64,000 nt of DNA, taken from positions 62,001 to 126,000 of the forward strand of contig NZ_VJZP01000001.1 of the NCBI RefSeq assembly GCF_007097265.1. The letters run 5' to 3'. Each line of letters opens with the position of its first letter. Position 1 is the first letter of the stretch. Shown one piece after another: positions 1-64,000 of the stretch. Made by a program: the position numbers and the translations under genes. A model generated the notes under the pieces. The model worked only from the letters and a program-made list of their open reading frames with translations. It was not told where the DNA came from and ran no database searches. The DNA is from Flavobacterium gawalongense (GTDB lineage: Bacteria; Bacteroidota; Bacteroidia; Flavobacteriales; Flavobacteriaceae).

Positions 1-523
1 TTGATTTACAAATATGAATTCCTCTATCGTTTATGATTTGGGTTTTATAGACTTTTTTACCCGAAGCTTTTATAATTTCAGCAACAGCATATCCTAAAAG
101 ATTATTACGGACGTGACCTAAATGCAAGGGTTTATTCGTGTTTGGTGAAGAATATTCCACCATGACTGCTTTATCTTCAGTCCCGAAGCTTCGGGATGGT
201 GTAACGAAACCAAATTTTGTATTGTCTCTGATTCCATTGAAGAAATCCAAATAATATTCGTCAGAAATAACAATGTTTAAAAATCCGGAAACTACATTAA
301 AACGACTCACTTCGGTTACATTTTCCACCAAATAGTTACCAATTTTGTTTCCTAATTCTACAGGATTACTTTTTATAACTTTTAATAATGGAAAAATCAC
401 CATGGTAATATCACCTTCAAATTCCTTCCGAGTGGTTTGAAATTCAACTTTGTCGATAGCAATGTCAAATAAAGCGAGAACCGCTTTTTCAATAGAAGGT
501 GTAAGAATTTGAGATAATGTCAT
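1..523 (-). CDS. argS: arginyl-tRNA synthetase, N-terminal part (gene runs off the left edge)
   Basis: Class I aminoacyl-tRNA synthetase that charges tRNA-Arg in the cytoplasm. About 174 N-terminal residues are visible. The translation begins MTLSQILTPSIEKAV, which fits the ArgRS Add-1 domain that binds the tRNA elbow. It then reaches the class-defining segment VEYSSPNTNKPLHLGH near residue 115-130, where HLGH is the HIGH signature of the ATP site. The ATG at 521-523 gives the expected N-terminus. Just before the signature, the residues PSRSFGTED are encoded by a 16-bp perfect palindrome at 181-196 that is also found between genes elsewhere in the window, so this looks like an in-frame repeat insertion. 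The reading frame stays open to the edge. Family assignment is secure. Confidence 0.95.
   Translation of the reverse strand, partial: MTLSQILTPSIEKAVLALFDIAIDKVEFQTTRKEFEGDITMVIFPLLKVIKSNPVELGNKIGNYLVENVTEVSRFNVVSGFLNIVISDEYYLDFFNGIRDNTKFGFVTPSRSFGTEDKAVMVEYSSPNTNKPLHLGHVRNNLLGYAVAEIIKASGKKVYKTQIINDRGIHICKS
181..196. repeat. 16-bp perfect palindrome TCCCGAAGCTTCGGGA inside argS
   Basis: Self-complementary 16-mer within the argS coding frame. The identical 16-mer occurs at 26353-26368 in an intergenic region, and degenerate relatives lie at 45025-45042 and around 49744-49762. It looks like a small dispersed palindromic element. Confidence 0.8.
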
Positions 524-731
524 TTTTTGTATTGATTTTAAGGGTGCAAAGATAGTTATAATGTCGCAATTAGGAAATTGGAAAATGAGATAATTTCCCA
601 CTAAAAACGAAGAAATTACTTTGAGAAAACAATAATTTGTCCATTTTTTTAAAAATTACTGTAACATTTCATTCGTCCTACAGTCTACTTATTGTGTTTA
701 TAAAGATTTCGATTACTACATATTTAGGTCA

Positions 732-865
732 TGAACGGACAATTTAATTGGAAAAGTCAAACAGCCTATGTAGGATTTAATTACCGTTTTGGATCGGGAA
801 AGAACAAGGTCGTCCAAGAAAAGAAAGAGAAAAAAAATGAAACCCAAAGTAGTGGAGGATTTTAA
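732..865 (+). pseudogene. C-terminal relic of an outer-membrane beta-barrel (TonB-dependent receptor-like) protein
   Basis: A 44-codon reading frame translates to a tail with AYVGFNYRFGSGKNK followed by a basic, Gln/Glu-rich end and GGF. As I recall, this is how many Flavobacterium outer-membrane beta-barrel receptors end: a last beta strand with Y-R-F-G, then a charged tail. Nothing upstream encodes the rest of the barrel, since only about 200 bases separate it from argS. It is therefore most likely the 3' stub of a deleted gene. A hairpin terminator follows directly. Whether the stub is translated is unknown. Confidence 0.6.
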
Positions 866-893
866 ATAGTTAGTTTTAATAATTTGTTGCCAA

Positions 894-926
894 AGAAGCC
901 CCGAAGTATGCCACTTCGGGGTTTCT
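894..926 (+). terminator. Rho-independent terminator after the receptor relic
   Basis: A 9-bp perfect stem (899-907 with 913-921, CCCCGAAGT/ACTTCGGGG) with a 5-nt loop is followed by TTTCTT. It probably ended the deleted receptor gene's transcript. Confidence 0.75.
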
Positions 927-1087
927 TGTATAGTTATATGAAATAATATCAGACCATTAGCTTTAATTTGATAATGGAAATAAGTGATTTTCCGGCCTGT
1001 TTTTCATTAATTTTTTTTGGAACCAAACTTGAAATTATTAATATTATTCGTTTTATTGATAAAAAATTCTTTAATTTGATTGCTTTA

Positions 1088-1095
1088 TATTTTTG
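1088..1095 (+). promoter_or_regulatory. Bacteroidota -7 promoter box TATTTTTG
   Basis: Matches the TAnnTTTG consensus 18 bases before the ATG at 1114. No good -33 TTG lies at the usual distance, so this is a half-site match. It overlaps a TTG at 1093, which argues against translation starting there. Confidence 0.4.
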
Positions 1096-1113
1096 CCCCA
1101 AATATATTTCTTT

Positions 1114-4100
1114 ATGAAAAAAAGCCTACTTATAATAATTTCACTCTTTTGGACAGGGTGTTTTTCGCAGGCAATTACCGTAGATACAAATACTTATACT
1201 GTTCCGAAATTAGTAACTGATGTTTTGGTAAACAAATCCTGTGTTCCGGTAAATAACATTACTTGGAGAACTGGAACAAATTTTGGTTCTACAAACGGAA
1301 TTGGACATTTCGACAATACAAATCCAGCTTTTCCATTGTCAAGTGGCGTTATTCTGAGCACCGGAAATGCGGCCAATGCATCTGGACCAAACACAAGCCT
1401 ACTCAACGATGGAAATGCCTCTTGGACTGGCGATGCCGATTTAGAAGCCACACTTTTAGCCGCTGGAATCACAATGAACTCAACAAACGCAACGGTTTTA
1501 GAATTTGACTTTGTGCCTTTTTCTCCAAACTTTAATTTTCAATTTTTATTTGCTTCTGAAGAATACGGCAATTTTCAATGTCAATTTTCTGATGCTTTTG
1601 CTTTCTTGCTAACCAATACATCTACTGGAGTTACAACAAATCTTGCCGTTGTACCCAATACCACGATTCCAATTTCGGTAGTCACCATTCGGAATTCATT
1701 GTATAACTCGTCTTGCTCATCAGAAAACCCAACCTATTTTGGAGCATTCAATGGCGGTTCTAATGCTCTTGGTTCAGCCACAAACTTTAATGGTCAAACC
1801 GTTATGATGAATGCCACATCAACAACTTTAGTTCCAAACACACCTTACCACATAAAACTTGTAATTGCCGACAGGCAAGACAATCAAGCCGATTCTGCCA
1901 TATTTTTGGGGGCAAATAGTTTCAATGTGGGCCAAGATGTTTTGGGTCCAGATTTGACAATAGCGAGCAATACTGCAATTTGCAATGACGGTACACACAC
2001 GCTTACTTCGGGCTTAAATTCTGCTGTTTATTCTTTTGAATGGACATTTAACGGAAACCTAATTGGAGGAGATACACCTAATCTAACCGTGAACCAAGCT
2101 GGAATTTACGGACTTACTTACACCATTATTTCAACGGATTGCCCTGTAACCACTGATTTTATAAACGTTGAATTCTATAACGCGATAACAACTCCTGATC
2201 CTGTAAATTTATATCAATGTAATGCTGCTGGACAAACTAGTTTTACTTTCGACTTGTCTTTTAACACCTCAATTGTAAATGTTGCCGGAACGCAAATAAG
2301 TTATCACGCAACATTGGCGGATGCAACTACAAACAGTGCTCCTTTACCGAATAATTATACAATCGCCACTGCCAATTTACCTGCCCCAATTTGGATAAGA
2401 ATTTTGGACACAGCGACAAATTGTGTCCTTACAAAGTCATTTCAATTGGAACTTACGCCTCCTCCAGTTGCCAATAAACCTGGAGACATAACTTTATGCG
2501 AAACTACACTAGATTCAAATACTGCCGCTTTTGATATTTCTCCCCAAACAAGCGCGGTTTTAGGAGGACAATCGCCAACAATATATAATGTTACTTATCA
2601 TATTAATGCTGCAGATGCAAATACAGGAATAAATCCCATAGATCCTTCTATTATTTATACTTCAGGGAATGCAACGTTATTTGTGAGAATTCAAACCAAG
2701 ACTGACTTTACTTGTTTCAATACTACAAGTTTTAGCCTGATTGTTGTACCAAGACCTACTTTAGATCTTATTCCTGACCAGTTTGTTTGCACTGGTTATG
2801 TCTTGCCTGTGCTCGTTAACCCTGGGAATTATTATTCAGGAACAAATAAAGGCTTACCAATGCTAAATGCTGGAGATGTAATTAATACGGATAAAACAAT
2901 ATTTATCTATAACGAAACTGGAGGAACGCCGAGTTGTTCTAACGAGAGGAATTTTCATGTAGAAATTGTCATACCTATTGATATAAAACCGGCTGATATA
3001 AATGCTTGTGATATATATCTATTACCAACATTAGGTTTTGGAACGCGTTATTTTACATTACCTGGCGGCCCAACTGGTGGTGGAACAGAACTTTTTGCTG
3101 GAGCCTCAATAACAACTCCTGGAATAACCACAATTTATACTTATTTTGTTTCAACAGATATTACTCCTTGTGAACTTCAGAGTAAATTTGACATTACCAT
3201 AAACGTTACGCCAACAATAGCCCCTATTTCTAATGCTTTTGATTGTTTATCCTATACTCTGCCTCCATTAGCCGTTGGAAATTATTATACTTACGATGCT
3301 GTAACAGGAATATACACACCCGCAAGTTCGCCAATAACTACGACAACAACGCTTTATGTTTTTGCAACAAATAATACTTGCAGAACTCCAGATACTATCT
3401 TTACAGTCTATATTGACACGTTGGGTTTGGTTGACGTAACCCAATGCCAACCTTATAATTTGCCTTTGGCACCTGTTGGAGAATACCGTGATGCCCCAAG
3501 TGGTGGCGGAAACATAATTCCTCCAGGAGTTATTGCGCAAACCAAAAAAGTATATATTTATGTTCCGGGAGCAGGAACGCCAAATTGTACTGATGATGAT
3601 TTTTTTACAATTACCATAAATGCTCCGTTTCTGACTACTCCTTCGAATGTAACAGTGTGCGCCAGTTATTTATTGCCAGTTCAAGTTGACGGCGGCGATT
3701 ATTACATACTGTCTGGAGGCCCAACTGTTCCTGGAAACATAAAATTAATTCCAAATGTCGATGCAATAACTACAACGACAACCGTATATATTTACAAACA
3801 ATCTGCAACAGTTGCTGGTTGTTTTAATGAAAAACCTTGACTAATTACCATAAATCAAAAACCAATAATAGATTCCAGAGCGGATGTAGAACAGTGTAAT
3901 TCTTATGTTTTAAGTCCCTTGATAAACGGAAGCTATTTTGATGATCCAAATGGTGTAAACCCTTTACCAACGGGAACTATTATTAGCAAAAGCAATAGAA
4001 TATATATTTATGCGGCACATCCGAATGACCCTTCTTGCTATAGTGAAAATTTTTTCGATATTGCTATAAATGGTGTTGAAGCAGATCCAATTCCTGCACA

Positions 4101-5376
4101 ATTATCGTATTGCAACAGTTTTACTTTTCCTGCATTGCCTTCTACTAATAATTTTTATTATGACGCTCCCGGAGGTCCTTTGGGCGGTGGAAATAGAATA
4201 CCATTTGGCACAACGGTAACGCCTGCAACCGTTCTGCCAACCTACTATATTTATTATGAAACTGGAGATCGATTGAATTGTAGCGACGAAAATCCGTTTA
4301 GTATTACCATTGCTCCCAGACCTGTTGCTAATCCTGTTAGCCCTTTGGAAACCTGTGATTTATTTGGCACAAACGACGGTATCTTTGAATTTGACTTAAC
4401 CACTTTAGCCATCAGAAATCAAGTCTTAAACGGGCAATCACCTGACGCCAACTTTACTTTAACTTTCTTTACTTCTTTGGCTGCGGCCAATGACATAAAT
4501 GCGATTCCAATTGCAAATCCTGCGACTTACCAAAACGACAATCCGTTTACCGACAGCGTTTGGATTAGGGTTTCAAACAATACGATACCGAATCCTTGTT
4601 TTGCCGTTGTCGAATTAAAATTGATTGTGAATCCGTTACCCAATATTCAATTAAACCCAGAATATATTATCTGTGAAGATTATGAAACGGGAACTTTATT
4701 GAATCCAGCTACTCTAAATACAGGGTTGACAGCATCCAATTATATATTTGAGTGGACTCTTGACGGAAATCCGTTTGGTGGAAACACGGCATCAATTACA
4801 ACCAGTCAAATTGGAGATTACACCGTAAAAGTAACCAACACAAATACAAATTGCATAAATACAGTCCCTGCAAAAGTCTCTAAATATGCACCCTATCTTG
4901 AAATCACATACAGCGATGCATTTGAAAATCCATCTTTTATTTCTGTAAATGTATTGGGCGCAGGTTCTGGAAATTATGAATACCAGATTGATGATTCACT
5001 TTTCCAAGACAGCAATACCTTTAATAATGTTTCACCGGGAGAACATATTATTTCGGTTAGAGACAAAAACGGACACTGTAATCCTGCTCCAATTAACGCA
5101 GTGCTCATAAATTATCCTAAATATTTCACACCAAATGGTGATGGATTCCACGATACTTGGAACATCAAACATTTGATATTTACAAATCCAAATGCGCCAA
5201 TATTCATTTTTGACCGATACGGAAAACTAATCAAACAAATAACACCTTCAACTGATGGCTGGAACGGAATGTTTAACGGACAACAATTGCCGTCTACCGA
5301 TTATTGGTTTACGGTTGATTATTCTGAAAAAGGAATCTCAAAAATATTTAAATCCCACTTTTCTTTGAAGAGATAA
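1114..5376 (+). pseudogene. T9SS-secreted choice-of-anchor L / type B sorting-domain protein, split by an in-frame TGA
   Basis: Large cell-surface or secreted protein exported by Sec and then T9SS. The ATG at 1114 gives signal peptide MKKSLLIIISLFWTGCFSQA. Residues of about 30-280 resemble the choice-of-anchor L domain (FLFASEEYGNFQCQFSDAFA). Several cysteine-bearing modules of about 90 residues follow, with recurring Y-LP, GG, YIY and C---F-I-I patterns. The C-terminus (YFTPNGDGFHDTW onward) is a CHU_C, type B sorting domain. The frame is broken once, by TGA at 3838-3840. The same frame stays open from 3841 to 5376 and keeps the repeat pattern (residues LITI where other modules have F-x-I-T-I). 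The upstream piece alone would lack the sorting signal. This is either a point-mutated pseudogene or a sequencing error. Confidence 0.85.
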
Positions 5377-5473
5377 TAAAATAATTTTAGATTTTAGAAG
5401 AGTAAAACTACTTAAAATCTACAATTTTTTATTTATCAAAACAAATCTGAAATCTGAAATCTAAATTTTTAAT

Positions 5474-6481
5474 TTACCATTTTATAATAGCACTTCCCCA
5501 AGTGAATCCACTGCCAAAAGCAGCCAAAATTACTGTATCTCCTGATTTTATTTTCCCCTGTTCCCATGCTTCGGTCAAAGCAATCGGAATAGAAGCGGCA
5601 GTTGTATTACCGTATTTTTGAATATTATTGTACACTTGGTCATCCGTCAAACCGAATTTCTTTTGAATAAATTGAGAAATTCTCAAATTCGCCTGATGCG
5701 GGATCAACATATCGATATCCGAAACCTGCAAATTATTGGTTTGCAAAGCTTCATTTATTACTTCTGAAAAACGAACCACCGCATTTTTAAACACGAATTG
5801 TCCATTCATATAAGGAAAATAACTCTCGTCATCCGGATCATTATCAGCCAAGATATCAGTAACCCAACGCCCTCCCATTCCCGGTGCTTTCACGATTAAT
5901 TCGGCTGCATGTTGCCCTTCGGAATGTAAGTGTGTAGACAAAATTCCTTTGGTCAAATCTTCTTCTCTGCTCAAAACTACTGCTCCTGCTCCATCACCAA
6001 AAATCACTGAAACACCCCTACCTCGTGTCGTCATATCCAATCCTGTCGATTGTACCTCAGAACCAATCACCAAAACATTTTTATACATTCCCGTTTTGAT
6101 GTATTGATCGGCAACTGACAAAGCATAAATAAATCCCGAACATTGATTTCTGACATCCAATGCGCCTACTGTTCTTAAACCTAAATCACGTTGTACCAAA
6201 ACTCCCGGACCTGGAAAATAGTAATCGGGACTTAAGGTGGCAAAAACTATAAAATCAATAGCTGATTTAGCAACACCGGAACGCTCGATCGCAATTTCAG
6301 CCGCTTTTACTCCCATCGTAGTTGTAGTATCTTCACCTCGAATAATATGTCTTCTTTCCTGAATACCCGTACGCTCCTGAATCCACTCATCATTCGTGTC
6401 TATAATTTTCGCCAAATCGTCATTGGTAACACTATTGGAAGGGACATAAAATCCTAATCCTGCTATTTTTGAATGATACAT
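5474..6481 (-). CDS. fabH: 3-oxoacyl-ACP synthase III family protein (FabH-like)
   Basis: Thiolase-fold enzyme of 335 residues that condenses an acyl-CoA with malonyl-ACP to start fatty-acid synthesis. The catalytic triad is recognisable: Cys in QCSGF near residue 113, His in IPHQANLRI, and Asn in YGNTTAAS. The C-terminal GSGFTWGSAIIKW is typical. The motif reads QCSGF rather than the usual ACSGF. I recall that variant in a Bacteroidota FabH paralogue, so a specialised starter-unit role instead of the housekeeping one is possible. It is a monocistronic minus-strand gene with no terminator that I can recognise downstream. Confidence 0.9.
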   Translation of the reverse strand: MYHSKIAGLGFYVPSNSVTNDDLAKIIDTNDEWIQERTGIQERRHIIRGEDTTTTMGVKAAEIAIERSGVAKSAIDFIVFATLSPDYYFPGPGVLVQRDLGLRTVGALDVRNQCSGFIYALSVADQYIKTGMYKNVLVIGSEVQSTGLDMTTRGRGVSVIFGDGAGAVVLSREEDLTKGILSTHLHSEGQHAAELIVKAPGMGGRWVTDILADNDPDDESYFPYMNGQFVFKNAVVRFSEVINEALQTNNLQVSDIDMLIPHQANLRISQFIQKKFGLTDDQVYNNIQKYGNTTAASIPIALTEAWEQGKIKSGDTVILAAFGSGFTWGSAIIKW

Positions 6482-6933
6482 AGTTTTGTTATTTTGTTAA
6501 AATCAAGAACACATATTTAACGATACGCTAAATATTAGGCCCCAAATTACTGCTTTTTTAGTAATATGCAATATATTTTCAAGAGCTATTTACTTCGTCA
6601 GTTCGCTTCGCTCGTGTCCTGCTATATGCTATATCTTTTATTCTCGTAAAAAAACGATAATAAAAGGATGCCGCTTCCATCCTACCGTCTGGACACATCT
6701 CAAAATAGAACACAGATAACACGGATCGAACAAATTAACACAGATTTAAATTTGTTCTTTTCTATTCTAATTAAAAAAGTCGTGTCCCGAAATGTCATAA
6801 TCATGTTGGCTTTTTCATGTTATAATCAAAAAAACCTGTGACAATCCGTCTAATCTGTCAAATCTGTGTTCTATTCTAATGTATAAAAATTTGTGTCCAC
6901 ACGGTAGGCTTCCATCAGGGCTAAGGCATCCTA
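6482..6933. other. 452-bp intergenic region holding a MITE-like nested inverted repeat
   Basis: No coding sequence is seen. The left part (about 6595-6655) has a TTCGCTTCGCTCGTGTCCT segment resembling 31235-31262. The right part is the nested inverted repeat listed separately. Confidence 0.7.
6665..6932. mobile_element. MITE-like nested inverted repeat (268 bp, non-coding)
   Basis: Three nested pairs of complementary arms are visible: AGGATGCC (6665-6672) with GGCATCCT (6925-6932); a 16-bp arm (6681-6696 with 6893-6908, one mismatch); and a 14-bp arm AATAGAACACAGAT (6704-6717 with 6862-6875). The centre holds further ACACAGAT/ATCTGTGT copies. There is no ORF and no obvious target-site duplication. 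It abuts the stop codon of the ABC gene. It is a non-autonomous element or a composite of REP-like repeats. Confidence 0.55.
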
Positions 6934-7917
6934 TTAAAAAGACATATTTATTTTTCGAATCTGTCTATCAGCTAACATCAATGTCACTTCCTGATTCAAT
7001 TCTAATTCCGAATCGTGTTCAAAGAAAATCGCCCTTTTTTCAAAAGCAGCTTTAATCAAATAATGGCTTCCTTTAAAATAGCATTGTTTCACAACTACTT
7101 GTATCATTCCGTTGTCAACTACTTTCAATTGGTGTGGATACAATAAAAGGGTTTCCTCATCATCTCCTTCAAGTTCAATTAATTGAGATAATTTTAATTC
7201 ATTTACTTCCCCAAAAAGAGAGGCAATGTATTTATTCACAGGGTTTTCATACAACTCTTTTGAGTTCCCTTTTGCAACCACTTTTCCATTCTGAATCACA
7301 ATCGTTTCATCAGAAAAAGACAAAGCATCGGCGCTGTCATGTGTAGCAATAATACAGGTAACCCCTTTTTGTTTTAAGTAACGGAATAAATTTCTACGCA
7401 GGGAATTTTTCCTAAACGAATCAATTTGGCTAAACGGTTCGTCCAGCAAAATGATTTCTGGTTCTAATGCCAAAACTCTGGCCAAAGCCACCCTTTGTTG
7501 CTGACCACCACTTAAATATTTGGCTTTTACTTTTGCAAATTCCGTCATTTCGACCATTTCCAAAAGCTCCTGAACTCGAGCCTTTTTTTTATCCTTATAA
7601 ATATTAGACAAAAACTTCCCTACATTTTCTTCGACAGTTATGTAAGGCATCAAATCAAAATCCTGAGCTAGATATTTAATATAATCTTCCCCAGGAATAA
7701 GGTTGTGTTTCGGTCCTAAAATGGGTTTCTCATTATGCGTTATTTCTCCCTCATCCAAATCATATAAGCCGTATATCAGTTTAAGTAAGGTACTTTTACC
7801 ACAACCACTTTCACCAATAATAGCGGTATTTTGGCCTCTGGCAATAGTAAAACTAACATCTTCAATGACCGGTTTATCAATGTAAGTGAAGAATATATTT
7901 TTTATCTCGAGCATCAT
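6934..7917 (-). CDS. ABC transporter ATP-binding protein (PotA/FbpC-like)
   Basis: Cytoplasmic ATPase subunit of 327 residues. Walker A GESGCGKST lies near residue 37-45, the signature is LSGGQQQR, Walker B is IILLDEP, and the switch His follows in IATHDSADAL. About 100 residues after the ATPase core form a beta-rich, TOBE-like extension, as in polyamine, iron or sulfate importer ATPases. No permease or binding protein is adjacent, so the substrate is unknown and the partner genes must lie elsewhere. The start is ambiguous between two consecutive ATG codons (7915-7917 and 7912-7914). A TAAATTTG -7 box lies just upstream. Confidence 0.85.
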   Translation of the reverse strand: MMLEIKNIFFTYIDKPVIEDVSFTIARGQNTAIIGESGCGKSTLLKLIYGLYDLDEGEITHNEKPILGPKHNLIPGEDYIKYLAQDFDLMPYITVEENVGKFLSNIYKDKKKARVQELLEMVEMTEFAKVKAKYLSGGQQQRVALARVLALEPEIILLDEPFSQIDSFRKNSLRRNLFRYLKQKGVTCIIATHDSADALSFSDETIVIQNGKVVAKGNSKELYENPVNKYIASLFGEVNELKLSQLIELEGDDEETLLLYPHQLKVVDNGMIQVVVKQCYFKGSHYLIKAAFEKRAIFFEHDSELELNQEVTLMLADRQIRKINMSF

Positions 7918-7932
7918 CTGTATTTAAGAGTG

Positions 7933-7940
7933 CAAATTTA
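7933..7940 (-). promoter_or_regulatory. -7 box TAAATTTG upstream of the ABC ATPase gene
   Basis: On the minus strand this reads TAAATTTG, a perfect TAnnTTTG, 15 bases before the first ATG. That implies a very short 5' leader. No -33 TTG lies at 18-20 nt. Confidence 0.45.
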
Positions 7941-7965
7941 CAATGTTTAATTCAAATTCGGATAC

Positions 7966-7998
7966 AAAAAAAGGCTGTTTCGTGAAGAAACAGCCTTT
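7966..7998 (-). terminator. Strong terminator after the OmpA-family gene
   Basis: A 12-bp perfect stem (7970-7981 with 7987-7998) and a GTGAA loop. On the minus strand it is followed by a T run (the A tract before 7970). It closes the lipocalin-OmpA operon. Confidence 0.9.
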
Positions 7999-8017
7999 GT
8001 TTATAGTATTGTGATGC

Positions 8018-8713
8018 TTAGTTTTTTACTTCAGCTTCCGCATCTTTAATCATTTTTTCATTTGCAGTAATAGCAAATTCAACACGACGATTTTGGCTTC
8101 TGCCATCAACTGTTTCATTTGAAGCAATTGGATCAGCAATTCCTAAACCCGTTACTTGAAATCTACTGGAAGATACCCCTTTGCTAGTTAAATAATTTCT
8201 AACGGATACCGCTCTTTCTCCTGAAAGTTTCAAATTATATTCTGGCGTACCAGTACTATCTGTATATCCGTAAATAGTAATATTCGTATCAGGATATTCT
8301 TTAAAAACAGGAACCAATTTGTCTAAATTAGCTTTAGCCGTTGAAGTCAAAGAAGATTTATTAGTATTAAAACGCACTGCATTTTCATTCAAAACTAATT
8401 TAATTCCTTCTCCTACACGAACCACTTCAGCTCCTGGAAGTGCAGCATCAATTTCTCTTGCTTGCTTATCCATTTTGTTACCAATAACTCCACCGGCAAC
8501 TCCACCAACAACTCCGCCTAAAACAGCACCTAATGCGCCTTTTCCACCTTTTCCAAGGTTATTCCCCAGAATTCCGCCTATTACGGCACCACCAGCAGCT
8601 CCAATTGCGGCTCCTCTTTGTGTTTTATTGGTATTTTTTAATGCTTCACAACTTGTAAACATGGAACCTATAATCATTAGTGTTGCTATTGCAACTATTG
8701 AAATCTTTTTCAT
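8018..8713 (-). CDS. OmpA-family lipoprotein with glycine-zipper segment
   Basis: Outer-membrane-associated protein of 231 residues that probably tethers the membrane to peptidoglycan. The N-terminal signal ends at a lipobox-like FTSC near residue 22. Residues of about 33-83 are a Gly/Ala-rich glycine zipper (repeats such as GAAIGAAGGAVIGG) that may insert in or pack against the membrane. The C-terminal half is an OmpA domain with the peptidoglycan-binding motif YTDSTGTPEYNLKLSGERA and a terminal NRRVEF. Architecture matches YiaD-type proteins. It lies 15 bases behind the lipocalin-like gene in one operon and ends at a strong terminator. Confidence 0.9.
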   Translation of the reverse strand: MKKISIVAIATLMIIGSMFTSCEALKNTNKTQRGAAIGAAGGAVIGGILGNNLGKGGKGALGAVLGGVVGGVAGGVIGNKMDKQAREIDAALPGAEVVRVGEGIKLVLNENAVRFNTNKSSLTSTAKANLDKLVPVFKEYPDTNITIYGYTDSTGTPEYNLKLSGERAVSVRNYLTSKGVSSSRFQVTGLGIADPIASNETVDGRSQNRRVEFAITANEKMIKDAEAEVKN

Positions 8714-8728
8714 ATCTATATCTATTTT

Positions 8729-9208
8729 TTATTTGTTAACTTTATTAAATTGGTAAACAACATCGGTCATTTTTCCACCTACATCAATTTTATCAATCAA
8801 TTGAAAAGAAGCCTCTGTTTGGTTTGCAACCATAAGGATGTAACCTTCTCTAACTTTTCTGGCTTTTTCTCCAGCATAAAGAACTTTTAGGATAAACTGA
8901 CCATCTTTATTCACAAACCAAGTAATTGGTGAGTTAAATGCTGTACAACTTGCTCTTGTCAAAGCCATATTTCCTTTGTTATTGTTTGAAACAAATTTCC
9001 ATGTACTTCCAACAAAACATTCTGAATCAGCAATTTGAAAAGAATTCACTTTAATATATTGTGAACCGGGATAAGTCACGGAACTTATTTCCCAGTTTCC
9101 TTTCATTGCAACTTGGGCTTTTCTATCTGTATTTGTACTTGTTACTGATGTTGACTTACAGGCAAACATCGAAACAGCTAATATGCATAATAAAATAACT
9201 TTTTTCAT
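8729..9208 (-). CDS. lipocalin-like lipoprotein
   Basis: Predicted lipoprotein of 159 residues. The signal peptide MKKVILLCILAVSMFAC ends at lipobox Cys17. The mature part has an N-terminal KGNWEISSVTYP that fits the lipocalin strand-A G-x-W motif, followed by alternating beta-strand patterns, consistent with a small ligand-binding barrel. The ligand is unknown. It is first in an operon with the OmpA-family gene, a pairing I recall from other Flavobacterium genomes. A perfect TATCTTTG -7 box lies about 30 bases upstream. Confidence 0.8.
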   Translation of the reverse strand: MKKVILLCILAVSMFACKSTSVTSTNTDRKAQVAMKGNWEISSVTYPGSQYIKVNSFQIADSECFVGSTWKFVSNNNKGNMALTRASCTAFNSPITWFVNKDGQFILKVLYAGEKARKVREGYILMVANQTEASFQLIDKIDVGGKMTDVVYQFNKVNK

Positions 9209-9238
9209 TTTTTAAAATTTAATGAATTAATACTTACA

Positions 9239-9246
9239 CAAAGATA
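9239..9246 (-). promoter_or_regulatory. -7 box TATCTTTG for the lipocalin-OmpA operon
   Basis: Perfect TAnnTTTG on the minus strand, 30 bases upstream of the ATG at 9206-9208. The -33 position has only T-rich sequence with TTG copies closer than usual. Confidence 0.5.
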
Positions 9247-9385
9247 CAAAGCAAACAAAACAAATTTGTTTCAGAATTAAATTATTTTATATCATAATTA
9301 ACACTTCCGACAATTTGTCACTTTAACCTAAATTGGTATCTTATTTGAGTAAATAGTTCCAAATTCAAACTTAAAAATTCAAAAT

Positions 9386-11287
9386 ATGACAACTGGAAAA
9401 ATTAATGTTTCGGTAGAAAACATCTTTCCCCTAATCAAGAAATTCTTGTACAGTGATCACGAAATTTTCTTGCGTGAATTGATTTCAAATGGGACTGATG
9501 CTACGCTAAAATTAAAACATTTAACAAGCATTGGCGAAGCCAAAGTAGAATATGGCAACCCAATTATCGAAGTAAAAATCGACAAGGAAGGTAAAAAACT
9601 GCACATTATCGATCAAGGTTTGGGGATGACTGCTGATGAAGTAGAAAAATACATCAACCAAGTAGCCTTTTCCGGTGCCGAAGAATTTCTGGACAAATAC
9701 AAAGATTCTGCTAAAGATTCTGGTATTATCGGCCATTTTGGTCTTGGTTTCTATTCTGCTTTTATGGTTGCCGAAAAAGTGGAAATTATCACTAAATCTT
9801 TCAAAGACGAACCTGCAGCGCACTGGACATGCGACGGAAGTCCTGAGTTCACATTAGAGCCTGCTGATAAAACTACTCGTGGAACAGAAATCATCTTGCA
9901 TATTGCTGAAGATTCTTTAGAATTTCTGGAAGAATCTAAAATCAACCAGTTATTGAATAAATACAATAAGTTCATGCCTATTCCAATTAAATTTGGAACA
10001 AAAACGGAGAAAATTGAACAAAAAAAGGGTGAAGAAGTTGCACCAGAAGACAAAGACAAAACTTTTACAGAAGTAGAAACAGACAACATCATCAATAACC
10101 CAAATCCAGCCTGGACAAAACTGCCAACTGAATTATCTGATGCCGATTATAAAAATTTCTACCATGAATTGTATCCAATGCAATTTGAAGAACCGTTATT
10201 CCACATTCATTTAAATGTTGATTACCCGTTTAATCTAACCGGTATTTTATATTTCCCAAAATTAGGTTCTGATTTACAAATTCAGAAAGATAAAATTCAA
10301 TTGTACCAAAACCAAGTTTACGTAACGGATAATGTTGAAGGAATCGTTCCTGAATTTTTGACCATGCTTAAAGGTGTAATTGATTCACCGGATATTCCAT
10401 TGAACGTATCTCGTTCTGGATTACAGGCTGACGCTGCCGTTAAGAAAATATCGAATTATATCACCCGTAAAGTTGCCGACAAACTAAAATCGTTATTCAA
10501 CGAAAACCGTGAAGATTTCGAGAAAAAATGGAACGACATTAAAATCGTTTTAGAATACGGAATGCTTTCTGAAGATAAATTCTATGAAAAAGCAGGTGCT
10601 TTCGTTTTGTATCCTACAGTAGATGACACCTTTTATACACTGGAAGAATTAAAAGAAAAACTGGCCGCTAATCAAACTGATAAAGACGGAAAACTGGTTG
10701 TTTTGTATGCCGGAAATAAAGAAGCACAACACTCGTATATCGAAATTGCAAAAGAAAAAGGATATGAGGTTTTATTGCTTGATTCCCCAATTATCTCGCA
10801 TTTAATTCAAAAAATTGAAGGCGATAACAGCGGTCTGACTTTCGTACGTGTCGATTCAGACCATATTGATAATTTAATCAAGAAAGAGGAAACCACCATT
10901 TCTAAATTATCTGAGGAAGAACAAACTAACTTGAAAACAGTTTTAGAAACTATAGTTCCAAAACAAAACTATTCCGTACAACTGGAAGCAATGGACAGTC
11001 AAGCGGCTCCATTCATTATTACGCAACCGGAATTCATGCGTAGAATGAAAGAAATGAGTCAGTCTGGCGGTGGCGGAATGTTCGGAATGGGAAATATGCC
11101 TGAAATGTACAATTTGGTTGTGAACACCAATTCCGATTTGGCTACAACCATTCTTACTACCGAAGACAAATCAGCTCAGGAAAGTTTGGTAAAACAAGCA
11201 CTAGACTTAGCTAAATTATCACAAAACTTATTAAAAGGAGAAGCATTAACGGCTTTCGTGAAAAGAAGTTTTGACATGATAAAATAA
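9386..11287 (+). CDS. htpG: molecular chaperone HtpG (Hsp90)
   Basis: Cytoplasmic ATP-dependent chaperone of 633 residues. The N-terminal GHKL ATPase site is complete: the helix with ELISNGTDA (residues of about 31-39), DQGLGMT, and the lid glycine motif GHFGLGFYSAFMV. The middle domain carries NVSRSGLQ, which corresponds to the catalytic-Arg loop (usually NVSRE-LQ). The C-terminal dimerisation domain holds a Gly/Met-rich linker (SGGGGMFGMGNMPEM). Length is normal for the family. It is monocistronic with a terminator about 80 bases downstream. I see no heat-shock operator. Confidence 0.97.
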   Translation: MTTGKINVSVENIFPLIKKFLYSDHEIFLRELISNGTDATLKLKHLTSIGEAKVEYGNPIIEVKIDKEGKKLHIIDQGLGMTADEVEKYINQVAFSGAEEFLDKYKDSAKDSGIIGHFGLGFYSAFMVAEKVEIITKSFKDEPAAHWTCDGSPEFTLEPADKTTRGTEIILHIAEDSLEFLEESKINQLLNKYNKFMPIPIKFGTKTEKIEQKKGEEVAPEDKDKTFTEVETDNIINNPNPAWTKLPTELSDADYKNFYHELYPMQFEEPLFHIHLNVDYPFNLTGILYFPKLGSDLQIQKDKIQLYQNQVYVTDNVEGIVPEFLTMLKGVIDSPDIPLNVSRSGLQADAAVKKISNYITRKVADKLKSLFNENREDFEKKWNDIKIVLEYGMLSEDKFYEKAGAFVLYPTVDDTFYTLEELKEKLAANQTDKDGKLVVLYAGNKEAQHSYIEIAKEKGYEVLLLDSPIISHLIQKIEGDNSGLTFVRVDSDHIDNLIKKEETTISKLSEEEQTNLKTVLETIVPKQNYSVQLEAMDSQAAPFIITQPEFMRRMKEMSQSGGGGMFGMGNMPEMYNLVVNTNSDLATTILTTEDKSAQESLVKQALDLAKLSQNLLKGEALTAFVKRSFDMIK

Positions 11288-11691
11288 GCAGAGAACCCAT
11301 TTTATGAAGTAAAATGGTGTGAATCGCTTATTCCGAACTTGTTTCGGAATATCCAAAATACTAAGAGGCTGTCCACATCGGGCAGCCTTTTTTTGTTTAG
11401 GAGCAAAATGATTGGTTTTCATAAGAACGCTCTGTCCTGCTGTCCATTGCAATCCACGCTGATTGCTTCGTTCCTCGCAATGACAGCGCGGGATTTCCAT
11501 TGCCATCAGGGCTATTTAGAGTGTTTTTGTTTTCAAAATAATGTTTATCAAAACCTTTCAAACCAGTTCACTTATTAAATAATCCTTTTAACTATTTGTA
11601 AAGAATTATTTATATATTTGAATTATAACAAAGTATGATAAACGAGTTACAGGAAACCTTTGAGCTACACGGAACGTTGAAAAAACAGAAT
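11288..11691. other. Intergenic region with terminator and a dispersed repeat
   Basis: Holds the htpG terminator, then the 24-mer GATTGCTTCGTTCCTCGCAATGAC (split as GATTGCTTCGTTCC / TCGCAATGAC) at 11461-11484. I recall this sequence being scattered in many Bacteroidota genomes. It is followed by CCATCAGGGCT, which also occurs at 6912-6922. A TATATTTG box precedes the next gene. No gene is seen. Confidence 0.6.
11366..11394 (+). terminator. Rho-independent terminator of htpG
   Basis: A 9-bp stem with one G-U pair (11366-11374 with 11380-11388), loop ACATC, then a run of seven T. Confidence 0.85.
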
Positions 11692-13041
11692 ATGAAGAAC
11701 ATATTTTTACTTTTATTACCAATAATTTCTATCGGACAAGTAAAATTGCCGACAATTCCACAACCAACACAGTTTACGAATTACAACAACCAAAACTGGT
11801 CTAATCCAAACAATAATATTCTAAAAGCACTAAACCCAATGGATATAATTTATGGAAAAGATGAACAACAAAGAATTCAACAACAAAACCAACAAATAAT
11901 ACAAGAAACTCAACAAAGAGAAAAGCAAAAAGAAACTCAAATGCGTGAAATTTACACAGACATTAACCAATCAAAATCAGACATCAATTATAATCTTCCG
12001 AGTTTCTCAAACGTAAAAGGAACAGAACAATACAGAAACGTTTACGAAAAAATGCTAACGCTAAACATTGAAAACTATTCCGTAAAAGATTTAAATTTTG
12101 AAATTGAAAACGCTTATCTTGAAAACAAAGAAGACAAAGCGGAATTCGACCAAATCATAAAAAATTCAGGCGATTATATTCTTGCCAAAATGAAAGAACT
12201 GAAATACGATACCCAAAGTAATGTTGCCAAAAACTATATGCTTTTTCAATTCTTTTCCGAAAACTTAACTCTAAAATCAAACGGACTAAAACACACACCT
12301 TTCAAATATGATTTTGTAGATTATATGGGAAACAAAGATTGGACGAAAATGTTTGTGTCTAAATTATTGAAAACCAAAACAGGCCAATGTCATTCAATGC
12401 CGTTACTCTATTTAATTCTTGCCGAACAAATTCAGGCAGAAGCCTATTTGTCCTTTTCTCCAAATCATTCTTTCATAAAATTTAGAGATAAAAACAACAA
12501 ATGGTATAATATCGAACTCACAAATGGAATGTTTACCGCTCCATCATTTTTAATAAATTCGGGTTACATCAAAGCCGAAGCCTTACAAAATCACATTTAC
12601 TTACAAAATCTATCAAAACAAGAATTATTTTCAGCATTTTATGTAGATTTGGCTAACGGCTATATTCATAAATTTGGTTATGATGATTTTGTAGAAAAAG
12701 TAACCGACAAAGCATTAGAATTATATCCAAATAATGTAAACGCTCAAATGATAAAAGCCAATTATTCCGCAATTCGTTTTGAATTTGTGGCAAAACAATT
12801 GGGAATTAACCCAAGAGATAATAAACAATTACAACATATAAAAGGCTACCCAGATACAGTTGCATTACTGCAAGAAACCAATACACAAGGCAAAAAAGTA
12901 GAACAATTAGGCTATACAGAAATGCCAGCCGAAGCCTACGAAAGTTGGTTAAATTCTCTAAAAGAAGCCAAACGCAAACAAGAAAACGAAACATTAAACG
13001 CCCAATTTAAAGGAACAATTATCAAGACACTTAAAAATTAA
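11692..13041 (+). CDS. secreted transglutaminase-like protein, paralogue A
   Basis: Exported protein of 449 residues. I chose the ATG at 11692 because it gives signal peptide MKNIFLLLLPIISIGQ; an ATG at 11635 would bury it. A Gln-rich linker (about 60-100) precedes a core with Cys233 (GQCHS), His259 (PNHSF) and Glu275 (NIELTNG). This order and context (small-residue-Cys, P-x-H, W-x-x-E/D-x-x-x-G) resemble transglutaminase-like or SirB1-type (Transglut_core2) folds. A TPR-like helical tail follows. It is paralogous to the next gene with identical Cys-His-Glu spacing (26 and 16 residues). It is first of a four-gene run, 2 bases ahead of the next ORF. Catalytic activity is inferred. Confidence 0.7.
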   Translation: MKNIFLLLLPIISIGQVKLPTIPQPTQFTNYNNQNWSNPNNNILKALNPMDIIYGKDEQQRIQQQNQQIIQETQQREKQKETQMREIYTDINQSKSDINYNLPSFSNVKGTEQYRNVYEKMLTLNIENYSVKDLNFEIENAYLENKEDKAEFDQIIKNSGDYILAKMKELKYDTQSNVAKNYMLFQFFSENLTLKSNGLKHTPFKYDFVDYMGNKDWTKMFVSKLLKTKTGQCHSMPLLYLILAEQIQAEAYLSFSPNHSFIKFRDKNNKWYNIELTNGMFTAPSFLINSGYIKAEALQNHIYLQNLSKQELFSAFYVDLANGYIHKFGYDDFVEKVTDKALELYPNNVNAQMIKANYSAIRFEFVAKQLGINPRDNKQLQHIKGYPDTVALLQETNTQGKKVEQLGYTEMPAEAYESWLNSLKEAKRKQENETLNAQFKGTIIKTLKN

Positions 13042-13043
13042 AG

Positions 13044-14087
13044 ATGAAGAAAACAACTTTTATAATTTTACTAATACTATTTTCAACTTTTTGTGCTACC
13101 GCACAAAATCAAGAAAAACTATTTGAGCAAAGCTACGCTTTGCTCAATAGTATGCTTGTTAATGAAAATAGCTATAGTTTCAAAAAGGCGGTTTTCTCAG
13201 TCGAGAATACTTATTTAGACAATAAATTAGACACTATTGACTTCAATCGTCAGATCAAATTTTTAACTCATTTAAGTAACTCATTAATCAAAGATCGATT
13301 TTTAGCTTATCTCGAAAAAGACAAACCAACGGTTAACAAATGGGCTTCGGTATATCAAATAATGTGCGACACCATCCCGCTCAACATTAATGATACCATT
13401 TATAAATATTCGCCTTTCGGCTATGATTTTAATGATATTTTCGGACACGAAACAAGAGAAAATTTATTTGTTTCAAAATTGCTTTACACCCGAAAAGGTA
13501 ATTGCCATTCATTACCTTATTTATACAAAATTCTTTGCGAAGAATTAGGAGTACAAGCCAATTTGGCACTCGCTCCCAATCACGTTTATATCAAACACAA
13601 CAGCAAAAAAGACGGTTGGTATAATACGGAACTTACAAGCGGAATTTTCCCGATTGATGCTTGGGTAATGGCTTCGGGCTATGTGCATTTAGATGCCATT
13701 TCAAACGGCGTTTATATGAAAGCCTTGAATAATCGGGAAAGTATTGCACTTGTTTTACTCGATTTGGCAGACAATTACGATGCAAAATTCCCCAATAATG
13801 ACGGCACTTTTATTCTCAAATGTTGCAAAACCGCTATCAAGGAATATCCCAATTTTGCATCCGCTTTAATCTTAAAAGCCGAAACTCGTTACAAACAAAT
13901 TGAGCAAATACAAGACAAAACCAAGTGCGATTTAGAGTTTAGGGAATTAGAAAAACAATATGCACATATTCACGAAATCGGTTACCGCAATATGCCCGAA
14001 AATATGTATCTCGAATGGCTAATCTCTTTAAAAACAGAAAGAAATAAATACGAAAACAAAGCATTAAAAACAATGAGCAAACATTAG
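13044..14087 (+). CDS. secreted transglutaminase-like protein, paralogue B
   Basis: Exported protein of 347 residues with signal peptide MKKTTFIILLILFSTFCATAQ. It aligns by eye with the preceding gene over the core and tail: Cys154 (GNCHS), His180 (PNHVYIK) and Glu196 (NTELTSG), then a helical, TPR-like region (AIKEYPNFASALILKAETRY). Paralogue A's Gln-rich linker is missing here. Duplication followed by divergence is likely. It is two bases downstream of paralogue A and four bases upstream of the RHS-core gene, so the three are surely co-transcribed. Possible roles are processing or modification of the neighbouring RHS product. That is inference from position. Confidence 0.7.
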   Translation: MKKTTFIILLILFSTFCATAQNQEKLFEQSYALLNSMLVNENSYSFKKAVFSVENTYLDNKLDTIDFNRQIKFLTHLSNSLIKDRFLAYLEKDKPTVNKWASVYQIMCDTIPLNINDTIYKYSPFGYDFNDIFGHETRENLFVSKLLYTRKGNCHSLPYLYKILCEELGVQANLALAPNHVYIKHNSKKDGWYNTELTSGIFPIDAWVMASGYVHLDAISNGVYMKALNNRESIALVLLDLADNYDAKFPNNDGTFILKCCKTAIKEYPNFASALILKAETRYKQIEQIQDKTKCDLEFRELEKQYAHIHEIGYRNMPENMYLEWLISLKTERNKYENKALKTMSKH

Positions 14088-14091
14088 TATT

Positions 14092-15147
14092 ATGAGTAAA
14101 AAACTGTATTACCTATTCCTTTTTATCTTTTCTTTTTCTGTGCTTTCAGCACAAGAAAAACTATCAAAAGAAGAAAAAGCAAGACGAGAAAAAAACATCC
14201 AAGCAGGAAATCCTTTTACGCAATTTGGCTACAAAGCCAAAATTGCGACATTAAGCCAGGGTAAATATTTAGAATTTCACGATCTTGATAGTATTGTAAC
14301 AATCGGTACAATTCGTTGGCACGTTTACAAGAACGAAATCGTTGGGCGAATTGTACAAGACAGTTTAAATCCCGATGCCCAACCAATCGGAGATAGAGTT
14401 GGGCGTTGGATTTCTCCAGACCCTTTGAGTGAGGAATTCCCGAGTTGGTCGCCTTATACTTTTGTTAATAATAATCCATTGAGATTTAATGATCCTACAG
14501 GTATGGCAGCGGAAGATGTAATGCCTCCTGATGATTATTTAATTAAACAAAATGGCATTATTGAAGTAACTAAAACAAATGATAAATTTGATAGATTTTC
14601 CATTGAAAATAAACAAGGAAAAATAGAGTCAATTACTCAAATTAATAAAAATGAAAATGGGCTTCTTCAACTTCCCTCTTCAATTAATTTTAATTCAAGT
14701 GATTCTAATTCATCATTTTCATTAAGTGTAAAAGAAGGAAATGAATATAGATCATATATTAGAGGAGACGCTGCGGCTGCTTTGTTTGGGGCAGCTTCAC
14801 AAGCAAATTTCAAAGATATAGGAGTTGTTGGTTTTAGTCTATCCGATGGTAAATCTCCTGCACCAAGTACCTCACATAAACTTGGAAAAAATGGAGATTT
14901 AAGATATTTAAATACAAATAAAAAAAGTGCTTCCACTAATATTAGGAGTTCCAATTTCGATGTTACTAGACAATCCACTTTCAATGAGGGATTATATAAA
15001 TATGGCTGGAAAGATATGATTTCAGAACGATTTGGAAACGGCAATTTATTACCTCATACAAGTTCTTCAATTGAACGTAATATTCATTCAGACCACACTA
15101 CACACCTTCACTTACAAGGGTTTAATCCGAAAATAATTAAAAAATAA
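14092..15147 (+). CDS. short RHS-core protein with predicted LAS-type zinc peptidase C-terminus (candidate toxin)
   Basis: Exported protein of 351 residues with signal peptide MSKKLYYLFLFIFSFSVLSAQ. Residues of about 95-137 are an RHS repeat-associated core (RVGRWISPDPL ... NNPLRFNDPTG), but no RHS repeats precede it. The variable part after DPTG ends in a pattern typical of LAS metallopeptidases (M15/M74): His262-x6-Asp269 in SHKLGKNGDLRY, then His338-Leu-His340 in THLHLQGF. Such enzymes cut peptidoglycan peptides. RHS core plus variable toxin end is the logic of polymorphic toxins, here miniaturised and carrying its own Sec signal. No T9SS sorting domain is seen. Zinc-peptidase assignment rests on motif spacing only. 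Confidence 0.7.
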   Translation: MSKKLYYLFLFIFSFSVLSAQEKLSKEEKARREKNIQAGNPFTQFGYKAKIATLSQGKYLEFHDLDSIVTIGTIRWHVYKNEIVGRIVQDSLNPDAQPIGDRVGRWISPDPLSEEFPSWSPYTFVNNNPLRFNDPTGMAAEDVMPPDDYLIKQNGIIEVTKTNDKFDRFSIENKQGKIESITQINKNENGLLQLPSSINFNSSDSNSSFSLSVKEGNEYRSYIRGDAAAALFGAASQANFKDIGVVGFSLSDGKSPAPSTSHKLGKNGDLRYLNTNKKSASTNIRSSNFDVTRQSTFNEGLYKYGWKDMISERFGNGNLLPHTSSSIERNIHSDHTTHLHLQGFNPKIIKK

Positions 15148-15152
15148 TTAAA

Positions 15153-15842
15153 ATGAAAAAATATATTATCTATTTATTTATTCTAATTTTGACGCAAAGT
15201 CTGAAAGCTCAAAATGGAGAGATAATTTCAAAAGGAGTGTTGTATTGCAAAGAAAAAACAATATTTATTTTACCAGATTCTATTTCTATTTTCAATAAAA
15301 ATGGTTCTTTAAATGCTAAATTATTAAAACAAAATGAAGTTATTAATATTCATTATTTTGAAAATAAAATCGATTTAAAAAACAATAAAACTTTAAAAAA
15401 AATATATCCTTATTACTATAATGATAATTCAAAATATAATTCCCCAATCCCAAATATAATTATTCGTGCATATTATCCTGATTATGGAGTTTTTGTTATT
15501 GATGCAAATAAATCTAACGATAATAAATATGAGGTTTATATAAACGGCGAATGGAAAATAATAAAAGATAATAATCTGCTATATAAAAAGTGGGGAGAGT
15601 TTATAAAGGATGTATTAATTAAATTACCAGACAATATTAGTTTACATTCCCAAAAAAATACTAAATCAAAAAAAATAAAAACCCAAAAAGATTTAAGCTA
15701 TAGAGTTCTTGAAGTGGAAGGAGATTGGATAAAAATTGAATGCAATAAAAATTGCGAATATTGTAGTTATAAACATAAAAAAGGTTGGGTAAAATGGAAA
15801 AATGGTAATCAACTAATAGTTTATTTATATTACGTTTGTTAA
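15153..15842 (+). CDS. secreted SH3-like protein, candidate immunity partner
   Basis: Protein of 229 residues with signal peptide MKKYIIYLFILILTQSLKAQ, so it is predicted periplasmic. Residues of about 150-225 resemble a bacterial SH3-like fold: the run through LSYRVLEVEGDWIKIE is followed by KKGWVKWKNGNQLIVYLYY. It contains a C-x3-C-x2-C cluster (CNKNCEYC). It starts five bases after the RHS-core gene and shares its very AT-rich composition. A periplasmic partner encoded directly downstream of a predicted peptidoglycan peptidase is the expected place for an immunity protein, but nothing in the sequence proves this role. No family name recognised for the N-terminal half. Confidence 0.6.
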   Translation: MKKYIIYLFILILTQSLKAQNGEIISKGVLYCKEKTIFILPDSISIFNKNGSLNAKLLKQNEVINIHYFENKIDLKNNKTLKKIYPYYYNDNSKYNSPIPNIIIRAYYPDYGVFVIDANKSNDNKYEVYINGEWKIIKDNNLLYKKWGEFIKDVLIKLPDNISLHSQKNTKSKKIKTQKDLSYRVLEVEGDWIKIECNKNCEYCSYKHKKGWVKWKNGNQLIVYLYYVC

Positions 15843-16215
15843 TCTAGCTTTAGATCTAAGCAGTTATTAAAACAAAATTTTGAATAAACTGCAAAAGTGA
15901 ATTGAAAAGAAACAGACTACCGATACAGAAAAGCTTCCTGTAATAGGCTTCCTGTAATAGGCGTTTTGATATAGTGGGATTTTAGTGGAATTGCCGTTTC
16001 ACATCACGTTTTCGTTAAACAGAAAATACTCTGTTCCGAAATCCCTCAGCTAGCGAGATCGCAATATCTAAAGGTTAAGGAATAATCTCCATGATTTTGT
16101 CAATTCCGACGAAGGAGGAATCTCAACAAACGTGAGCAACAAACAGAGATTCCTCCTTCGTCGGAATGACAAATAAACTTAACTTAACTTAACAAAATAA
16201 ATAAATACAAATAAA
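15843..16215. other. 373-bp intergenic region with repeats
   Basis: No gene is seen. It contains two tandem copies of CTTCCTGTAATAGG (about 15936-15963), a 22-bp perfect inverted repeat (16103-16167, listed separately) and short AACTT/CTTAA tandem units near 16176-16192. Confidence 0.7.
16103..16167. repeat. 22-bp perfect inverted repeat, dispersed arm
   Basis: The left arm 16103-16124 (ATTCCGACGAAGGAGG then AATCTC) is the exact reverse complement of 16146-16167, with a 21-nt loop. The same 22-mer recurs singly at 52330-52351. The arms extend as TGTCA/TGACA with a one-base bulge. Confidence 0.85.
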
Positions 16216-16950
16216 ATGATGTACGTATTAATTGGAATGAGTTTACTTTTTGTAACAATAGGATTTATTGTAACAGAAAATAATGCAAAATACTTATTGT
16301 CGGGGTACAATACGATGAGTGAAGAAGAGCGAAAGAAAGTAGATATTAAAGCTTATATTCCTTATTTTCGAAAGTTTCATATCTTTTTAGGTGTTTCGTT
16401 TTTCCTGTTTGGAACACTATTGACTTATTTAATCCATGAAAACGCAGGTGGAATTTTCTTAGGTGTCTATCCAATTCTAGCCTACATTTATTTCATTTGG
16501 ACCAGTTCTACATATTTTACGGGAGTGCCTACAAAAGGGAATAAAATTGGAGTTTTCATTCTGGTGGGAACTTTGATTTTTGTAATTGGACTCATCGGAC
16601 TTGGGTTTAAGGAAGACAAAATCATCTTTAACTCCCATTCAATTGAATTTAAAGGAAGCTATGGAGAAGTTGTAACCCAAACCGAAATCCAAAGTATCGA
16701 ACTGGTAGATGACAAACCAAAAACCACTATGAAAACGAATGGATTTGCTCTCGGAACCATCCAAAAAGGGTATTTCAAAACGGATAAAGACGAAATAGTT
16801 AAGCTGATTTTGAATTCTGACAATAAGCCCTACCTGCTTTTAACAAAATCTAATGGTACCAAAATTTATTTCTCAGCAAAAGAAGAATCGAACGAAAAAT
16901 TGCTAAATGAAATAAAAAAAACATTGCCTGACATTCTATATAAGAAATAG
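16216..16950 (+). CDS. membrane protein with DUF3784-like and PH-like parts
   Basis: Protein of 244 residues. Residues of about 1-135 contain four hydrophobic segments and the motif LLSGYNTMSEEERKKVD that marks the DUF3784 family of small membrane proteins. After residue 140 comes a soluble, beta-rich region (IIFNSHSIEFKGSYGE ... KSNGTKIYFSAKEE) like a bacterial PH domain, ending in a helix. Function is unknown; the architecture suggests a membrane-anchored cytosolic PH module. The start is ambiguous between two consecutive ATG codons at 16216 and 16219. It stands alone and is followed by a terminator-like hairpin. Confidence 0.7.
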   Translation: MMYVLIGMSLLFVTIGFIVTENNAKYLLSGYNTMSEEERKKVDIKAYIPYFRKFHIFLGVSFFLFGTLLTYLIHENAGGIFLGVYPILAYIYFIWTSSTYFTGVPTKGNKIGVFILVGTLIFVIGLIGLGFKEDKIIFNSHSIEFKGSYGEVVTQTEIQSIELVDDKPKTTMKTNGFALGTIQKGYFKTDKDEIVKLILNSDNKPYLLLTKSNGTKIYFSAKEESNEKLLNEIKKTLPDILYKK

Positions 16951-16993
16951 CTCGACAGCAATAAATACAATTACTGCTGTAAAATAAGTAAAG

Positions 16994-17026
16994 CCGTTCT
17001 TTCTAAACAAGAAAAAACGGATTTTT
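16994..17026 (+). terminator. Probable terminator after the DUF3784 gene
   Basis: An 11-bp stem with one mismatch (16994-17004 with 17010-17020), then ATTTTT. Confidence 0.55.
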
Positions 17027-17041
17027 GCAAACTTCAATATA

Positions 17042-17509
17042 TTAAAAAAGGCCAAATCGTACGCTGGGGGCACGCACGCCTATTTGTGTATTTACCGAAG
17101 TATTGCTTGGTCTTCTTTGATAATTTCTTTGATCATATTCATAATAATAAAATCCTGCGTGTCCATAAAAAGAATCACTGTGGTGACAATGTGCATCACA
17201 ATGAGAATGATGCATGGTATAAACATCTTGCTTACTGGCAATATAAGCCTGATACGCTTTTCTATTGTTTTTCCTTAACTCCTTTTCGTACTCTTTTTGC
17301 TCTTTCCAAAAGGCTTTTTCTTCGGCTTTCGTTTTAGCCTTAAATGTTAACTCATAATTGGCATCTTCACTACCTCTTTGTTGATAATAAGTAATTTTAT
17401 CTGGATTGGTATTTATGCTTGTTTCACTTTCTGCACTGGCTTCTTGTGCATTTACTGTTGCTATTGTTCCCAAAAAAAGCAGGATAATTAGAGTTTTAAT
17501 TGTTTTCAT
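17042..17509 (-). CDS. secreted His/Tyr-rich hypothetical protein
   Basis: Protein of 155 residues with signal peptide MKTIKTLIILLFLGTIATVNAQ. The middle (about 55-85) is strongly charged and probably helical (KAEEKAFWKEQKEYEKELRK). Residues of about 97-130 are rich in His, Cys and Tyr (MHHSHCDAHCHHSDSFYGH, then FYYYEYDQ), which suggests metal binding. The C-terminus ends RAPSVRFGLF, reminiscent of the last strand of an outer-membrane protein, but there is no barrel. I do not recognise the family. It is convergent with the upstream DUF3784 gene. Confidence 0.6.
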   Translation of the reverse strand: MKTIKTLIILLFLGTIATVNAQEASAESETSINTNPDKITYYQQRGSEDANYELTFKAKTKAEEKAFWKEQKEYEKELRKNNRKAYQAYIASKQDVYTMHHSHCDAHCHHSDSFYGHAGFYYYEYDQRNYQRRPSNTSVNTQIGVRAPSVRFGLF

Positions 17510-17675
17510 GATTATAAATTTTAGTTACAGGTACTATCGGTTGTATTTCTAACTTCAATAATAAGACAACTGTAAAGCATTTTACCCTACCTAAAAGTTG
17601 CATTATTTTAAAAACGTATTAAAAAAGAATCGAATTGCGTACTTTAGATAATTCATTAAAAAACACAACCCAATT

Positions 17676-18080
17676 ATGACCTTACATATTGAAACTCCAG
17701 CCCTGCTTTTCTCAGCAACTTCATTAATTTTATTGGCATATACCAATCGGTTTCTAACAATAGCCACAATCATAAGAGGACTGAAAGAAGTATACAAGGA
17801 GAAAGAAAACAGTATGATTTTATTGGAAATCAAAAACCTAAACTTGCGATTAACACTCATTCGCTACATGCAAATGGCTGGCGTCTTGAGTTTATTCCTG
17901 TCGGTATTTACCATGTTGTTATTGTTTTTAGAACAGCAATTATTTGGCGTTTATCTTTTTGGGTTGAGTTTATTTAGTTTGCTTATTTCATTGGGTTTAT
18001 CGTTTTGGGAAATTAACATTTCAGTCGATGCACTCCGGTTACATTTGAGCGATTTGATGGATAAAAAAGAAGGTGTTTAA
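17676..18080 (+). CDS. DUF2721 membrane protein
   Basis: Integral membrane protein of 134 residues with three hydrophobic segments (about 8-30, 62-85, 92-112). The N-terminal ETPALLFSATSLILLAYTNRFL is the characteristic DUF2721 start. A charged cytoplasmic loop with LRLTLIRYMQ sits between helices 1 and 2. Function is unknown in this family. It stands alone, upstream of the DUF1800/DUF1501 pair but 140 bases away. Confidence 0.8.
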   Translation: MTLHIETPALLFSATSLILLAYTNRFLTIATIIRGLKEVYKEKENSMILLEIKNLNLRLTLIRYMQMAGVLSLFLSVFTMLLLFLEQQLFGVYLFGLSLFSLLISLGLSFWEINISVDALRLHLSDLMDKKEGV

Positions 18081-18224
18081 GTAGACCTATTTGGATTACA
18101 GATACGAAAACCTGATAGTATTTGGGATTAAAGCCGAACAAATAATTCAACCAGTCAGAAACATTTTTTTACGCATTAAACCCTTTCTCAATTTCAAAGT
18201 CCAACTGTCATAGCACTTTAGATT

Positions 18225-19616
18225 ATGAACAACCACACCCTTTGGTCATTGCGACTCGGATATTCAGCTAAACAAGCGGAAACCATCAAAAGAACAGGTT
18301 TGAAAAATTTCCTGGAACAGTCTTTTGCCACAAAATTTGATTCAACAGTTCCTGATTTTCTGGAAAACAGTCCAAAATCATTTAATGAATTAAAAGGACT
18401 TCGAAAAAAATTAAAATCCTCAAGTCCTGAAGAAGCAAAAGAAATGCTCAAAAAAGAAGTGCTAACTTCCTTTGAAATGAAAGCCTGGTGGATTGATAAA
18501 ATGACCGAAGACGAATTTCCGCTTCGCGAAAAAATGACTTGTTTCTGGCACAACCATTTTGTTTCTACTTACCAAAAAGTAAAAGTGAATTATTGGCTTT
18601 TTCAGCACAATCAAATTCTAAGGGAGAATGCTTTTGATAATTTCAAAACCCTGACCAAAGAAATTATTAAAAGTAATGCTATGGTGCGTTACCTCGATAA
18701 TGTTGATAACAGGAAAGACAAACTCAATGAAAATTTAAGTCGGGAATTACTCGAACTTTTTACCCTTGGAATAGGAAACTACACAGAAGAGGATATTAAA
18801 AACGGGGCCAAAGGTCTTGCAGGACTTGGCATTGGGGAAGAAAATGCAGTTTACAGAAAATTTTTCGAAGATAATGAAAGCTTCAATTATCTTGGAAAAA
18901 AAGGCAATTTAAAACTAGATGAAATAGTCGATGCCATTTTCGAACAACCGAAAATCCCTTATTTAATCACTCGAAAGATCTTAAAATGGTTTATTTATGA
19001 TAATCCAAAAGAGGAATTAGTACACTATTATGGTGATTATTTCAAGAAAATGGATTTCGAAATCAAACCACTTCTGACTAAAATTTTCACCGAAGAATTC
19101 ACCAAAAACAATGCAGGTTCCAAAATTAAAAACCCGTTGGAATACATTTTACAATTAACAGCTGAACTCCATATTCAAAATCCCAATGGAAAATTAATAG
19201 CGCATTTTATCAAGGACCAAGGCATGGATTTATTCAACCAGCCCAATGTGAAAGGATGGGACGGCGGAAATTCTTGGCTCACTTCGCAAGTTTTTCTGCA
19301 ACGAAACAATGTTGCCGATTTACTTTGTAATGGTAGAAATTTAAACCGAGGGAAAAAAGAAAATGAGAATACAATGATGAAACAAAATCCAAACCGACCG
19401 CTGAACGTAAGATTGCAATGGGACAAAGAAGGAAATAATAAACAAATCATTGCTGAGCTCAAAGACCGATTACTATTTCAAACCGATGAAACCGACCAGC
19501 AGGATTTTGAGAAATTATTAAAATACGATTTCGACAGTAAAACCGAAGGTTCGGAAAATGCCGTGACGCGATTATTTAATTTTATGGTGAAGACACCGGA
19601 ATTCCAATTAATTTAA
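18225..19616 (+). CDS. DUF1800 family protein
   Basis: Protein of 463 residues. It shows the hallmarks of DUF1800: LREKMTCFWHNHF in the first third, NENLSRELLELFTLG, and an Asp/Gly-rich GLAGLG segment. The late QGMDLFNQPNVKGWDGG is also typical. There is no signal peptide at this start. It is paired with a DUF1501 gene 18 bases downstream, a genome-wide conserved pairing. The two probably act together in the periplasm or at the surface, but the biochemical role is not known. Confidence 0.85.
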   Translation: MNNHTLWSLRLGYSAKQAETIKRTGLKNFLEQSFATKFDSTVPDFLENSPKSFNELKGLRKKLKSSSPEEAKEMLKKEVLTSFEMKAWWIDKMTEDEFPLREKMTCFWHNHFVSTYQKVKVNYWLFQHNQILRENAFDNFKTLTKEIIKSNAMVRYLDNVDNRKDKLNENLSRELLELFTLGIGNYTEEDIKNGAKGLAGLGIGEENAVYRKFFEDNESFNYLGKKGNLKLDEIVDAIFEQPKIPYLITRKILKWFIYDNPKEELVHYYGDYFKKMDFEIKPLLTKIFTEEFTKNNAGSKIKNPLEYILQLTAELHIQNPNGKLIAHFIKDQGMDLFNQPNVKGWDGGNSWLTSQVFLQRNNVADLLCNGRNLNRGKKENENTMMKQNPNRPLNVRLQWDKEGNNKQIIAELKDRLLFQTDETDQQDFEKLLKYDFDSKTEGSENAVTRLFNFMVKTPEFQLI

Positions 19617-19634
19617 GATTTAAAAATCAAGAAA

Positions 19635-20804
19635 ATGAACAGAAGAAATTTTTTAACACTCACAGGAACTTTTACAGGAGGATCACTCCTATTGCCTGAT
19701 TTTTTATATTCTTTTGGCTCACAAAACAATTTGGTTTTGGGCGAACAATGCGTGGTTTTCGTTCAGTTAAATGGCGGAAATGATGGGCTAAACACCTTTA
19801 TTCCGTTTGAAGATGCACTCTATTATGACTTGCGTCCAAAAATTGCCATTTCAAAAAATGAGATACTAACTTCCGCAAAAGGGATGGCGTTTCATCCCGC
19901 TTTGAAAGGTTTTGCCAGTATGCAACAAAGTGGCGATTTGTCGGTAATACAAAATGTGGGGTATCCAAATCCGGTTCGTTCTCATTTTCGAAGTCAGGAA
20001 ATTTGGCAAACCGCACCAACCAATCAGGAATATTTAAACGATGGTTGGCTGGGTCGATATCTTGATTTACAATGCAAAGAACACCAACCGACGGCCGGAA
20101 TAAACATTGACAGCATTGACAATTTAGCGTTGAAAGGCGAAGAACCCAACTCGATTACGGTAAAAGATCCCAACCGATTTATCACAAAAAACAAACAGGA
20201 AAACGACAGTCAATTATCCGCTAATCCACAGTTGGATTTTGTTCGAAAAATTGCCAATTCCGTCATTGAAGGTTCCGATGATATCCAGAAAGCGCTGTCA
20301 AAATCAGCAGCTTCAGATGTGGTTTATCCAAAAACCGGCTTGGCCAAAAACCTCGAATGGATTTCGAAATTGATAAAAGGAAACCTGAATTCAAAGGTAT
20401 ATTATACTTCGCTTGGCGGTTTCGACACACACGACAATCAGCTTTCCATACACAAAAATAAATTGACGGATCTGAATGATGCTGTTTTTGGTTTTTATCA
20501 AGATTTGAAAAAATCACAACAATTACAAAACGTAACAATAGTGGTCTTCTCTGAATTTGGTCGCCGCGTAAAAGACAATGGAAGAGGAACAGACCATGGT
20601 ACAGCCGCACCAATGTTTATTATTGGAGGCAATAACCGAGGGGAAATCATAGGAAAAAATCCCAATCTTTCGGATTTAGACAATGGCGATTTAAAACATG
20701 AGATTGATTTCAGGAGCGTTTATGCCTCCCTTTTGAAAAACAAATTGGAATTTGATTCCTCTCAAATTGGAATACGAAACAAAGCGCTGGAAGGACTGTT
20801 TTAA
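19635..20804 (+). CDS. DUF1501 family protein
   Basis: Protein of 389 residues in the alkaline-phosphatase-like/sulfatase superfamily group called DUF1501. The N-terminus MNRRNFLTLTGTFTGGSLLLP looks like a Tat-type signal (RR followed by a hydrophobic stretch). Later motifs are LNGGNDGLNTFIP, GGFDTHDNQ, and FSEFGRRVKDNGRGTDHG, which match the conserved D/H positions of the family. It is the second gene of the DUF1800-DUF1501 operon. A Tat signal would fit the presence of tatC at 40663. Confidence 0.85.
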   Translation: MNRRNFLTLTGTFTGGSLLLPDFLYSFGSQNNLVLGEQCVVFVQLNGGNDGLNTFIPFEDALYYDLRPKIAISKNEILTSAKGMAFHPALKGFASMQQSGDLSVIQNVGYPNPVRSHFRSQEIWQTAPTNQEYLNDGWLGRYLDLQCKEHQPTAGINIDSIDNLALKGEEPNSITVKDPNRFITKNKQENDSQLSANPQLDFVRKIANSVIEGSDDIQKALSKSAASDVVYPKTGLAKNLEWISKLIKGNLNSKVYYTSLGGFDTHDNQLSIHKNKLTDLNDAVFGFYQDLKKSQQLQNVTIVVFSEFGRRVKDNGRGTDHGTAAPMFIIGGNNRGEIIGKNPNLSDLDNGDLKHEIDFRSVYASLLKNKLEFDSSQIGIRNKALEGLF

Positions 20805-20857
20805 GAAAGACATATCACCACAAAACCCTATCTTTACCCGCTTTTAAAATGGAATAA

Positions 20858-21766
20858 ATGATAAAGAATAGTGTATTAAAAGGAGTTTTCTTAGTTGGTC
20901 TGGGCGCAACGAGTTATGGAATGCTGGCTACGTTTGTAAAAATGGCTTATGGCGAAGGTTTTACCACTCCCGAAGTCACAATTGCCCAGTTTGTATATGG
21001 AATTCTGGGAATGTTGATTATCAATAGCTATCAAAAAGCTAAAAAAGGGAATGATGTCGTAAAAGCCTCCAAGAAAAACGTTTTTCAATTGATGCTTGCC
21101 GGAACATCTTTAGGAATGACCAGTGTTTTTTATTATTTAGCCATAAAATACATTCCTGTTTCTATCGCAATCGTTTTATTAATGCAAACAGTTTGGATGG
21201 GTGTTTTATTCGAAATGATTTTAGAAAAGAAAATCCCTTCCACACAAAAAATCATATCCGTAATCATCGTATTAATTGGAACGGCTCTTGCAACAAATCT
21301 CATTCAGAGCAAAGTAGAACTGGACTGGCGAGGGATTGTTTTAGGACTTTTAGCTGCAGCATCTTTTACCACAACTATGTTTACCGCTAATCGTGTGGCA
21401 ACTCATATTTCATCGGCGCAACGCAGTTTATATATGCTGCTTGGCGGAGCCATAATCGTAGCTGGTTTTGCAATCGCAACACAAACAACCTCTTTCAATT
21501 TTGATATTTTCATCAAATGGGGAATTGTATTGGCGCTTTTTGGAACAGTGATCCCGCCATTATTGTTTAATGCCGGTTTCCCGCTTACCGGAATTGGGTT
21601 AGGAAGCATTGTTTCGGCATTGGAACTTCCGGTTTCGGTATTAATGGCTTATTTTCTTTTAAACGAAAAAGTAAATACGATACAATGGTTTGGAATTGTT
21701 TTAATAATTCTGGCCATTGTCATCATGAATGTGGATTTTAAGAAATCCTTGAACTTCACAAAGTAG
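20858..21766 (+). CDS. EamA/DMT-family transporter
   Basis: Inner-membrane protein of 302 residues with about ten hydrophobic helices in two homologous halves, as in EamA (drug/metabolite) exporters. The first half ends with VLIGTALATN and the second with the typical PVSVLMAYFLLNEKVNTIQW and a closing VIMNVDFKKS. The substrate cannot be read from sequence; metabolite or amino-acid efflux is usual. It starts 53 bases after the DUF1501 gene, perhaps in the same transcript. Confidence 0.85.
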   Translation: MIKNSVLKGVFLVGLGATSYGMLATFVKMAYGEGFTTPEVTIAQFVYGILGMLIINSYQKAKKGNDVVKASKKNVFQLMLAGTSLGMTSVFYYLAIKYIPVSIAIVLLMQTVWMGVLFEMILEKKIPSTQKIISVIIVLIGTALATNLIQSKVELDWRGIVLGLLAAASFTTTMFTANRVATHISSAQRSLYMLLGGAIIVAGFAIATQTTSFNFDIFIKWGIVLALFGTVIPPLLFNAGFPLTGIGLGSIVSALELPVSVLMAYFLLNEKVNTIQWFGIVLIILAIVIMNVDFKKSLNFTK

Positions 21767-21822
21767 TCCGGAATTAATTTTTAGTAAACTTTTATCTAAG
21801 TTTTTATTTTGAAAATTCCTTT

Positions 21823-21830
21823 TATTTTTG
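21823..21830 (+). promoter_or_regulatory. -7 box TATTTTTG immediately before the alkB-like gene
   Basis: Perfect TAnnTTTG ending five bases before the ATG at 21835. Transcription from it would begin at or just before the start codon, giving a nearly leaderless mRNA. No clear -33 TTG is present. Confidence 0.4.
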
Positions 21831-21834
21831 TCAA

Positions 21835-22437
21835 ATGGATTCACTCTTTCAATCTCAACCAATAGTTCTTGATTTGCCGGATGCCGATATTATTTATTAT
21901 CCTCATTTTTTTGACAGGGAAGAGGCGGATATTATTTTTGCCAAATTAGAAAAGGAAATTCCTTGGCAACAAGATGAAATTCGCGTTTTTGGCAAGATTC
22001 ATGCACAACCCCGATTGACCGCTTTACTTGGAAACGAAGGAAAACCATATTCCTATTCGAATATAAAAATGCAACCGCATCCTTGGAATTTGCTTTTGCA
22101 AAAGATAAAATCACGGGTCGAAAGTGTTTCCGGAACGAACTTCACCACCGTTTTACTCAATTATTATCGCGACGGAAAAGACAGTAACGGCTGGCACGCC
22201 GATAATGAAAAAGAATTAGGCACAAATCCTGTGATCGCCTCGGTGAGTTTTGGTGCCGAACGCACCTTTCAATTGAAACACAATTCCGATAAAGACCAGA
22301 AAAAAAGTATCGTTCTGGAACACGGGAGTTTATTATTGATGAAAGGAACGACGCAGCATTTCTGGAAACACCAAATCCCAAAAACCACTAAGCCCATAGG
22401 TCCCAGAATAAATGGTACCTTTCGGGTAATCAAATAG
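21835..22437 (+). CDS. AlkB-like 2-oxoglutarate/Fe(II) dioxygenase
   Basis: Protein of 200 residues that probably repairs alkylated DNA by oxidative demethylation. The Fe(II) ligands are visible as H-x-D in NGWHADNEKEL and the distal His in GTTQHFWKH. The 2-oxoglutarate-binding Arg pair lies in the C-terminal PRINGTFRVIK. NYYRDGKDSNGWH and SFGAERTFQLKH are typical of the AlkB homologue 2/3 group. Length is normal. No ada operator or linked repair gene is seen. Confidence 0.9.
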   Translation: MDSLFQSQPIVLDLPDADIIYYPHFFDREEADIIFAKLEKEIPWQQDEIRVFGKIHAQPRLTALLGNEGKPYSYSNIKMQPHPWNLLLQKIKSRVESVSGTNFTTVLLNYYRDGKDSNGWHADNEKELGTNPVIASVSFGAERTFQLKHNSDKDQKKSIVLEHGSLLLMKGTTQHFWKHQIPKTTKPIGPRINGTFRVIK

Positions 22438-22476
22438 ATAATTTCTGCAAAAAATCATTAGATTTGAACTAAACCA

Positions 22477-22662
22477 CTATGGACTAAAAGTCCATAGATT
22501 TGGTTGGCAGACTGAAAGTCTGCAAAAATGAAAAATGTAATACTTAAACACGAATTTCACTAATTTTCACAAATTAATTCGTGGTAATTTGTGAAATTCG
22601 TGTTTGATTTTTTTTAGAAGCTAAAAGCGAAATGCACTAAAGTGCATAGTTTTAAACTATGC
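22477..22662. repeat. Cluster of short perfect hairpins around a CACGAATT inverted repeat
   Basis: Successive stems: CTATGGAC/GTCCATAG (22477-22497), GCAGACT/AGTCTGC (22507-22523), a 15-bp perfect pair AAACACGAATTTCAC/GTGAAATTCGTGTTT (22546-22605), ATGCACT/AGTGCAT (22632-22647) and the overlapping GCATAGTTT/AAACTATGC (22644-22662). No gene lies in this 249-bp gap. Confidence 0.8.
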
Positions 22663-22686
22663 TTGCGACCAATAAATACTCGAATT

Positions 22687-23439
22687 ATGAATGAAATTAT
22701 TGCTTATTTTTCAACCATTCCTTCCTCCCATAGAAGCTTAATTCTTGTGTGTGGAATCACTATTTTTGGTTAATAGAAAATGCTTTTCCGCTTTTTAATT
22801 TTACTTATAAAAAATGGCATCACGCAAGTATCAATATTTTTCTGACATTCACGACTATCATTGTCAATTTCTGTCTGGCTTTTATTTTATTAAAAGCTGC
22901 TGATTGGACAATTGCAAATCATTTTGGAATTTTACAATGGCTTCCGCAAATGCCACTATGGCTTTATATGATCATAGGATTACTTTTATTGGATTTAATA
23001 GGAGCTTATTTGGTGCATTTAGTAGAACATAAAACCAAATTGCTATGGCGTTTTCACTTAATTCATCATACCGATACGTGGGTTGACACCACCTCTGCAA
23101 ACAGACACCATCCCGGAGAAAGTGTTATCCGCTTTACATTCACCACTTTGGGTGTTTTAATCGTAGGAAGTCCCTAAAAAAGCAGATACCATTTTGAGCT
23201 ATTTTATCGTCTCTCCAGACATGCATAAAGTACACCACCACCATGTGTTACCGTATACCGATAGTAATTACGGGAATATATTTTCGGTTTGGGATCGTCT
23301 TTTTGGTACCTTTATGGCGCTACCAAAAGAAGAAATTGTATACGGAATTGATACACATAGGAATCCGAAAGAGCACAACCAACTGAAAAATTTGCTCAAA
23401 ATACCGTTTCAAAAACCCCGTTCAACAGAAAACAACTAA
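22687..23439 (+). pseudogene. broken sterol desaturase/fatty acid hydroxylase family gene
   Basis: A di-iron membrane hydroxylase by homology, normally of about 280 residues. From the ATG at 22687 the frame reads MNEIIAYFSTIPSSH ... GITIF and then hits a stop. The continuation (WLIENAFPLFNF) is in the next frame, consistent with loss of one T in the T run at 22763-22767. The body keeps the His motifs HLVEH, HLIHHTD and NRHHPGES. At 23177 another stop follows GVLIVGSP. The next recognisable piece (LSYFIVSPDMHKVHHHH, then NYGNIFSVWDRLFGT) is again shifted, and about 25-30 expected residues, including a transmembrane helix, are missing between them. Two independent lesions make this a pseudogene. 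Confidence 0.85.
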
Positions 23440-23558
23440 AAACAATAAAAAAAATGACCTTTTGATAAGAAGTAATTATTTTTTTTCTTAATATTGGAAT
23501 ATAATTAGAATTGACATTTATTAATCATTAACAACTTATTTGAATTAATTTTCACGTG

Positions 23559-23837
23559 ATGAAAAAGAGTAACCGCAAAGAATTGAACTGGGAACAAACA
23601 GAAAAACTTGTTACATTAGCCTTAGAGGAAAAAAATCCTTTTGAAATTATCAAAAAAGAATTTGGTTTGGCTGAAAAAGAGGTTCTTGAGATCATGAAAA
23701 AGAAGATGCCTGCAGAAAAATTTGAAATGTGGAAAAAGAAAGCTACTGCAAATAAACCAAAACCAAAACCCGTTAAAATAGATGATTTTGATGAAGATTT
23801 GGATGGTAAATACTATATAAAAAACAAATTGGATTAA
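23559..23837 (+). CDS. DUF2805 / TIGR03643 family small protein
   Basis: Small soluble protein of 92 residues. The N-terminal half has a helix-turn-helix-like pattern (KLVTLALEEKNPFEIIKKEFGL, read in two parts, then AEKEVLEIMKKKMP) typical of the DUF2805 family, followed by a basic linker KPKPKPVK. I chose the ATG at 23559; the GTG three bases earlier is the only in-frame alternative. Role unknown; DNA binding is possible from the HTH-like segment. It is intact between two broken genes and has its own terminator. Confidence 0.75.
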   Translation: MKKSNRKELNWEQTEKLVTLALEEKNPFEIIKKEFGLAEKEVLEIMKKKMPAEKFEMWKKKATANKPKPKPVKIDDFDEDLDGKYYIKNKLD

Positions 23838-23843
23838 AAACGA

Positions 23844-23868
23844 AACTCCTGTAATTCAGGAGTTTTTT
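23844..23868 (+). terminator. Terminator after the DUF2805 gene
   Basis: An 8-bp perfect stem AACTCCTG/CAGGAGTT (23844-23851 with 23857-23864) followed by six T. Confidence 0.9.
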
Positions 23869-23900
23869 GTTTTTAAATACAATCTTTTATAAATGCAATT

Positions 23901-24245
23901 ATGGTTTCAGTAATATCAAAAGACGGCATATCTATTTTTAAAATCAAAGGATTGCACAAAATTTGGGCAATGGAAAGTAAAATTGTTGTTTCTAAAGCAA
24001 GAATCATTAGAGCCTATCAAAACAAAGAAGAATTTACGTTTTGGAAAGGCTTCAGAATGCCCGGAACATAAATTCCTGGCTTGATAGCCGCTGGAACATT
24101 TTATAAAAAAGGCAGAAATTTTTGGGATGTGATGAATAAAAACAAAGCTATAATTATAGAATTGGAAAATCATCATTACAAAAAACTAATTATTGAAGTC
24201 GAAAATCCAGAAGCAACCTTACAGTTACTAAATGCGCAACATTAA
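23901..24245 (+). pseudogene. small PH-domain-like protein gene with in-frame TAA
   Basis: From the ATG at 23901 a 114-residue protein can be read in one frame if TAA at 24069-24071 is ignored. The first 56 residues read to FWKGFRMPGT. After the stop the same frame continues IPGLIAAGTFYKKGRNFWDV and ends with IIELENHHYKKLIIEVENPE. The whole resembles small bacterial PH-like proteins in which MPGT-x-IPG is continuous (from my recollection of the family). A single substitution of a codon such as CAA, GAA or AAA would give the TAA. No start codon lies just after the stop. Confidence 0.7.
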
Positions 24246-24363
24246 ATAGCATCCTTTCCGATTTTTTTTCATCCCTACCATAAAAAAATATTTTTTAAAT
24301 CAATAGAAACTGTAACATTTTTATGGTACAAAGGACTTATCCCTAAAATAAAAACCAACGAAA

Positions 24364-26210
24364 ATGAAAAGAATAATTTTTTCACTTGCATTTGCTTCTG
24401 TTCTTTGGAGCTGTAAAACCGCTAGCTCATCTGTTACTGCTGCTGCAAAACAACAAATCGAGGTTACTATCAACCTAAATGACGTAAAAGAGGACAAAGT
24501 ACTTGTTACGGTTGCATCACCAAAAAACTATACTGACGAAGTTACCTACAGCATTCCTAAAACCGTTCCCGGAACTTATTCAATAGATGATTACGGAAAA
24601 TACATAGACGATTTGAAAGCGTATGATGCTAAAGGAAATGTACTTCCAGTTTCTAAAACTGATGACAACACCTGGAACATCAAAAATGCAAAATCATTAG
24701 TAAAAATAACCTACTTGGTAAATGACACTTTTGATGTTGAAAAAACTCATGAAATTTTTTCCCCAGCGGGAACAAATATTGATGCCGACAAAAACTTTAT
24801 GCTAAACATGCATTGTTTTGTAGGTTATTTTCAAGACAAGAAAGACCTGTCATACAACGTTACCATAACACATCCTGCAACACTTTGGGGCGCTACTTCA
24901 ATGACTGACCTGGATGTAAGTACCACAAATGATAAATTCATAACGCCACATTATGCTGAATTGGTAGAAAACCCTATCATGTACGCTAAACCAGATTACA
25001 CCACTTTTACTGTTGACGGTATGGAAATACTGATTGGGGTATATTCTCCAACTGGAAAAGTTACTGCCGAAAGCATTACTCCGGAGATGAAAACCATGAT
25101 GACTGCCCAAAAGAACTTTTTAGGCAAAATAAATGCTACGAAAAAATACAGTGTCTTGTTGTATCTGTCAAGCATGACAGAAAGTGACGCAAAGGGATTT
25201 GGCGCTTTAGAACATCCCACGGCAACGACAGTAGTTTTTCCTGAGATGATGCCAAAAGAAGAATTAATAAAAGCGATGAAAGATGTAGTTTCACACGAAT
25301 TCTTCCATATCGTAACTCCTTTATCCATTCATTCTAAAGAAATTCAATATTTTGATTACAATGCCCCAAAAATGTCTCAACACTTATGGATGTATGAAGG
25401 CGTAACAGAATATTTTGCCAACCTTTTTCAAATTAACCAAGGTTTAATTGATGAGAAAGAGTTTTACACGCGTTTGGCTGAAAAAATAACTCGTGCAAAC
25501 ACCATGAATGACACTATGCCTTTTACAACTATGAGTGCGAATGTATTGACACAACCGTACAAAGACCAATATTTGAATGTGTATGAAAAAGGGACTCTTA
25601 TTGGAATGTGTTTGGATATTATAATTCGAGAAAAAAGCAATGGAGAAAGAGGAATTCTTGATTTGATGCAAAAACTATCGAGTGAGTACGGTCCACAAAA
25701 CCATTTAATGATGAGGAGCTTTTCGCAAAAATCACAGCTTTAACGTATCCGGAAGTAGGTTCTTTTTTAACTACTTATGTATCTGGACCAACTCCAATTC
25801 CTTATGAAACCTATTTGGCAAAAGTAGGGGTTACAAAATCTACCGAAAAAACTCCGGGGAATGTTTTCTTAAAAGGAAGAGTGCCATACATTACGGTAAA
25901 TCCTGAAAATAAAGAGATTATTGTTATTCCGAATATGGAATTGATCGATTTTTACAAAAGCTTAGACCTTAGAGGAGGTGATATTATATTAGCAATAAAC
26001 GAAAAACCATATTCTCTTGATAATATCTATGAAATGATTTCTGAAAGTCAAAACTGGAAAGAAAACGATGTTATTTCCATAAAAATAAAACGCGACGGCA
26101 AAGAGCAAACACTTAAAGGAAAAGTAAAATTTCCTTACGAAGAAAAAGATAGTCTCAAAGCAACCGATTCTTCCGCAAACAAAGTAAAAGAAGCTTGGTT
26201 GAAAGGATAA
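24364..26210 (+). pseudogene. M61-family glycyl aminopeptidase gene with a frameshift
   Basis: Predicted lipoprotein metallopeptidase (lipobox LWSC near residue 17). The N-terminal beta domain is followed by the zinc motif HEFFH and the downstream Glu in MYEGVTEYFANLF, all intact. The first frame ends at 25743. From about 25690 the correct sequence continues in another frame (ELFAKITALTYPEVGSFL) to a PDZ domain (LDLRGGDIILAINEKPYS) and stops at 26210. One missing base near 25693-25705, in the GGTCCACAAAACC stretch, would restore a continuous protein of about 615 residues. Without the fix the PDZ domain is lost but the active site is kept. Confidence 0.85.
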
Positions 26211-26227
26211 TCTGAAAAACAATTAAT

Positions 26228-26264
26228 AAAATCCCAATTTAGAAATAGATTGGGATTTTTTTTG
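26228..26264 (+). terminator. Terminator after the M61 peptidase gene
   Basis: An 11-bp perfect stem (26228-26238 with 26249-26259), loop of 10, then a T run of about eight. Confidence 0.9.
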
Positions 26265-26333
26265 TAAAATTTAGATGCGTTGCCAAATCATTCCAACAAT
26301 TTTCTTTATTTTGCGCCAAAATATAAACACAAA

Positions 26334-26399
26334 TGAAATCGCCATGATTCAATCCCGAAGCTTCGGGACAAATCATAATAAAGAATGGCGATACCATGT
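26334..26399. repeat. ATCGCCAT/ATGGCGAT hairpin element, copy 1
   Basis: The frame ATGAAATCGCCATGATTCAA ... AAAGAATGGCGATACCAT surrounds the TCCCGAAGCTTCGGGA palindrome (26353-26368). A second copy with a different centre lies at 31176-31231. Both sit directly upstream of a lipoprotein gene. Confidence 0.7.
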
Positions 26400-26431
26400 T
26401 CCAAAAAAAAAAAAACAAATATTAACTTCTC

Positions 26432-27142
26432 ATGAAAAAATCTATTATTGCATTCGTTACCCTTTTACTTTTGTCATCTTGTAACGAAAAGGGATCAAAA
26501 ACAAACTTACATATTACCGGAAATATTAAAGGATTAAAAAAAGGAACTTTATACATTCAAAGAGTGGTTGATACTGCTTTAGTAGCGATAGACACTATAA
26601 ACATCGATGGAAGCTCTGCATTTGAAAGTGATTTAGAATTAAAATCTCCTGAAATGCTTTACTTATTTTTGGACCGAGGCGTAAGCAATTCATTGGATAA
26701 TAATATTTTGTTTTTTGCTGAACCGGGAAATATAACTATTGAGACTAGTTTAGACGGCTATCTTTCTGGCGCAAAAATTACAGGATCAAAAAATAACGAT
26801 TTGTATGAAGAATACAAAAAAATAAATTCACGTTTTAGAGATGAAGAACTTACTTTAATTGAACAAAAATTCAATGCCATTAAAAGTAATAACCCAAAAG
26901 CGATTGACAGTTTAAGCGCAAAGCAGGATTCTAATATAAAACGAAAGTATTTATTTGCCACTAACTTTGCGATAAACAATAGAAACTACGATGTAGCACC
27001 ATATATTGCCTTATCAGAGATCTATGATATCAATATTAAATACTTAGATACGATTCAAAAATCAATGTCTCCAAAAATAGCGCAATCGCTTTATGGAAAA
27101 AAATTGACTAAATATGTTGCATCAATCAAAAATCAGAAATAA
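26432..27142 (+). CDS. DUF4369 lipoprotein
   Basis: Predicted lipoprotein of 236 residues with signal peptide MKKSIIAFVTLLLLSSC. Residues of about 28-125 fit DUF4369, a beta-sandwich that often precedes thioredoxin-like domains in Bacteroidota (ITGNIKGLKKGTLYIQRV, FFAEPGNITIET). Here the thioredoxin domain is absent and a charged helical C-terminal half follows. The role is unknown. It lies downstream of a dispersed hairpin element and is followed by a strong terminator, so it is probably monocistronic. Confidence 0.8.
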   Translation: MKKSIIAFVTLLLLSSCNEKGSKTNLHITGNIKGLKKGTLYIQRVVDTALVAIDTINIDGSSAFESDLELKSPEMLYLFLDRGVSNSLDNNILFFAEPGNITIETSLDGYLSGAKITGSKNNDLYEEYKKINSRFRDEELTLIEQKFNAIKSNNPKAIDSLSAKQDSNIKRKYLFATNFAINNRNYDVAPYIALSEIYDINIKYLDTIQKSMSPKIAQSLYGKKLTKYVASIKNQK

Positions 27143-27190
27143 TATCGATACAATACCTCATTTTTTCTGAATTTATATCTTAAAAACAAA

Positions 27191-27222
27191 AACCGTCCCG
27201 ATAAATCGGGACGGTTTTTTTT
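27191..27222 (+). terminator. Strong terminator after the DUF4369 gene
   Basis: A 12-bp perfect stem AACCGTCCCGAT/ATCGGGACGGTT with a 2-nt loop, then eight T. Confidence 0.95.
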
Positions 27223-27302
27223 AACTTTGAATTAAATTTAATTGTTCCTTCTTAATAAAAAAGAAAAAAACCATCTAACAAATATTAGATGGTTTATTAA
27301 AG

Positions 27303-27376
27303 AGCCGGCGGAGGGACTCGAACCCACGACCTGCTGATTACAAATCAGCTGCTCTAGCCAACTGAGCTACGCTGGC
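27303..27376 (-). tRNA. tRNA-Thr (anticodon TGT)
   Basis: The minus strand folds as a 74-nt tRNA: acceptor GCCAGCG/CGCCGGC, D-arm GCTCAGTTGGCTAGAGC, anticodon arm GCTGA-TTTGTAA-TCAGC with anticodon TGT reading ACA, and T-arm with GGTTCGAGTCC. CCA is not encoded. The acceptor stem has one A-C mismatch at position 4:69. Confidence 0.95.
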
Positions 27377-27454
27377 GACTCATTACGGGTGCAAATATAA
27401 GTCTGAATTTCTATTTTCCAAAATAAATTCAAACTTTTTTTGCGATTTTTTTTA

Positions 27455-27721
27455 CTACAATTCGTTGATTTTAGCAATCAATTGATTAGCAGTTTGTTCC
27501 AATTCAACATTGATTTGTTTGAAGTGTGCTTTTTTATCTTCTACCTTTTTAGCGTTTACTTTTGTGATTAAAGCGTCAAAAGCAGCAATAGCTTCGTCAA
27601 TTAAAGCATTAGTTTCTGTTGTTGGTTTTCCTGTTGTAGAAATTTCGAACAAGTAAACTGCTTCAATAATATCTCCTAAAACGTAGTTGATGTCTTTCTT
27701 TAAATTCTTAACGTTTGCCAT
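27455..27721 (-). CDS. small helical conserved hypothetical protein
   Basis: Soluble protein of 88 residues with no signal peptide or membrane segment. It is Ala/Lys/Glu-rich and probably all-helical (MANVKNLKKDINYVLGDIIE at the start, QTANQLIAKINEL at the end). I recall similar short proteins in other Flavobacteria but no function. It is followed by tRNA-Thr on the same strand. A perfect TACTTTTG -7 box is 39 bases upstream, so it has its own promoter. Confidence 0.7.
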   Translation of the reverse strand: MANVKNLKKDINYVLGDIIEAVYLFEISTTGKPTTETNALIDEAIAAFDALITKVNAKKVEDKKAHFKQINVELEQTANQLIAKINEL

Positions 27722-27759
27722 TTTTATTTTTTTAAAATTTGAATTTTAATTTGCGTCTG

Positions 27760-27767
27760 CAAAAGTA
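27760..27767 (-). promoter_or_regulatory. -7 box TACTTTTG for the small helical protein gene
   Basis: Perfect TAnnTTTG on the minus strand, 39 bases before the ATG at 27719-27721. The -33 TTG is not evident. Confidence 0.4.
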
Positions 27768-27789
27768 CACATAATCTTTCTATTACCGA

Positions 27790-28752
27790 CTATGAAATGT
27801 AAATTTCTAAAATTGAAGCTTTTCCATTGAGAATGAATGCATTCATTGCAGCAGGAATCAAAACGGTGTCCCCTTTTTTATATTCCAATTTTGAATTGCC
27901 ATATTCCATTTCAAATGTTCCTTCCACACACATATAAACTGTAAAAGTCTTTCCTGATTTAGAAACCGTAATTTCTCCATCTAACGGAATAAAATTGGTC
28001 GTAAAATAAGGACAATCCACAACTCTATTGGATTCGTTTGCGTTTTTAGTATATTCTTTTTTGGTTTCTACTTTATTATAGTTAATAGCGTCTAAAGCCA
28101 AATCGACATGCAATTCTCTTGTATTTCCTTGTGCATCTTCCCTGTCAAAGTCATAAAGGCGATAGGTAATATCAGAAGTTTGTTGAATCTCGGCAACAAC
28201 CAGTCCAGCACCAATAGCGTGAACCGTTCCTGTTTCCAAGAAGAAAACATCACCTGATTGTACTTGTACATCATCCAGAATAGAAAGTAAAGTTTTGTTT
28301 TTTAGATTTTCTAAATATTCGTTGGCATTCGATTTCTCTTTAAAACCAACAATTATTCGGGCATCATCATCAGCTTGCATGATGTACCACATTTCAGTTT
28401 TACCAAAAGAATTATGTCGTTTTTTGGCCAACTCATCATTAGGATGAACTTGTATGGATAAATCTTCACGAGCATCCAGGTATTTGAAAAGTAGTGGGAA
28501 TTGTTTGCCAAATCTGGCATGAACTGCTGTTCCTAAAATTTCGCTTGGACATTCATTAATCAGGGTAGTCAATGATTTTCCTTTCCATTCGCCATTGGCT
28601 ACAACACTCACATCGCCTTCTACGGTCGATAGCTCCCAGCTTTCGCCAGTTATTTTTGATGTAATCGGTTTATTAAGTACCGTTTTTAGTTTTTCGCCTC
28701 CCCAAATTCTTTCTTTCAGAATGGGTTCAAATTGTAATGGATAAAATTTCAT
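27790..28752 (-). CDS. manA: mannose-6-phosphate isomerase, class I
   Basis: Cupin-fold zinc enzyme of 320 residues that interconverts fructose-6-phosphate and mannose-6-phosphate, feeding GDP-mannose and surface polysaccharide synthesis. Motifs: ERIWGGEKL at the start, the zinc site QVHPND near residue 100, ETGTVHAIGAGLVVAEIQQ with the His and Glu metal ligands, and YRLYDFDR. The C-terminal second cupin half ends KKGDTVLIPAAMNAF. Length is typical of the short bacterial class. It is monocistronic. Confidence 0.93.
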   Translation of the reverse strand: MKFYPLQFEPILKERIWGGEKLKTVLNKPITSKITGESWELSTVEGDVSVVANGEWKGKSLTTLINECPSEILGTAVHARFGKQFPLLFKYLDAREDLSIQVHPNDELAKKRHNSFGKTEMWYIMQADDDARIIVGFKEKSNANEYLENLKNKTLLSILDDVQVQSGDVFFLETGTVHAIGAGLVVAEIQQTSDITYRLYDFDREDAQGNTRELHVDLALDAINYNKVETKKEYTKNANESNRVVDCPYFTTNFIPLDGEITVSKSGKTFTVYMCVEGTFEMEYGNSKLEYKKGDTVLIPAAMNAFILNGKASILEIYIS

Positions 28753-28906
28753 GTTACTTTTTTTATGTATTGCAAATTTGCATAATCTATATCATTTCCG
28801 CAAACCAGTCTTCCGTTCACTCTTAAAAAAAAATCTCGCTGTAAAGTGGGGATAAGATACAAATTAAGATAAAAACACAAAACGTATCTAATACGATTTT
28901 GTCACT

Positions 28907-29365
28907 CTATGATACTAATCTTTTAATGGTTTCAAGTGCTTTAGGCATGTGTTTAGTGGCAAACATGCTATCAAAAATCAATTGAATAATTCCGTTCTTA
29001 TCTGTTACATACGTTACACGTCCGGGAATTAATCCAAGCATTTGAGAGTGAACACCAAAAAGCTTTTTAATTTTTTTATCAGGGTCTGACAAAAGAAGAA
29101 AAGGCAGTTTATAGTGTTTAGTAAATTCTTGATGGGAAGCAACACTATCGCTGCTGACACCTATTATCTCGGCACCTAAATCCTTAAAATCTTCATATTG
29201 ATCTCTAAAACTGCAGGCTTGAGCGGTACAGCCTGGTGTATTGTCTTTTGGATAAAAATAAATAACAAGCGGTTTATGTCCAACTATGCTTTGACTGTCA
29301 AAATCATTGCCGTTGGTGTCTTTTGCTTTAAAATTTGGGATTTTATCTCCTACTTTTAGTCCCAT
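28907..29365 (-). CDS. bcp: thiol peroxidase / peroxiredoxin of the BCP family
   Basis: Cytoplasmic peroxiredoxin of 152 residues that reduces peroxides with thioredoxin. The peroxidatic Cys lies in PKDNTPGCTAQACSFRD, and a second Cys five residues later matches the atypical 2-Cys BCP type. GVSSDSVASHQEFTKHYKLP and RVTYVTDKNG are also family signatures. The ATG overlaps the queD stop by one base (TAATG at 29363-29367), showing translational coupling with the upstream gene. Confidence 0.93.
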   Translation of the reverse strand: MGLKVGDKIPNFKAKDTNGNDFDSQSIVGHKPLVIYFYPKDNTPGCTAQACSFRDQYEDFKDLGAEIIGVSSDSVASHQEFTKHYKLPFLLLSDPDKKIKKLFGVHSQMLGLIPGRVTYVTDKNGIIQLIFDSMFATKHMPKALETIKRLVS

Positions 29366-29775
29366 TATTCCCCTTTGTAGGTTACAAAATTTCGAGGCGT
29401 TTCATAAAGAACCACTTCCAATTCAAATTGTGGTTTGATTCTTTTTCTGATTCTATTCCAAATTACCACGACGATATTTTCGGCTGTTGGATTTAAATCC
29501 TGAAACTCCAGCACATCGAGATTAAGATTTTTATGATCGAATCGATCCTCAACTTCTTCTTTAATGATTTCGCTCAGGAATTTCACATCCATGACAAATC
29601 CGGTTTCAGGGTCAATTTCACCGGTTACACCAACGATCAATTCGTAGTTGTGGCCATGATAATTAGGATTGTTGCATTTGCCAAAAACAGCATCGTTTTG
29701 CTCGAAAGTCCAGTCTTTTCTATATAATCTATGTGCCGCATTAAAATGGGCTTTTCGTGAAATAGTAACTCTCAT
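29365..29775 (-). CDS. queD: 6-carboxy-5,6,7,8-tetrahydropterin synthase family protein (QueD/PTPS)
   Basis: Protein of 136 residues in the T-fold PTPS family, which makes 6-carboxytetrahydropterin from dihydroneopterin triphosphate on the queuosine pathway. The zinc-binding histidines are seen in FNAAHRLY and NYHGHNYELIV. CNNPNYHGHNY contains the catalytic Cys. The acidic FVMDVKFLSEII and FDHKNLN complete the family pattern. It is co-transcribed with bcp, overlapping by one base. No other queuosine genes are nearby. Confidence 0.9.
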   Translation of the reverse strand: MRVTISRKAHFNAAHRLYRKDWTFEQNDAVFGKCNNPNYHGHNYELIVGVTGEIDPETGFVMDVKFLSEIIKEEVEDRFDHKNLNLDVLEFQDLNPTAENIVVVIWNRIRKRIKPQFELEVVLYETPRNFVTYKGE

Positions 29776-29876
29776 GTTAATTTATGGTGTTAACCTTCAG
29801 CTGTTCTCAAGGGTGACAATTAGATTTTTAATTTACAATTTCAGATACTGCATTCTGAAATCTTATACCTGCAATC

Positions 29877-30404
29877 TTACACTTTATGTTCTTCAAGGAA
29901 ATGATAAAATTCATCGAAGATTATTTTGAACCAAACGGTATATCGTTCCGGATGAATTTCCATATCGATTTTTACATCCTCGATTTTCATCCATTTCCAG
30001 TCTTCAACTTCTTCCGTATTTATTTTTGGATTATCGTTATAATATCCTATCATAACATGATCGAGTTCGTGTTCGGTCAAGCCATTATCAAAAGGAGCTT
30101 TGTATATAAAATGGAAAAGCTCTTTAAGTTCCGTTTCAAAACCCATTTCTTCATACAATCTTCGGCTTCCCGCCTCAATATTAGATTCTCCTTCACGCTG
30201 ATGACTGCAACAGGTATTGGTCCACAATAAAGGGGAATGGTATTTTTGATGCGCCCGTTGTTGCAGCATAATTTCATTTGTACTGTTTAATATAAAAACG
30301 GAAAAAGCACGATGCAAAATGGCTTTTTCATGCGCTTCAAGCTTTGGCATCAACCCAATTTGCACATCATTTTCGTTAACTAATATTACGTTTTCTTCTT
30401 TCAT
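29877..30404 (-). CDS. idi: isopentenyl-diphosphate delta-isomerase, type I
   Basis: Nudix-fold enzyme of 175 residues that interconverts IPP and DMAPP for isoprenoid and quinone synthesis. The catalytic Cys is in NTCCSHQREGE. The Nudix-like helix is in AGSRRLYEEMGFE. The metal-binding Glu and His are in HELDHVMIGYY and EEVEDWKWM. The length is short but normal for the bacterial type I enzyme. It lies 101 bases upstream of queD on the same strand. A TATTTTTG -7 box (30422-30429, minus) lies 18 bases before the ATG. Confidence 0.93.
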   Translation of the reverse strand: MKEENVILVNENDVQIGLMPKLEAHEKAILHRAFSVFILNSTNEIMLQQRAHQKYHSPLLWTNTCCSHQREGESNIEAGSRRLYEEMGFETELKELFHFIYKAPFDNGLTEHELDHVMIGYYNDNPKINTEEVEDWKWMKIEDVKIDMEIHPERYTVWFKIIFDEFYHFLEEHKV

Positions 30405-30421
30405 AGGTGTTTTTAGCCTTA

Positions 30422-30429
30422 CAAAAATA
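30422..30429 (-). promoter_or_regulatory. -7 box TATTTTTG upstream of idi
   Basis: Perfect TAnnTTTG on the minus strand, 17 bases from the idi ATG. No convincing -33 element. Confidence 0.4.
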
Positions 30430-30565
30430 CAAAAAAGATAATTATCGAAGGGGGCTTTAACGTTCTGTTTCGATTTGTTGAAGCGAAATCATTTTGAAGA
30501 AAGCCAAATAAAATACAACCCCATCTATTTCTTTTGTATTTTTATAATCAAATATAAATACTGCA

Positions 30566-31027
30566 ATGCATACTATAAACATCCGAAAAGCACATCCTAA
30601 CGATTTAGAAAAACTCCTGGAATTCGAACAGGGGATTATTACTGCCGAACGTCCTTTTGACCCTACTTTAAAAGAGGAAAAAATCCATTATTACGACATT
30701 GAAAAAATGATTTCAGCATCTCATATTGAAGTATTGGTAGCCGAAATGGATTCGGAGATTATTGGTTCCGGATATGCGCGAATAGAGACCGCAAAACCGT
30801 ATTTGAATCATGAAACATATGGGTATTTAGGATTTATGTACACTGATCCGAATCACAGAGGAAAAGGAGTAAACGCCAGAATTATTGAAGCACTCAAGGA
30901 CTGGTGCCGTTCTCAATATATAGTTGAACTTCGACTGGATGTTTATAATGACAACAGTCCGGCAATTACAGCGTATGAAAAAGTGGGGTTCAAAAAGCAC
31001 TTGATAAACATGCGAATGGGTTTATAG
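30566..31027 (+). CDS. GNAT-family N-acetyltransferase
   Basis: Protein of 153 residues with the GNAT fold. The acetyl-CoA-binding motif A is visible in LGFMYTDPNHRGKGVNARII (R/Q-x-x-G-x-G/A). Motif B follows as LRLDVYNDNSPAITAYEKVGF. The N-terminal IRKAHPNDLEKLLEFEQ is the usual first strand and helix. The substrate is not predictable. It stands alone between divergent neighbours. Confidence 0.88.
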   Translation: MHTINIRKAHPNDLEKLLEFEQGIITAERPFDPTLKEEKIHYYDIEKMISASHIEVLVAEMDSEIIGSGYARIETAKPYLNHETYGYLGFMYTDPNHRGKGVNARIIEALKDWCRSQYIVELRLDVYNDNSPAITAYEKVGFKKHLINMRMGL

Positions 31028-31150
31028 CAATACGTTTTTTTTAATTACAAATCCAAGAACGATTTTTTTACGTAAATAACACTAGTTAAAACTTACTTAA
31101 ATCGCTATTAATTTGTAAAGTAGGCGACATTTTATGGTCCAAAAACACTT

Positions 31151-31158
31151 TACATTTG
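31151..31158 (+). promoter_or_regulatory. -7 box TACATTTG upstream of msrB
   Basis: Perfect TAnnTTTG about 130 bases before the msrB ATG. If used, the 5' leader would contain the ATGGCGAT hairpin element at 31176-31231. Confidence 0.4.
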
Positions 31159-31175
31159 TAGTATAAAAACAAAAT

Positions 31176-31231
31176 TATGAAATCACCATGATTCAAAAGC
31201 ACAATCAATAATGAAGAATGGCGATACCATA
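31176..31231. repeat. ATC(A)CCAT/ATGGCGAT hairpin element, copy 2
   Basis: ATGAAATCACCATGATTCAA ... GAAGAATGGCGATACCAT. It shares both flanks with 26334-26399 but has a different centre and one mismatch in the stem. A TTCGCTGTCGCTCGAGTCCT segment follows, similar to one near 6600. Confidence 0.7.
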
Positions 31232-31287
31232 TTGCTTCGCCTGTTCGCTGTCGCTCGAGTCCTATAAAGAACAAATAGTATCTACCT

Positions 31288-31848
31288 ATGAAAACAACAA
31301 CCCGTTTTTTAAGCGCATTATTTTTGCTCCCATTATTCATGTTTACTGCCTGTGGGCAAAATACAAACAACCAAAACAACACAAAAAAAACTTCTGGCAT
31401 GGAAAATCCGATCAACAAACCCGAAAACCCATATTACTCCAATACAGATACAGCAAAACTAAACCTTACGGATGCCGAATGGAAAAAAGTGCTGCCGGAA
31501 GATGTGTATGAAGTAATGCGACATGCTGACACCGAAAGACCATTTACAGGAAAATATTGGAACACGGATGAAAAAGGAACCTATTATTGTGCTGCTTGTG
31601 GAAATAAATTATTCCGTTCCGGAGCCAAATTTTCAAGCAGTTGCGGTTGGCCCAGTTTTTTTGAACAAGACAATAAAAACAGTGTTGTTTATAAAACTGA
31701 CAATTCACTTGGAATGGAAAGAATTGAAGCCCTTTGCGGCAGATGCGGTGGTCATTTAGGACATCTTTTTGATGATGGACCTGCGCCAACCGGAAAAAGA
31801 TATTGCATGAATTCTATAGCCCTTGACTTTATACCTGACACAAAATAA
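31288..31848 (+). CDS. msrB: peptide-methionine (R)-S-oxide reductase, lipoprotein form
   Basis: Enzyme of 186 residues that reduces methionine R-sulfoxide in oxidised proteins. The signal peptide ends in a lipobox (FTAC near residue 22), so it acts in the cell envelope. Zinc-binding CxxC pairs are seen in YYCAACGNKLF and CGRCGGHLGHLF. The catalytic Cys is in RYCMNSIALDF. SCGWPSFFEQ is also diagnostic. It is directly followed by msrA with one base between stop and start, forming an envelope protein-repair pair. Confidence 0.93.
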   Translation: MKTTTRFLSALFLLPLFMFTACGQNTNNQNNTKKTSGMENPINKPENPYYSNTDTAKLNLTDAEWKKVLPEDVYEVMRHADTERPFTGKYWNTDEKGTYYCAACGNKLFRSGAKFSSSCGWPSFFEQDNKNSVVYKTDNSLGMERIEALCGRCGGHLGHLFDDGPAPTGKRYCMNSIALDFIPDTK

Positions 31849-31849
31849 T

Positions 31850-32476
31850 ATGAAGAATTTATTTTTAATTGGTCTATTGACAACACTGAGTATGTTGGGA
31901 CAAAACAACACAACTGGCAAAGCCACAAAACAATCCAATCTCGAAACCATCACTTTAGCCGGGGGCTGTTACTGGTGCGTCGAAGCGGTTTATGAGAATC
32001 TAAACGGAGTAAAATCAGCGGTATCAGGATATGCAGGTGGTAAAATTGCGAATCCTACTTACGAGGATGTTTCCACCGGAAGATCGGGTTATGCCGAAGT
32101 GGTGCAAATCACGTATGATAAAACGGTAACGAATCTGGACGAAATTTTCAAAGTTTTCTTTACTGTTCACGACCCAACAACATTAAACCGTCAGGGTGCT
32201 GATACCGGAACACAATACCGTTCGTCCATTTTTTATAAAAATCAGGAACAAAAAGTAGCGGCGCAAGCAATTATCAATGCGTTGAAAAAAGCGAAAGTAT
32301 ATGACAGTCCCATAGTAACGACATTGGAACCGCTGACCAAGTTTTATAAAGCCGAAGCGTACCATCAGAATTATTATGCAAACAATAAAAATCAACCCTA
32401 TTGCCAAATGGTCATCCAACCCAAAATAGAAAAATTTGAAAAACTATTTAAAAACCGATTGAAAAAGAAAAAATAA
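31850..32476 (+). CDS. msrA: peptide-methionine (S)-S-oxide reductase, secreted form
   Basis: Enzyme of 208 residues that reduces methionine S-sulfoxide. I chose the ATG at 31850, one base after the msrB stop. It gives signal peptide MKNLFLIGLLTTLSMLGQ; the upstream in-frame ATG at 31823 lies inside msrB. The catalytic motif is GGCYWCVEAVYE. GYAGGKIANPTYEDVSTGRSGYAE (in two parts), HDPTTLNRQGADTGTQYRS and EAYHQNYY are typical. It covers the stereoisomer that MsrB does not. Confidence 0.94.
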   Translation: MKNLFLIGLLTTLSMLGQNNTTGKATKQSNLETITLAGGCYWCVEAVYENLNGVKSAVSGYAGGKIANPTYEDVSTGRSGYAEVVQITYDKTVTNLDEIFKVFFTVHDPTTLNRQGADTGTQYRSSIFYKNQEQKVAAQAIINALKKAKVYDSPIVTTLEPLTKFYKAEAYHQNYYANNKNQPYCQMVIQPKIEKFEKLFKNRLKKKK

Positions 32477-32488
32477 CAATTATAAAGT

Positions 32489-32524
32489 AACCGTCTCGTT
32501 TAATGTAATAAGACGGTTTGTTTT
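32489..32524 (+). terminator. Probable terminator after msrA
   Basis: An 8-bp stem AACCGTCT/AGACGGTT (32489-32496 with 32511-32518) followed by TGTTTT. Confidence 0.65.
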
Positions 32525-32555
32525 ACCTCCCTGTAAGAGAATCCATTACAATAAA

Positions 32556-32586
32556 TTGTTTTCTGGCACTGAAATTCATATATTTA
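32556..32586 (+). promoter_or_regulatory. Promoter of the SHOCT-domain gene
   Basis: -33 TTG at 32556-32558, 20-nt spacer, -7 TATATTTA at 32579-32586 (one mismatch to TAnnTTTG). Spacing fits the Bacteroidota primary-sigma consensus and gives a leader of about 24 nt. Confidence 0.6.
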
Positions 32587-32617
32587 CACTACATATCAAT
32601 CTCTTAAACACTATATT

Positions 32618-32830
32618 ATGCATAACGGACATCACTTTTGGGGAATGCATTTATTGTGGTGGATATTTTGGGTAATCCTGGTAATATGGATATTCGCAAC
32701 TCCTTATAACATTCCTGGTCAACGAACAAAAAACGACACCCCATTGGACATTCTAAAAAAAAGATTTGCCAAAGGAGAAATTACGAAAGAAGAATTCGAC
32801 GAAAAAAAGAAATTTCTTGATGAGAATTAA
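32618..32830 (+). CDS. SHOCT-domain small membrane protein
   Basis: Protein of 70 residues with one transmembrane helix at about 12-28 (LLWWIFWVILVIWIF). The C-terminal half is a SHOCT domain: LDILKKRFAKGEITKEEFDE with the conserved R-x-A-x-G-E-I-x-x-E-E-F pattern. SHOCT domains are short oligomerisation or targeting modules. The N-terminus has four His in the first ten residues. No partner is evident; it has its own promoter and terminator. Confidence 0.85.
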   Translation: MHNGHHFWGMHLLWWIFWVILVIWIFATPYNIPGQRTKNDTPLDILKKRFAKGEITKEEFDEKKKFLDEN

Positions 32831-32868
32831 ATAACAACCTTCACTTCATTAAACGCAATAAAGAAGTA

Positions 32869-32912
32869 TTAACCGTTCTATTTTAATTCTAGAATAAAAC
32901 GGTTAATAAATA
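32869..32912 (+). terminator. Inverted repeat/terminator after the SHOCT gene
   Basis: TTAACCGTT (32869-32877) pairs with AACGGTTAA, and the inner CTATTTT pairs with AATA(A)G-type sequence, giving a long imperfect hairpin ending near 32906. A T-rich stretch follows. It is about 15 bases before the CHAD gene ATG. Confidence 0.5.
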
Positions 32913-32922
32913 TTTTTAAAAG

Positions 32923-33705
32923 ATGAAAGCGCTTAAAAAATATTTAAAAAAACGAAAATGCACCATTAGCTTTCTTTTGGAAAAACAGCAACAATCCTAC
33001 ACACCCGATACTTTTCATGCACTCAGAGTAGAAATCAAAAAGCTTAATGCTTTATTTAATTTGGCAAATTATTATTCCAAAGGATTTAAGAAAAAAAAGA
33101 CTTTCAAACCCTTCAAACGTATTTTTCGTCAGGCAGGAAAAGTAAGAGAGCTTCAGGTGGAAGAATCCCTGCTTGAGGAATATTTTGCTTTCAATTTACT
33201 TCCGGAATACAAGGATCATTTAAAAAAGCTCCTAACCAGAGAACTAAAAGTTTTTTTCTTGATTACAAATAACGGTTTATCTCAAACTCTAAAAAAAAAG
33301 TATCGCAAAATTGTTCCTTTGCTTGCCAAAACAAGTAAAAAAAAGGCGAACCGTTATATGGATAAAAAAAGAACTAAAATTGAAAAATTGCTCCGTCAAA
33401 ATGCCTTAAAAAGCAAACAAATTCACCCACTTCGCAAGCGATTAAAAGAATATGAGTATAGCTATAAAAGTCTGAATTATGGCAAGCAAAACAAGCTGAC
33501 TAGAAGCAATCTTATTTTACCGGAACTACTTGGAGAATGGCACGATAACCAGATAATTATCAAACATTTGAAAAAAGTAATAGATTCCGGTGAAATCAAT
33601 CCAAATGAAAGCGCTCAACTTGAAAACATCAAAGCATCATTTACTTTCGAAAATGAATTGTTATTTCATAAAATAAATGCAACTTTACCCTGTAGTCGTT
33701 TATAG
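32923..33705 (+). CDS. CHAD-domain protein
   Basis: Soluble, very basic protein of 260 residues. It is all-helical with conserved His positions (DTFHALRVEIKKL near residue 30, and HPLRKRLKEYEYS), as in CHAD domains, which bind inorganic polyphosphate. RRLRE-like patterns near KVRELQVEESLL also fit. The high Lys content is consistent with polyphosphate binding. No ppk or other polyphosphate gene is adjacent. Confidence 0.85.
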   Translation: MKALKKYLKKRKCTISFLLEKQQQSYTPDTFHALRVEIKKLNALFNLANYYSKGFKKKKTFKPFKRIFRQAGKVRELQVEESLLEEYFAFNLLPEYKDHLKKLLTRELKVFFLITNNGLSQTLKKKYRKIVPLLAKTSKKKANRYMDKKRTKIEKLLRQNALKSKQIHPLRKRLKEYEYSYKSLNYGKQNKLTRSNLILPELLGEWHDNQIIIKHLKKVIDSGEINPNESAQLENIKASFTFENELLFHKINATLPCSRL

Positions 33706-33954
33706 AAACGGTTGAAATAATAGAATTAGTTGAGTCGATAAGAACCGAAACATGATTTTATATAGAAATAGCCAAAATTGATTATATTTCCTGTTTTTAT
33801 TAGTCAAATAATAATTAGAAACAATACAAATCTTTTGAATTTGAATTTATCAACTTTGCAAGCTTTTGAAATCAAAGTAATACTATCGAAATACAACAGC
33901 TTTTGTAACCTTTTCAAAGTATAAAAAATTATAGCTATAAAACTAAAATAGAAT

Positions 33955-34564
33955 ATGTACGGGTGAAAATAATTACAAAGAGTTATTCAATCACGCTCCG
34001 GCATTGTTATTAGTTTTAGATACTAATTTTACAATAATCGCAGTTACTGATGCTTTCTTGGAAGTCACGATGATGGAAAGAAAAAATGTTTTAGACAAGA
34101 ATATTTTTGATGTATTTCCTATTAACCCTGATGATATAAATCCCGATGGAGAAAAAAAGATACGCGCTTCTTTTAATAGTGTGATTAAAAATAAGCGAAC
34201 CGATACTCTACCGGTTCAAAAATACGATATTAAAAAACCGGTGGCCGATGGTGGTGGGTTTGAAGTTAGATATTGGAAAGTAAGTCACTCTCCCATATTA
34301 GATGCTGATAATAATGTAAAATATATCATCCAGCGTGGGGAAGATATCACCGAAAATCAAGAACTTATTTCCAACATTCAGGAATTAAAAAAAAATAATG
34401 AAAAGCTGACAGAATCCTGTGAATTTACTGAATCAATCATTGATACTATTCATGAAACCATGATTATACTCAATAAAGATTTATTACAACAAACTACACA
34501 ACAGTATTTTACAAAACAAATACGTAAAATAAATATATTCCTTTTACTATTTTTTGTAAATTAG
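33955..34564 (+). pseudogene. truncated PAS-domain sensor protein relic
   Basis: The frame ENNYKELFNHAPALLLVLD through QRGEDITENQ is a complete PAS domain of about 115 residues. It is followed by a coiled-coil helix and the first 20 residues of a second PAS (FTESIIDTIHETMIILNKDL). It then runs into unrelated sequence and stops at 34564. A histidine-kinase core is missing. The natural start seems to be the ATG at 33955 (MY), but GGG at 33961-33963 shifts the frame into TGA; with GG the reading would be MYGENNYKELF. The frame is otherwise open only from a TTG at 34004. Both ends are damaged. Confidence 0.7.
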
Positions 34565-34829
34565 TAGTCCCAAAAAAAAAGTTGCTTTTTGTGTTGACAA
34601 CACTGATAAAAACAAAAATAAAGAGCTAACGATTATTGAAAAGGCAAAACCCTGAAAGCCACAATTCAGCCTTTTTCAAATTGAGAAGCATTCCACTTGT
34701 TTATAAATTAAATTTCGCACGATTAACATAATTTTATTTGCATCATAAAAAACGTGACAAAATAGTATTAAAAAAATGGACAATGCGACCATTGCCCACT
34801 ATATGTTTAATCAATAAAAATGAAATAAA
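34565..34829. other. AT-rich gap after the PAS relic
   Basis: 265 bases without a recognisable gene. This is where the rest of the sensor protein would lie. No kinase motif is found in any frame I read. Confidence 0.5.
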
Positions 34830-35213
34830 ATGAAAACAATTAAAAAGATTTCGATGTCGTTGCTCGTTGGATTATTCCTGATGATGAGTACAGGTATGCA
34901 TGCACAAGACCCTATGAAAGCTGGTCCGAAAGTGTATAAAAAAATCCTCCTTGACAATGATAAAGTGAGGGTCATGTCGGCAGAATTTGCCCCAGGCGCA
35001 ACAATGCCATGGCATAGCCACCCTCATCACACCGTGTATGCTTTGACCGGTGGTAAAATTCAAATCACAGAAAAAGGCAAGCCGGCAACCACATCCAATA
35101 TCAAGGCAGGAGAAGTACTGTATTTCCCACCCGTAATGCACATGGCAAAAAACACAGGAACTACCACATTCAAGATTGTTGTGACAGAAATAAAACCTGC
35201 TCCGAAAAAATAA
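34830..35213 (+). CDS. secreted single-domain cupin protein
   Basis: Protein of 127 residues with signal peptide MKTIKKISMSLLVGLFLMMS ending at HAQ (about residue 25). The remainder is one cupin barrel: motif 1 is MPWHSHPHHTVYALTGG, with three clustered His and a missing Glu, and motif 2 is GEVLYFPPVMHMAKN. A metal site of His residues is likely. The substrate is unknown. It stands alone with a weak hairpin (about 35240-35262) downstream. Confidence 0.8.
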   Translation: MKTIKKISMSLLVGLFLMMSTGMHAQDPMKAGPKVYKKILLDNDKVRVMSAEFAPGATMPWHSHPHHTVYALTGGKIQITEKGKPATTSNIKAGEVLYFPPVMHMAKNTGTTTFKIVVTEIKPAPKK

Positions 35214-35297
35214 CAGATTTTATTTAAAAAATTATAATGAAGCAGCCTGTATCGGGCTGTTTCCTTTTTAAAAGCAATGGATTGATTGATAAAAAAA

Positions 35298-36878
35298 TTA
35301 ATTTCCAATACTCTCTTTTATCATCAACGCACATTTCTCGCCATCGATTGCCGCCGAGATAATTCCACCAGCATAACCTGCTCCTTCACCACAGGGATAC
35401 AAGCCTTTTATTTGGACGTGCTCGTAAGTCAACGGATCTCTGGGAATACGCACTGGCGAAGAAGTTCTTGATTCCGGTGCGTGAAGTATGGCTTCATTGG
35501 TCAAATAACCGCGCATGGATTTCCCAAATTCAGAAAAACCTTCTCGCAATATTTGCGTTAAAAACCCGGGAAAAACCTGCCCCATTTCAACGGATGTCGT
35601 TCCGGGAACATAGGACGTTTTCGGAATTTCGGAGGAAACTTTATTTTGGGTAAAATCGATCATGCGTTGCGCAGGAACTTTTTGGGTTTTCCCAGCCAAA
35701 TGCCATGCTTTTTGCTCGATGCTTTTTTGGAATTCCATTCCGGCTAAAGCACCAAATTTGGCAAACGGTTTAAAATCTTCCAATTTTAACTCGATTACTA
35801 TTCCAGAATTGGCAGTAGCCTGATCCCTTTTGGATGGCGACCAACCATTGGTAACCACTTCACCAGGACTGGTGGCACAAGGTGCAATCACACCACCGGG
35901 ACACATACAAAAAGAATACATTCCTCTACCGCCCACTTGCTTCACAATAGAATACGGTGCCGGAGGCAAAAGTTCCCCACGATAATCGCAACTGTACTGA
36001 ATACTGTCAATTAACGATTGTGGATGCTCGGCTCTTACACCTAAGGCAAAAGGCTTGGCTTCGATAAAAATCTGCTTTCGATCTAATAATTCGAAAATAT
36101 CTCGGGCAGAATGTCCTGTAGCCAAGATTATTTTGTTAGCAAGAATCGTATCTCCGTTTTGAGTAACAATTCCTTGCACTTCATTGTTTTTTACTAAAAT
36201 ATCGGTTAGTCGTGTTTCAAACAAAACCTGTCCGCCACATGCAATGATTTTCTCCCGAATGTCCTGAATAATTTGAGGCAATTTATTAGTTCCAATATGC
36301 GGATGCGCTTCAATCAGAATATCTTCCGAAGCCCCAAAAGCCACTAATAACTCCAAAATTCTCGTTACATCACCACGTTTTTTAGAACGAGTGTATAATT
36401 TTCCGTCCGAATAGGTTCCTGCCCCACCTTCGCCAAAACAATAATTAGAATCTTCATTGACAAGATGATCGACATTGATGGCTTTCAAATCTCTTCTTCT
36501 GCCTCTAACATCTTTTCCACGCTCAATAACTATGGGTTTCAAACCCAACTCTATCAATTGCAAAGCGGCAAAAAGTCCGGCGGGACCAGCGCCTACCACT
36601 ATAACTTCCTGAGCCGTTTCAACATTCGCATAATCGGGAAGTTGGAATTTATGTTCCTGAAAAGGCTCTCCTTTCAAATAGATTGCCACTTTCAAATTGA
36701 TTTTTATCGCTTTTTGACGCGCATCAATCGAGCGTTTTAAAATGGAAATATGTTCGATTTCTTTCGCAGCAACCTTAATTTGTTTCGCCAAATAGTCTTT
36801 TAGCAACAATTCATTTGCAGCTGTTTCTGGTGTTACTTGTAATAGGAGTTCTTGAGGCATTTTATCTTGTTTAATCAT
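35298..36878 (-). CDS. FAD-dependent oxidoreductase of the COG2509 type
   Basis: Soluble flavoprotein of 526 residues. After an N-terminal domain of about 90 residues comes the FAD-binding Rossmann motif VIVVGAGPAGLFAALQL (near 92-108). Other signatures are EGGAGTYSDGKLYTR, ATGHSARDIFELL and the C-terminal LYPCGEGAGYAGGIISAAIDG. These match the uncharacterised FAD-dependent dehydrogenase group COG2509. The exact start is uncertain: the Met at residue 7 (MPQELLLQV) is equally plausible. Substrate unknown. Confidence 0.85.
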   Translation of the reverse strand: MIKQDKMPQELLLQVTPETAANELLLKDYLAKQIKVAAKEIEHISILKRSIDARQKAIKINLKVAIYLKGEPFQEHKFQLPDYANVETAQEVIVVGAGPAGLFAALQLIELGLKPIVIERGKDVRGRRRDLKAINVDHLVNEDSNYCFGEGGAGTYSDGKLYTRSKKRGDVTRILELLVAFGASEDILIEAHPHIGTNKLPQIIQDIREKIIACGGQVLFETRLTDILVKNNEVQGIVTQNGDTILANKIILATGHSARDIFELLDRKQIFIEAKPFALGVRAEHPQSLIDSIQYSCDYRGELLPPAPYSIVKQVGGRGMYSFCMCPGGVIAPCATSPGEVVTNGWSPSKRDQATANSGIVIELKLEDFKPFAKFGALAGMEFQKSIEQKAWHLAGKTQKVPAQRMIDFTQNKVSSEIPKTSYVPGTTSVEMGQVFPGFLTQILREGFSEFGKSMRGYLTNEAILHAPESRTSSPVRIPRDPLTYEHVQIKGLYPCGEGAGYAGGIISAAIDGEKCALMIKESIGN

Positions 36879-37054
36879 TGCTTTGTTGAATCGTTTATTC
36901 GAAAAACAAAAACAAAGTACAAAAATAGTATTTTGAAGTGGAATTAGTGATTCAATAAAGAATCCATTTTCAAATTTCCAAATTAACTCATTTTTAAATT
37001 AGACTTTGTAACTTTGGCACTTTGAATCTATGAACCTTTGCACCTAATAAAAAA

Positions 37055-37288
37055 ATGTCCAGAAAAATAAAACTGATATGGGATTTCCGTGGACCTGCTT
37101 CCGAAAAAACTGCCGAGCACCACGAAATTCATTTGAAAGAATATATCGCAATTGAAAAATTACCCTTGAATATCACGGGTTTTGAAATTCATGGCGAAAT
37201 GCAAGCCATCGCTTTTATGGTGGTTACCGATGAAAATATGATTCAGGTTCGGGATGCTTTGAAACCGCATCGAGGAGAGATTTTTTAG
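37055..37288 (+). CDS. small conserved hypothetical protein
   Basis: Soluble protein of 77 residues, mixed alpha/beta (KIKLIWDFRGPASEKTAEHH ... AIAFMVVTDENMIQVRDALK). It has no signal or membrane segment. The pattern of two beta strands flanking a His-rich helix (TAEHHEIHLKEY) might bind a metal, but I do not recognise a family. It lies between divergent and convergent neighbours and so is transcribed alone. Start choice rests on the ATG with an A-rich upstream region. Confidence 0.65.
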   Translation: MSRKIKLIWDFRGPASEKTAEHHEIHLKEYIAIEKLPLNITGFEIHGEMQAIAFMVVTDENMIQVRDALKPHRGEIF

Positions 37289-37293
37289 TGGTC

Positions 37294-37406
37294 AGTGGTC
37301 AGCTTTTTAGTGATCAGTCCAATTAATACTGAATTTTAGTAGTCAGTTTTTTAATAATCAGTCCTATTTAATACCGAAATAACTGAACACTAAAAAACTG
37401 ACCACT
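37294..37406. repeat. 19-bp inverted repeat between convergent genes
   Basis: 37294-37312 and 37388-37406 are complementary except for one base (AGTGGTCAG-C/T-TTTTTAGTG). Inner copies of AGTCAGT/AGTCCAATT-like sequence are repeated. It could form a bidirectional terminator between the 77-residue gene and recQ. Confidence 0.65.
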
Positions 37407-37416
37407 GAACACTTCT

Positions 37417-39612
37417 TTAATTAGCCACTTCGCTAATAAACTTAATTCGCATCAAGCGCAATTCATCAAGATCATAATCCCCATCAAACTCTTTGAGGGC
37501 ATCTTCTATATTATCCGATTCGGATTCCATAAAATAGCCATGAATTTCTTCTTGCTGATCATCGTCAAGCATATCGTCAATCCAATATTTTATGTTCAGC
37601 TTGGTTCCAGAATAAACAATTTGCTCCATTTCTTTTATTAAAGCATCCATGTTAATCCCTTTCGCGGAAGCAATATCATCAAGAGATAATTTCCTGTCAA
37701 TATTTTGAATGATATAGAGTTTATTTACTGAATTGACTCCGGTAGATTTTACCACTAAATCCTCCGGACGAATGATATCGTTATCTTCTACATACCGACT
37801 AATTAATTCTAGAAATGCTGCACCGTATTTTTTAGCTTTCCCTTCCCCAACGCCATGAATATTAATCAATTCATCTTGAGAAACCGGATATTTCAAGGCC
37901 ATATCTTCCAATGATGGATCTTGGAAAACCACAAAGGGAGGAACGCCTAATTTCTTGGCTACTTTTTTGCGTAAATCACGCAACATGCTCATCAAAACTT
38001 CATCGACAGCTCCTGTAGATTTCGCAGCAGTTACAATCGCTTCATCTTCTGTTTCATTGTATTCATGATCTTCAGACATCATGAAGGATTCTCTATTTTT
38101 AATAAAATCCAATCCTTTTTTGGTGATTTTGACGATTCCATAAGTTTCAATGTCTTTGGATAAATATCCTGCCACAAGAACTTGTCTCAATAAGGCCATC
38201 CAATATTTTTCATCGTGATCTGAACCACATCCAAAAAAAGATTGTGTATCCGTTCTATGTGCTTTTATGACAGCATTGACACGACCAATCAACGTAAAAA
38301 CAACTTCTTTCGATTTATATAAATGCTTCGTATCCCGTACCACTTCCAGTAGTTTCACCACTTGATCTATGGCTTCCACTTTTGTTTTCGGGTTTCTGAC
38401 ATTGTCATCCATATCAGCTCCTTCTCCATTGACATCGTCAAATTCTTCTCCGAAATAATGCAGTAGAAATCTCCTTCTGGACATGGAAGTTTCGGCATAA
38501 GCCACCACTTCTTGTAATAAAGCAAAACCAATTTCCTGCTCGGCAACAGGTTTACCCGACATGAATTTTTCTAATTTCTCGACATCTTTATAGGAATAAT
38601 AGGCAAGACAATGTCCTTCGCCTCCATCACGACCCGCACGACCGGTTTCCTGATAATAACTTTCCAATGATTTAGGAATATCGTGGTGAATCACAAAACG
38701 CACATCCGGTTTATCGATTCCCATTCCAAAAGCGATGGTTGCCACCACCACATCAACATCTTCCATAAGAAACATATCTTGGTGTTTGGCACGGGTTTTA
38801 GCGTCTAATCCCGCATGATAAGGCACGGCACTTATTCCGTTTACCTGCAAAACTTCGGCAATAGCCTCTACTTTCTTGCGGCTCAAACAATATATAATTC
38901 CTGATTTGCCTTTGTGTTGCTTTATAAAACGGATAATATCCGATTCAATATTTTTAGTTTTGGTACGTACTTCGTAATATAAATTAGGTCTGTTGAAGGA
39001 TGCTTTAAAAGTAGTCGCATCAGTCATATCTAAATTCTTCAGAATATCTTCCTGTACTTTTGGTGTAGCTGTAGCGGTCAAACCTATAATAGGCACATCC
39101 CCTAATTGCTTAATGATGTGTTTTAGATTTCTGTACTCGGGTCTAAAATCATGGCCCCACTCGGAGATGCAATGGGCTTCATCGATAGCTACAAAGGAAA
39201 TGGGTACCGTTTGAAGAAAAGCGACATACTCTTCCTTGGTCAAAGACTCTGGAGCAACGTATAATAATTTTGTCAAACCGGAAGTAATGTCTTTTTTTAC
39301 TTGGGTAATTTCGGTTTTGGTAAGGGAGGAGTTTAAAACATGGGCAACACCATTTTCAGAAGATAAACTTCGAATGGCATCAACTTGATTTTTCATCAAA
39401 GCGATTAAAGGAGAAACTACGATGGCAGTTCCTTCCTGAATTAAAGCAGGCAATTGGTAACAGAGCGACTTCCCTCCTCCTGTAGGCATAATCACAAATG
39501 TGTTTTGCTTATTAAGGAGACTTTTAATGACTTGTTCTTGTAATCCCTTAAATTGGCTGAAGCCAAAATATTTTTTTAATTCTTTGTGGATATCAATTTC
39601 GTTTGAATTCAT
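37417..39612 (-). CDS. recQ: ATP-dependent DNA helicase RecQ
   Basis: Superfamily II 3'-5' helicase of 731 residues used in recombination and replication-fork repair. Walker A is MPTGGGKS (residues 42-49) and the DEAH box is AIDEAHCISEWGHDF (144-147). Motif VI is QETGRAGRDGGEGHC. Then come the RQC winged-helix part and an HRDC domain (PPFVVFQDPSLEDMA ... HGVGEGKAKKYG). An extra acidic C-terminal tail of about 100 residues follows HRDC, as I recall for Bacteroidota RecQ. Its promoter is divergent from kdsD. Confidence 0.96.
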   Translation of the reverse strand: MNSNEIDIHKELKKYFGFSQFKGLQEQVIKSLLNKQNTFVIMPTGGGKSLCYQLPALIQEGTAIVVSPLIALMKNQVDAIRSLSSENGVAHVLNSSLTKTEITQVKKDITSGLTKLLYVAPESLTKEEYVAFLQTVPISFVAIDEAHCISEWGHDFRPEYRNLKHIIKQLGDVPIIGLTATATPKVQEDILKNLDMTDATTFKASFNRPNLYYEVRTKTKNIESDIIRFIKQHKGKSGIIYCLSRKKVEAIAEVLQVNGISAVPYHAGLDAKTRAKHQDMFLMEDVDVVVATIAFGMGIDKPDVRFVIHHDIPKSLESYYQETGRAGRDGGEGHCLAYYSYKDVEKLEKFMSGKPVAEQEIGFALLQEVVAYAETSMSRRRFLLHYFGEEFDDVNGEGADMDDNVRNPKTKVEAIDQVVKLLEVVRDTKHLYKSKEVVFTLIGRVNAVIKAHRTDTQSFFGCGSDHDEKYWMALLRQVLVAGYLSKDIETYGIVKITKKGLDFIKNRESFMMSEDHEYNETEDEAIVTAAKSTGAVDEVLMSMLRDLRKKVAKKLGVPPFVVFQDPSLEDMALKYPVSQDELINIHGVGEGKAKKYGAAFLELISRYVEDNDIIRPEDLVVKSTGVNSVNKLYIIQNIDRKLSLDDIASAKGINMDALIKEMEQIVYSGTKLNIKYWIDDMLDDDQQEEIHGYFMESESDNIEDALKEFDGDYDLDELRLMRIKFISEVAN

Positions 39613-39614
39613 TC

Positions 39615-39643
39615 TTGATTATGTGGTATTTTGTATAAATTTG
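39615..39643 (+). promoter_or_regulatory. Promoter of kdsD
   Basis: -33 TTG at 39615-39617, 18-nt spacer, -7 TAAATTTG at 39636-39643, a full match to the Bacteroidota consensus. The predicted transcript begins near 39650, so translation cannot start in the ORF extension inside recQ. Confidence 0.7.
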
Positions 39644-39650
39644 CATCACA

Positions 39651-39680
39651 TAAAGATACAAAATTCTTTTAAAAATACAA
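39651..39680 (-). promoter_or_regulatory. Promoter of recQ
   Basis: On the minus strand: TTG (39678-39680), 19-nt spacer, TATCTTTA (39651-39658), one mismatch to TAnnTTTG. It is interleaved with the kdsD promoter in an 85-bp divergent region. Confidence 0.6.
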
Positions 39681-39697
39681 ATTTTAACCATTCTGTT

Positions 39698-40663
39698 TTG
39701 ATAAGTAAAGAAAATATATTGGCTAGTGCCAAAAAAACTATTTTATCTGAAAGTGAAGCAATTGCCAAACTAACTGAATTTCTTGATGAAAACTTCATTG
39801 AAGCCACGCAAAACATCTATAATTCTAAAGGGAGATTAGTGGTGACAGGTATTGGAAAAAGTGCCATTATTGCTCAAAAAATGGTAGCGACCTTTAATTC
39901 CACCGGAACTCCTTCGCTATTTCTTCATGCCTCCGAAGCGATTCATGGTGATTTAGGAATGGTTCAAAATGACGATAGTATTATTTGTATTTCAAAAAGT
40001 GGCAACAGTCCGGAAATAAAAGTTCTGGTGCCGCTTTTAAAACGTTTTGGCAATACCTTAATTGCAATCACAGGAAATATGACTTCTTTTCTTGCCAAAG
40101 GTTCCGATTTTGTTTTGAACACCACAGTAGAGGCTGAGGCCTGTCCTAATAATCTGGCACCGACCAATAGTACCACAGCGCAATTAGTAATGGGCGATGC
40201 CATTGCCGTTTGCCTGATGGAAATGCGGGATTTCAAACCGGAAAATTTTGCCGTATACCACCCAGGAGGCGCTTTAGGTAAAAAATTATTGTTACGTGTG
40301 AAGGACATGCTGGAACACACTTTGAAACCAATGGTAGCACCGGATACACCGATAAAAAAAGTAATTTTCGAAATTTCCGAAAAACGTCTTGGAGTAACTG
40401 CAGTTGTAGATGAGAATAAAGTTGTCGGAATTATTACCGATGGCGACATTCGAAGAATGCTAAATGACAGAGACTCCTTCACTGATTTGACCGCCAAAGA
40501 TATTATGACTAAAAATCCAAAATTAATACCATCTACAGCCATGGTTGCAGATGCATTGAATATTCTAGAAGACTTCTCCATTACACAATTAGTGGTGGTG
40601 GACAACGGCGAGTACAAAGGCGTACTACATTTACACGATATTTTAAAAGAGGGAATAGTATAA
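39698..40663 (+). CDS. kdsD: arabinose-5-phosphate isomerase (KpsF/GutQ family)
   Basis: Converts ribulose-5-phosphate to arabinose-5-phosphate, the first step to Kdo in the LPS core. The 321 residues comprise a SIS domain (GRLVVTGIGKSAIIAQKM, SEAIHGDLGM, ISKSGNSPEIK, and the substrate motif HPGGALGKKLL) and two CBS domains (from about 200; MTKNPKLIPSTAMVADAL). I chose TTG at 39698 (MISKENILASAKK) because the frame's upstream part overlaps recQ and precedes the promoter. No ATG gives a full protein. It overlaps tatC by one base (TAATG). Confidence 0.92.
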   Translation: MISKENILASAKKTILSESEAIAKLTEFLDENFIEATQNIYNSKGRLVVTGIGKSAIIAQKMVATFNSTGTPSLFLHASEAIHGDLGMVQNDDSIICISKSGNSPEIKVLVPLLKRFGNTLIAITGNMTSFLAKGSDFVLNTTVEAEACPNNLAPTNSTTAQLVMGDAIAVCLMEMRDFKPENFAVYHPGGALGKKLLLRVKDMLEHTLKPMVAPDTPIKKVIFEISEKRLGVTAVVDENKVVGIITDGDIRRMLNDRDSFTDLTAKDIMTKNPKLIPSTAMVADALNILEDFSITQLVVVDNGEYKGVLHLHDILKEGIV

Positions 40664-41478
40664 TGGCGAAGAAAAACTTAAACGAAATGTCGTTTTTAGA
40701 TCATCTTGAAGAATTAAGATGGCTATTGGTTCGAAGTACTATTGCAATATTAATTCTTGCTACCGTTACTTTTTTTATTAGTGATTATATTTTTGATGTC
40801 ATCATTTTCGGACCAACAAATGCTAATTTTATAACGTACCGATTCTTTTGTGATTTATCCAATCAATTGGGTTTTGCCGAAAGTATTTGTGTAACCGAAA
40901 TGCCTTTCATTATCCAAAACACGAATATGGAAGGACAAATCAACGTGTTGATTTGGACTTGTATAACGGCCGGATTTATCCTTGGATTCCCCTTCATATT
41001 GTGGGAAGTATGGAAATTCATCAGCCCGGCATTGTATGAAACAGAAAAAAAACACGCGAGACTTTTCGTGATTTCATCCTCATTGCTCTTCTTTTTGGGA
41101 GTGTTGTTTGGCTATTTTGTAATTGTACCCATGTCAGTCAACTTTTTTGCCACTTTCACCATTAGTGCCGTGGTAAAAAACCAATTTAGTATTGATTCTT
41201 ACATTGGGCTGGTAAAAACAAGTGTGATTGCTTGTGGTTTGTTTTTTGAATTGCCTATCATTATCTATTTCTTAACAAAATTAGGGCTAGTAACTCCTGT
41301 TTTCTTAAGAAAATATTGGAAATATGCCGTAATTATCATCCTTATCGTTGCCGCAATTGTTACCCCACCGGATGTGGTGAGTCAGATAATTGTAACTATT
41401 CCGATGTTATTGATCTACGAGGCAAGCATCTTAATTTCAAAAATTGTAGTAAAAAATCAAAAAAAGATAAATGGCTGA
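40663..41478 (+). CDS. tatC: Sec-independent translocase TatC
   Basis: Inner-membrane core receptor of the twin-arginine pathway, 271 residues with six hydrophobic helices. The cytoplasmic N-terminus MSFLDHLEELRWLLVRS carries the conserved Glu/Leu/Arg signal-peptide-binding positions. PFILWEVWKFISPALYETEK and FFELPIIIYFLTKLG are also typical, and the end ATVTPPD-like segment reads AAIVTPPDVVSQ. It is coupled to kdsD by a one-base overlap and to the next gene by eight bases. The Tat-like DUF1501 protein is a possible client. Confidence 0.95.
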   Translation: MAKKNLNEMSFLDHLEELRWLLVRSTIAILILATVTFFISDYIFDVIIFGPTNANFITYRFFCDLSNQLGFAESICVTEMPFIIQNTNMEGQINVLIWTCITAGFILGFPFILWEVWKFISPALYETEKKHARLFVISSSLLFFLGVLFGYFVIVPMSVNFFATFTISAVVKNQFSIDSYIGLVKTSVIACGLFFELPIIIYFLTKLGLVTPVFLRKYWKYAVIIILIVAAIVTPPDVVSQIIVTIPMLLIYEASILISKIVVKNQKKING

Positions 41479-41824
41479 TATCATTCAAGAATTCAACGAC
41501 TACCGTTCTAAAATGAACGAAAAATTATTGGCGGACAATAATAAAATTGTAAAGCGAATTTTTAATCTGGACACCAATGCCTATGCAGCAGGTGCATTAG
41601 ATGTAAAAACCAAAGAACTTTTAGGACTGGTAGCTTCGGCAGTATTACGTTGTGATGATTGTGTAAAATACCATTTGGAAACCAGTTTCAAAGAAGGGGT
41701 AACTAAAGAAGAAATGATGGAAGCCATGGGAATCGCTACGCTTGTTGGCGGAACTATTGTGGTGCCTCATTTGCGTAGAGCCTATGAATTTTGGGAAGCA
41801 TTAGAAACCACCACTACAAAATAA
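41471..41824 (+). CDS. carboxymuconolactone decarboxylase (AhpD-like) family protein
   Basis: Small helical protein of 117 residues. The redox motif C-x-x-C is present in LRCDDCVKYHLETSF, with the following His typical of the AhpD-like subgroup. Such proteins act as alkylhydroperoxidase partners or as decarboxylases; the CxxC favours a redox role. It overlaps tatC by eight bases and is thus the third gene of the kdsD-tatC operon. A weak 7-bp hairpin (41841-41861) follows. Confidence 0.88.
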   Translation: MADIIQEFNDYRSKMNEKLLADNNKIVKRIFNLDTNAYAAGALDVKTKELLGLVASAVLRCDDCVKYHLETSFKEGVTKEEMMEAMGIATLVGGTIVVPHLRRAYEFWEALETTTTK

Positions 41825-41977
41825 TATTTCCATCAAATAAAAAATGGCTCCTGACCATTTTAGGCAAATAGCTGGATATGGGAAGAAACTAAATAATTGT
41901 TAAAGGAAGGATTGGACTATAGGTTTATTCGTTTATTTGTCTAAAATCTAACCATCTAAAAATCTAAGAATCTGAAT

Positions 41978-42724
41978 ATGAATATGAAATTAAGAGCCGA
42001 AAATCTAATCAAAACCTATAAAGGACGCAGTGTTGTAAAAGGCATTTCGGTAGAAGTAAATCAAGGCGAAATCGTGGGACTTTTAGGACCCAACGGTGCC
42101 GGAAAAACGACTTCATTTTATATGATTGTAGGATTGGTTAAACCAAATTCGGGCAACATATTCCTGGACGATTTGAACATTACCGATTATCCCATGTACA
42201 AAAGAGCGCAACAGGGAATTGGTTATTTAGCGCAAGAAGCTTCTGTTTTTAGAAAATTAAGTATCGAAGACAATATCTTGAGCGTTTTACAATTGACAAA
42301 ACTATCCAAAGCCGAACAAGAAGCGAAGATGGAAAGTTTAATAGAAGAGTTTAGCTTGGAACACATCCGTACCAATCGCGGAGATTTACTTTCAGGGGGT
42401 GAACGTCGTCGTACCGAAATTGCGCGATGTCTTGCCACCGACCCAAAATTCATCTTACTGGATGAACCATTTGCAGGTGTCGATCCGGTTGCCGTAGAAG
42501 ATATTCAACGAATCGTAGCGCAATTAAAAAACAAAAATATTGGTATTCTTATCACCGACCACAACGTTCAGGAAACCTTGGCAATTACAGACAAAACCTA
42601 CCTTATGTTTGAAGGTGGAATCTTAAAAGCAGGTATTCCGGAAGAATTAGTTGAAGATGAAATGGTACGAAGAGTATATTTGGGTCAAAACTTTGAATTG
42701 CGTAAAAAGAAATTAGAGTTTTAA
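41978..42724 (+). CDS. lptB: LPS export ABC transporter ATP-binding protein
   Basis: Cytoplasmic ATPase of 248 residues that powers LPS extraction from the inner membrane with LptF and LptG. Walker A is GPNGAGKTT, the signature is LLSGGERRRTEIARCL (the LptB-specific form), Walker B is FILLDEPFAGVDPVAV, and the switch His is in LITDHNVQETL. Partner permeases are not in the window. A second in-frame ATG at 41984 gives MKLRAENLIKTYKGR, an equally good start. Confidence 0.93.
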   Translation: MNMKLRAENLIKTYKGRSVVKGISVEVNQGEIVGLLGPNGAGKTTSFYMIVGLVKPNSGNIFLDDLNITDYPMYKRAQQGIGYLAQEASVFRKLSIEDNILSVLQLTKLSKAEQEAKMESLIEEFSLEHIRTNRGDLLSGGERRRTEIARCLATDPKFILLDEPFAGVDPVAVEDIQRIVAQLKNKNIGILITDHNVQETLAITDKTYLMFEGGILKAGIPEELVEDEMVRRVYLGQNFELRKKKLEF

Positions 42725-42789
42725 AATTGTAACCCTTTACAGATCGCTTTTGCAAAAACTAAATTTACCCGATTGTAATTCTATTAATT

Positions 42790-43020
42790 ATGGAGAACCC
42801 GAGTAAAGAAACTGAAGAAAAATGGCCCAAAGACCCTAAAAATTGGATTTGGGGTATTTTCTATTTCAATCCCGAAGAAAAAAGAATTACACCTCCTAAA
42901 AGAATTCCATCGATAGGATTTACGATAAATTTTGCCAACCCGAAATCAGTTCTTTTTATGATTGGAGCTATTTTATTTTTCGCTTTCATTCTTTTCTCAA
43001 TCATCAAAAAAAATCTCTAA
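42790..43020 (+). CDS. DUF5808-like small membrane protein
   Basis: Protein of 76 residues. The first half has WIWGIFYFNPEEKRITPPKR followed by GFTINFANPKS, matching the DUF5808 pattern (W-x-x-G-x-F-Y-x-N-P-E ... G-x-T-x-N-F-A). A single transmembrane helix (about 55-73) closes the protein. Function is unknown. It lies 65 bases downstream of lptB and abuts the convergent GH25 gene with one base between stop codons. Confidence 0.75.
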   Translation: MENPSKETEEKWPKDPKNWIWGIFYFNPEEKRITPPKRIPSIGFTINFANPKSVLFMIGAILFFAFILFSIIKKNL

Positions 43021-43021
43021 T

Positions 43022-43885
43022 TTATTCCTTGGTTATAAATTGCAACTGCTGTAAATCGCCATTATAAATATTGACGTCTACATTTCCTTTGATTCCCGGA
43101 ACCGATGCTTTTTCGGTGAATTGCCAGAACAACCAATCTTCGTTTATTTCCTCCCTGTAAAAATTATAATTGGCAATCCAAAAAAGATAGTCACTGAATT
43201 CCTCTTTTAAAAAATCGTCGTAATATTTCTCACCGGTATAGATAATAGGTTTTACCTCGTAATGCAGCTCCACTCGTTTCAACCATCTTTTCAGACCTAC
43301 TTTTAAGCGATCAAGCGATTGATTTTTAGGTAGTTTTTCAATATCTAAAACAGGAGGCAAATCCCCTTTTTGAAGGGTAACGGTTTTGATAAAAAGTTCG
43401 GCCTGTTCGAGCGAATTTTCATTGGGACGGTAATAATGATAGGCCCCACGAATCATTTTATTTTCTTTGGCACCAAGCCAATTTCGATCAAACCGACGGT
43501 CTTTTCTGTCTCTCCCTACTGTAGCACGAATGAACACAAAATCTAAGGGATATTTTTGCTCTAAAGTATCCACATAAGTCCATTGGATTTTTCCTTGGTA
43601 TTCCGAAACATCCAAACCGACGCTTTTTCCTTCGTGTTTTTCTAAAACCTGAAAATTTCGGACATCCGAAATGCGTTTGGCTTCCGCCTCCTTTTTCAGA
43701 ATTTTATCTGATTTAAAACTAAAATAATAGGCTAAACCATCCCGATAATGATAACCAACAGCAATAACTAGTACAATAACAAAAGTAACAATCAAATACC
43801 GCACGAGCTTACCAGAGAAAACAGACACTTTCTTTTTGGGTTTGCGAATTGGTGTGGTTTTCCTTCTAACCATTTTTCTTTTCAT
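43022..43885 (-). CDS. membrane-anchored GH25 (lysozyme-type) muramidase
   Basis: Predicted cell-wall hydrolase of 287 residues that cleaves the MurNAc-GlcNAc bond. A basic N-terminus and one transmembrane helix (about 30-47) anchor it. The GH25 domain starts at GLDVSEYQGKIQW with the catalytic-region Asp. PVLDIEK carries the conserved D-x-E pair. RATVGRDRKDRRFDRNW, GAYHYYRP and LFWQFTEKASVPGIKGNVDVN (split) complete the pattern. It is followed upstream by pssA on the same strand with eight bases between, so both are likely co-transcribed. Confidence 0.92.
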   Translation of the reverse strand: MKRKMVRRKTTPIRKPKKKVSVFSGKLVRYLIVTFVIVLVIAVGYHYRDGLAYYFSFKSDKILKKEAEAKRISDVRNFQVLEKHEGKSVGLDVSEYQGKIQWTYVDTLEQKYPLDFVFIRATVGRDRKDRRFDRNWLGAKENKMIRGAYHYYRPNENSLEQAELFIKTVTLQKGDLPPVLDIEKLPKNQSLDRLKVGLKRWLKRVELHYEVKPIIYTGEKYYDDFLKEEFSDYLFWIANYNFYREEINEDWLFWQFTEKASVPGIKGNVDVNIYNGDLQQLQFITKE

Positions 43886-43893
43886 TCAAAAAC

Positions 43894-44607
43894 CTACTTT
43901 TTTAGCCATTTATTATTCACGACCGATAGTAAAACATAAGAAATGATCAGCAAAGGAATTCCTAAATATTGGAAGAAAATCAATAATAAAAGGGACAGCA
44001 TCAGAAAGCTAATTTGGAGTGCATTGGCCGCAAAATTAAACTTTTTGATTTTTAAGGAAAATAGCGGAATTTCGGCATTCAAAATATAAGCGCTTACTAA
44101 AGTAATCGCCAACAAAACCCATGGATTCGTCAAAATTTCGAAAACAAATAGGGAATCGGAATAACTTAAAACCAAAGGCAAACTTAAAATAAACAAGGCG
44201 TTGGCAGGCGTTGGCAAACCAATAAAAGAATCAGTCTGACGGGTATCGATATTAAAATTCGCCAAACGGTAACAAGAACCTAAGGAAATCAAGAAACCCA
44301 AATAAGGAAAGATTTGCAAATAAGTCTCAGAACCAGTTGAATTGTCTACCATCATTTGATACATCACTAAACCGGGCACAACACCACTGGTAACCATGTC
44401 TGCCAAGGAATCCAACTGCAAACCCAGCGGACTGGAAACTTTGAACAATCGGGCAAAAAAGCCATCAAAAAAGTCCAAAAAGATACCCAGACAAACGAAA
44501 TAAAAAGCCATTTCAAAATTACGGTGAAATGCAAAAACCAAAGCGATACAGCCGCAAAAAAGATTAAGCAAGGTGATACTATTGGGGATATGCTTTTTAA
44601 TATTCAT
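43894..44607 (-). CDS. pssA: CDP-diacylglycerol-serine O-phosphatidyltransferase
   Basis: Integral membrane enzyme of 237 residues that makes phosphatidylserine, the precursor of phosphatidylethanolamine. The CDP-alcohol phosphotransferase motif D-G-x2-A-R-x8-G-x3-D-x3-D is seen in DGFFARLFKVSSPLGLQLDS followed by LAD. Multiple hydrophobic helices flank it. SITLLNLFCGC at the start is typical of the archaeal/Bacillus-type PssA family. It precedes the GH25 gene in a two-gene operon. No psd gene is adjacent. Confidence 0.92.
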   Translation of the reverse strand: MNIKKHIPNSITLLNLFCGCIALVFAFHRNFEMAFYFVCLGIFLDFFDGFFARLFKVSSPLGLQLDSLADMVTSGVVPGLVMYQMMVDNSTGSETYLQIFPYLGFLISLGSCYRLANFNIDTRQTDSFIGLPTPANALFILSLPLVLSYSDSLFVFEILTNPWVLLAITLVSAYILNAEIPLFSLKIKKFNFAANALQISFLMLSLLLLIFFQYLGIPLLIISYVLLSVVNNKWLKK

Positions 44608-45432
44608 AGTGATAGAGTTTAGTGGACCAAAGTTGACAAATTTAGTATAATAAGTGAAGGAGAAGTACGTTTTTTAATAGAGATTTTTCAACAGCTGTTC
44701 TCGATACTATTTTTTTTTCATTGCATTACACAAAAATCACTACCATTGACGTTTTTTCAAAACTAATATAAAACCTATCGTATAGACACAAATAGTAAAG
44801 GTTAAATTTGAACACGAATTCCACTAATTTTCACAAATCTATGCGGCTAATACAGTTCGTGTAATTAATTTCACGAATGAATTCGTGGCAATTCGTGTAA
44901 TTCGTGTTTATTTTTAGACTTATGTCCAGACGAGATAGGTATAATACGTCATTTTATATTGCTTTTTTTTGTAAAAAAATTAAGCCTCGAACTGACGGGA
45001 TTATCACCTCGACGACGTCACTTCGTCCCGACACTTCGGGACTTTGCTTGATGAAATTAGATTGAAAGCAAGTATTAGTTAAGCCAGAAATGTATCGAGA
45101 AGCCTTGCTTAAAAGACAGTTCTTGAAATATTTTTTAAGCCTAAACGTTCTTTAGACACAAATTTTCACTGTTCCCTTTTTTACAATCTTCAAAAAATCC
45201 GTGTAAATCCGTTTTATCTGCGTCATCCGCGTGCTATTTCAAATTTCCGTTAGCCATCGAGGCAATACCATTTTTCTACCTTTAAAAACTACAGGACTAA
45301 CAAATGCTTAGAATGATCCATAATCAATTAGTCCGTCACGGTAAATTCAATAGTAAAATGAAATAACCTCAGTAAAAAATTATATTTTTGACAAAAAATC
45401 AAACAGACTTTCGGTTTGTCAAAACAATACCC
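44608..45432. other. 825-bp intergenic region full of repeats
   Basis: No gene is seen. It contains a CACGAATT element (44811-44909), a GTCCCGA/TCGGGAC hairpin (45025-45042) related to the argS palindrome, an ATCCGTGTAAATCCGTT-type repeat (45197-45235) similar to 46760-46800, and TATCGAGAA motifs shared with 52499 and 52676. A TATTTTTG -7 box lies at 45383-45390. Confidence 0.7.
44811..44909. repeat. CACGAATT inverted-repeat element
   Basis: Begins AACACGAATTCCACTAATTT and ends AATTCGTGTAATTCGTGTTT. Inner copies are CAGTTCGTGTAATTAATTTCACGAA, split across the centre. It is a longer member of the family at 22546-22605, 46676-46739 and 48020-48111. Confidence 0.75.
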
Positions 45433-46503
45433 TTGAAAAAAGCCTCCTTATTTGTATTGCTTTTGGCTAGTACCCTAAATTACAGTCAGGCCGTCAGGAA
45501 ATACTCGAATGAGTTTATGAATATTGGCGTTGATGCGGCGGCTTTGGGTATGTCAAATACTGTTGTGGCTTCAACCGACGATGTCAATTCAGGCTATTGG
45601 AATCCGGCGGGACTGATGCACTTGGAAGACCATCAGGTATCGTTAATGCATGCCAATTATTTTGCCAATATTGCCCAATACGATTACTTAGCTTATGCGA
45701 GTCCCATTGACGACCAGAGCGCTTGGGGAATTTCGTTAATCCGTTTTGGTGTGGATGATATTTTGAATACCACAGAATTAATCGACAGTCAAGGCAATAT
45801 CGACTACAACCGAATCAGCCTTTTTTCAACGGCTGATTATGGCTTCACCTTTTCGTACGCCCGAAAACTCCCCGTTCCCGGATTTCAATATGGTGCAAAT
45901 GCCAAAGTAATACGGCGAATAATCGGGAAATTTGCCAGCTCTTGGGGATTTGGTTTTGATGTTGGATTACAATTCAAAAAAAACAACTGGCAATTTGGAT
46001 TAATGCTTCGCGACATCATAACCACCTACAATGTATGGAATATTGATGAAGAAGAGTACAAAAAAATCGCTAATGCGGTACCCGGAGAAAATCAGGAATT
46101 ACCGGAAAGCACAGAGATTACAGCCCCAAAAGCCCAACTGGGAATAGCAAAAAAATTTATCATTCGGTATGACTATAGTATTTTGGCTGCAGCCAATATG
46201 AATATGCGATTTACCAAAACGAATGACCTTATCTCGACCGATTTTGTAAGTATCGATCCGGCGATAGGCTTGGAATTTGGCTATACCGATTTGGTCTTCG
46301 TACGTGCGGGTGCGGGAAATTTTCAGAATGTAGAACAATTGGACAGCACCGAAAAAGTAGGGTTTCAGCCCAATATTGGATTGGGATTTAAATACAAAGG
46401 CATCCAGATTGATTATGCGTTGACCGATTTAGGCAATCAAAGTACCGCTTTGTATTCGAATATTTTTTCGGTTAAAGTAGATTTAGGGTTGTTTAGAAAT
46501 TAA
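45433..46503 (+). CDS. PorV/PorQ-family outer-membrane protein (PorV2-like)
   Basis: Predicted beta-barrel of 356 residues in the family that includes the T9SS shuttle PorV. The N-terminus of the mature protein (YSNEFMNIGVDAAALGMSNTVVASTDDVNSGYWNPAGL, in segments) is diagnostic. Alternating beta strands run to KVDLGLFRN at the end. I chose TTG at 45433 because it gives signal peptide MKKASLFVLLLASTLNYSQA. A TTG at 45388 overlaps a -7 box and adds non-signal residues; no ATG is available. It probably assists T9SS cargo such as the protein at 1114. Confidence 0.8.
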   Translation: MKKASLFVLLLASTLNYSQAVRKYSNEFMNIGVDAAALGMSNTVVASTDDVNSGYWNPAGLMHLEDHQVSLMHANYFANIAQYDYLAYASPIDDQSAWGISLIRFGVDDILNTTELIDSQGNIDYNRISLFSTADYGFTFSYARKLPVPGFQYGANAKVIRRIIGKFASSWGFGFDVGLQFKKNNWQFGLMLRDIITTYNVWNIDEEEYKKIANAVPGENQELPESTEITAPKAQLGIAKKFIIRYDYSILAAANMNMRFTKTNDLISTDFVSIDPAIGLEFGYTDLVFVRAGAGNFQNVEQLDSTEKVGFQPNIGLGFKYKGIQIDYALTDLGNQSTALYSNIFSVKVDLGLFRN

Positions 46504-46819
46504 TTAATTTTAAAAATACATATGCATACTTAAATTAAAATAGCACACAAATAATACTGATGAAAAAGATTTGCACTGATTAAGAACATAATAAATAAAT
46601 AATTGCTTCTTAACTTAACTCACCCACACCACTCCAAAAAGACTAACGTGTAGCCCATAAATAGCAGACAAAAAGGGTAACACGAATTTCCCTAATTTGC
46701 ACAAAACAATTAGTGACAATTAGTGAAATTCGTGTTACCTTTTACATGCTGAACTGAAAAATCCGTGTAAATTTGTTCCATCTGTGCCATCTGTGTTCCA
46801 TTTTTAATAATATCTCCTA
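46504..46819. repeat. 316-bp intergenic region with two repeat families
   Basis: Contains a 14-bp perfect inverted repeat GGTAACACGAATTT/AAATTCGTGTTACC (46676-46739) of the CACGAATT family, then an AATCCGTGTAAATTTGTTCC-type repeat (46759-46800). No gene is seen. Confidence 0.75.
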
Positions 46820-47959
46820 ATGAATATACCCTCTTTAAAAAAAATAGTTCTTTTCATACTGCTGTTTTCAACCACAAACCATAGTTTCGGTCAAAACCTT
46901 TTGTTGTCAAAAGAGGCAAAAGTCAGTGTGCTCACTTGCGGTACGGGTAACGAATCCTATTCAATGTTTGGCCATACCGCAATCCGTATCAATGACGCTT
47001 ACAACAACATCGATGTGGTGTATAATTATGGTGCTTTCGACTTTAATACCCCTAATTTTGTTTTGAAATTCATCAAAGGCGATTTACAATATTTTGCAGT
47101 AGCGCATTCCTACGCTGATTTCATCAATGAATACACCTATGAAAAAAGATCCGTTTATGAGCAGGAATTAAATATTCCTCCAAACCTGAAACAGCAATTA
47201 TTTGACAACCTGAATATTTCTTTAGCTTCGGGGGAAAGTCATTACACCTATAAATTTATTGACAAAAACTGTACGTCAATGGTCGTCGATATCATCAACA
47301 AAACATTAGACACGATTGCAATTGTTAAAAACGCAGATACTGATATCACCTATAGAACCATATTGTATCCCTATTTTGACAATCACTTTTATGAAAAATT
47401 AGGAACGAGCATTATCTTCGGTAAAAAAGTCGACGGCTTGGGGACACAAATCTTTTTGCCTTTCGAATTACAAAAAAGTCTGAAAAAAGTTTCTTTTCAG
47501 AATCAGCTGCTGGCTCCCGAAAACAAAACTATAATCGAATTCGAAAAAGAAGTTTCCGGCTCTTGGTGGAATAATGTTTATACGTATCTAGTACTTCTTG
47601 GCTTTGCTGTCCTGATAAATAACAAAAGTATCGATCTGTTTTACCTCATTATGATGGGAATATTAGGGCTATTCTTCGTGTTTGTGGGATTTTATTCATT
47701 TCATCAAGAATTAGGCTACAATTATAATATCTTATTGTTTAATCCCTCCTTATTGGGACTGCTCTACTTTTATGCGACAAAAAACAAAAAAGGAATTTAC
47801 AACCTGGCGGCATTCAACATCCTGTCATTACTTGTTTACCTGATCATTCTAATCAATAAAGCCCATTTGTTGATCGTACTGCCTTTGGTAATTGCAAGTG
47901 GAATTATTTTAGTCCGCCTGGCAATTCAAAATAAAAAACGCATTCCTATCATTATTTAA
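46820..47959 (+). CDS. DUF4105 (Lnb-like N-terminal) membrane protein
   Basis: Protein of 379 residues with signal peptide-like MNIPSLKKIVLFILLFSTTN. Residues of about 30-200 match DUF4105/Lnb periplasmic domain: LTCGTGNESYSMFGHTAIRI and VVYNYGAFDFNTPNFVLKFIKG, plus a conserved Cys in DKNCTSMV. These look like a Cys-His papain-like site. Four or five transmembrane helices fill the C-terminal 150 residues. I recall this family being linked to lipoprotein N-acylation. It lies downstream of the PorV2-like gene, but 316 bases of repeats separate them. Confidence 0.8.
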   Translation: MNIPSLKKIVLFILLFSTTNHSFGQNLLLSKEAKVSVLTCGTGNESYSMFGHTAIRINDAYNNIDVVYNYGAFDFNTPNFVLKFIKGDLQYFAVAHSYADFINEYTYEKRSVYEQELNIPPNLKQQLFDNLNISLASGESHYTYKFIDKNCTSMVVDIINKTLDTIAIVKNADTDITYRTILYPYFDNHFYEKLGTSIIFGKKVDGLGTQIFLPFELQKSLKKVSFQNQLLAPENKTIIEFEKEVSGSWWNNVYTYLVLLGFAVLINNKSIDLFYLIMMGILGLFFVFVGFYSFHQELGYNYNILLFNPSLLGLLYFYATKNKKGIYNLAAFNILSLLVYLIILINKAHLLIVLPLVIASGIILVRLAIQNKKRIPIII

Positions 47960-48019
47960 AAATGCGACTTTAGATTATAAATAATAATGACTATCCGTAA
48001 ATAATACTAAAGAAAAATT

Positions 48020-48111
48020 TAGCCACAAATTTCACGAATTTGTCACGATTTTTTTATCCTTAAAAGAAAAATTAAACACTAATTCGTGAAATTTGTGGAA
48101 ATTCGTGGCTA
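48020..48111. repeat. CACGAATT inverted-repeat element
   Basis: Outer arms TAGCCAC/GTGGCTA (48020-48026, 48105-48111) and a 17-bp perfect inner pair CACAAATTTCACGAATT/AATTCGTGAAATTTGTG (48024-48040, 48081-48097). Confidence 0.85.
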
Positions 48112-48125
48112 AAAAAATAATTATA

Positions 48126-48186
<61 letters not shown>

Positions 48187-48205
48187 GAGAATACGAATAA
48201 GCAAA

Positions 48206-49609
48206 CTACTGCCCTCTATAAAACAACACAGTGGTAATCGTTTTAAAAGCAATGCTCAAATCTAAAAAAATACTTCTGTGTTTGATATAATACAGGTCGT
48301 ATTGCAGTTTGATCAAGCTGTCATCAATAGTCCCTCCATAAGCATAATTGACTTGTGCCCAACCCGTAAGGCCTGGTTTTATAACATGTCTGGTTTCATA
48401 AAAAGGCATTATTTCAGCTATTTCTTTGACGAAGAAAGGACGTTCAGGGCGAGGGCCAATAACCGCCATATCCCCTTTTAAAATATTTATAAATTGGGGA
48501 AATTCATCAATCCTGGTTTTTCTTAAAAATTTTCCGAATGCCGTTACTCTCGAGTCGCTTGTAGTGGTAAAAACAGCTCCGTTTGATTCGGCATTACTGA
48601 TCATAGTCCTGAATTTAAAAATTTCAAATACAACTCCGTCTTTGCCTACACGTTCTTGGCTATAAAACAACTTCCCCCTGTTCCCTATTGCATTTCCAAT
48701 TAAAATCAAAGGGAATAAGACCAGACCAACAGCCAATCCAAGCACCGACATGCTTATTTCAAAAATTCTGATGCTTAACAGATACAACGTATTGTGGTTG
48801 CTTCTGCTAAAAGGGAAAAATCGATAAAAATCTCTGGATATATAATGTACAGGGATACGATGCGTTTTATTTTCATATACTTGGGTGTACTCCCGGATAA
48901 CACTTCCCCTTTCCAGTAAACGAAGCAATTGTTGATACAATTCAGCGGTGATTCCTTCTGTTTTTTGAGAGGCAATCACAATTTCTGATATGGAATTTTC
49001 AATTACAAAGGAAAACAACTCGTCACTTTTTATGTTTGGAACATAATGGTATTTAGAATCATCCTTAACTGTGCAATCCGAATTGACATACGCTACGATT
49101 TTATAATGCGGATCGATATGTTCTAATCCGGAAATCAACTCTTCTACCTGCTCCTTATCACATATTAAAACAGCATTTTGAAGAAACCGCTTGGATGCTA
49201 AAAATTTAACATAAAACATCCTCCATAAAAACAAAGCCACAAATACAACTAAATAAAACACTAGGATTTCAATTCTTTTGGATGGCAATTCCGGAGAAAA
49301 AACCGGTGTTAATAAATACACTAAAACGGTCGTTGATGCCGTAAGAATGGCACTTCGCAGCACCTGAAATTGATTACTGGCTACCTGAAGGTTGTACATT
49401 TCGAATATCGTCCCGAAAAAATTGAGATAAACACCTAAAACTATTGTCCAGTAGAAATTAATGGTAGAGAATGTGAAATAATCGAAATCGAACATCTTAC
49501 CAACAAAAAACAGTGCACCCAAAACAAAAAAAACATCAAAGAAGCGAAGAATCATCTTCCGCTCTGATATTTCAAAATGAATTTTGTCAACTGAAAACAT
49601 GGATGGCAT
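48206..49609 (-). CDS. undecaprenyl-phosphate sugar phosphotransferase (WcaJ/WbaP-like)
   Basis: Initiating enzyme that loads the first sugar-1-phosphate onto undecaprenyl phosphate. The protein has 467 residues: four N-terminal transmembrane helices, a degenerate nucleotide-binding (CoA-binding-like) middle domain, a fifth hydrophobic segment, and the sugar transferase domain with FEIFKFRTM, KTRIDEFPQFINILKGDMAVIGPRPE (split) and GLTGWAQVNY. It is the last gene of the polysaccharide locus. The identity of the first sugar cannot be deduced. Confidence 0.92.
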   Translation of the reverse strand: MPSMFSVDKIHFEISERKMILRFFDVFFVLGALFFVGKMFDFDYFTFSTINFYWTIVLGVYLNFFGTIFEMYNLQVASNQFQVLRSAILTASTTVLVYLLTPVFSPELPSKRIEILVFYLVVFVALFLWRMFYVKFLASKRFLQNAVLICDKEQVEELISGLEHIDPHYKIVAYVNSDCTVKDDSKYHYVPNIKSDELFSFVIENSISEIVIASQKTEGITAELYQQLLRLLERGSVIREYTQVYENKTHRIPVHYISRDFYRFFPFSRSNHNTLYLLSIRIFEISMSVLGLAVGLVLFPLILIGNAIGNRGKLFYSQERVGKDGVVFEIFKFRTMISNAESNGAVFTTTSDSRVTAFGKFLRKTRIDEFPQFINILKGDMAVIGPRPERPFFVKEIAEIMPFYETRHVIKPGLTGWAQVNYAYGGTIDDSLIKLQYDLYYIKHRSIFLDLSIAFKTITTVLFYRGQ

Positions 49610-49827
49610 TTAGGATTACTGGTGCAATTTAGCCATTTTGAACTCATATCATTCTAAGAAATGTTAAATATTTTAACAAAATTATCTTTTTAACGAATTA
49701 ATCTGTTGCCAACTTGGATGTAATTAACTAAGAACGGTCCATTAGTCCTGATTCTTCGGGATTTTGCTTAATGTAATGAAATAAAAACGGTGTCGAGAAC
49801 GGCGTCATTAATAAAAATAAATTATCG

Positions 49828-51180
49828 TTAACTAGTTAATTTACTCTCTTTTTTAGAACCTCCCCCCAACTGCACATTGAGTAAAGACAAAGAGTATACA
49901 AAAGCAGGTGCAGCGGTTCGCATCGCCGCATGGTTAATCGTTAAAAACCAAAACACAATAAAACACAATAGAAACATGTTGAACTTGTTTTCCAGATACA
50001 AAAACAAAGGCGTGAAAAACAAGATCAATAGGGCAAAAATACCCAGTGTACCGTGTTCCGCTAGCATTCGAGTAATTTCATCGTGCGATAAAGTACCGTC
50101 TCCCGTTTCTGCTTTTCTTGCTTCAACCCCTTTTCCAACCCCCACCCCAAAAATGGGATTCTTCAGAAAAATATTGATTTCGTCCTGTGCAATTTCTTCT
50201 CTCCCTGTAAATTTACTTTCTTTTACCCTTCCTTGTGCATCCTGATTGGCGTAGCGCTTGTCAATAAGCCCCCCAGTCTGAAAAGAAGTATAACTCCAGG
50301 TCGATATCATTGCCAGAGTGACAAATACAATAATATAATTCAGTTTTACCCTTCCTCTAAAGTTTGATTTCAAATACAGGAAAAACAACAACAAAGCAAT
50401 CATCATAAAACCCGTTACCATACCTCCACGCGAAAAGGTAAGCATCCCGCGATAGGTTATGTTTAGTGCAATAATTAAATTAATTACCAATAAAAATTTT
50501 GTTCGGGATTCTAGTATGATTCTGGAAAAAAAAATAAACATGCCCAAGCCCAAAATGGTGGCCACCTGATTAGGGCCATACCCCCCTGAAGTTTCAAAAT
50601 TGGATTGGGTACTTGTAATAACATCCCTAATATTTGGCGTATAAAATGTCAAGTAGACCATACAACTGATAATAGGCAACCCCATGCTTAACAATATATT
50701 GTTCATTTGCTCTAATGCAATTTTTCGCCTGAAAGTATATAAAGAAGCTAACCCTAAACAGACGGGACCCGAAATATTAAAAGCTATGGTTGTTCTTATA
50801 TTGGTATCAAAATCCAATACAAAAGTAGTGAACACCACGCTGGGAACTAACAATAACAGATACAACCAATAAGGCACAGCACCTTTTGAAAAACCACTAA
50901 AGTACATCCCTGTTATAAGAAAAACCATTACTCCATACTTGGAAATTTCATATAGCGGATTTCCTCCTGTCATTCTCAAGAAAACTTCGCTTCCCACCAC
51001 ATAAGCCGCGGCAATAAGTGCCTCATTATTTCTATTTTGTTTTTTAATGATATAGAAAAACAAAAATATATAAATAAAATAGCCGTATATTTTTGAAGCA
51101 AAAGGCAGTCCATAAATCAAAAACCCAATAAAAACATGGAGTACGATTAAATAGAGATAGGATTGATCCTCTTTTTTCAT
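49828..51180 (-). CDS. O-antigen ligase/polymerase (Wzy/WaaL-like)
   Basis: Integral membrane protein of 450 residues with about 11 hydrophobic helices and one large periplasmic loop near residues 300-370. The loop ends in NPIFGVGVGKGVEARK ... LSHDEITRMLAEHGTLGIFAL, which fits the G-x-G ... H-x-x-x-x-x-x-x-x-E-x-G pattern of the Wzy_C (O-antigen ligase) superfamily. Polymerase and ligase cannot be told apart by sequence alone. It lies 16 bases downstream of a GT4 gene. Confidence 0.85.
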   Translation of the reverse strand: MKKEDQSYLYLIVLHVFIGFLIYGLPFASKIYGYFIYIFLFFYIIKKQNRNNEALIAAAYVVGSEVFLRMTGGNPLYEISKYGVMVFLITGMYFSGFSKGAVPYWLYLLLLVPSVVFTTFVLDFDTNIRTTIAFNISGPVCLGLASLYTFRRKIALEQMNNILLSMGLPIISCMVYLTFYTPNIRDVITSTQSNFETSGGYGPNQVATILGLGMFIFFSRIILESRTKFLLVINLIIALNITYRGMLTFSRGGMVTGFMMIALLLFFLYLKSNFRGRVKLNYIIVFVTLAMISTWSYTSFQTGGLIDKRYANQDAQGRVKESKFTGREEIAQDEINIFLKNPIFGVGVGKGVEARKAETGDGTLSHDEITRMLAEHGTLGIFALLILFFTPLFLYLENKFNMFLLCFIVFWFLTINHAAMRTAAPAFVYSLSLLNVQLGGGSKKESKLTS

Positions 51181-51196
51181 CTTTAAATATATGCTT

Positions 51197-52270
51197 TTAA
51201 ATTGTCTTATATTTGTTTAATAACAAGTTAACAACCTTCGCTTTTGAATAATTATTAAAAACAAATTCCTGCAATTGCATCCCAAATCTATCTCTTAGTG
51301 ATTTTTCTGAAATCATTTTATGCAATTGTTGTTGTAATTGTGACTGATTTAAAGGATCAAATAACAACCCGCTTAAATTATCTTTAATGATTAATGGGCA
51401 ATACCCTACATTAGTAGAAACTACTGGCAATTTTGCGCAACCATATTCTAATAAGGTTACTGGAAAACCTTCTGTAGTTGAAGCTAATATCCCTATTGTT
51501 ATTTGAGATAAAATATGTTTAATATCATTTTTAGAACCATAAATAAAAACAAAATTTTCTAATTTATTTTTATTTATAAATTCCTTAAGTTGAATAGAGT
51601 AACCATCCTTATAATCTTTCCCAATCAAATGTAAACTCCACCCTAAATCATTTAATTTCATTTCTTGAAAAGCGATAAGTATTGCTAAATGGTTTTTGGG
51701 TTTTTTTAAATTTGCTAAACAAACAATCCGTTTTTCATCATTGCCTTTTAAAAAGGTGGTATTAGGGTAATTCTCCTCAAATGTCGCAAAATTGGGAATA
51801 TACGACACTTTTTTTACCAACAAATTTTTCTTAGCCCAAGCCTCTAATTGGTGATTGACAACAAAAACAGAAGAAAAAAAAATAGAAGAAAAAAATAATG
51901 AAAAATTATCTCTTATAGATTCTCTTATCCTTCCTCCATAATGTTCATGCCAAATAATCTTGACTTTGGGGTAAATCAATTTGAGCAAAAAAGCGATAAA
52001 AAAGGAAGTCCCATGTGCATGAACAATTGTGACCTTATTTAGTCTCACATAATTTCGCAATCTAAATACCGCTTTAAAATCAAGCGTTTTTTTCTTATTC
52101 AAAAAAAGATAAGAAACGCTGCTATCAATCTGATTGACAAATGGTCCTTCTTTTCGGGTGACCACTAATCCTGAAAATTCGCTATGCCGTATCAAGGCAT
52201 TGGCATAACTTACTGCTATTCGTTCGGCACCACCGGCCTCGAGAGAATCTATAATTTGAAGTATACGCAT
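51197..52270 (-). CDS. family 4 glycosyltransferase
   Basis: GT-B enzyme of 357 residues. The N-terminal LQIIDSLEAGGAERIAVSYA is the classic acceptor-side GGAE start. The C-terminal half holds the nucleotide-sugar motif ASTTEGFPVTLLEYGCAKLPVV (E-x7-E type). It probably transfers one sugar in repeat-unit assembly on the cytoplasmic face; donor and acceptor are unknown. It lies immediately upstream of the O-antigen polymerase gene and 394 bases from the next glycosyltransferase. Confidence 0.88.
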   Translation of the reverse strand: MRILQIIDSLEAGGAERIAVSYANALIRHSEFSGLVVTRKEGPFVNQIDSSVSYLFLNKKKTLDFKAVFRLRNYVRLNKVTIVHAHGTSFFIAFLLKLIYPKVKIIWHEHYGGRIRESIRDNFSLFFSSIFFSSVFVVNHQLEAWAKKNLLVKKVSYIPNFATFEENYPNTTFLKGNDEKRIVCLANLKKPKNHLAILIAFQEMKLNDLGWSLHLIGKDYKDGYSIQLKEFINKNKLENFVFIYGSKNDIKHILSQITIGILASTTEGFPVTLLEYGCAKLPVVSTNVGYCPLIIKDNLSGLLFDPLNQSQLQQQLHKMISEKSLRDRFGMQLQEFVFNNYSKAKVVNLLLNKYKTI

Positions 52271-52664
52271 TTTTTATTTCCTCTAACTAATATCATTCGA
52301 TTCCATTTGTCATTCCAATCTTACTTGTCATTCCGACGAAGGAGGAATCTCATCTGTGTTTATCGCTCCTACCGTTTTGTCATTGCCGCTGGGCCGGTTC
52401 ACTATCTCTCTTTGTCATATAATAATGCAAAAAACACTCCAAAAAACGCGTCAGTTTCGATTGTATAAAATAGCGAAAGTATTTTTATATAATTATATCG
52501 AGAACCGTTGTATGAAAACTAAAAACTTCTAAATACACAAAATCTTCATGATCTTTGCGTTTAAATTTCTCAATAAAATTTCTCAATTCAACAACAAAAC
52601 GCATCAGTTCGAGTGATTTTTAAAATAACAACTGTTATTCTAGATAAAAACAAATGTTCAAGAT
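52271..52664. other. 394-bp repeat-bearing gap within the polysaccharide locus
   Basis: No gene is seen. The 22-mer arm ATTCCGACGAAGGAGG-AATCTC lies at 52330-52351, identical to both arms at 16103-16167. ATATCGAGAACCGTT (52495-52509) resembles ATATCGAGAACAGTT (52674-52688), which overlaps the end of the next gene. It may be a junction between modules. Confidence 0.65.
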
Positions 52665-53798
52665 TTATAAATTATATCGAGAACAGTTTAATAATTTTTC
52701 AATCTCTTGCTCAAAAACATCTAAGGTATAACCTCTTGACCATTGGGCAGCGTTATTACGCTTAATATCAAAGTCCATTTGATGATGTAAAAGAGTTTCA
52801 ATCTGCAACCCATCTTCCTCTAAATTCATTTCCAACAAAACTCCTCTTTCCCCATAATCCAACATAAAAGGAACGCAAGATACGGAAGTAGCCACAGGAA
52901 CACAACCCCAAAACATACCTTCAGCAATAACTTTTGGCCAACCTTCGCTATCGGAAGGTAAAATTACAAAATGACTTTCCTTGTACGCATTTTTTATAAT
53001 TTCCTGGGTCTGATTTCCTTCTAATGAAATGTTTTTTTTCAAATGATTTACTGTGATATAATCTTCTAGTATTTTTCTTTCTATTCCTTCACCATACAAA
53101 CGCAACATTACGTCGTATCCTTTTTTTGACATCAATTCCACTAACTGAATGGCATACAAAGGATTTTTACCCATCACTAAAGCCCCCATAAAAACAAAAT
53201 TAATTTTTTCCTTTACATCTTTTCGAGTTAATGGCAATTTATCTTTGGCTGCATAAGTAGCTGTAAAAAAAGATTTGATGTTTTTTGTACTTCCTTCCCA
53301 TTTTCCATAAACCAAAACTTGTATATTTCTAGTAAGGAAGATATTTCTCAAAATTAGCTGCTGCAATTTATAGGTCAAAGATTGTTTCGATTTGGGATCC
53401 CAGTTACCTGCATATTTAGCGGTTTTGGGAGTATTAGGAAACAAAATCTGAATCAAACAGCCTAATAAACCAATATTTCCAGGGCATCGCAAATGGATGT
53501 GATCCGCTTTTCTCATGGTCTTAAAAATATTCCAACTGATTTTTGGAATACTTATGATTGTTTTAAAAATTTCTTTTAAACTCAATATATCAAAGCTATC
53601 AATAGCCACTAATTCGATATTTTTATGTTCATAAGCACTCTCGATTGGTGTTTTTTCTAAGTCCGTTTTTGGTGCAACAATAATGACTCTATCAGCATAT
53701 TGCGTCCAAATATTCATTTCTCGAACATAAGGAGCATATGCAAAATATTTATTTTGTTCTATACAATGAGCTACATGAGTAATAATAACAAGAGTCAT
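52665..53798 (-). CDS. family 4 glycosyltransferase
   Basis: GT-B enzyme of 377 residues. The N-terminal half is less conserved (HVAHCIEQNKYFAYAPYVRE). The C-terminal half has INFVFMGALVMGKNPLYAIQL, RLYGEGIERKILEDYI and the donor-binding SDSEGWPKVIAEGMFWG, with the E-x7-E pattern of GT4. There is no membrane segment. It overlaps the upstream GT2 gene by one base, so the two are co-translated. Donor unknown. Confidence 0.85.
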   Translation of the reverse strand: MTLVIITHVAHCIEQNKYFAYAPYVREMNIWTQYADRVIIVAPKTDLEKTPIESAYEHKNIELVAIDSFDILSLKEIFKTIISIPKISWNIFKTMRKADHIHLRCPGNIGLLGCLIQILFPNTPKTAKYAGNWDPKSKQSLTYKLQQLILRNIFLTRNIQVLVYGKWEGSTKNIKSFFTATYAAKDKLPLTRKDVKEKINFVFMGALVMGKNPLYAIQLVELMSKKGYDVMLRLYGEGIERKILEDYITVNHLKKNISLEGNQTQEIIKNAYKESHFVILPSDSEGWPKVIAEGMFWGCVPVATSVSCVPFMLDYGERGVLLEMNLEEDGLQIETLLHHQMDFDIKRNNAAQWSRGYTLDVFEQEIEKLLNCSRYNL

Positions 53799-54799
53799 TA
53801 GTTTTTTATTTTTGGTTTATTAATTAACAAACTCCACCATCCTACAGTTCTTCCTAACGCTTCAGTGAAAGCGGCTGCTCTTTTACCGGAAGTAAATGTA
53901 TTGCTAAATCGAATCATTGTCAATACAATTGTGATGGAATGCCATTTTAGTTTGGCATCCAATGAAGGTTTTGGATTCTTGGTTCTCCAGACATACCATC
54001 CGTTTCGTACCACCATTTTCCCATATTGATATTGGTTAGGCCTACCAGAAGCATCATGATGATGTGTTAATTTGGCCGAAGTATTCACATATAATTTTCC
54101 AGTTTTAGCTACTCGCAACGTAAAGTCTGCATCTTCATATAAACCATACCCCTCAAAATAGGTAGAGAATTGCATCGTTCCAAATACTTTTTTCTTAAAA
54201 GACGAGACCCCTCCCATTAATAATTCCACTTCATATATTTTTCCACTGGGTGGTAAAAAACCTACGCTCCGTCCATGCGAAAACAAAGGAGAAAACCCCG
54301 GCGGGCAATCGCTATCCAATCCTAGTTTTTTCCTTAATACAAATCGGCTTCCATCTTTTCTTTTCCAGCCATCAAAAAAATATTCGCCTATTTTTGCTTT
54401 GTAATTATGTCCTACCCACTCACATTCTGTCTCATTAATGATATGACCGCCTACTCCCAAGGCTTCAGGATGTATTTGATAAGTGCTTAATAATTGTTCC
54501 AAATAATCACTTTCCAAAACAGTATCATCATCCAAGAAACAAACAATTTCTACATCATTTCCAACTCGCTCAATCCCATAATTTCTTTGTTTGGTCAAAC
54601 CACGATGAGTAGGTGGAACTAGAAAATAGGATAGGTTTACAAAATGATTTTCTTGTAAAGCAATTTCATTTTCAGGATTCGTTGAACCGTCAACAATAAG
54701 GATCTCATCGGGATATAGGGTTTGTTTCCGAACCGACTGCAATAATTGCAACAAGGGTTGAGGACGCAGGTAAGTACAAATAATTAGTGCAAATTTCAT
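53798..54799 (-). CDS. family 2 glycosyltransferase
   Basis: GT-A enzyme of 333 residues. The nucleotide-binding start FALIICTYLRPQPLLQLLQS and IVDGSTNP are typical. The metal-binding triad is extended, VCFLDDDTVLESDY. GVSSFKKKVFG and YEDADFTLRVAKTGKL are the acceptor-side ED motif. No transmembrane segments. It sits 6 bases downstream of the larger GT2 gene and overlaps the next GT4 gene by one base. Confidence 0.9.
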   Translation of the reverse strand: MKFALIICTYLRPQPLLQLLQSVRKQTLYPDEILIVDGSTNPENEIALQENHFVNLSYFLVPPTHRGLTKQRNYGIERVGNDVEIVCFLDDDTVLESDYLEQLLSTYQIHPEALGVGGHIINETECEWVGHNYKAKIGEYFFDGWKRKDGSRFVLRKKLGLDSDCPPGFSPLFSHGRSVGFLPPSGKIYEVELLMGGVSSFKKKVFGTMQFSTYFEGYGLYEDADFTLRVAKTGKLYVNTSAKLTHHHDASGRPNQYQYGKMVVRNGWYVWRTKNPKPSLDAKLKWHSITIVLTMIRFSNTFTSGKRAAAFTEALGRTVGWWSLLINKPKIKN

Positions 54800-54805
54800 T
54801 TCTTA

Positions 54806-56347
54806 TTAGTGTCTGATTCCTAAATTCATAAGTTTTTGTGCATAAAAAACCGATTTCTTAAATTGAGCATTCTTATATGGTAGTCGTAGAAGACGATAAA
54901 AAAAAACAAGTTTAGACCCGGTAAACAAATAATAACTAAAATGTTTATACTTGTATTCTATCAATTGTTGAGGAGAATAATGTTTAATAATTCCGTACAT
55001 TATTGTAGGACTGGGTACAGGCCTGACTGATTTTACTGGAGTGTCCAGTTCCCAAGGTTGTGATTTTCTTTTTTTTCCAATAATTTTAGCCTGCGTTCCC
55101 CAAAAACGATAGCCGCCGCTTGGTGGTTTCAGATGCAAATTGACAGAAAATGGATTAGCTAATACTGTTACACCAATTTTTATTAATGACATTCCAAAAT
55201 CACTATCTTCTCCATAGCCTCCGTCAAAATTGACATCATTACCAACCAATTGATTCACTAGCTCTCGTTTTACACAAGAATTTGCATTGCTAAACATATG
55301 AGCACTACCAGCAATTAATTGACTTCGATATAATTTTATCAATTTGTTTTGCAAATCGTTTAAATCTTGCCTATGATGATCCGCACGTATATCTAATCCA
55401 TTACAAGCGCCCACATTATAAGTTTGCAAAAATCGTATATGGTTTTCTATAAAATCCGCAGGTATTCGAATATCGTCATCCCCAAATACAATATATTCAC
55501 CTGTACACAAAGCAATGGCCTGATTTCTTGCCCGACAGCTACCTTTAGATTGTTGCCAAATCACTTTCAATTCAAAGGGATATTTTTTTTGTTGGTATAC
55601 AGTTTCTTGCCTATCCCTTTTCGGAGTTGCATCCACTACCACAACTTGACTCGGTTTATAATTTTGTAAAGACAAGTCGTCCAATAATTGCAAGGTATAT
55701 TCTTCCCTGAACATAGTAGGTATGATATAACTTATCGATGGATTTCCTTTAATCTTATGAAGTTCTCTTACGGGAATTTTGACAGTAAAATTACGCTTGT
55801 GACACTTCTTTTTTGCTTGTAACAAAGACTTCCATTCCGAAATTTTCCAAAACCCCAATCTATAAATCATAAAGATAGCATGAGTAGTTTTGTAATTTTT
55901 CCTAAAAAAAAGATGCCGGTCCCTACACGAAATTATTACTTTTTCTTTTTCTGTATAAGCGAATAAATCCTTAACATACAAAGGGACCCCTCCAAGAAAA
56001 CGAATGCATTGAAAACCAAAATCCAAAGCCTGCATCTGAATATTTTCATAATCTAAATCAAAACCTCTTGCGATTTCCCAAACAGATTTACGAACTGCAA
56101 ATGCATTGGGATTGACTCTCCAACTTACACATTGATCTAAATCATCAAAATCATTCAGATACCAAAAGAAAACTGCTGTTTGATAAACTAATTCCGGAAA
56201 AGCATTTTTATATCCTTGTTCAAAAGAACTATGCCAAATGTCACCAGCTCCTTTTGACAACTCTTCTAATTTTTCAAAATCAGGATTACCGTTGTAAAGA
56301 ATAATTTCTTCAGATTGTGTGATATATTCCTTTAATTTAAATTTCAT
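54806..56347 (-). CDS. glycosyltransferase with a degenerate N-terminal half and a family 2 domain
   Basis: Protein of 513 residues. Residues from about 205 form a full GT2 domain: SISYIIPTMFREEYTLQLLD, VVDATPKRD, and the metal motif YIVFGDDDIRIPADF; GGYGEDSDFGMSLIKIG is the ED motif. The first 170 residues look like only the acceptor half of another GT2 (NPNAFAVRKSVWEIARGFDL then QALDFGFQCIRFLGGVPLYV), with no nucleotide-binding DxD part. That suggests an ancient fusion or a truncated duplicate acting as a recognition domain. It is first of a GT2-GT2-GT4 run. Confidence 0.8.
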   Translation of the reverse strand: MKFKLKEYITQSEEIILYNGNPDFEKLEELSKGAGDIWHSSFEQGYKNAFPELVYQTAVFFWYLNDFDDLDQCVSWRVNPNAFAVRKSVWEIARGFDLDYENIQMQALDFGFQCIRFLGGVPLYVKDLFAYTEKEKVIISCRDRHLFFRKNYKTTHAIFMIYRLGFWKISEWKSLLQAKKKCHKRNFTVKIPVRELHKIKGNPSISYIIPTMFREEYTLQLLDDLSLQNYKPSQVVVVDATPKRDRQETVYQQKKYPFELKVIWQQSKGSCRARNQAIALCTGEYIVFGDDDIRIPADFIENHIRFLQTYNVGACNGLDIRADHHRQDLNDLQNKLIKLYRSQLIAGSAHMFSNANSCVKRELVNQLVGNDVNFDGGYGEDSDFGMSLIKIGVTVLANPFSVNLHLKPPSGGYRFWGTQAKIIGKKRKSQPWELDTPVKSVRPVPSPTIMYGIIKHYSPQQLIEYKYKHFSYYLFTGSKLVFFYRLLRLPYKNAQFKKSVFYAQKLMNLGIRH

Positions 56348-56526
56348 TTTTATATATAATATCTTAAGCTTAAGTAATAGGAACGATATATTGTCGCATA
56401 TTATAATGTCAAACCCTCAATAAAGACTGAGGTTGAGTTAAAAAACAAATATGACATTATTTCAATCTCATTACTTAGATTCAGTTAATCAATTGTTTTT
56501 TAAAAAAAAACTATATTTATTATCCA

Positions 56527-57687
56527 CTATTTTGAATTTATGAGCTGTTGATAAAAAGACAAACTCTGTTGTGCCACTATTTCCATACTGAATTTTTGAA
56601 CCACCTTTTCTCTTGCTTTTAGCCCAAATTCTTTTTGCAATTCTTTATTTTCAAGTAAGTCAATAATTCTATTTGCATAAACAGTATGATCCGTTGGATG
56701 TACTAAAAATCCGTTTATTCCATCATCAATAATTTCTTTTGCCCAACCTATATTGGAAGCGACAATTGTTTTTTGCATCGCCATAGCCTCTATCCAGGAT
56801 ACAGGAAGAGCTTCAGCAAATGTAGGAAAAACGCATACTGTTGCTGCATTAATCTGTTTTTTTATGTCCTGATAGGGTACACTTCCCAAATAATTCACAT
56901 TCGTTCTTGCCTGTTCCGTAAACAGTCCCTGCATCATGTGCCAAGTTGAAACATTTCCGGATAGTATGTCAGAAACATCTCTACCCACCAAAACTAATTT
57001 TGCATCTGATTTTTTTTTAATTACTTCATTAAAAATCAAGGGTAATTCCAACAATCCTTTTTTTCGGATTAAGCTGCCAAAATAAAGAATGGTGTTATTG
57101 CCTTTGTTATTTTCACTGTCATTGTTATTCTGACTAAATAGCCCCATATCAATCGAATTTGGGATGATCGTGAATTTTCTTTCTAATCCAAAAACTTCAT
57201 TCGTTTTATCAGCCGTAAACTGACTTACCGAAAGCAAGGCGTCGGCTTTTTGCAACGCTCTTTTTTCATGAAATTTGTTAATCCATTTTACCGGACGTTG
57301 ATCTAAATGACAGAAATACGTATCCGAACCATTCAATCGAATAACAATCTTACATTTTTTCGGGCGTATAAAAGACGTAATTCCAGTCCAATCAGAAGCC
57401 TCGACTAAATCAATTTCTTTTTCTTGATATAAGGTATCGATTATTTTCTGAAGTTTTTTTCGAGTAAGGTACCAGGATAACCCTTTTAGTTTTACATTTT
57501 TTATTTGTTGAATGCAGATGCCGTTATCATAAAAAACACCGTCTTCCTTTTGCCCATAGACCAAAACCCGAACCGAACAGCCTTGCTGTATCAATCCCAA
57601 AGCCAGGTTTTGGATACTCGTACCAATACCCCCGGAGGTTCCGGTTTTCGGGTGTGGATATTCGGGAGTTAAAAAGGCAATTTTCAT
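56527..57687 (-). CDS. family 4 glycosyltransferase
   Basis: GT-B enzyme of 386 residues. The start IAFLTPEYPHPKTGTSGGIGTSIQNLA (split in two) is a typical GT4 N-terminus with the GGIG loop. The C-terminal half has NTILYFGSLIRKKGLLELPL and the donor-site FPTFAEALPVSWIEAMAMQKTI. Similar to eukaryotic/bacterial PimB-like enzymes. It starts 3 bases downstream of the SGNH gene, so it shares the upstream operon. Donor unknown. Confidence 0.88.
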   Translation of the reverse strand: MKIAFLTPEYPHPKTGTSGGIGTSIQNLALGLIQQGCSVRVLVYGQKEDGVFYDNGICIQQIKNVKLKGLSWYLTRKKLQKIIDTLYQEKEIDLVEASDWTGITSFIRPKKCKIVIRLNGSDTYFCHLDQRPVKWINKFHEKRALQKADALLSVSQFTADKTNEVFGLERKFTIIPNSIDMGLFSQNNNDSENNKGNNTILYFGSLIRKKGLLELPLIFNEVIKKKSDAKLVLVGRDVSDILSGNVSTWHMMQGLFTEQARTNVNYLGSVPYQDIKKQINAATVCVFPTFAEALPVSWIEAMAMQKTIVASNIGWAKEIIDDGINGFLVHPTDHTVYANRIIDLLENKELQKEFGLKAREKVVQKFSMEIVAQQSLSFYQQLINSK

Positions 57688-57690
57688 ATC

Positions 57691-58569
57691 TTATTTTTTG
57701 AAAAAATCTTTTAAAATTATCTTTGTAAACAATCGTGCCCCTGAATCATTTAAATGTCCACAGGACGAGAAATACTGATCTCCTTGAACGACATCTTCAT
57801 AATTGTGAATTTCAGGATAGATGGTATTGACTTTCTGAAAATAATCCAATCCTTTAGTATTAGAGCACATGGGCGTCATAATCGCAATTAGATTAATCTT
57901 GTTTTCCTTACAAAGACGTTTAATATTTTCGTAATGTTTATTGCGGACAGGTTTTAAGTTTCTTATATCATTTTTCATATTGGCTTTAGGATTCACTCCC
58001 AGCGGATAATATCCCAAATTTTTAAATCCGACTCCCTCCTTATGAATTGCTGTGAAAAATGCTTCTCTAAAACCAATCTTAGTCTCATATGCAATATAGC
58101 GGTAAAAAGGAACATAATAACAAGCAAAAAAATCAGACTCTCCTGAAAAATGGTTCTTAATAGTTTCTGATTGATGAATGTAAGGCAAAAACTTGGCCGC
58201 AACACCATCTGCTCTACCTTCATAAGACAGATTCAAATCGGCTTCTACAATCACATTTCTAATTATGTACTTACGCTCTATCATTAGCTGCAACAACAAC
58301 GATGCTTCAAACAAATGACCTCCACTCATGCCAAAATTAAATGTTTTTAAACCCTTGTCAGCAAACATTGGAGCAACGAAATGATTGTTGGCTCTGGAGC
58401 TCCCCAAAAAAACTACATCCAACCGTTGAGACTTTGAATTGAACACCTCTTCAATTTTTCCTCTTTTGGAAGAATGTAAATAAACAGTCGTATAAAAAAA
58501 ATCTAAAACAACCAATAATAAAAATATGGTAACTGAAATTTGGCTAGTTAATCGTAAAAAATTTTTCAT
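57691..58569 (-). CDS. SGNH/GDSL-like membrane-anchored protein, probable MBOAT partner
   Basis: Protein of 292 residues. I chose the ATG at 58567-58569, which overlaps the MBOAT stop by one base (TAATG). The longer frame would overlap MBOAT by 70 bases. One transmembrane helix (about 8-30) anchors it with the bulk outside. Block I appears as VVFLGSSRANNHF (Ser near residue 57-58), and the C-terminal HLNDSGARLF resembles the Asp/His block V, although the order differs from the usual D-x-x-H. Partner proteins of this kind finish acyl transfer to glycans in alginate-type acetylation systems. Activity is inferred. Confidence 0.7.
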   Translation of the reverse strand: MKNFLRLTSQISVTIFLLLVVLDFFYTTVYLHSSKRGKIEEVFNSKSQRLDVVFLGSSRANNHFVAPMFADKGLKTFNFGMSGGHLFEASLLLQLMIERKYIIRNVIVEADLNLSYEGRADGVAAKFLPYIHQSETIKNHFSGESDFFACYYVPFYRYIAYETKIGFREAFFTAIHKEGVGFKNLGYYPLGVNPKANMKNDIRNLKPVRNKHYENIKRLCKENKINLIAIMTPMCSNTKGLDYFQKVNTIYPEIHNYEDVVQGDQYFSSCGHLNDSGARLFTKIILKDFFKK

Positions 58570-60002
58570 TAAAATTGAAAATAGATGAATTCTTTGTAAT
58601 CCGAATAGGTTCCTAAAGCGAGAATCGCCATAATGCACAATGCTACTTTCAATCCACTATATCTTCCTGAAATAGGCTCTATTTGATTCCTGCTATTCCA
58701 TTCTACAAGAATGAAAGCAAGAATCAACACTATAATTTCGTAGTTATATCGCTCATTTTCCAGATACTGTGCTTGAAAATTCCTGTTAGTAAAAATACGC
58801 TTTATATAGTCAAATGCAGCATCTATCGATTTTGCCCTAAAAAAGACCCACGCCAAGCAGCATAAAGCAAAAGTAACAAACATACTTCCTAATACTCTAA
58901 GGGAACTAAAATCCCATTGCAACTGAACCGTTTCGATATTAGACCGATTTTTATCTCGAAGCAATAAGGGTAAAAAATAAAGGGCGTTGATAAATCCCCA
59001 AGCAATAAAGGTCCAATTGGCGCCATGCCAAAAACCACTCAATAAAAAAATAACAAATACATTCCGAACCTGTTTTAATTTACTTCCTTTACTCCCTCCC
59101 AAAGGAATATAAACATAATCCCTAAACCAAGAAGACAAGGAAATGTGCCAACGGCGCCAAAACTCGGCGATATCTCTGGAAAAATAAGGATAATTAAAAT
59201 TACGTAACAAATCCAATCCAAACAATTTGGACATTCCTAACGCCATGTCCGAATAACCCGAAAAGTCTCCATAAATCTGGAAAGCAAAGTAAAAAGCTCC
59301 CAACAACAGCGACAACGAGTTCATCGAAGTATAATTGTCAAAAATGGCATTGGCATAGGTCGCACAAGTATCGGCAATCACCACTTTTTTGACCAATCCC
59401 CAAATAATCTGATACACACCTTCTTTGGCTTTTTCAAAATCAAAGGTTCTTTTTACTTTTACTTGCGGCAGTAAGTGAGTCGCCCTTTCAATAGGCCCTG
59501 CCACTAAAAGAGGAAAATAGCTGACAAACAGAGAATAATCCACAAAATTGTATTCGGCTTTAATCCTCTTTAAATAAATATCAATTACATACGACAATCC
59601 GTGAAACGTATAAAAAGAGATACCGACAGGAAGAATAACATCTAGTAATAACGGACTTGTTTGTAATCCAAAACCATTCAATAATTCCGAAAAAGAAGCG
59701 GCAAAGAAATTATAGTATTTAAAAATACCCAAAAATCCCAGATTCATTATGATACTCAACCAAAACCAAAATTTTCGGGCAGTTTCAGTTTTAGCCTTTT
59801 CGATTCGAATACCGGTATAGTAATCCAAAAAAGTGGAGAAAACTAACAGAAACAAAAACCGCCAATCCCAACAGGAATAAAAGTAATAACTCGCTACAAT
59901 GAGGATTGCATTTTGTGCACTCTTGGCTTTATTAAATACAAACCAATACAGCAAGAATACAATCGGCAGGAAAACCGCAAAGGATAATGAATTAAAAAAC
60001 AT
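58569..60002 (-). CDS. MBOAT-family O-acyltransferase (AlgI-like)
   Basis: Integral membrane acyltransferase of 477 residues with about ten helices. The family His is His326 in GFWHGANWTFIAWG. The upstream conserved RRWHISLSSWFRDYVYIPLG and ISFYTFHGLSYVIDIY are also diagnostic of the AlgI/DltB group. It would move an acyl group across the membrane for modification of the surface glycan, with the SGNH-like protein downstream as acceptor-side enzyme. It is translationally coupled to that gene. Confidence 0.92.
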   Translation of the reverse strand: MFFNSLSFAVFLPIVFLLYWFVFNKAKSAQNAILIVASYYFYSCWDWRFLFLLVFSTFLDYYTGIRIEKAKTETARKFWFWLSIIMNLGFLGIFKYYNFFAASFSELLNGFGLQTSPLLLDVILPVGISFYTFHGLSYVIDIYLKRIKAEYNFVDYSLFVSYFPLLVAGPIERATHLLPQVKVKRTFDFEKAKEGVYQIIWGLVKKVVIADTCATYANAIFDNYTSMNSLSLLLGAFYFAFQIYGDFSGYSDMALGMSKLFGLDLLRNFNYPYFSRDIAEFWRRWHISLSSWFRDYVYIPLGGSKGSKLKQVRNVFVIFLLSGFWHGANWTFIAWGFINALYFLPLLLRDKNRSNIETVQLQWDFSSLRVLGSMFVTFALCCLAWVFFRAKSIDAAFDYIKRIFTNRNFQAQYLENERYNYEIIVLILAFILVEWNSRNQIEPISGRYSGLKVALCIMAILALGTYSDYKEFIYFQF

Positions 60003-60033
60003 AGACTACTTTAACTAATTTAAGAATGTAAAA

Positions 60034-61122
60034 TTAAGGTTTATTCTCCAATACCAAAGCCAAATGATTGGCAACCATTTTTGTCAAAGAAAAAGAATTT
60101 TCCACAACTACTCTTGTATTTGATTCAATTTTTTTATGGCCTAAACAAACCTTTTCAAGAATATCTTTCAATTCATAAATATCTTTGGCTTTATAAATAA
60201 ATCCATTTTCACCATCAACAATTACTTCTTCATTCCCTCCTACATTTGTTGTAATTACTGGCACATTGGCAGCAAGACTCTCGAGTATGGACAAACTGAA
60301 ACACTCCATATGGGTAGGCTGCAACATATAATCATAATTCGAAAACAATTGTTTTAAGTTGGGTTTACTGCCCATAAAAGTGAAGCAATTTTGTAAATTA
60401 AATTGGTCTATGCTTTCAATCAAATTGTTTTTATAAGGGCCATCCCCGTAAAGATCTATTTTAATTTCATTTTTTATTTCGATGGGAAGAAGTGAAACAG
60501 CAACAATCAAATCTTGAATTCCTTTGGATTCCCTTAAATGAGATGCCACCAAAAAAAGAGGATTTATAATGTTACGCTGGTTTCTTTCAGTAATACCTTC
60601 GATTACAACACCATTATAAATAGTTCTGGTTTTCTTTTGCAAATGATTTCCAAAATCTTTTATAATTTCATTTACGGTATACTGGGAAACCCCAACAAAA
60701 ACATCAATGTATCTTGAAAATAAAATCCCTTTGATTTTTTTCTCAATTTTCTTTTTCAAAGAATAACCATTTAACGGCCTGGGATTATGGTCTACTGCAA
60801 TAATTTCAGCTTTGGAAAACTGTTTTATTTTATAAAAAGAAGGCGTACACAGTTCCAAGAAATGAGTAATAATATGGGAATAGTCCGTTTTATTTTGCTT
60901 ACAAAAAGTAAAAAAAAAGTTTTCCACATTATAATTACAGTCATGAATACTCAGATTGGAATACGCTCCATGGCCGGATTGATTCGGAAAAAACCAGTCC
61001 ACTTGAATACCATTTTCTTTGCATTGCTGATCAAAAAGCCAAAAAAAGTAGTCCATTCCACCTACCCGTTCAGGCAACAGTTCATACTTACAGAGTACAG
61101 CTATTTTTTGATGTTCAATCAT
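60034..61122 (-). CDS. family 4 glycosyltransferase
   Basis: GT-B enzyme of 362 residues. N-terminal KIAVLCKYELLPERVGGMDYFF has the GG loop, and the middle IYNGVVIEG ... FLVASHLRESKGIQDLIVAV is the start of the donor domain. PTHMECFSLSILESLAANVPVITTN (in two parts) gives the E-x7-E motif and GGNEEV follows. It overlaps the preceding gene by eight bases, so it is co-translated. Donor unknown. Confidence 0.88.
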   Translation of the reverse strand: MIEHQKIAVLCKYELLPERVGGMDYFFWLFDQQCKENGIQVDWFFPNQSGHGAYSNLSIHDCNYNVENFFFTFCKQNKTDYSHIITHFLELCTPSFYKIKQFSKAEIIAVDHNPRPLNGYSLKKKIEKKIKGILFSRYIDVFVGVSQYTVNEIIKDFGNHLQKKTRTIYNGVVIEGITERNQRNIINPLFLVASHLRESKGIQDLIVAVSLLPIEIKNEIKIDLYGDGPYKNNLIESIDQFNLQNCFTFMGSKPNLKQLFSNYDYMLQPTHMECFSLSILESLAANVPVITTNVGGNEEVIVDGENGFIYKAKDIYELKDILEKVCLGHKKIESNTRVVVENSFSLTKMVANHLALVLENKP

Positions 61123-62512
61123 GGAATTGGGATAAAGTTTCCGCTATTCTTTTGCTGGTCTGCAATAAGGGTTCACTAATCTGTAAATCAATCATTGCTT
61201 TTCTTTCTGTTGTTCTGGACTTAGGATTACTCAATGCCTCATTGATTTGATTAATCAATTCTACCTTATTTTTGGCAATGGTCACCGATTGGCTATCGAC
61301 CACTTTTTTGAAATGATCATAATTTAAAAACCGTTGGTCGTTGTACAAACCATTTTCTGGGTCACCAAAAACGGTATTGATCACGGGAGTGTCAAACAAC
61401 ATAAAATCCAGGCTCATGGTCGAACACATGTTGATATTCAAATCGACATTTTCTAATAAGGAGCGTAAATCTTTAATATCTTCTTCGCTTGGCACTCTTT
61501 GCGACCAACTTTCAGCATGCTTTTCACGGGTCAATATCCATTTTGGATCATTCCAAATAATTTCCGGAAAGTCTTTTTTAACGGCAGCAAATCGGGACGA
61601 ATCCTCCGCTGGGGAAGTACGAACCATAAATTGACAAGACATCCCTATTTTATTCCCCCTAAGCCCATTGGCAATAGTACGTATTACTAAAGGATCATTT
61701 TGGCCAATACTGGCATCCGCACAGCTAAAACAAATTGTTTTCGTATTCCAATCTAAATTAAATTTTTTATAAAAATCTTGCTTCTCTGTTTTGTATTTAT
61801 CCATTACATAAGGCTCAAATTGTGGTGCTCCAACCACTTTTACATTTTCCTTTTTTACATTGGGATAAAAAGTAAGCAGTTCCTCTTTCATCAAATGACC
61901 CCAAACCAAAAAATAATCAAAAGGCCCCAGCATTCTGCCTTTGGAAGCCAGATTGTCCCAACTAAAAATAAAAGTGCTTACCGCTATTTTTAATTGAATT
62001 GCAGCGTATAAAAAAGGGGCTAAATAAGGAGGCCTTTGATGCGTAAAAAAGACGTGGGAGGGCTTGTCCTCTTTGAGCAGTTGTAAATAGGATAGGGTAA
62101 CTTTATTTTTGGAAAAAGATAGGAATTGCAATTTTTCAGCAAACAAAATACTTTTATCCGAGTGGATAAAACGGGTAAGAAGATAAATACTCTTGACCAA
62201 TAAGGATCGTACTGAATTATTTTGGGGATAACCTGAAACCAGATTGTCTTTCATTCCATAAAAAGACTGATGTTTTTGCAAATGGGCCACTTCTTTCCAC
62301 TTTCTTAAAAACCAAGTCAGTTTCCCTTCAACAAAAACATCTAATTCCTTAATTGATATACCAGATGGAGGAATCCCATAATAGGCACTTATCGGCAAAC
62401 CTGAATAGATTATAATTTCATCAAATTGTTGCGTGGCTTCAGTAACGAAATCACTCATAATGAAATTTCTAAAACCCACTCCATCGGTAATTACTATTCC
62501 TAGTTTTTTCAT
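61115..62512 (-). CDS. GT-B-fold, CDP-glycerol-transferase-like surface carbohydrate protein
   Basis: Soluble protein of 465 residues. It lacks the GT4 signature but has a GT-B-like layout: an N-terminal Rossmann part (KKLGIVITDGVGFRNFI), SWDNLASKGRM and the linker VWGHLMKEELLTFYPN ... VKVVGAPQFEPY. The C-terminal part holds SLLENVDLNINMCSTMSLDFMLFDTPVINT, read in two segments, resembling the S-T-x-x-x-D/E-A motif of CDP-glycerol glycerophosphotransferase-like enzymes. It lies between neuC (one-base overlap) and a GT4, so it probably acts on the nonulosonate-containing glycan. The family name is uncertain. Confidence 0.65.
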   Translation of the reverse strand: MKKLGIVITDGVGFRNFIMSDFVTEATQQFDEIIIYSGLPISAYYGIPPSGISIKELDVFVEGKLTWFLRKWKEVAHLQKHQSFYGMKDNLVSGYPQNNSVRSLLVKSIYLLTRFIHSDKSILFAEKLQFLSFSKNKVTLSYLQLLKEDKPSHVFFTHQRPPYLAPFLYAAIQLKIAVSTFIFSWDNLASKGRMLGPFDYFLVWGHLMKEELLTFYPNVKKENVKVVGAPQFEPYVMDKYKTEKQDFYKKFNLDWNTKTICFSCADASIGQNDPLVIRTIANGLRGNKIGMSCQFMVRTSPAEDSSRFAAVKKDFPEIIWNDPKWILTREKHAESWSQRVPSEEDIKDLRSLLENVDLNINMCSTMSLDFMLFDTPVINTVFGDPENGLYNDQRFLNYDHFKKVVDSQSVTIAKNKVELINQINEALSNPKSRTTERKAMIDLQISEPLLQTSKRIAETLSQFHD

Positions 62513-63633
62513 TATATATCCCTAAATTGTTTTTGATGATTGATTGCCCATATTTCTTGATTTTTTATGGACTCTAAAAATAATTGTGCGCTATTCCCTT
62601 GTCCAAAATCGGAATTTGATTGTAAAACCTGATGGGAATCAATTGTTCTTAACGCTTCCGTGATATTTTGTTCGTCATAATCCACATTGATGATATTGGC
62701 ATGAATTGCCCTATTTTGTTGCCGTGTACCAATATTTATAATGGGAATGCCATAATAAGGCGCTTCTCGAATCCCGACGCTACTATTTCCTAAAATATAT
62801 TGTGCATTTTTGAGCAATGTCAAAAAATATTCGAACCGCAAGGAAGGAAAAACTCTAAATCTTGGATGCTTTTTTAAAGTATAATATTCATCTAAGATAT
62901 ATTGACTACCCCAATCATTGTTAGGATAAATCACAACATAATTGTGAGAATCGTTTAATAAACTAATTACAAAATTCTTAGCAAACTTTTGCATTTCATT
63001 AGCTTCAGTTGTCACCGGATGAAACATCACTATGGCATAGTCATTAAAATCTATCTCGTAATAACGTTTCACCTTTTCTAAATCCGGAAGCGAATCTGAA
63101 AACATTATATCAATGTCAGGAGAACCAATAGTGAATATTGAAGATTCCATTTCACCCATTTGGAGCAATCGTTTTGCTGCATCATCATTAGAAACAAAAT
63201 GAATATGACTTAATTTACTGACACTGTGGCGAATTAATTCATCAACAGTTCCGGATAATTCTCCACCTTCAATATGCGCCACCAAAATATTATTTAAAGA
63301 GCCCACTATGGCTCCTGCCAAAGTTTCTACTCTATCTCCGTGCACTACAATTAAATCAGGAATTACTTTTTTGCAATAACTGGACAAACCTTCAATGGTT
63401 TTTGCTAATGTTAAATCCATTGTGGTTTCGTGAGTGTGGTTTTCAAAAGTATGGATATTTTTGAATTGACAACGCTCAATTTCTAAAAGCGTATATCCAT
63501 ATTCCATTTGTAGATGCATACCCGTAACAAAAACATATACTTCAAACTGATGATGGGAATCAAGAATTGAAATCAATGATTTTATTTTACCAAAATCAGC
63601 TCGGGTTCCGGTGAGAAATATTATTTTTTTCAT
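62512..63633 (-). CDS. neuC: UDP-N-acetylglucosamine 2-epimerase (hydrolysing)
   Basis: GT-B-fold enzyme of 373 residues that hydrolyses a UDP-HexNAc to free ManNAc-type sugar plus UDP, the entry step of sialic acid-like synthesis. Motifs: FLTGTRADFGKIKSL at the start, VVHGDRVETLAGAIVGSLNN, HIEGGELSGTVDELIRHSVSKLSH (in two parts) and YILGNSSVGIREAPYYG near the end. These match the NeuC/LegG hydrolysing branch. It is 36 bases downstream of neuB. Which stereoisomer is made (sialic, legionaminic or other) cannot be read from sequence. Confidence 0.92.
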   Translation of the reverse strand: MKKIIFLTGTRADFGKIKSLISILDSHHQFEVYVFVTGMHLQMEYGYTLLEIERCQFKNIHTFENHTHETTMDLTLAKTIEGLSSYCKKVIPDLIVVHGDRVETLAGAIVGSLNNILVAHIEGGELSGTVDELIRHSVSKLSHIHFVSNDDAAKRLLQMGEMESSIFTIGSPDIDIMFSDSLPDLEKVKRYYEIDFNDYAIVMFHPVTTEANEMQKFAKNFVISLLNDSHNYVVIYPNNDWGSQYILDEYYTLKKHPRFRVFPSLRFEYFLTLLKNAQYILGNSSVGIREAPYYGIPIINIGTRQQNRAIHANIINVDYDEQNITEALRTIDSHQVLQSNSDFGQGNSAQLFLESIKNQEIWAINHQKQFRDI

Positions 63634-63669
63634 TTATTATTTGTCCTATCGAGCGCAGTCGAGACGCTA

Positions 63670-64000
63670 TTATTCAAAATCAGAAAAATCCAACTGCTCA
63701 TCATTTTCAATAGTCCTCGCAGCGATTTTTCCTATCAAACCATTAAAATGTTCGGCCACAATTTTTCCTGTTCCAGGTCGTTTTACCCAAATATTTTCTT
63801 TAGTAAATTTTTCTCCTTTTGTAACAGCAGCAATCGTACAAACCGTAGCAAAAGCAAAATCAATAGTAACCTGCTCTTCTTGGGCTGGTTCTTTTTTCCC
63901 ACCTCGCATTTGCCAAATTTCTTTAGAAGAAACTATAAGTTCTGCACAAACATTCTCATCCATGCTGCATACAATATCGGGGCCGGTACGGTTCATGTGA
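63670..64000 (-). CDS. neuB: N-acetylneuraminate synthase family protein, C-terminal part (runs off the right edge)
   Basis: Only the last 110 residues are visible; the frame is open to the edge. The Met at 63994-63996 is internal (preceding codon CAC). MNRTGPDIVCSMDENVCAE and EIWQMRGGKKEPAQEEQ belong to the end of the TIM barrel. The remainder is the SAF (antifreeze-like) domain with TKENIWVKRPGTGKIVAEHF and LIGKIAARTIENDEQL. The enzyme condenses ManNAc-type sugars with phosphoenolpyruvate. It is upstream of neuC in the same operon, as expected. Confidence 0.88.
   Translation of the reverse strand, partial: HMNRTGPDIVCSMDENVCAELIVSSKEIWQMRGGKKEPAQEEQVTIDFAFATVCTIAAVTKGEKFTKENIWVKRPGTGKIVAEHFNGLIGKIAARTIENDEQLDFSDFE

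What the first reader, a model, noticed from the sequence alone, without database searches (positions are those of the whole stretch)
11692..15842. Four-gene secreted cassette: two transglutaminase-like proteins, a mini RHS-core/zinc-peptidase protein and an SH3-like partner
Seen: four ORFs on one strand, separated by 2, 4 and 5 bases, all with Sec signal peptides. The third has an RHS core (RVGRWISPDPL ... NDPTG) and a C-terminal H-x6-D ... H-x-H pattern; the fourth has a predicted SH3-like end. Known: RHS cores sit before variable toxin domains, and LAS (M15/M74) peptidases cut peptidoglycan. Inferred: a compact envelope-acting toxin with a periplasmic immunity protein and two putative maturation enzymes. 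It departs from the usual RHS model in lacking repeats, the shell and an adjacent secretion system.
Basis: partly seen in the sequence, partly recalled or inferred. Interest (0 to 1): 0.85.

Follow-up and report, generated by a model that had tools for sequence, protein, structure and literature searches.

The report
Miniature swappable-tip Rhs toxin cassette
Four neighbouring genes in a Flavobacterium genome encode a predicted miniature toxin of the Rhs type: a short constant carrier that in related genomes bears dozens of different ends, here one predicted to cut cell wall, beside two transglutaminase-like partners that likely process it and a gene that likely protects the producer.

Summary
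Confirmed and extended. The four ORFs are as described; comparison splits them into two modules. Module 1 is g1 + g2 + the first ~140 residues of g3 (signal peptide, ~80-residue domain, mini RHS core). In 398 Flavobacterium genomes the g2-type protein and the full carrier occur in the same 16, and the unit recurs across Bacteroidota. Module 2 is the g3 tip + g4. It is swapped: 134 carrier tips fall into 45 sequence clusters, including known toxin families, and this tip + g4 pair also sits on an ordinary RHS chassis. The tip models as a LAS (MepA-like) zinc peptidase with its motif residues invariant. Most carriers are followed by an exported-looking small protein; loci with Tox-URI2, GIY-YIG-like and Ntox33 tips have a non-exported one, as immunity proteins should. 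Unexpectedly, g2 models as a menin-like transglutaminase-TPR fold, with an invariant Cys-His-Glu. I read it as a Sec-dependent polymorphic toxin whose external cysteine enzymes likely replace the missing self-cleaving RHS shell. Toxicity, immunity and processing are untested; the outer-membrane exit route is unknown.

The parts
11692..13041 (+). g1: exported transglutaminase-like protein, partner 1 of the carrier; Cys233-His259-Glu275
   Evidence: Transglut_core2, E 7e-4, below cut-off; C, H, E invariant among the g1 rows that reach this region; 26 rows, one of them truncated; upstream of the carrier in 26 of 28 loci
13044..14087 (+). g2: exported transglutaminase-TPR protein, partner 2; Cys154-His180-Glu196; model resembles menin
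14092..14517 (+). constant carrier: signal peptide, ~80-residue conserved domain, mini RHS core ending in NDPTG
   Evidence: TIGR03696; 137-row alignment; N40, K58, Y59, I83, D110, P111, Y122 and G137 invariant
14518..15147 (+). exchangeable tip: LAS-fold zinc-peptidase-like domain; H262-x6-D269, H335, H338-x-H340
15153..15842 (+). g4: exported small protein, likely immunity protein of the tip; three invariant and one nearly invariant cysteine
   Evidence: searches (follows the same tip on other chassis in L034 and L096; 5 shared contig lengths)

Best explanation
The four genes are predicted to make a compact, Sec-exported polymorphic toxin system: a constant mini-RHS carrier, conserved together with two transglutaminase-like partners (g1, g2), bears an exchangeable C-terminal domain that is predicted to be a LAS-fold zinc peptidase acting on peptidoglycan, and g4 is likely its periplasmic immunity protein. 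Shown by comparison: g1, g2 and carrier form one inherited unit, tips vary behind the mini core, close relatives of the tip are followed by relatives of g4. Inferred: all four proteins enter the periplasm through Sec; the g1/g2 pair binds the conserved carrier segment in a menin-like groove, and its Cys-His-Glu site cuts (or trans-amidates) it, doing from outside what the closed, self-cleaving RHS shell does in full-size Rhs proteins; the freed tip then acts in the envelope of neighbouring cells while g4 protects the producer. The mini core is kept because it is the recombination seam where tips are exchanged. How the toxin crosses the outer membrane is unknown.
Confidence: 0.66

Rival explanations
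1. The g1/g2 pair is not a processing enzyme but a peptide-binding scaffold or chaperone that holds or anchors the carrier at the cell surface, as proposed for the inactive N-terminal transglutaminase domains of full-size RHS toxins; the catalytic-looking residues are kept for binding.
For: Zhang et al. 2012 (PMC3482391 section 19) propose surface anchoring by peptide binding. g2 models closest to menin, which PMC10318531 (passages) describes as a scaffold whose human form lacks the cysteine.
Against: Cys, His and Glu are invariant in g1 and in g2, down to the divergent single-TGase homologue in L094, unlike the degenerate triads reported for the fused domains.
Confidence: 0.27
2. The tip + g4 pair is a housekeeping cell-wall enzyme with its inhibitor, and the varied tips are assorted exported enzymes rather than weapons.
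For: LAS enzymes such as MepA are housekeeping hydrolases (recalled); no toxicity has been shown.
Against: Exchange of tips from 45 clusters on one carrier, several of them named toxin families including nucleases, the tip on a protein behind a PAAR protein in L097 and near DUF4280 genes in L096 and L107, and rarity of this tip (5 of 395 genomes of a class sample, the window's included, two of the five being weak or broken pieces).
Confidence: 0.06
3. The genes are degraded remnants or silent donor cassettes of full-size rhs genes.
For: Orphan tips without carrier exist in G573, and some carriers are interrupted (L048; one G573 copy with a stop).
Against: Most carriers in the examined loci are intact ORFs that start with a signal peptide, with the core ending at about residue 136; carrier and partners stay conserved while tips change.
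Confidence: 0.04
4. The system is aimed at eukaryotic hosts or predators rather than at bacteria.
For: Several tips are metallopeptidases of types also found in host-directed effectors (the effector role is recalled).
Against: 34 of 35 carrier genes or pieces are followed within 120 nt by an ORF, a likely immunity gene, exported or not in line with the tip's type in most cases where that is known, which makes sense mainly for targets the producer shares.
Confidence: 0.06

Closest known systems
Full-size RHS/YD polymorphic toxins, some with an inactive N-terminal transglutaminase domain (Zhang et al. 2012, PMC3482391; passages and section 19 seen)
   Same: RHS core with a variable toxin tip behind it, immunity gene next door, an association with transglutaminase-like domains behind a signal peptide
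   Different: Here there are no YD repeats and no shell; the transglutaminase-like parts are two separate proteins with an invariant Cys-His-Glu instead of degenerate fused domains
MafB/MafI of Neisseria (PMC4287609; abstract and section 14 seen)
   Same: Sec-exported polymorphic toxin, downstream immunity gene, unknown outer-membrane step
   Different: Different N-terminal domain; no transglutaminase-like partners and no RHS core (these differences recalled)
TANFOR polymorphic toxins of Bacteroidetes (PMC7073777; sections 5 part 1 and 9 seen)
   Same: Sec-exported polymorphic toxins of the same phylum with an undefined exit step
   Different: Large proteins with another N-terminal domain (none listed for g3), enriched near T9SS substrates
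MepA (M74) and other LAS peptidases
   Same: Predicted fold and the H-x6-D ... H-x-H motif
   Different: No sequence match to the Pfam families; used here as an exchangeable C-terminal tip
Menin and Transglut_core2 (PF13369) proteins
   Different: Exported bacterial proteins with an invariant Cys; the menin Pfam profile is not hit

Membership tests
RHS polymorphic toxins | RHS-associated core domain (TIGR03696) | tested here: met
   33.3 bits against cut-off 32.5, only the C-terminal half of the profile
RHS polymorphic toxins | YD repeats forming a closed shell | tested here: not met
   No RHS repeat family in g3 at E <= 1; only ~100 residues precede the core. So it is called RHS-derived or mini-RHS, not a full RHS protein
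RHS polymorphic toxins | Variable tip directly behind the core, with a downstream immunity gene | tested here: met
   45 tip clusters among 134 tips; neighbour ORF within 120 nt in 34 of 35 carrier genes or pieces. Immunity itself not tested
RHS polymorphic toxins | Self-cleavage by the core aspartyl protease | not testable with these tools
   D110 invariant and D134 nearly invariant, but no shell; needs biochemistry. The feature itself is recalled
T6SS effectors | A T6SS in the genome | tested here: not met
   No VipB (PF05943) match in the window's genome; one gene family only
T9SS substrates | C-terminal sorting domain TIGR04183 | tested here: not met
   15 places in the genome (14 over the cut-off), none in g1-g4; other sorting-domain types not tested
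LAS peptidases (M15/M74) | H-x6-D ... H-x-H metal motif | tested here: met
   Invariant in 10 of 10 tip sequences
LAS peptidases (M15/M74) | LAS fold | tested here: met
LAS peptidases (M15/M74) | Match to a Pfam M15 or M74 profile | tested here: not met
   None among hits of the 10 tips at E <= 10; hence LAS-like, not filed as M15 or M74
Transglutaminase-like (PF13369) | Profile match and catalytic Cys-His-acid | tested here: met
   31 of 32 relatives hit PF13369 at E <= 10, window genes just below the cut-off; Cys, His, Glu invariant; the acid is Glu, not Asp
Menin (PF05053) | Menin fold | tested here: met
Menin (PF05053) | Match to the Pfam menin profile | tested here: not met
   Not among the 25 families listed for 32 relatives, so not filed as a menin
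MafB toxins | MafB N-terminal domain | tested here: not met
   Pfam scan of g3 gave no family at E <= 1

The most novel reading that the evidence does not exclude
A Sec-dependent class of polymorphic toxins in Bacteroidota in which an external pair of bacterial menin-fold cysteine enzymes matures a miniature RHS carrier and so replaces the self-cleaving RHS shell; eukaryotic menin would be a catalytically dead offshoot of this toxin-handling family.
Probability: 0.2. Interest if true: 0.85.

Novelty: new variant of a known kind. Interest (0 to 1): 0.66.

Why it matters
It would add a chassis to the polymorphic toxin repertoire that needs neither repeats nor, so far as seen, an injection machine, with many homologues in databases (689 for g3, some by tip or core only; 2479 for g2), and it points to a defined enzyme pair whose role can be tested by single-residue changes. 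It also gives a bacterial setting for the menin fold, which a recent classification calls solely eukaryotic (PMC10318531, passages), and a LAS-type toxin tip for which Pfam has no matching family.

Tried and rejected
Transglutamination of a conserved carrier glutamine: Q37 is only 89% conserved and is Glu or Leu in several loci, so not favoured. T9SS export by a sorting tail: no tail in g1-g4. T6SS delivery: no VipB in the genome. Sequence search of solved structures with g2 and tip profiles gave nothing meaningful; the fold comparison did. A fixed four-gene unit: rejected, the tip and g4 are exchanged. SH3 as a firm assignment of g4: below cut-off, not followed by a model. Four weak, partly full-length carrier matches in genomes without g2 (G558, G598, G657, G041) were checked: they are RHS-core regions of ordinary-looking RHS genes, and no relative of any of five TGase-like queries lies in the fetched stretches, three of which are short because the contig ends.

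Literature: searches (0 papers; 0) listed no paper that, by title or start of abstract, describes mini-RHS carriers with separate transglutaminase-like genes; this covers only that open-access library and those terms. Seen: PMC3482391 passages and section 19; PMC7073777 outline, section 5 part 1 and section 9; PMC4287609 outline with abstract and section 14; PMC10318531 passages on menin; all others as listings only.

Rows dropped: for the Pfam scan I used 137 of 151 available proteins (P0001-P0013 and P0105 left out, residue limit). One search used 22 of 26 pair loci (L046, L048 and L091 incomplete, L086 nearly identical to L084). One search listed 120 of 689 homologues, one search listed 120 of 2479. 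Searches cut their match lists.

Full report
Check. The window lies at G000:C11:62001-126000 of a 4.02 Mb genome. Its genus group contains contigs whose lengths equal those of named Flavobacterium records (126099, 305895, 160319, 642039), so I call it Flavobacterium.

A constant carrier with changing tips. A protein search with g3 gave 689 homologues, of which the best 120 were listed and read. Most of these share the first ~136 residues in register, with RW at about 103 and DPTG or DPDG ending at about 136, and then differ; P0005, P0007-P0010, P0012 and P0013 instead share the tip on other N-termini. Pfam on 137 carrier proteins (E <= 0.01) finds Toxin-JAB1 in 8, Tox-MPTase2 in 5, Peptidase_M91 in 3, Tox-URI2 in 2, Tlde1 in 2, and Tox-REase-9, Ntox44, LHH and HNH in 1 each. 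Clustering 134 tips by BLAST (E <= 1e-5, 60 residues or more) leaves 45 clusters; the linker just behind the core joins some unrelated tips (the window's tip falls with the Tox-MPTase2 tip of L085), so this is a low count.

The partners. tblastn of the four proteins on 33 fetched loci shows g1 and g2 upstream of the carrier in all 14 carrier loci (g1 cut by the contig end in L046) and in 11 loci; with the window that is 26. Two further carrier loci, L089 and L090, lack the pair but belong to genome G573, which has it at L088. In a sample of 398 genomes of the genus the g2 protein (E <= 1e-30) is present in 16 genomes, and these are the same 16 that hold a carrier matched from residue 3 or before to residue 138 or beyond. 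One search found weaker matches in 180 further genomes; those listed are mostly matches to the RHS core, and none of these genomes has g2 at that threshold. The weak ones with the longest coverage (G558 from residue 6, G598 from residue 8) and two others are regions of ordinary-looking RHS genes without a TGase relative in the fetched stretch. In a phylum sample of 395 genomes, 7 have a g2-type protein (E <= 1e-20), the window's among them; in each of the other 6 a mini-RHS gene is in the same cluster. Three arrangements occur: g1-g2-carrier; g1-[carrier-immunity]-g2 with the cassette between (L119, L120, L121); and one TGase gene with a divergent carrier (L122, L123, L124, and L094 in the window's own genome). 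Pairwise distances over 22 loci correlate strongly within the unit (0.84-0.89) and weakly with tips (0.31-0.35); permutations of the loci reached the observed value in 0 of 2000 for the three unit pairs and in 0 to 3 of 2000 for the tip pairs, so tips are not free of ancestry.

g4 and the immunity reading. Close tips keep a g4 homologue behind them even on foreign chassis: L034 (39%) and L096 (44% over 131 residues), and five g4 homologues share the contig length of five tip homologues (contig identity is inferred from length). More distant tips (L097, L098, L106, L107) are followed by lipoprotein-like genes without similarity to g4. g4 has 17 homologues and three invariant cysteines. Across 35 carrier genes or pieces, 34 have an ORF within 120 nt and 31 of these start with a signal-peptide-like segment, against 36 of 80 comparable neighbours elsewhere in the same loci (Fisher p 2.5e-6; hydropathy rule; some loci are close relatives). 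Eight further carriers of the phylum relatives have an exported-like neighbour in 6 cases. The pattern fits compartments: loci with Pfam-recognised JAB or peptidase tips (L038, L039, L044, L045, L085, L089, L095; the L089 match lies below cut-off) have an exported partner in 6 of 7, L038 having no close gene; the loci with Tox-URI2 (L082), GIY-YIG (L119, below cut-off) and Ntox33 (L121) tips have a non-exported partner in 3 of 3, in L121 a DUF4279 protein. That Ntox33 acts inside cells is assumed. The Ntox44 tip of L095 has an exported-like neighbour and was not classed. These are few cases, and the tips of most loci are unrecognised.

Tip exchange. In G573, L088 10772-12071 carries a tip and immunity gene that start inside the core and lack the N-terminal carrier; the same module, 93% identical over 1300 bases, is fused to a complete carrier in L089 12994-14291, and carrier copies of this genome are 90-96% identical at DNA level. 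The mini core is therefore the likely seam of exchange.

Verdict. Polymorphic toxin with likely immunity: strong comparative support. Partner pair dedicated to the carrier: strong. Processing by the pair: plausible, untested. Route across the outer membrane: unknown, as for MafB.

Noticed in passing
window 16095-16170: Near-perfect palindrome just downstream of the cassette (RNA fold -46.3 kcal/mol, z -9.65) that is dispersed in the genome (57 matching segments to the 171-base query); looks like a small mobile or REP-type repeat.
   Followed up: partly
window 11461-11486: A stretch of about 25 bases upstream of the cassette recurs at several places in the genome (15 matching segments to the 171-base query).
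   Followed up: partly
L094 (G000:C3), 8025-10028, - strand: The same genome holds a divergent sibling: one TGase-like gene and a 345-aa mini-RHS-like protein with a GHSHGG lipase-like motif by eye, followed by two small exported-like proteins.
   Followed up: partly
L121, 8449-9621 of the reversed stretch: A g2 homologue begins with a carrier-like N-terminus (AQNPYESIG), as if carrier and partner exchanged their starts.
   Followed up: no
L088, L089, L090 (genome G573): An array of several carriers, orphan tips and repeated small exported genes at three places of one genome.
   Followed up: partly
window 15153-15842: g4 has 22.2% GC against 34.7% for the window, suggesting recent acquisition of the immunity gene.
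   Followed up: no
L039, L042, L043, L084, L086, L087: In several Flavobacterium genomes the cassette follows a gene of about 1000 aa that I recognise as DNA polymerase III alpha (recalled), so one insertion site seems to be reused with different tips.
   Followed up: no
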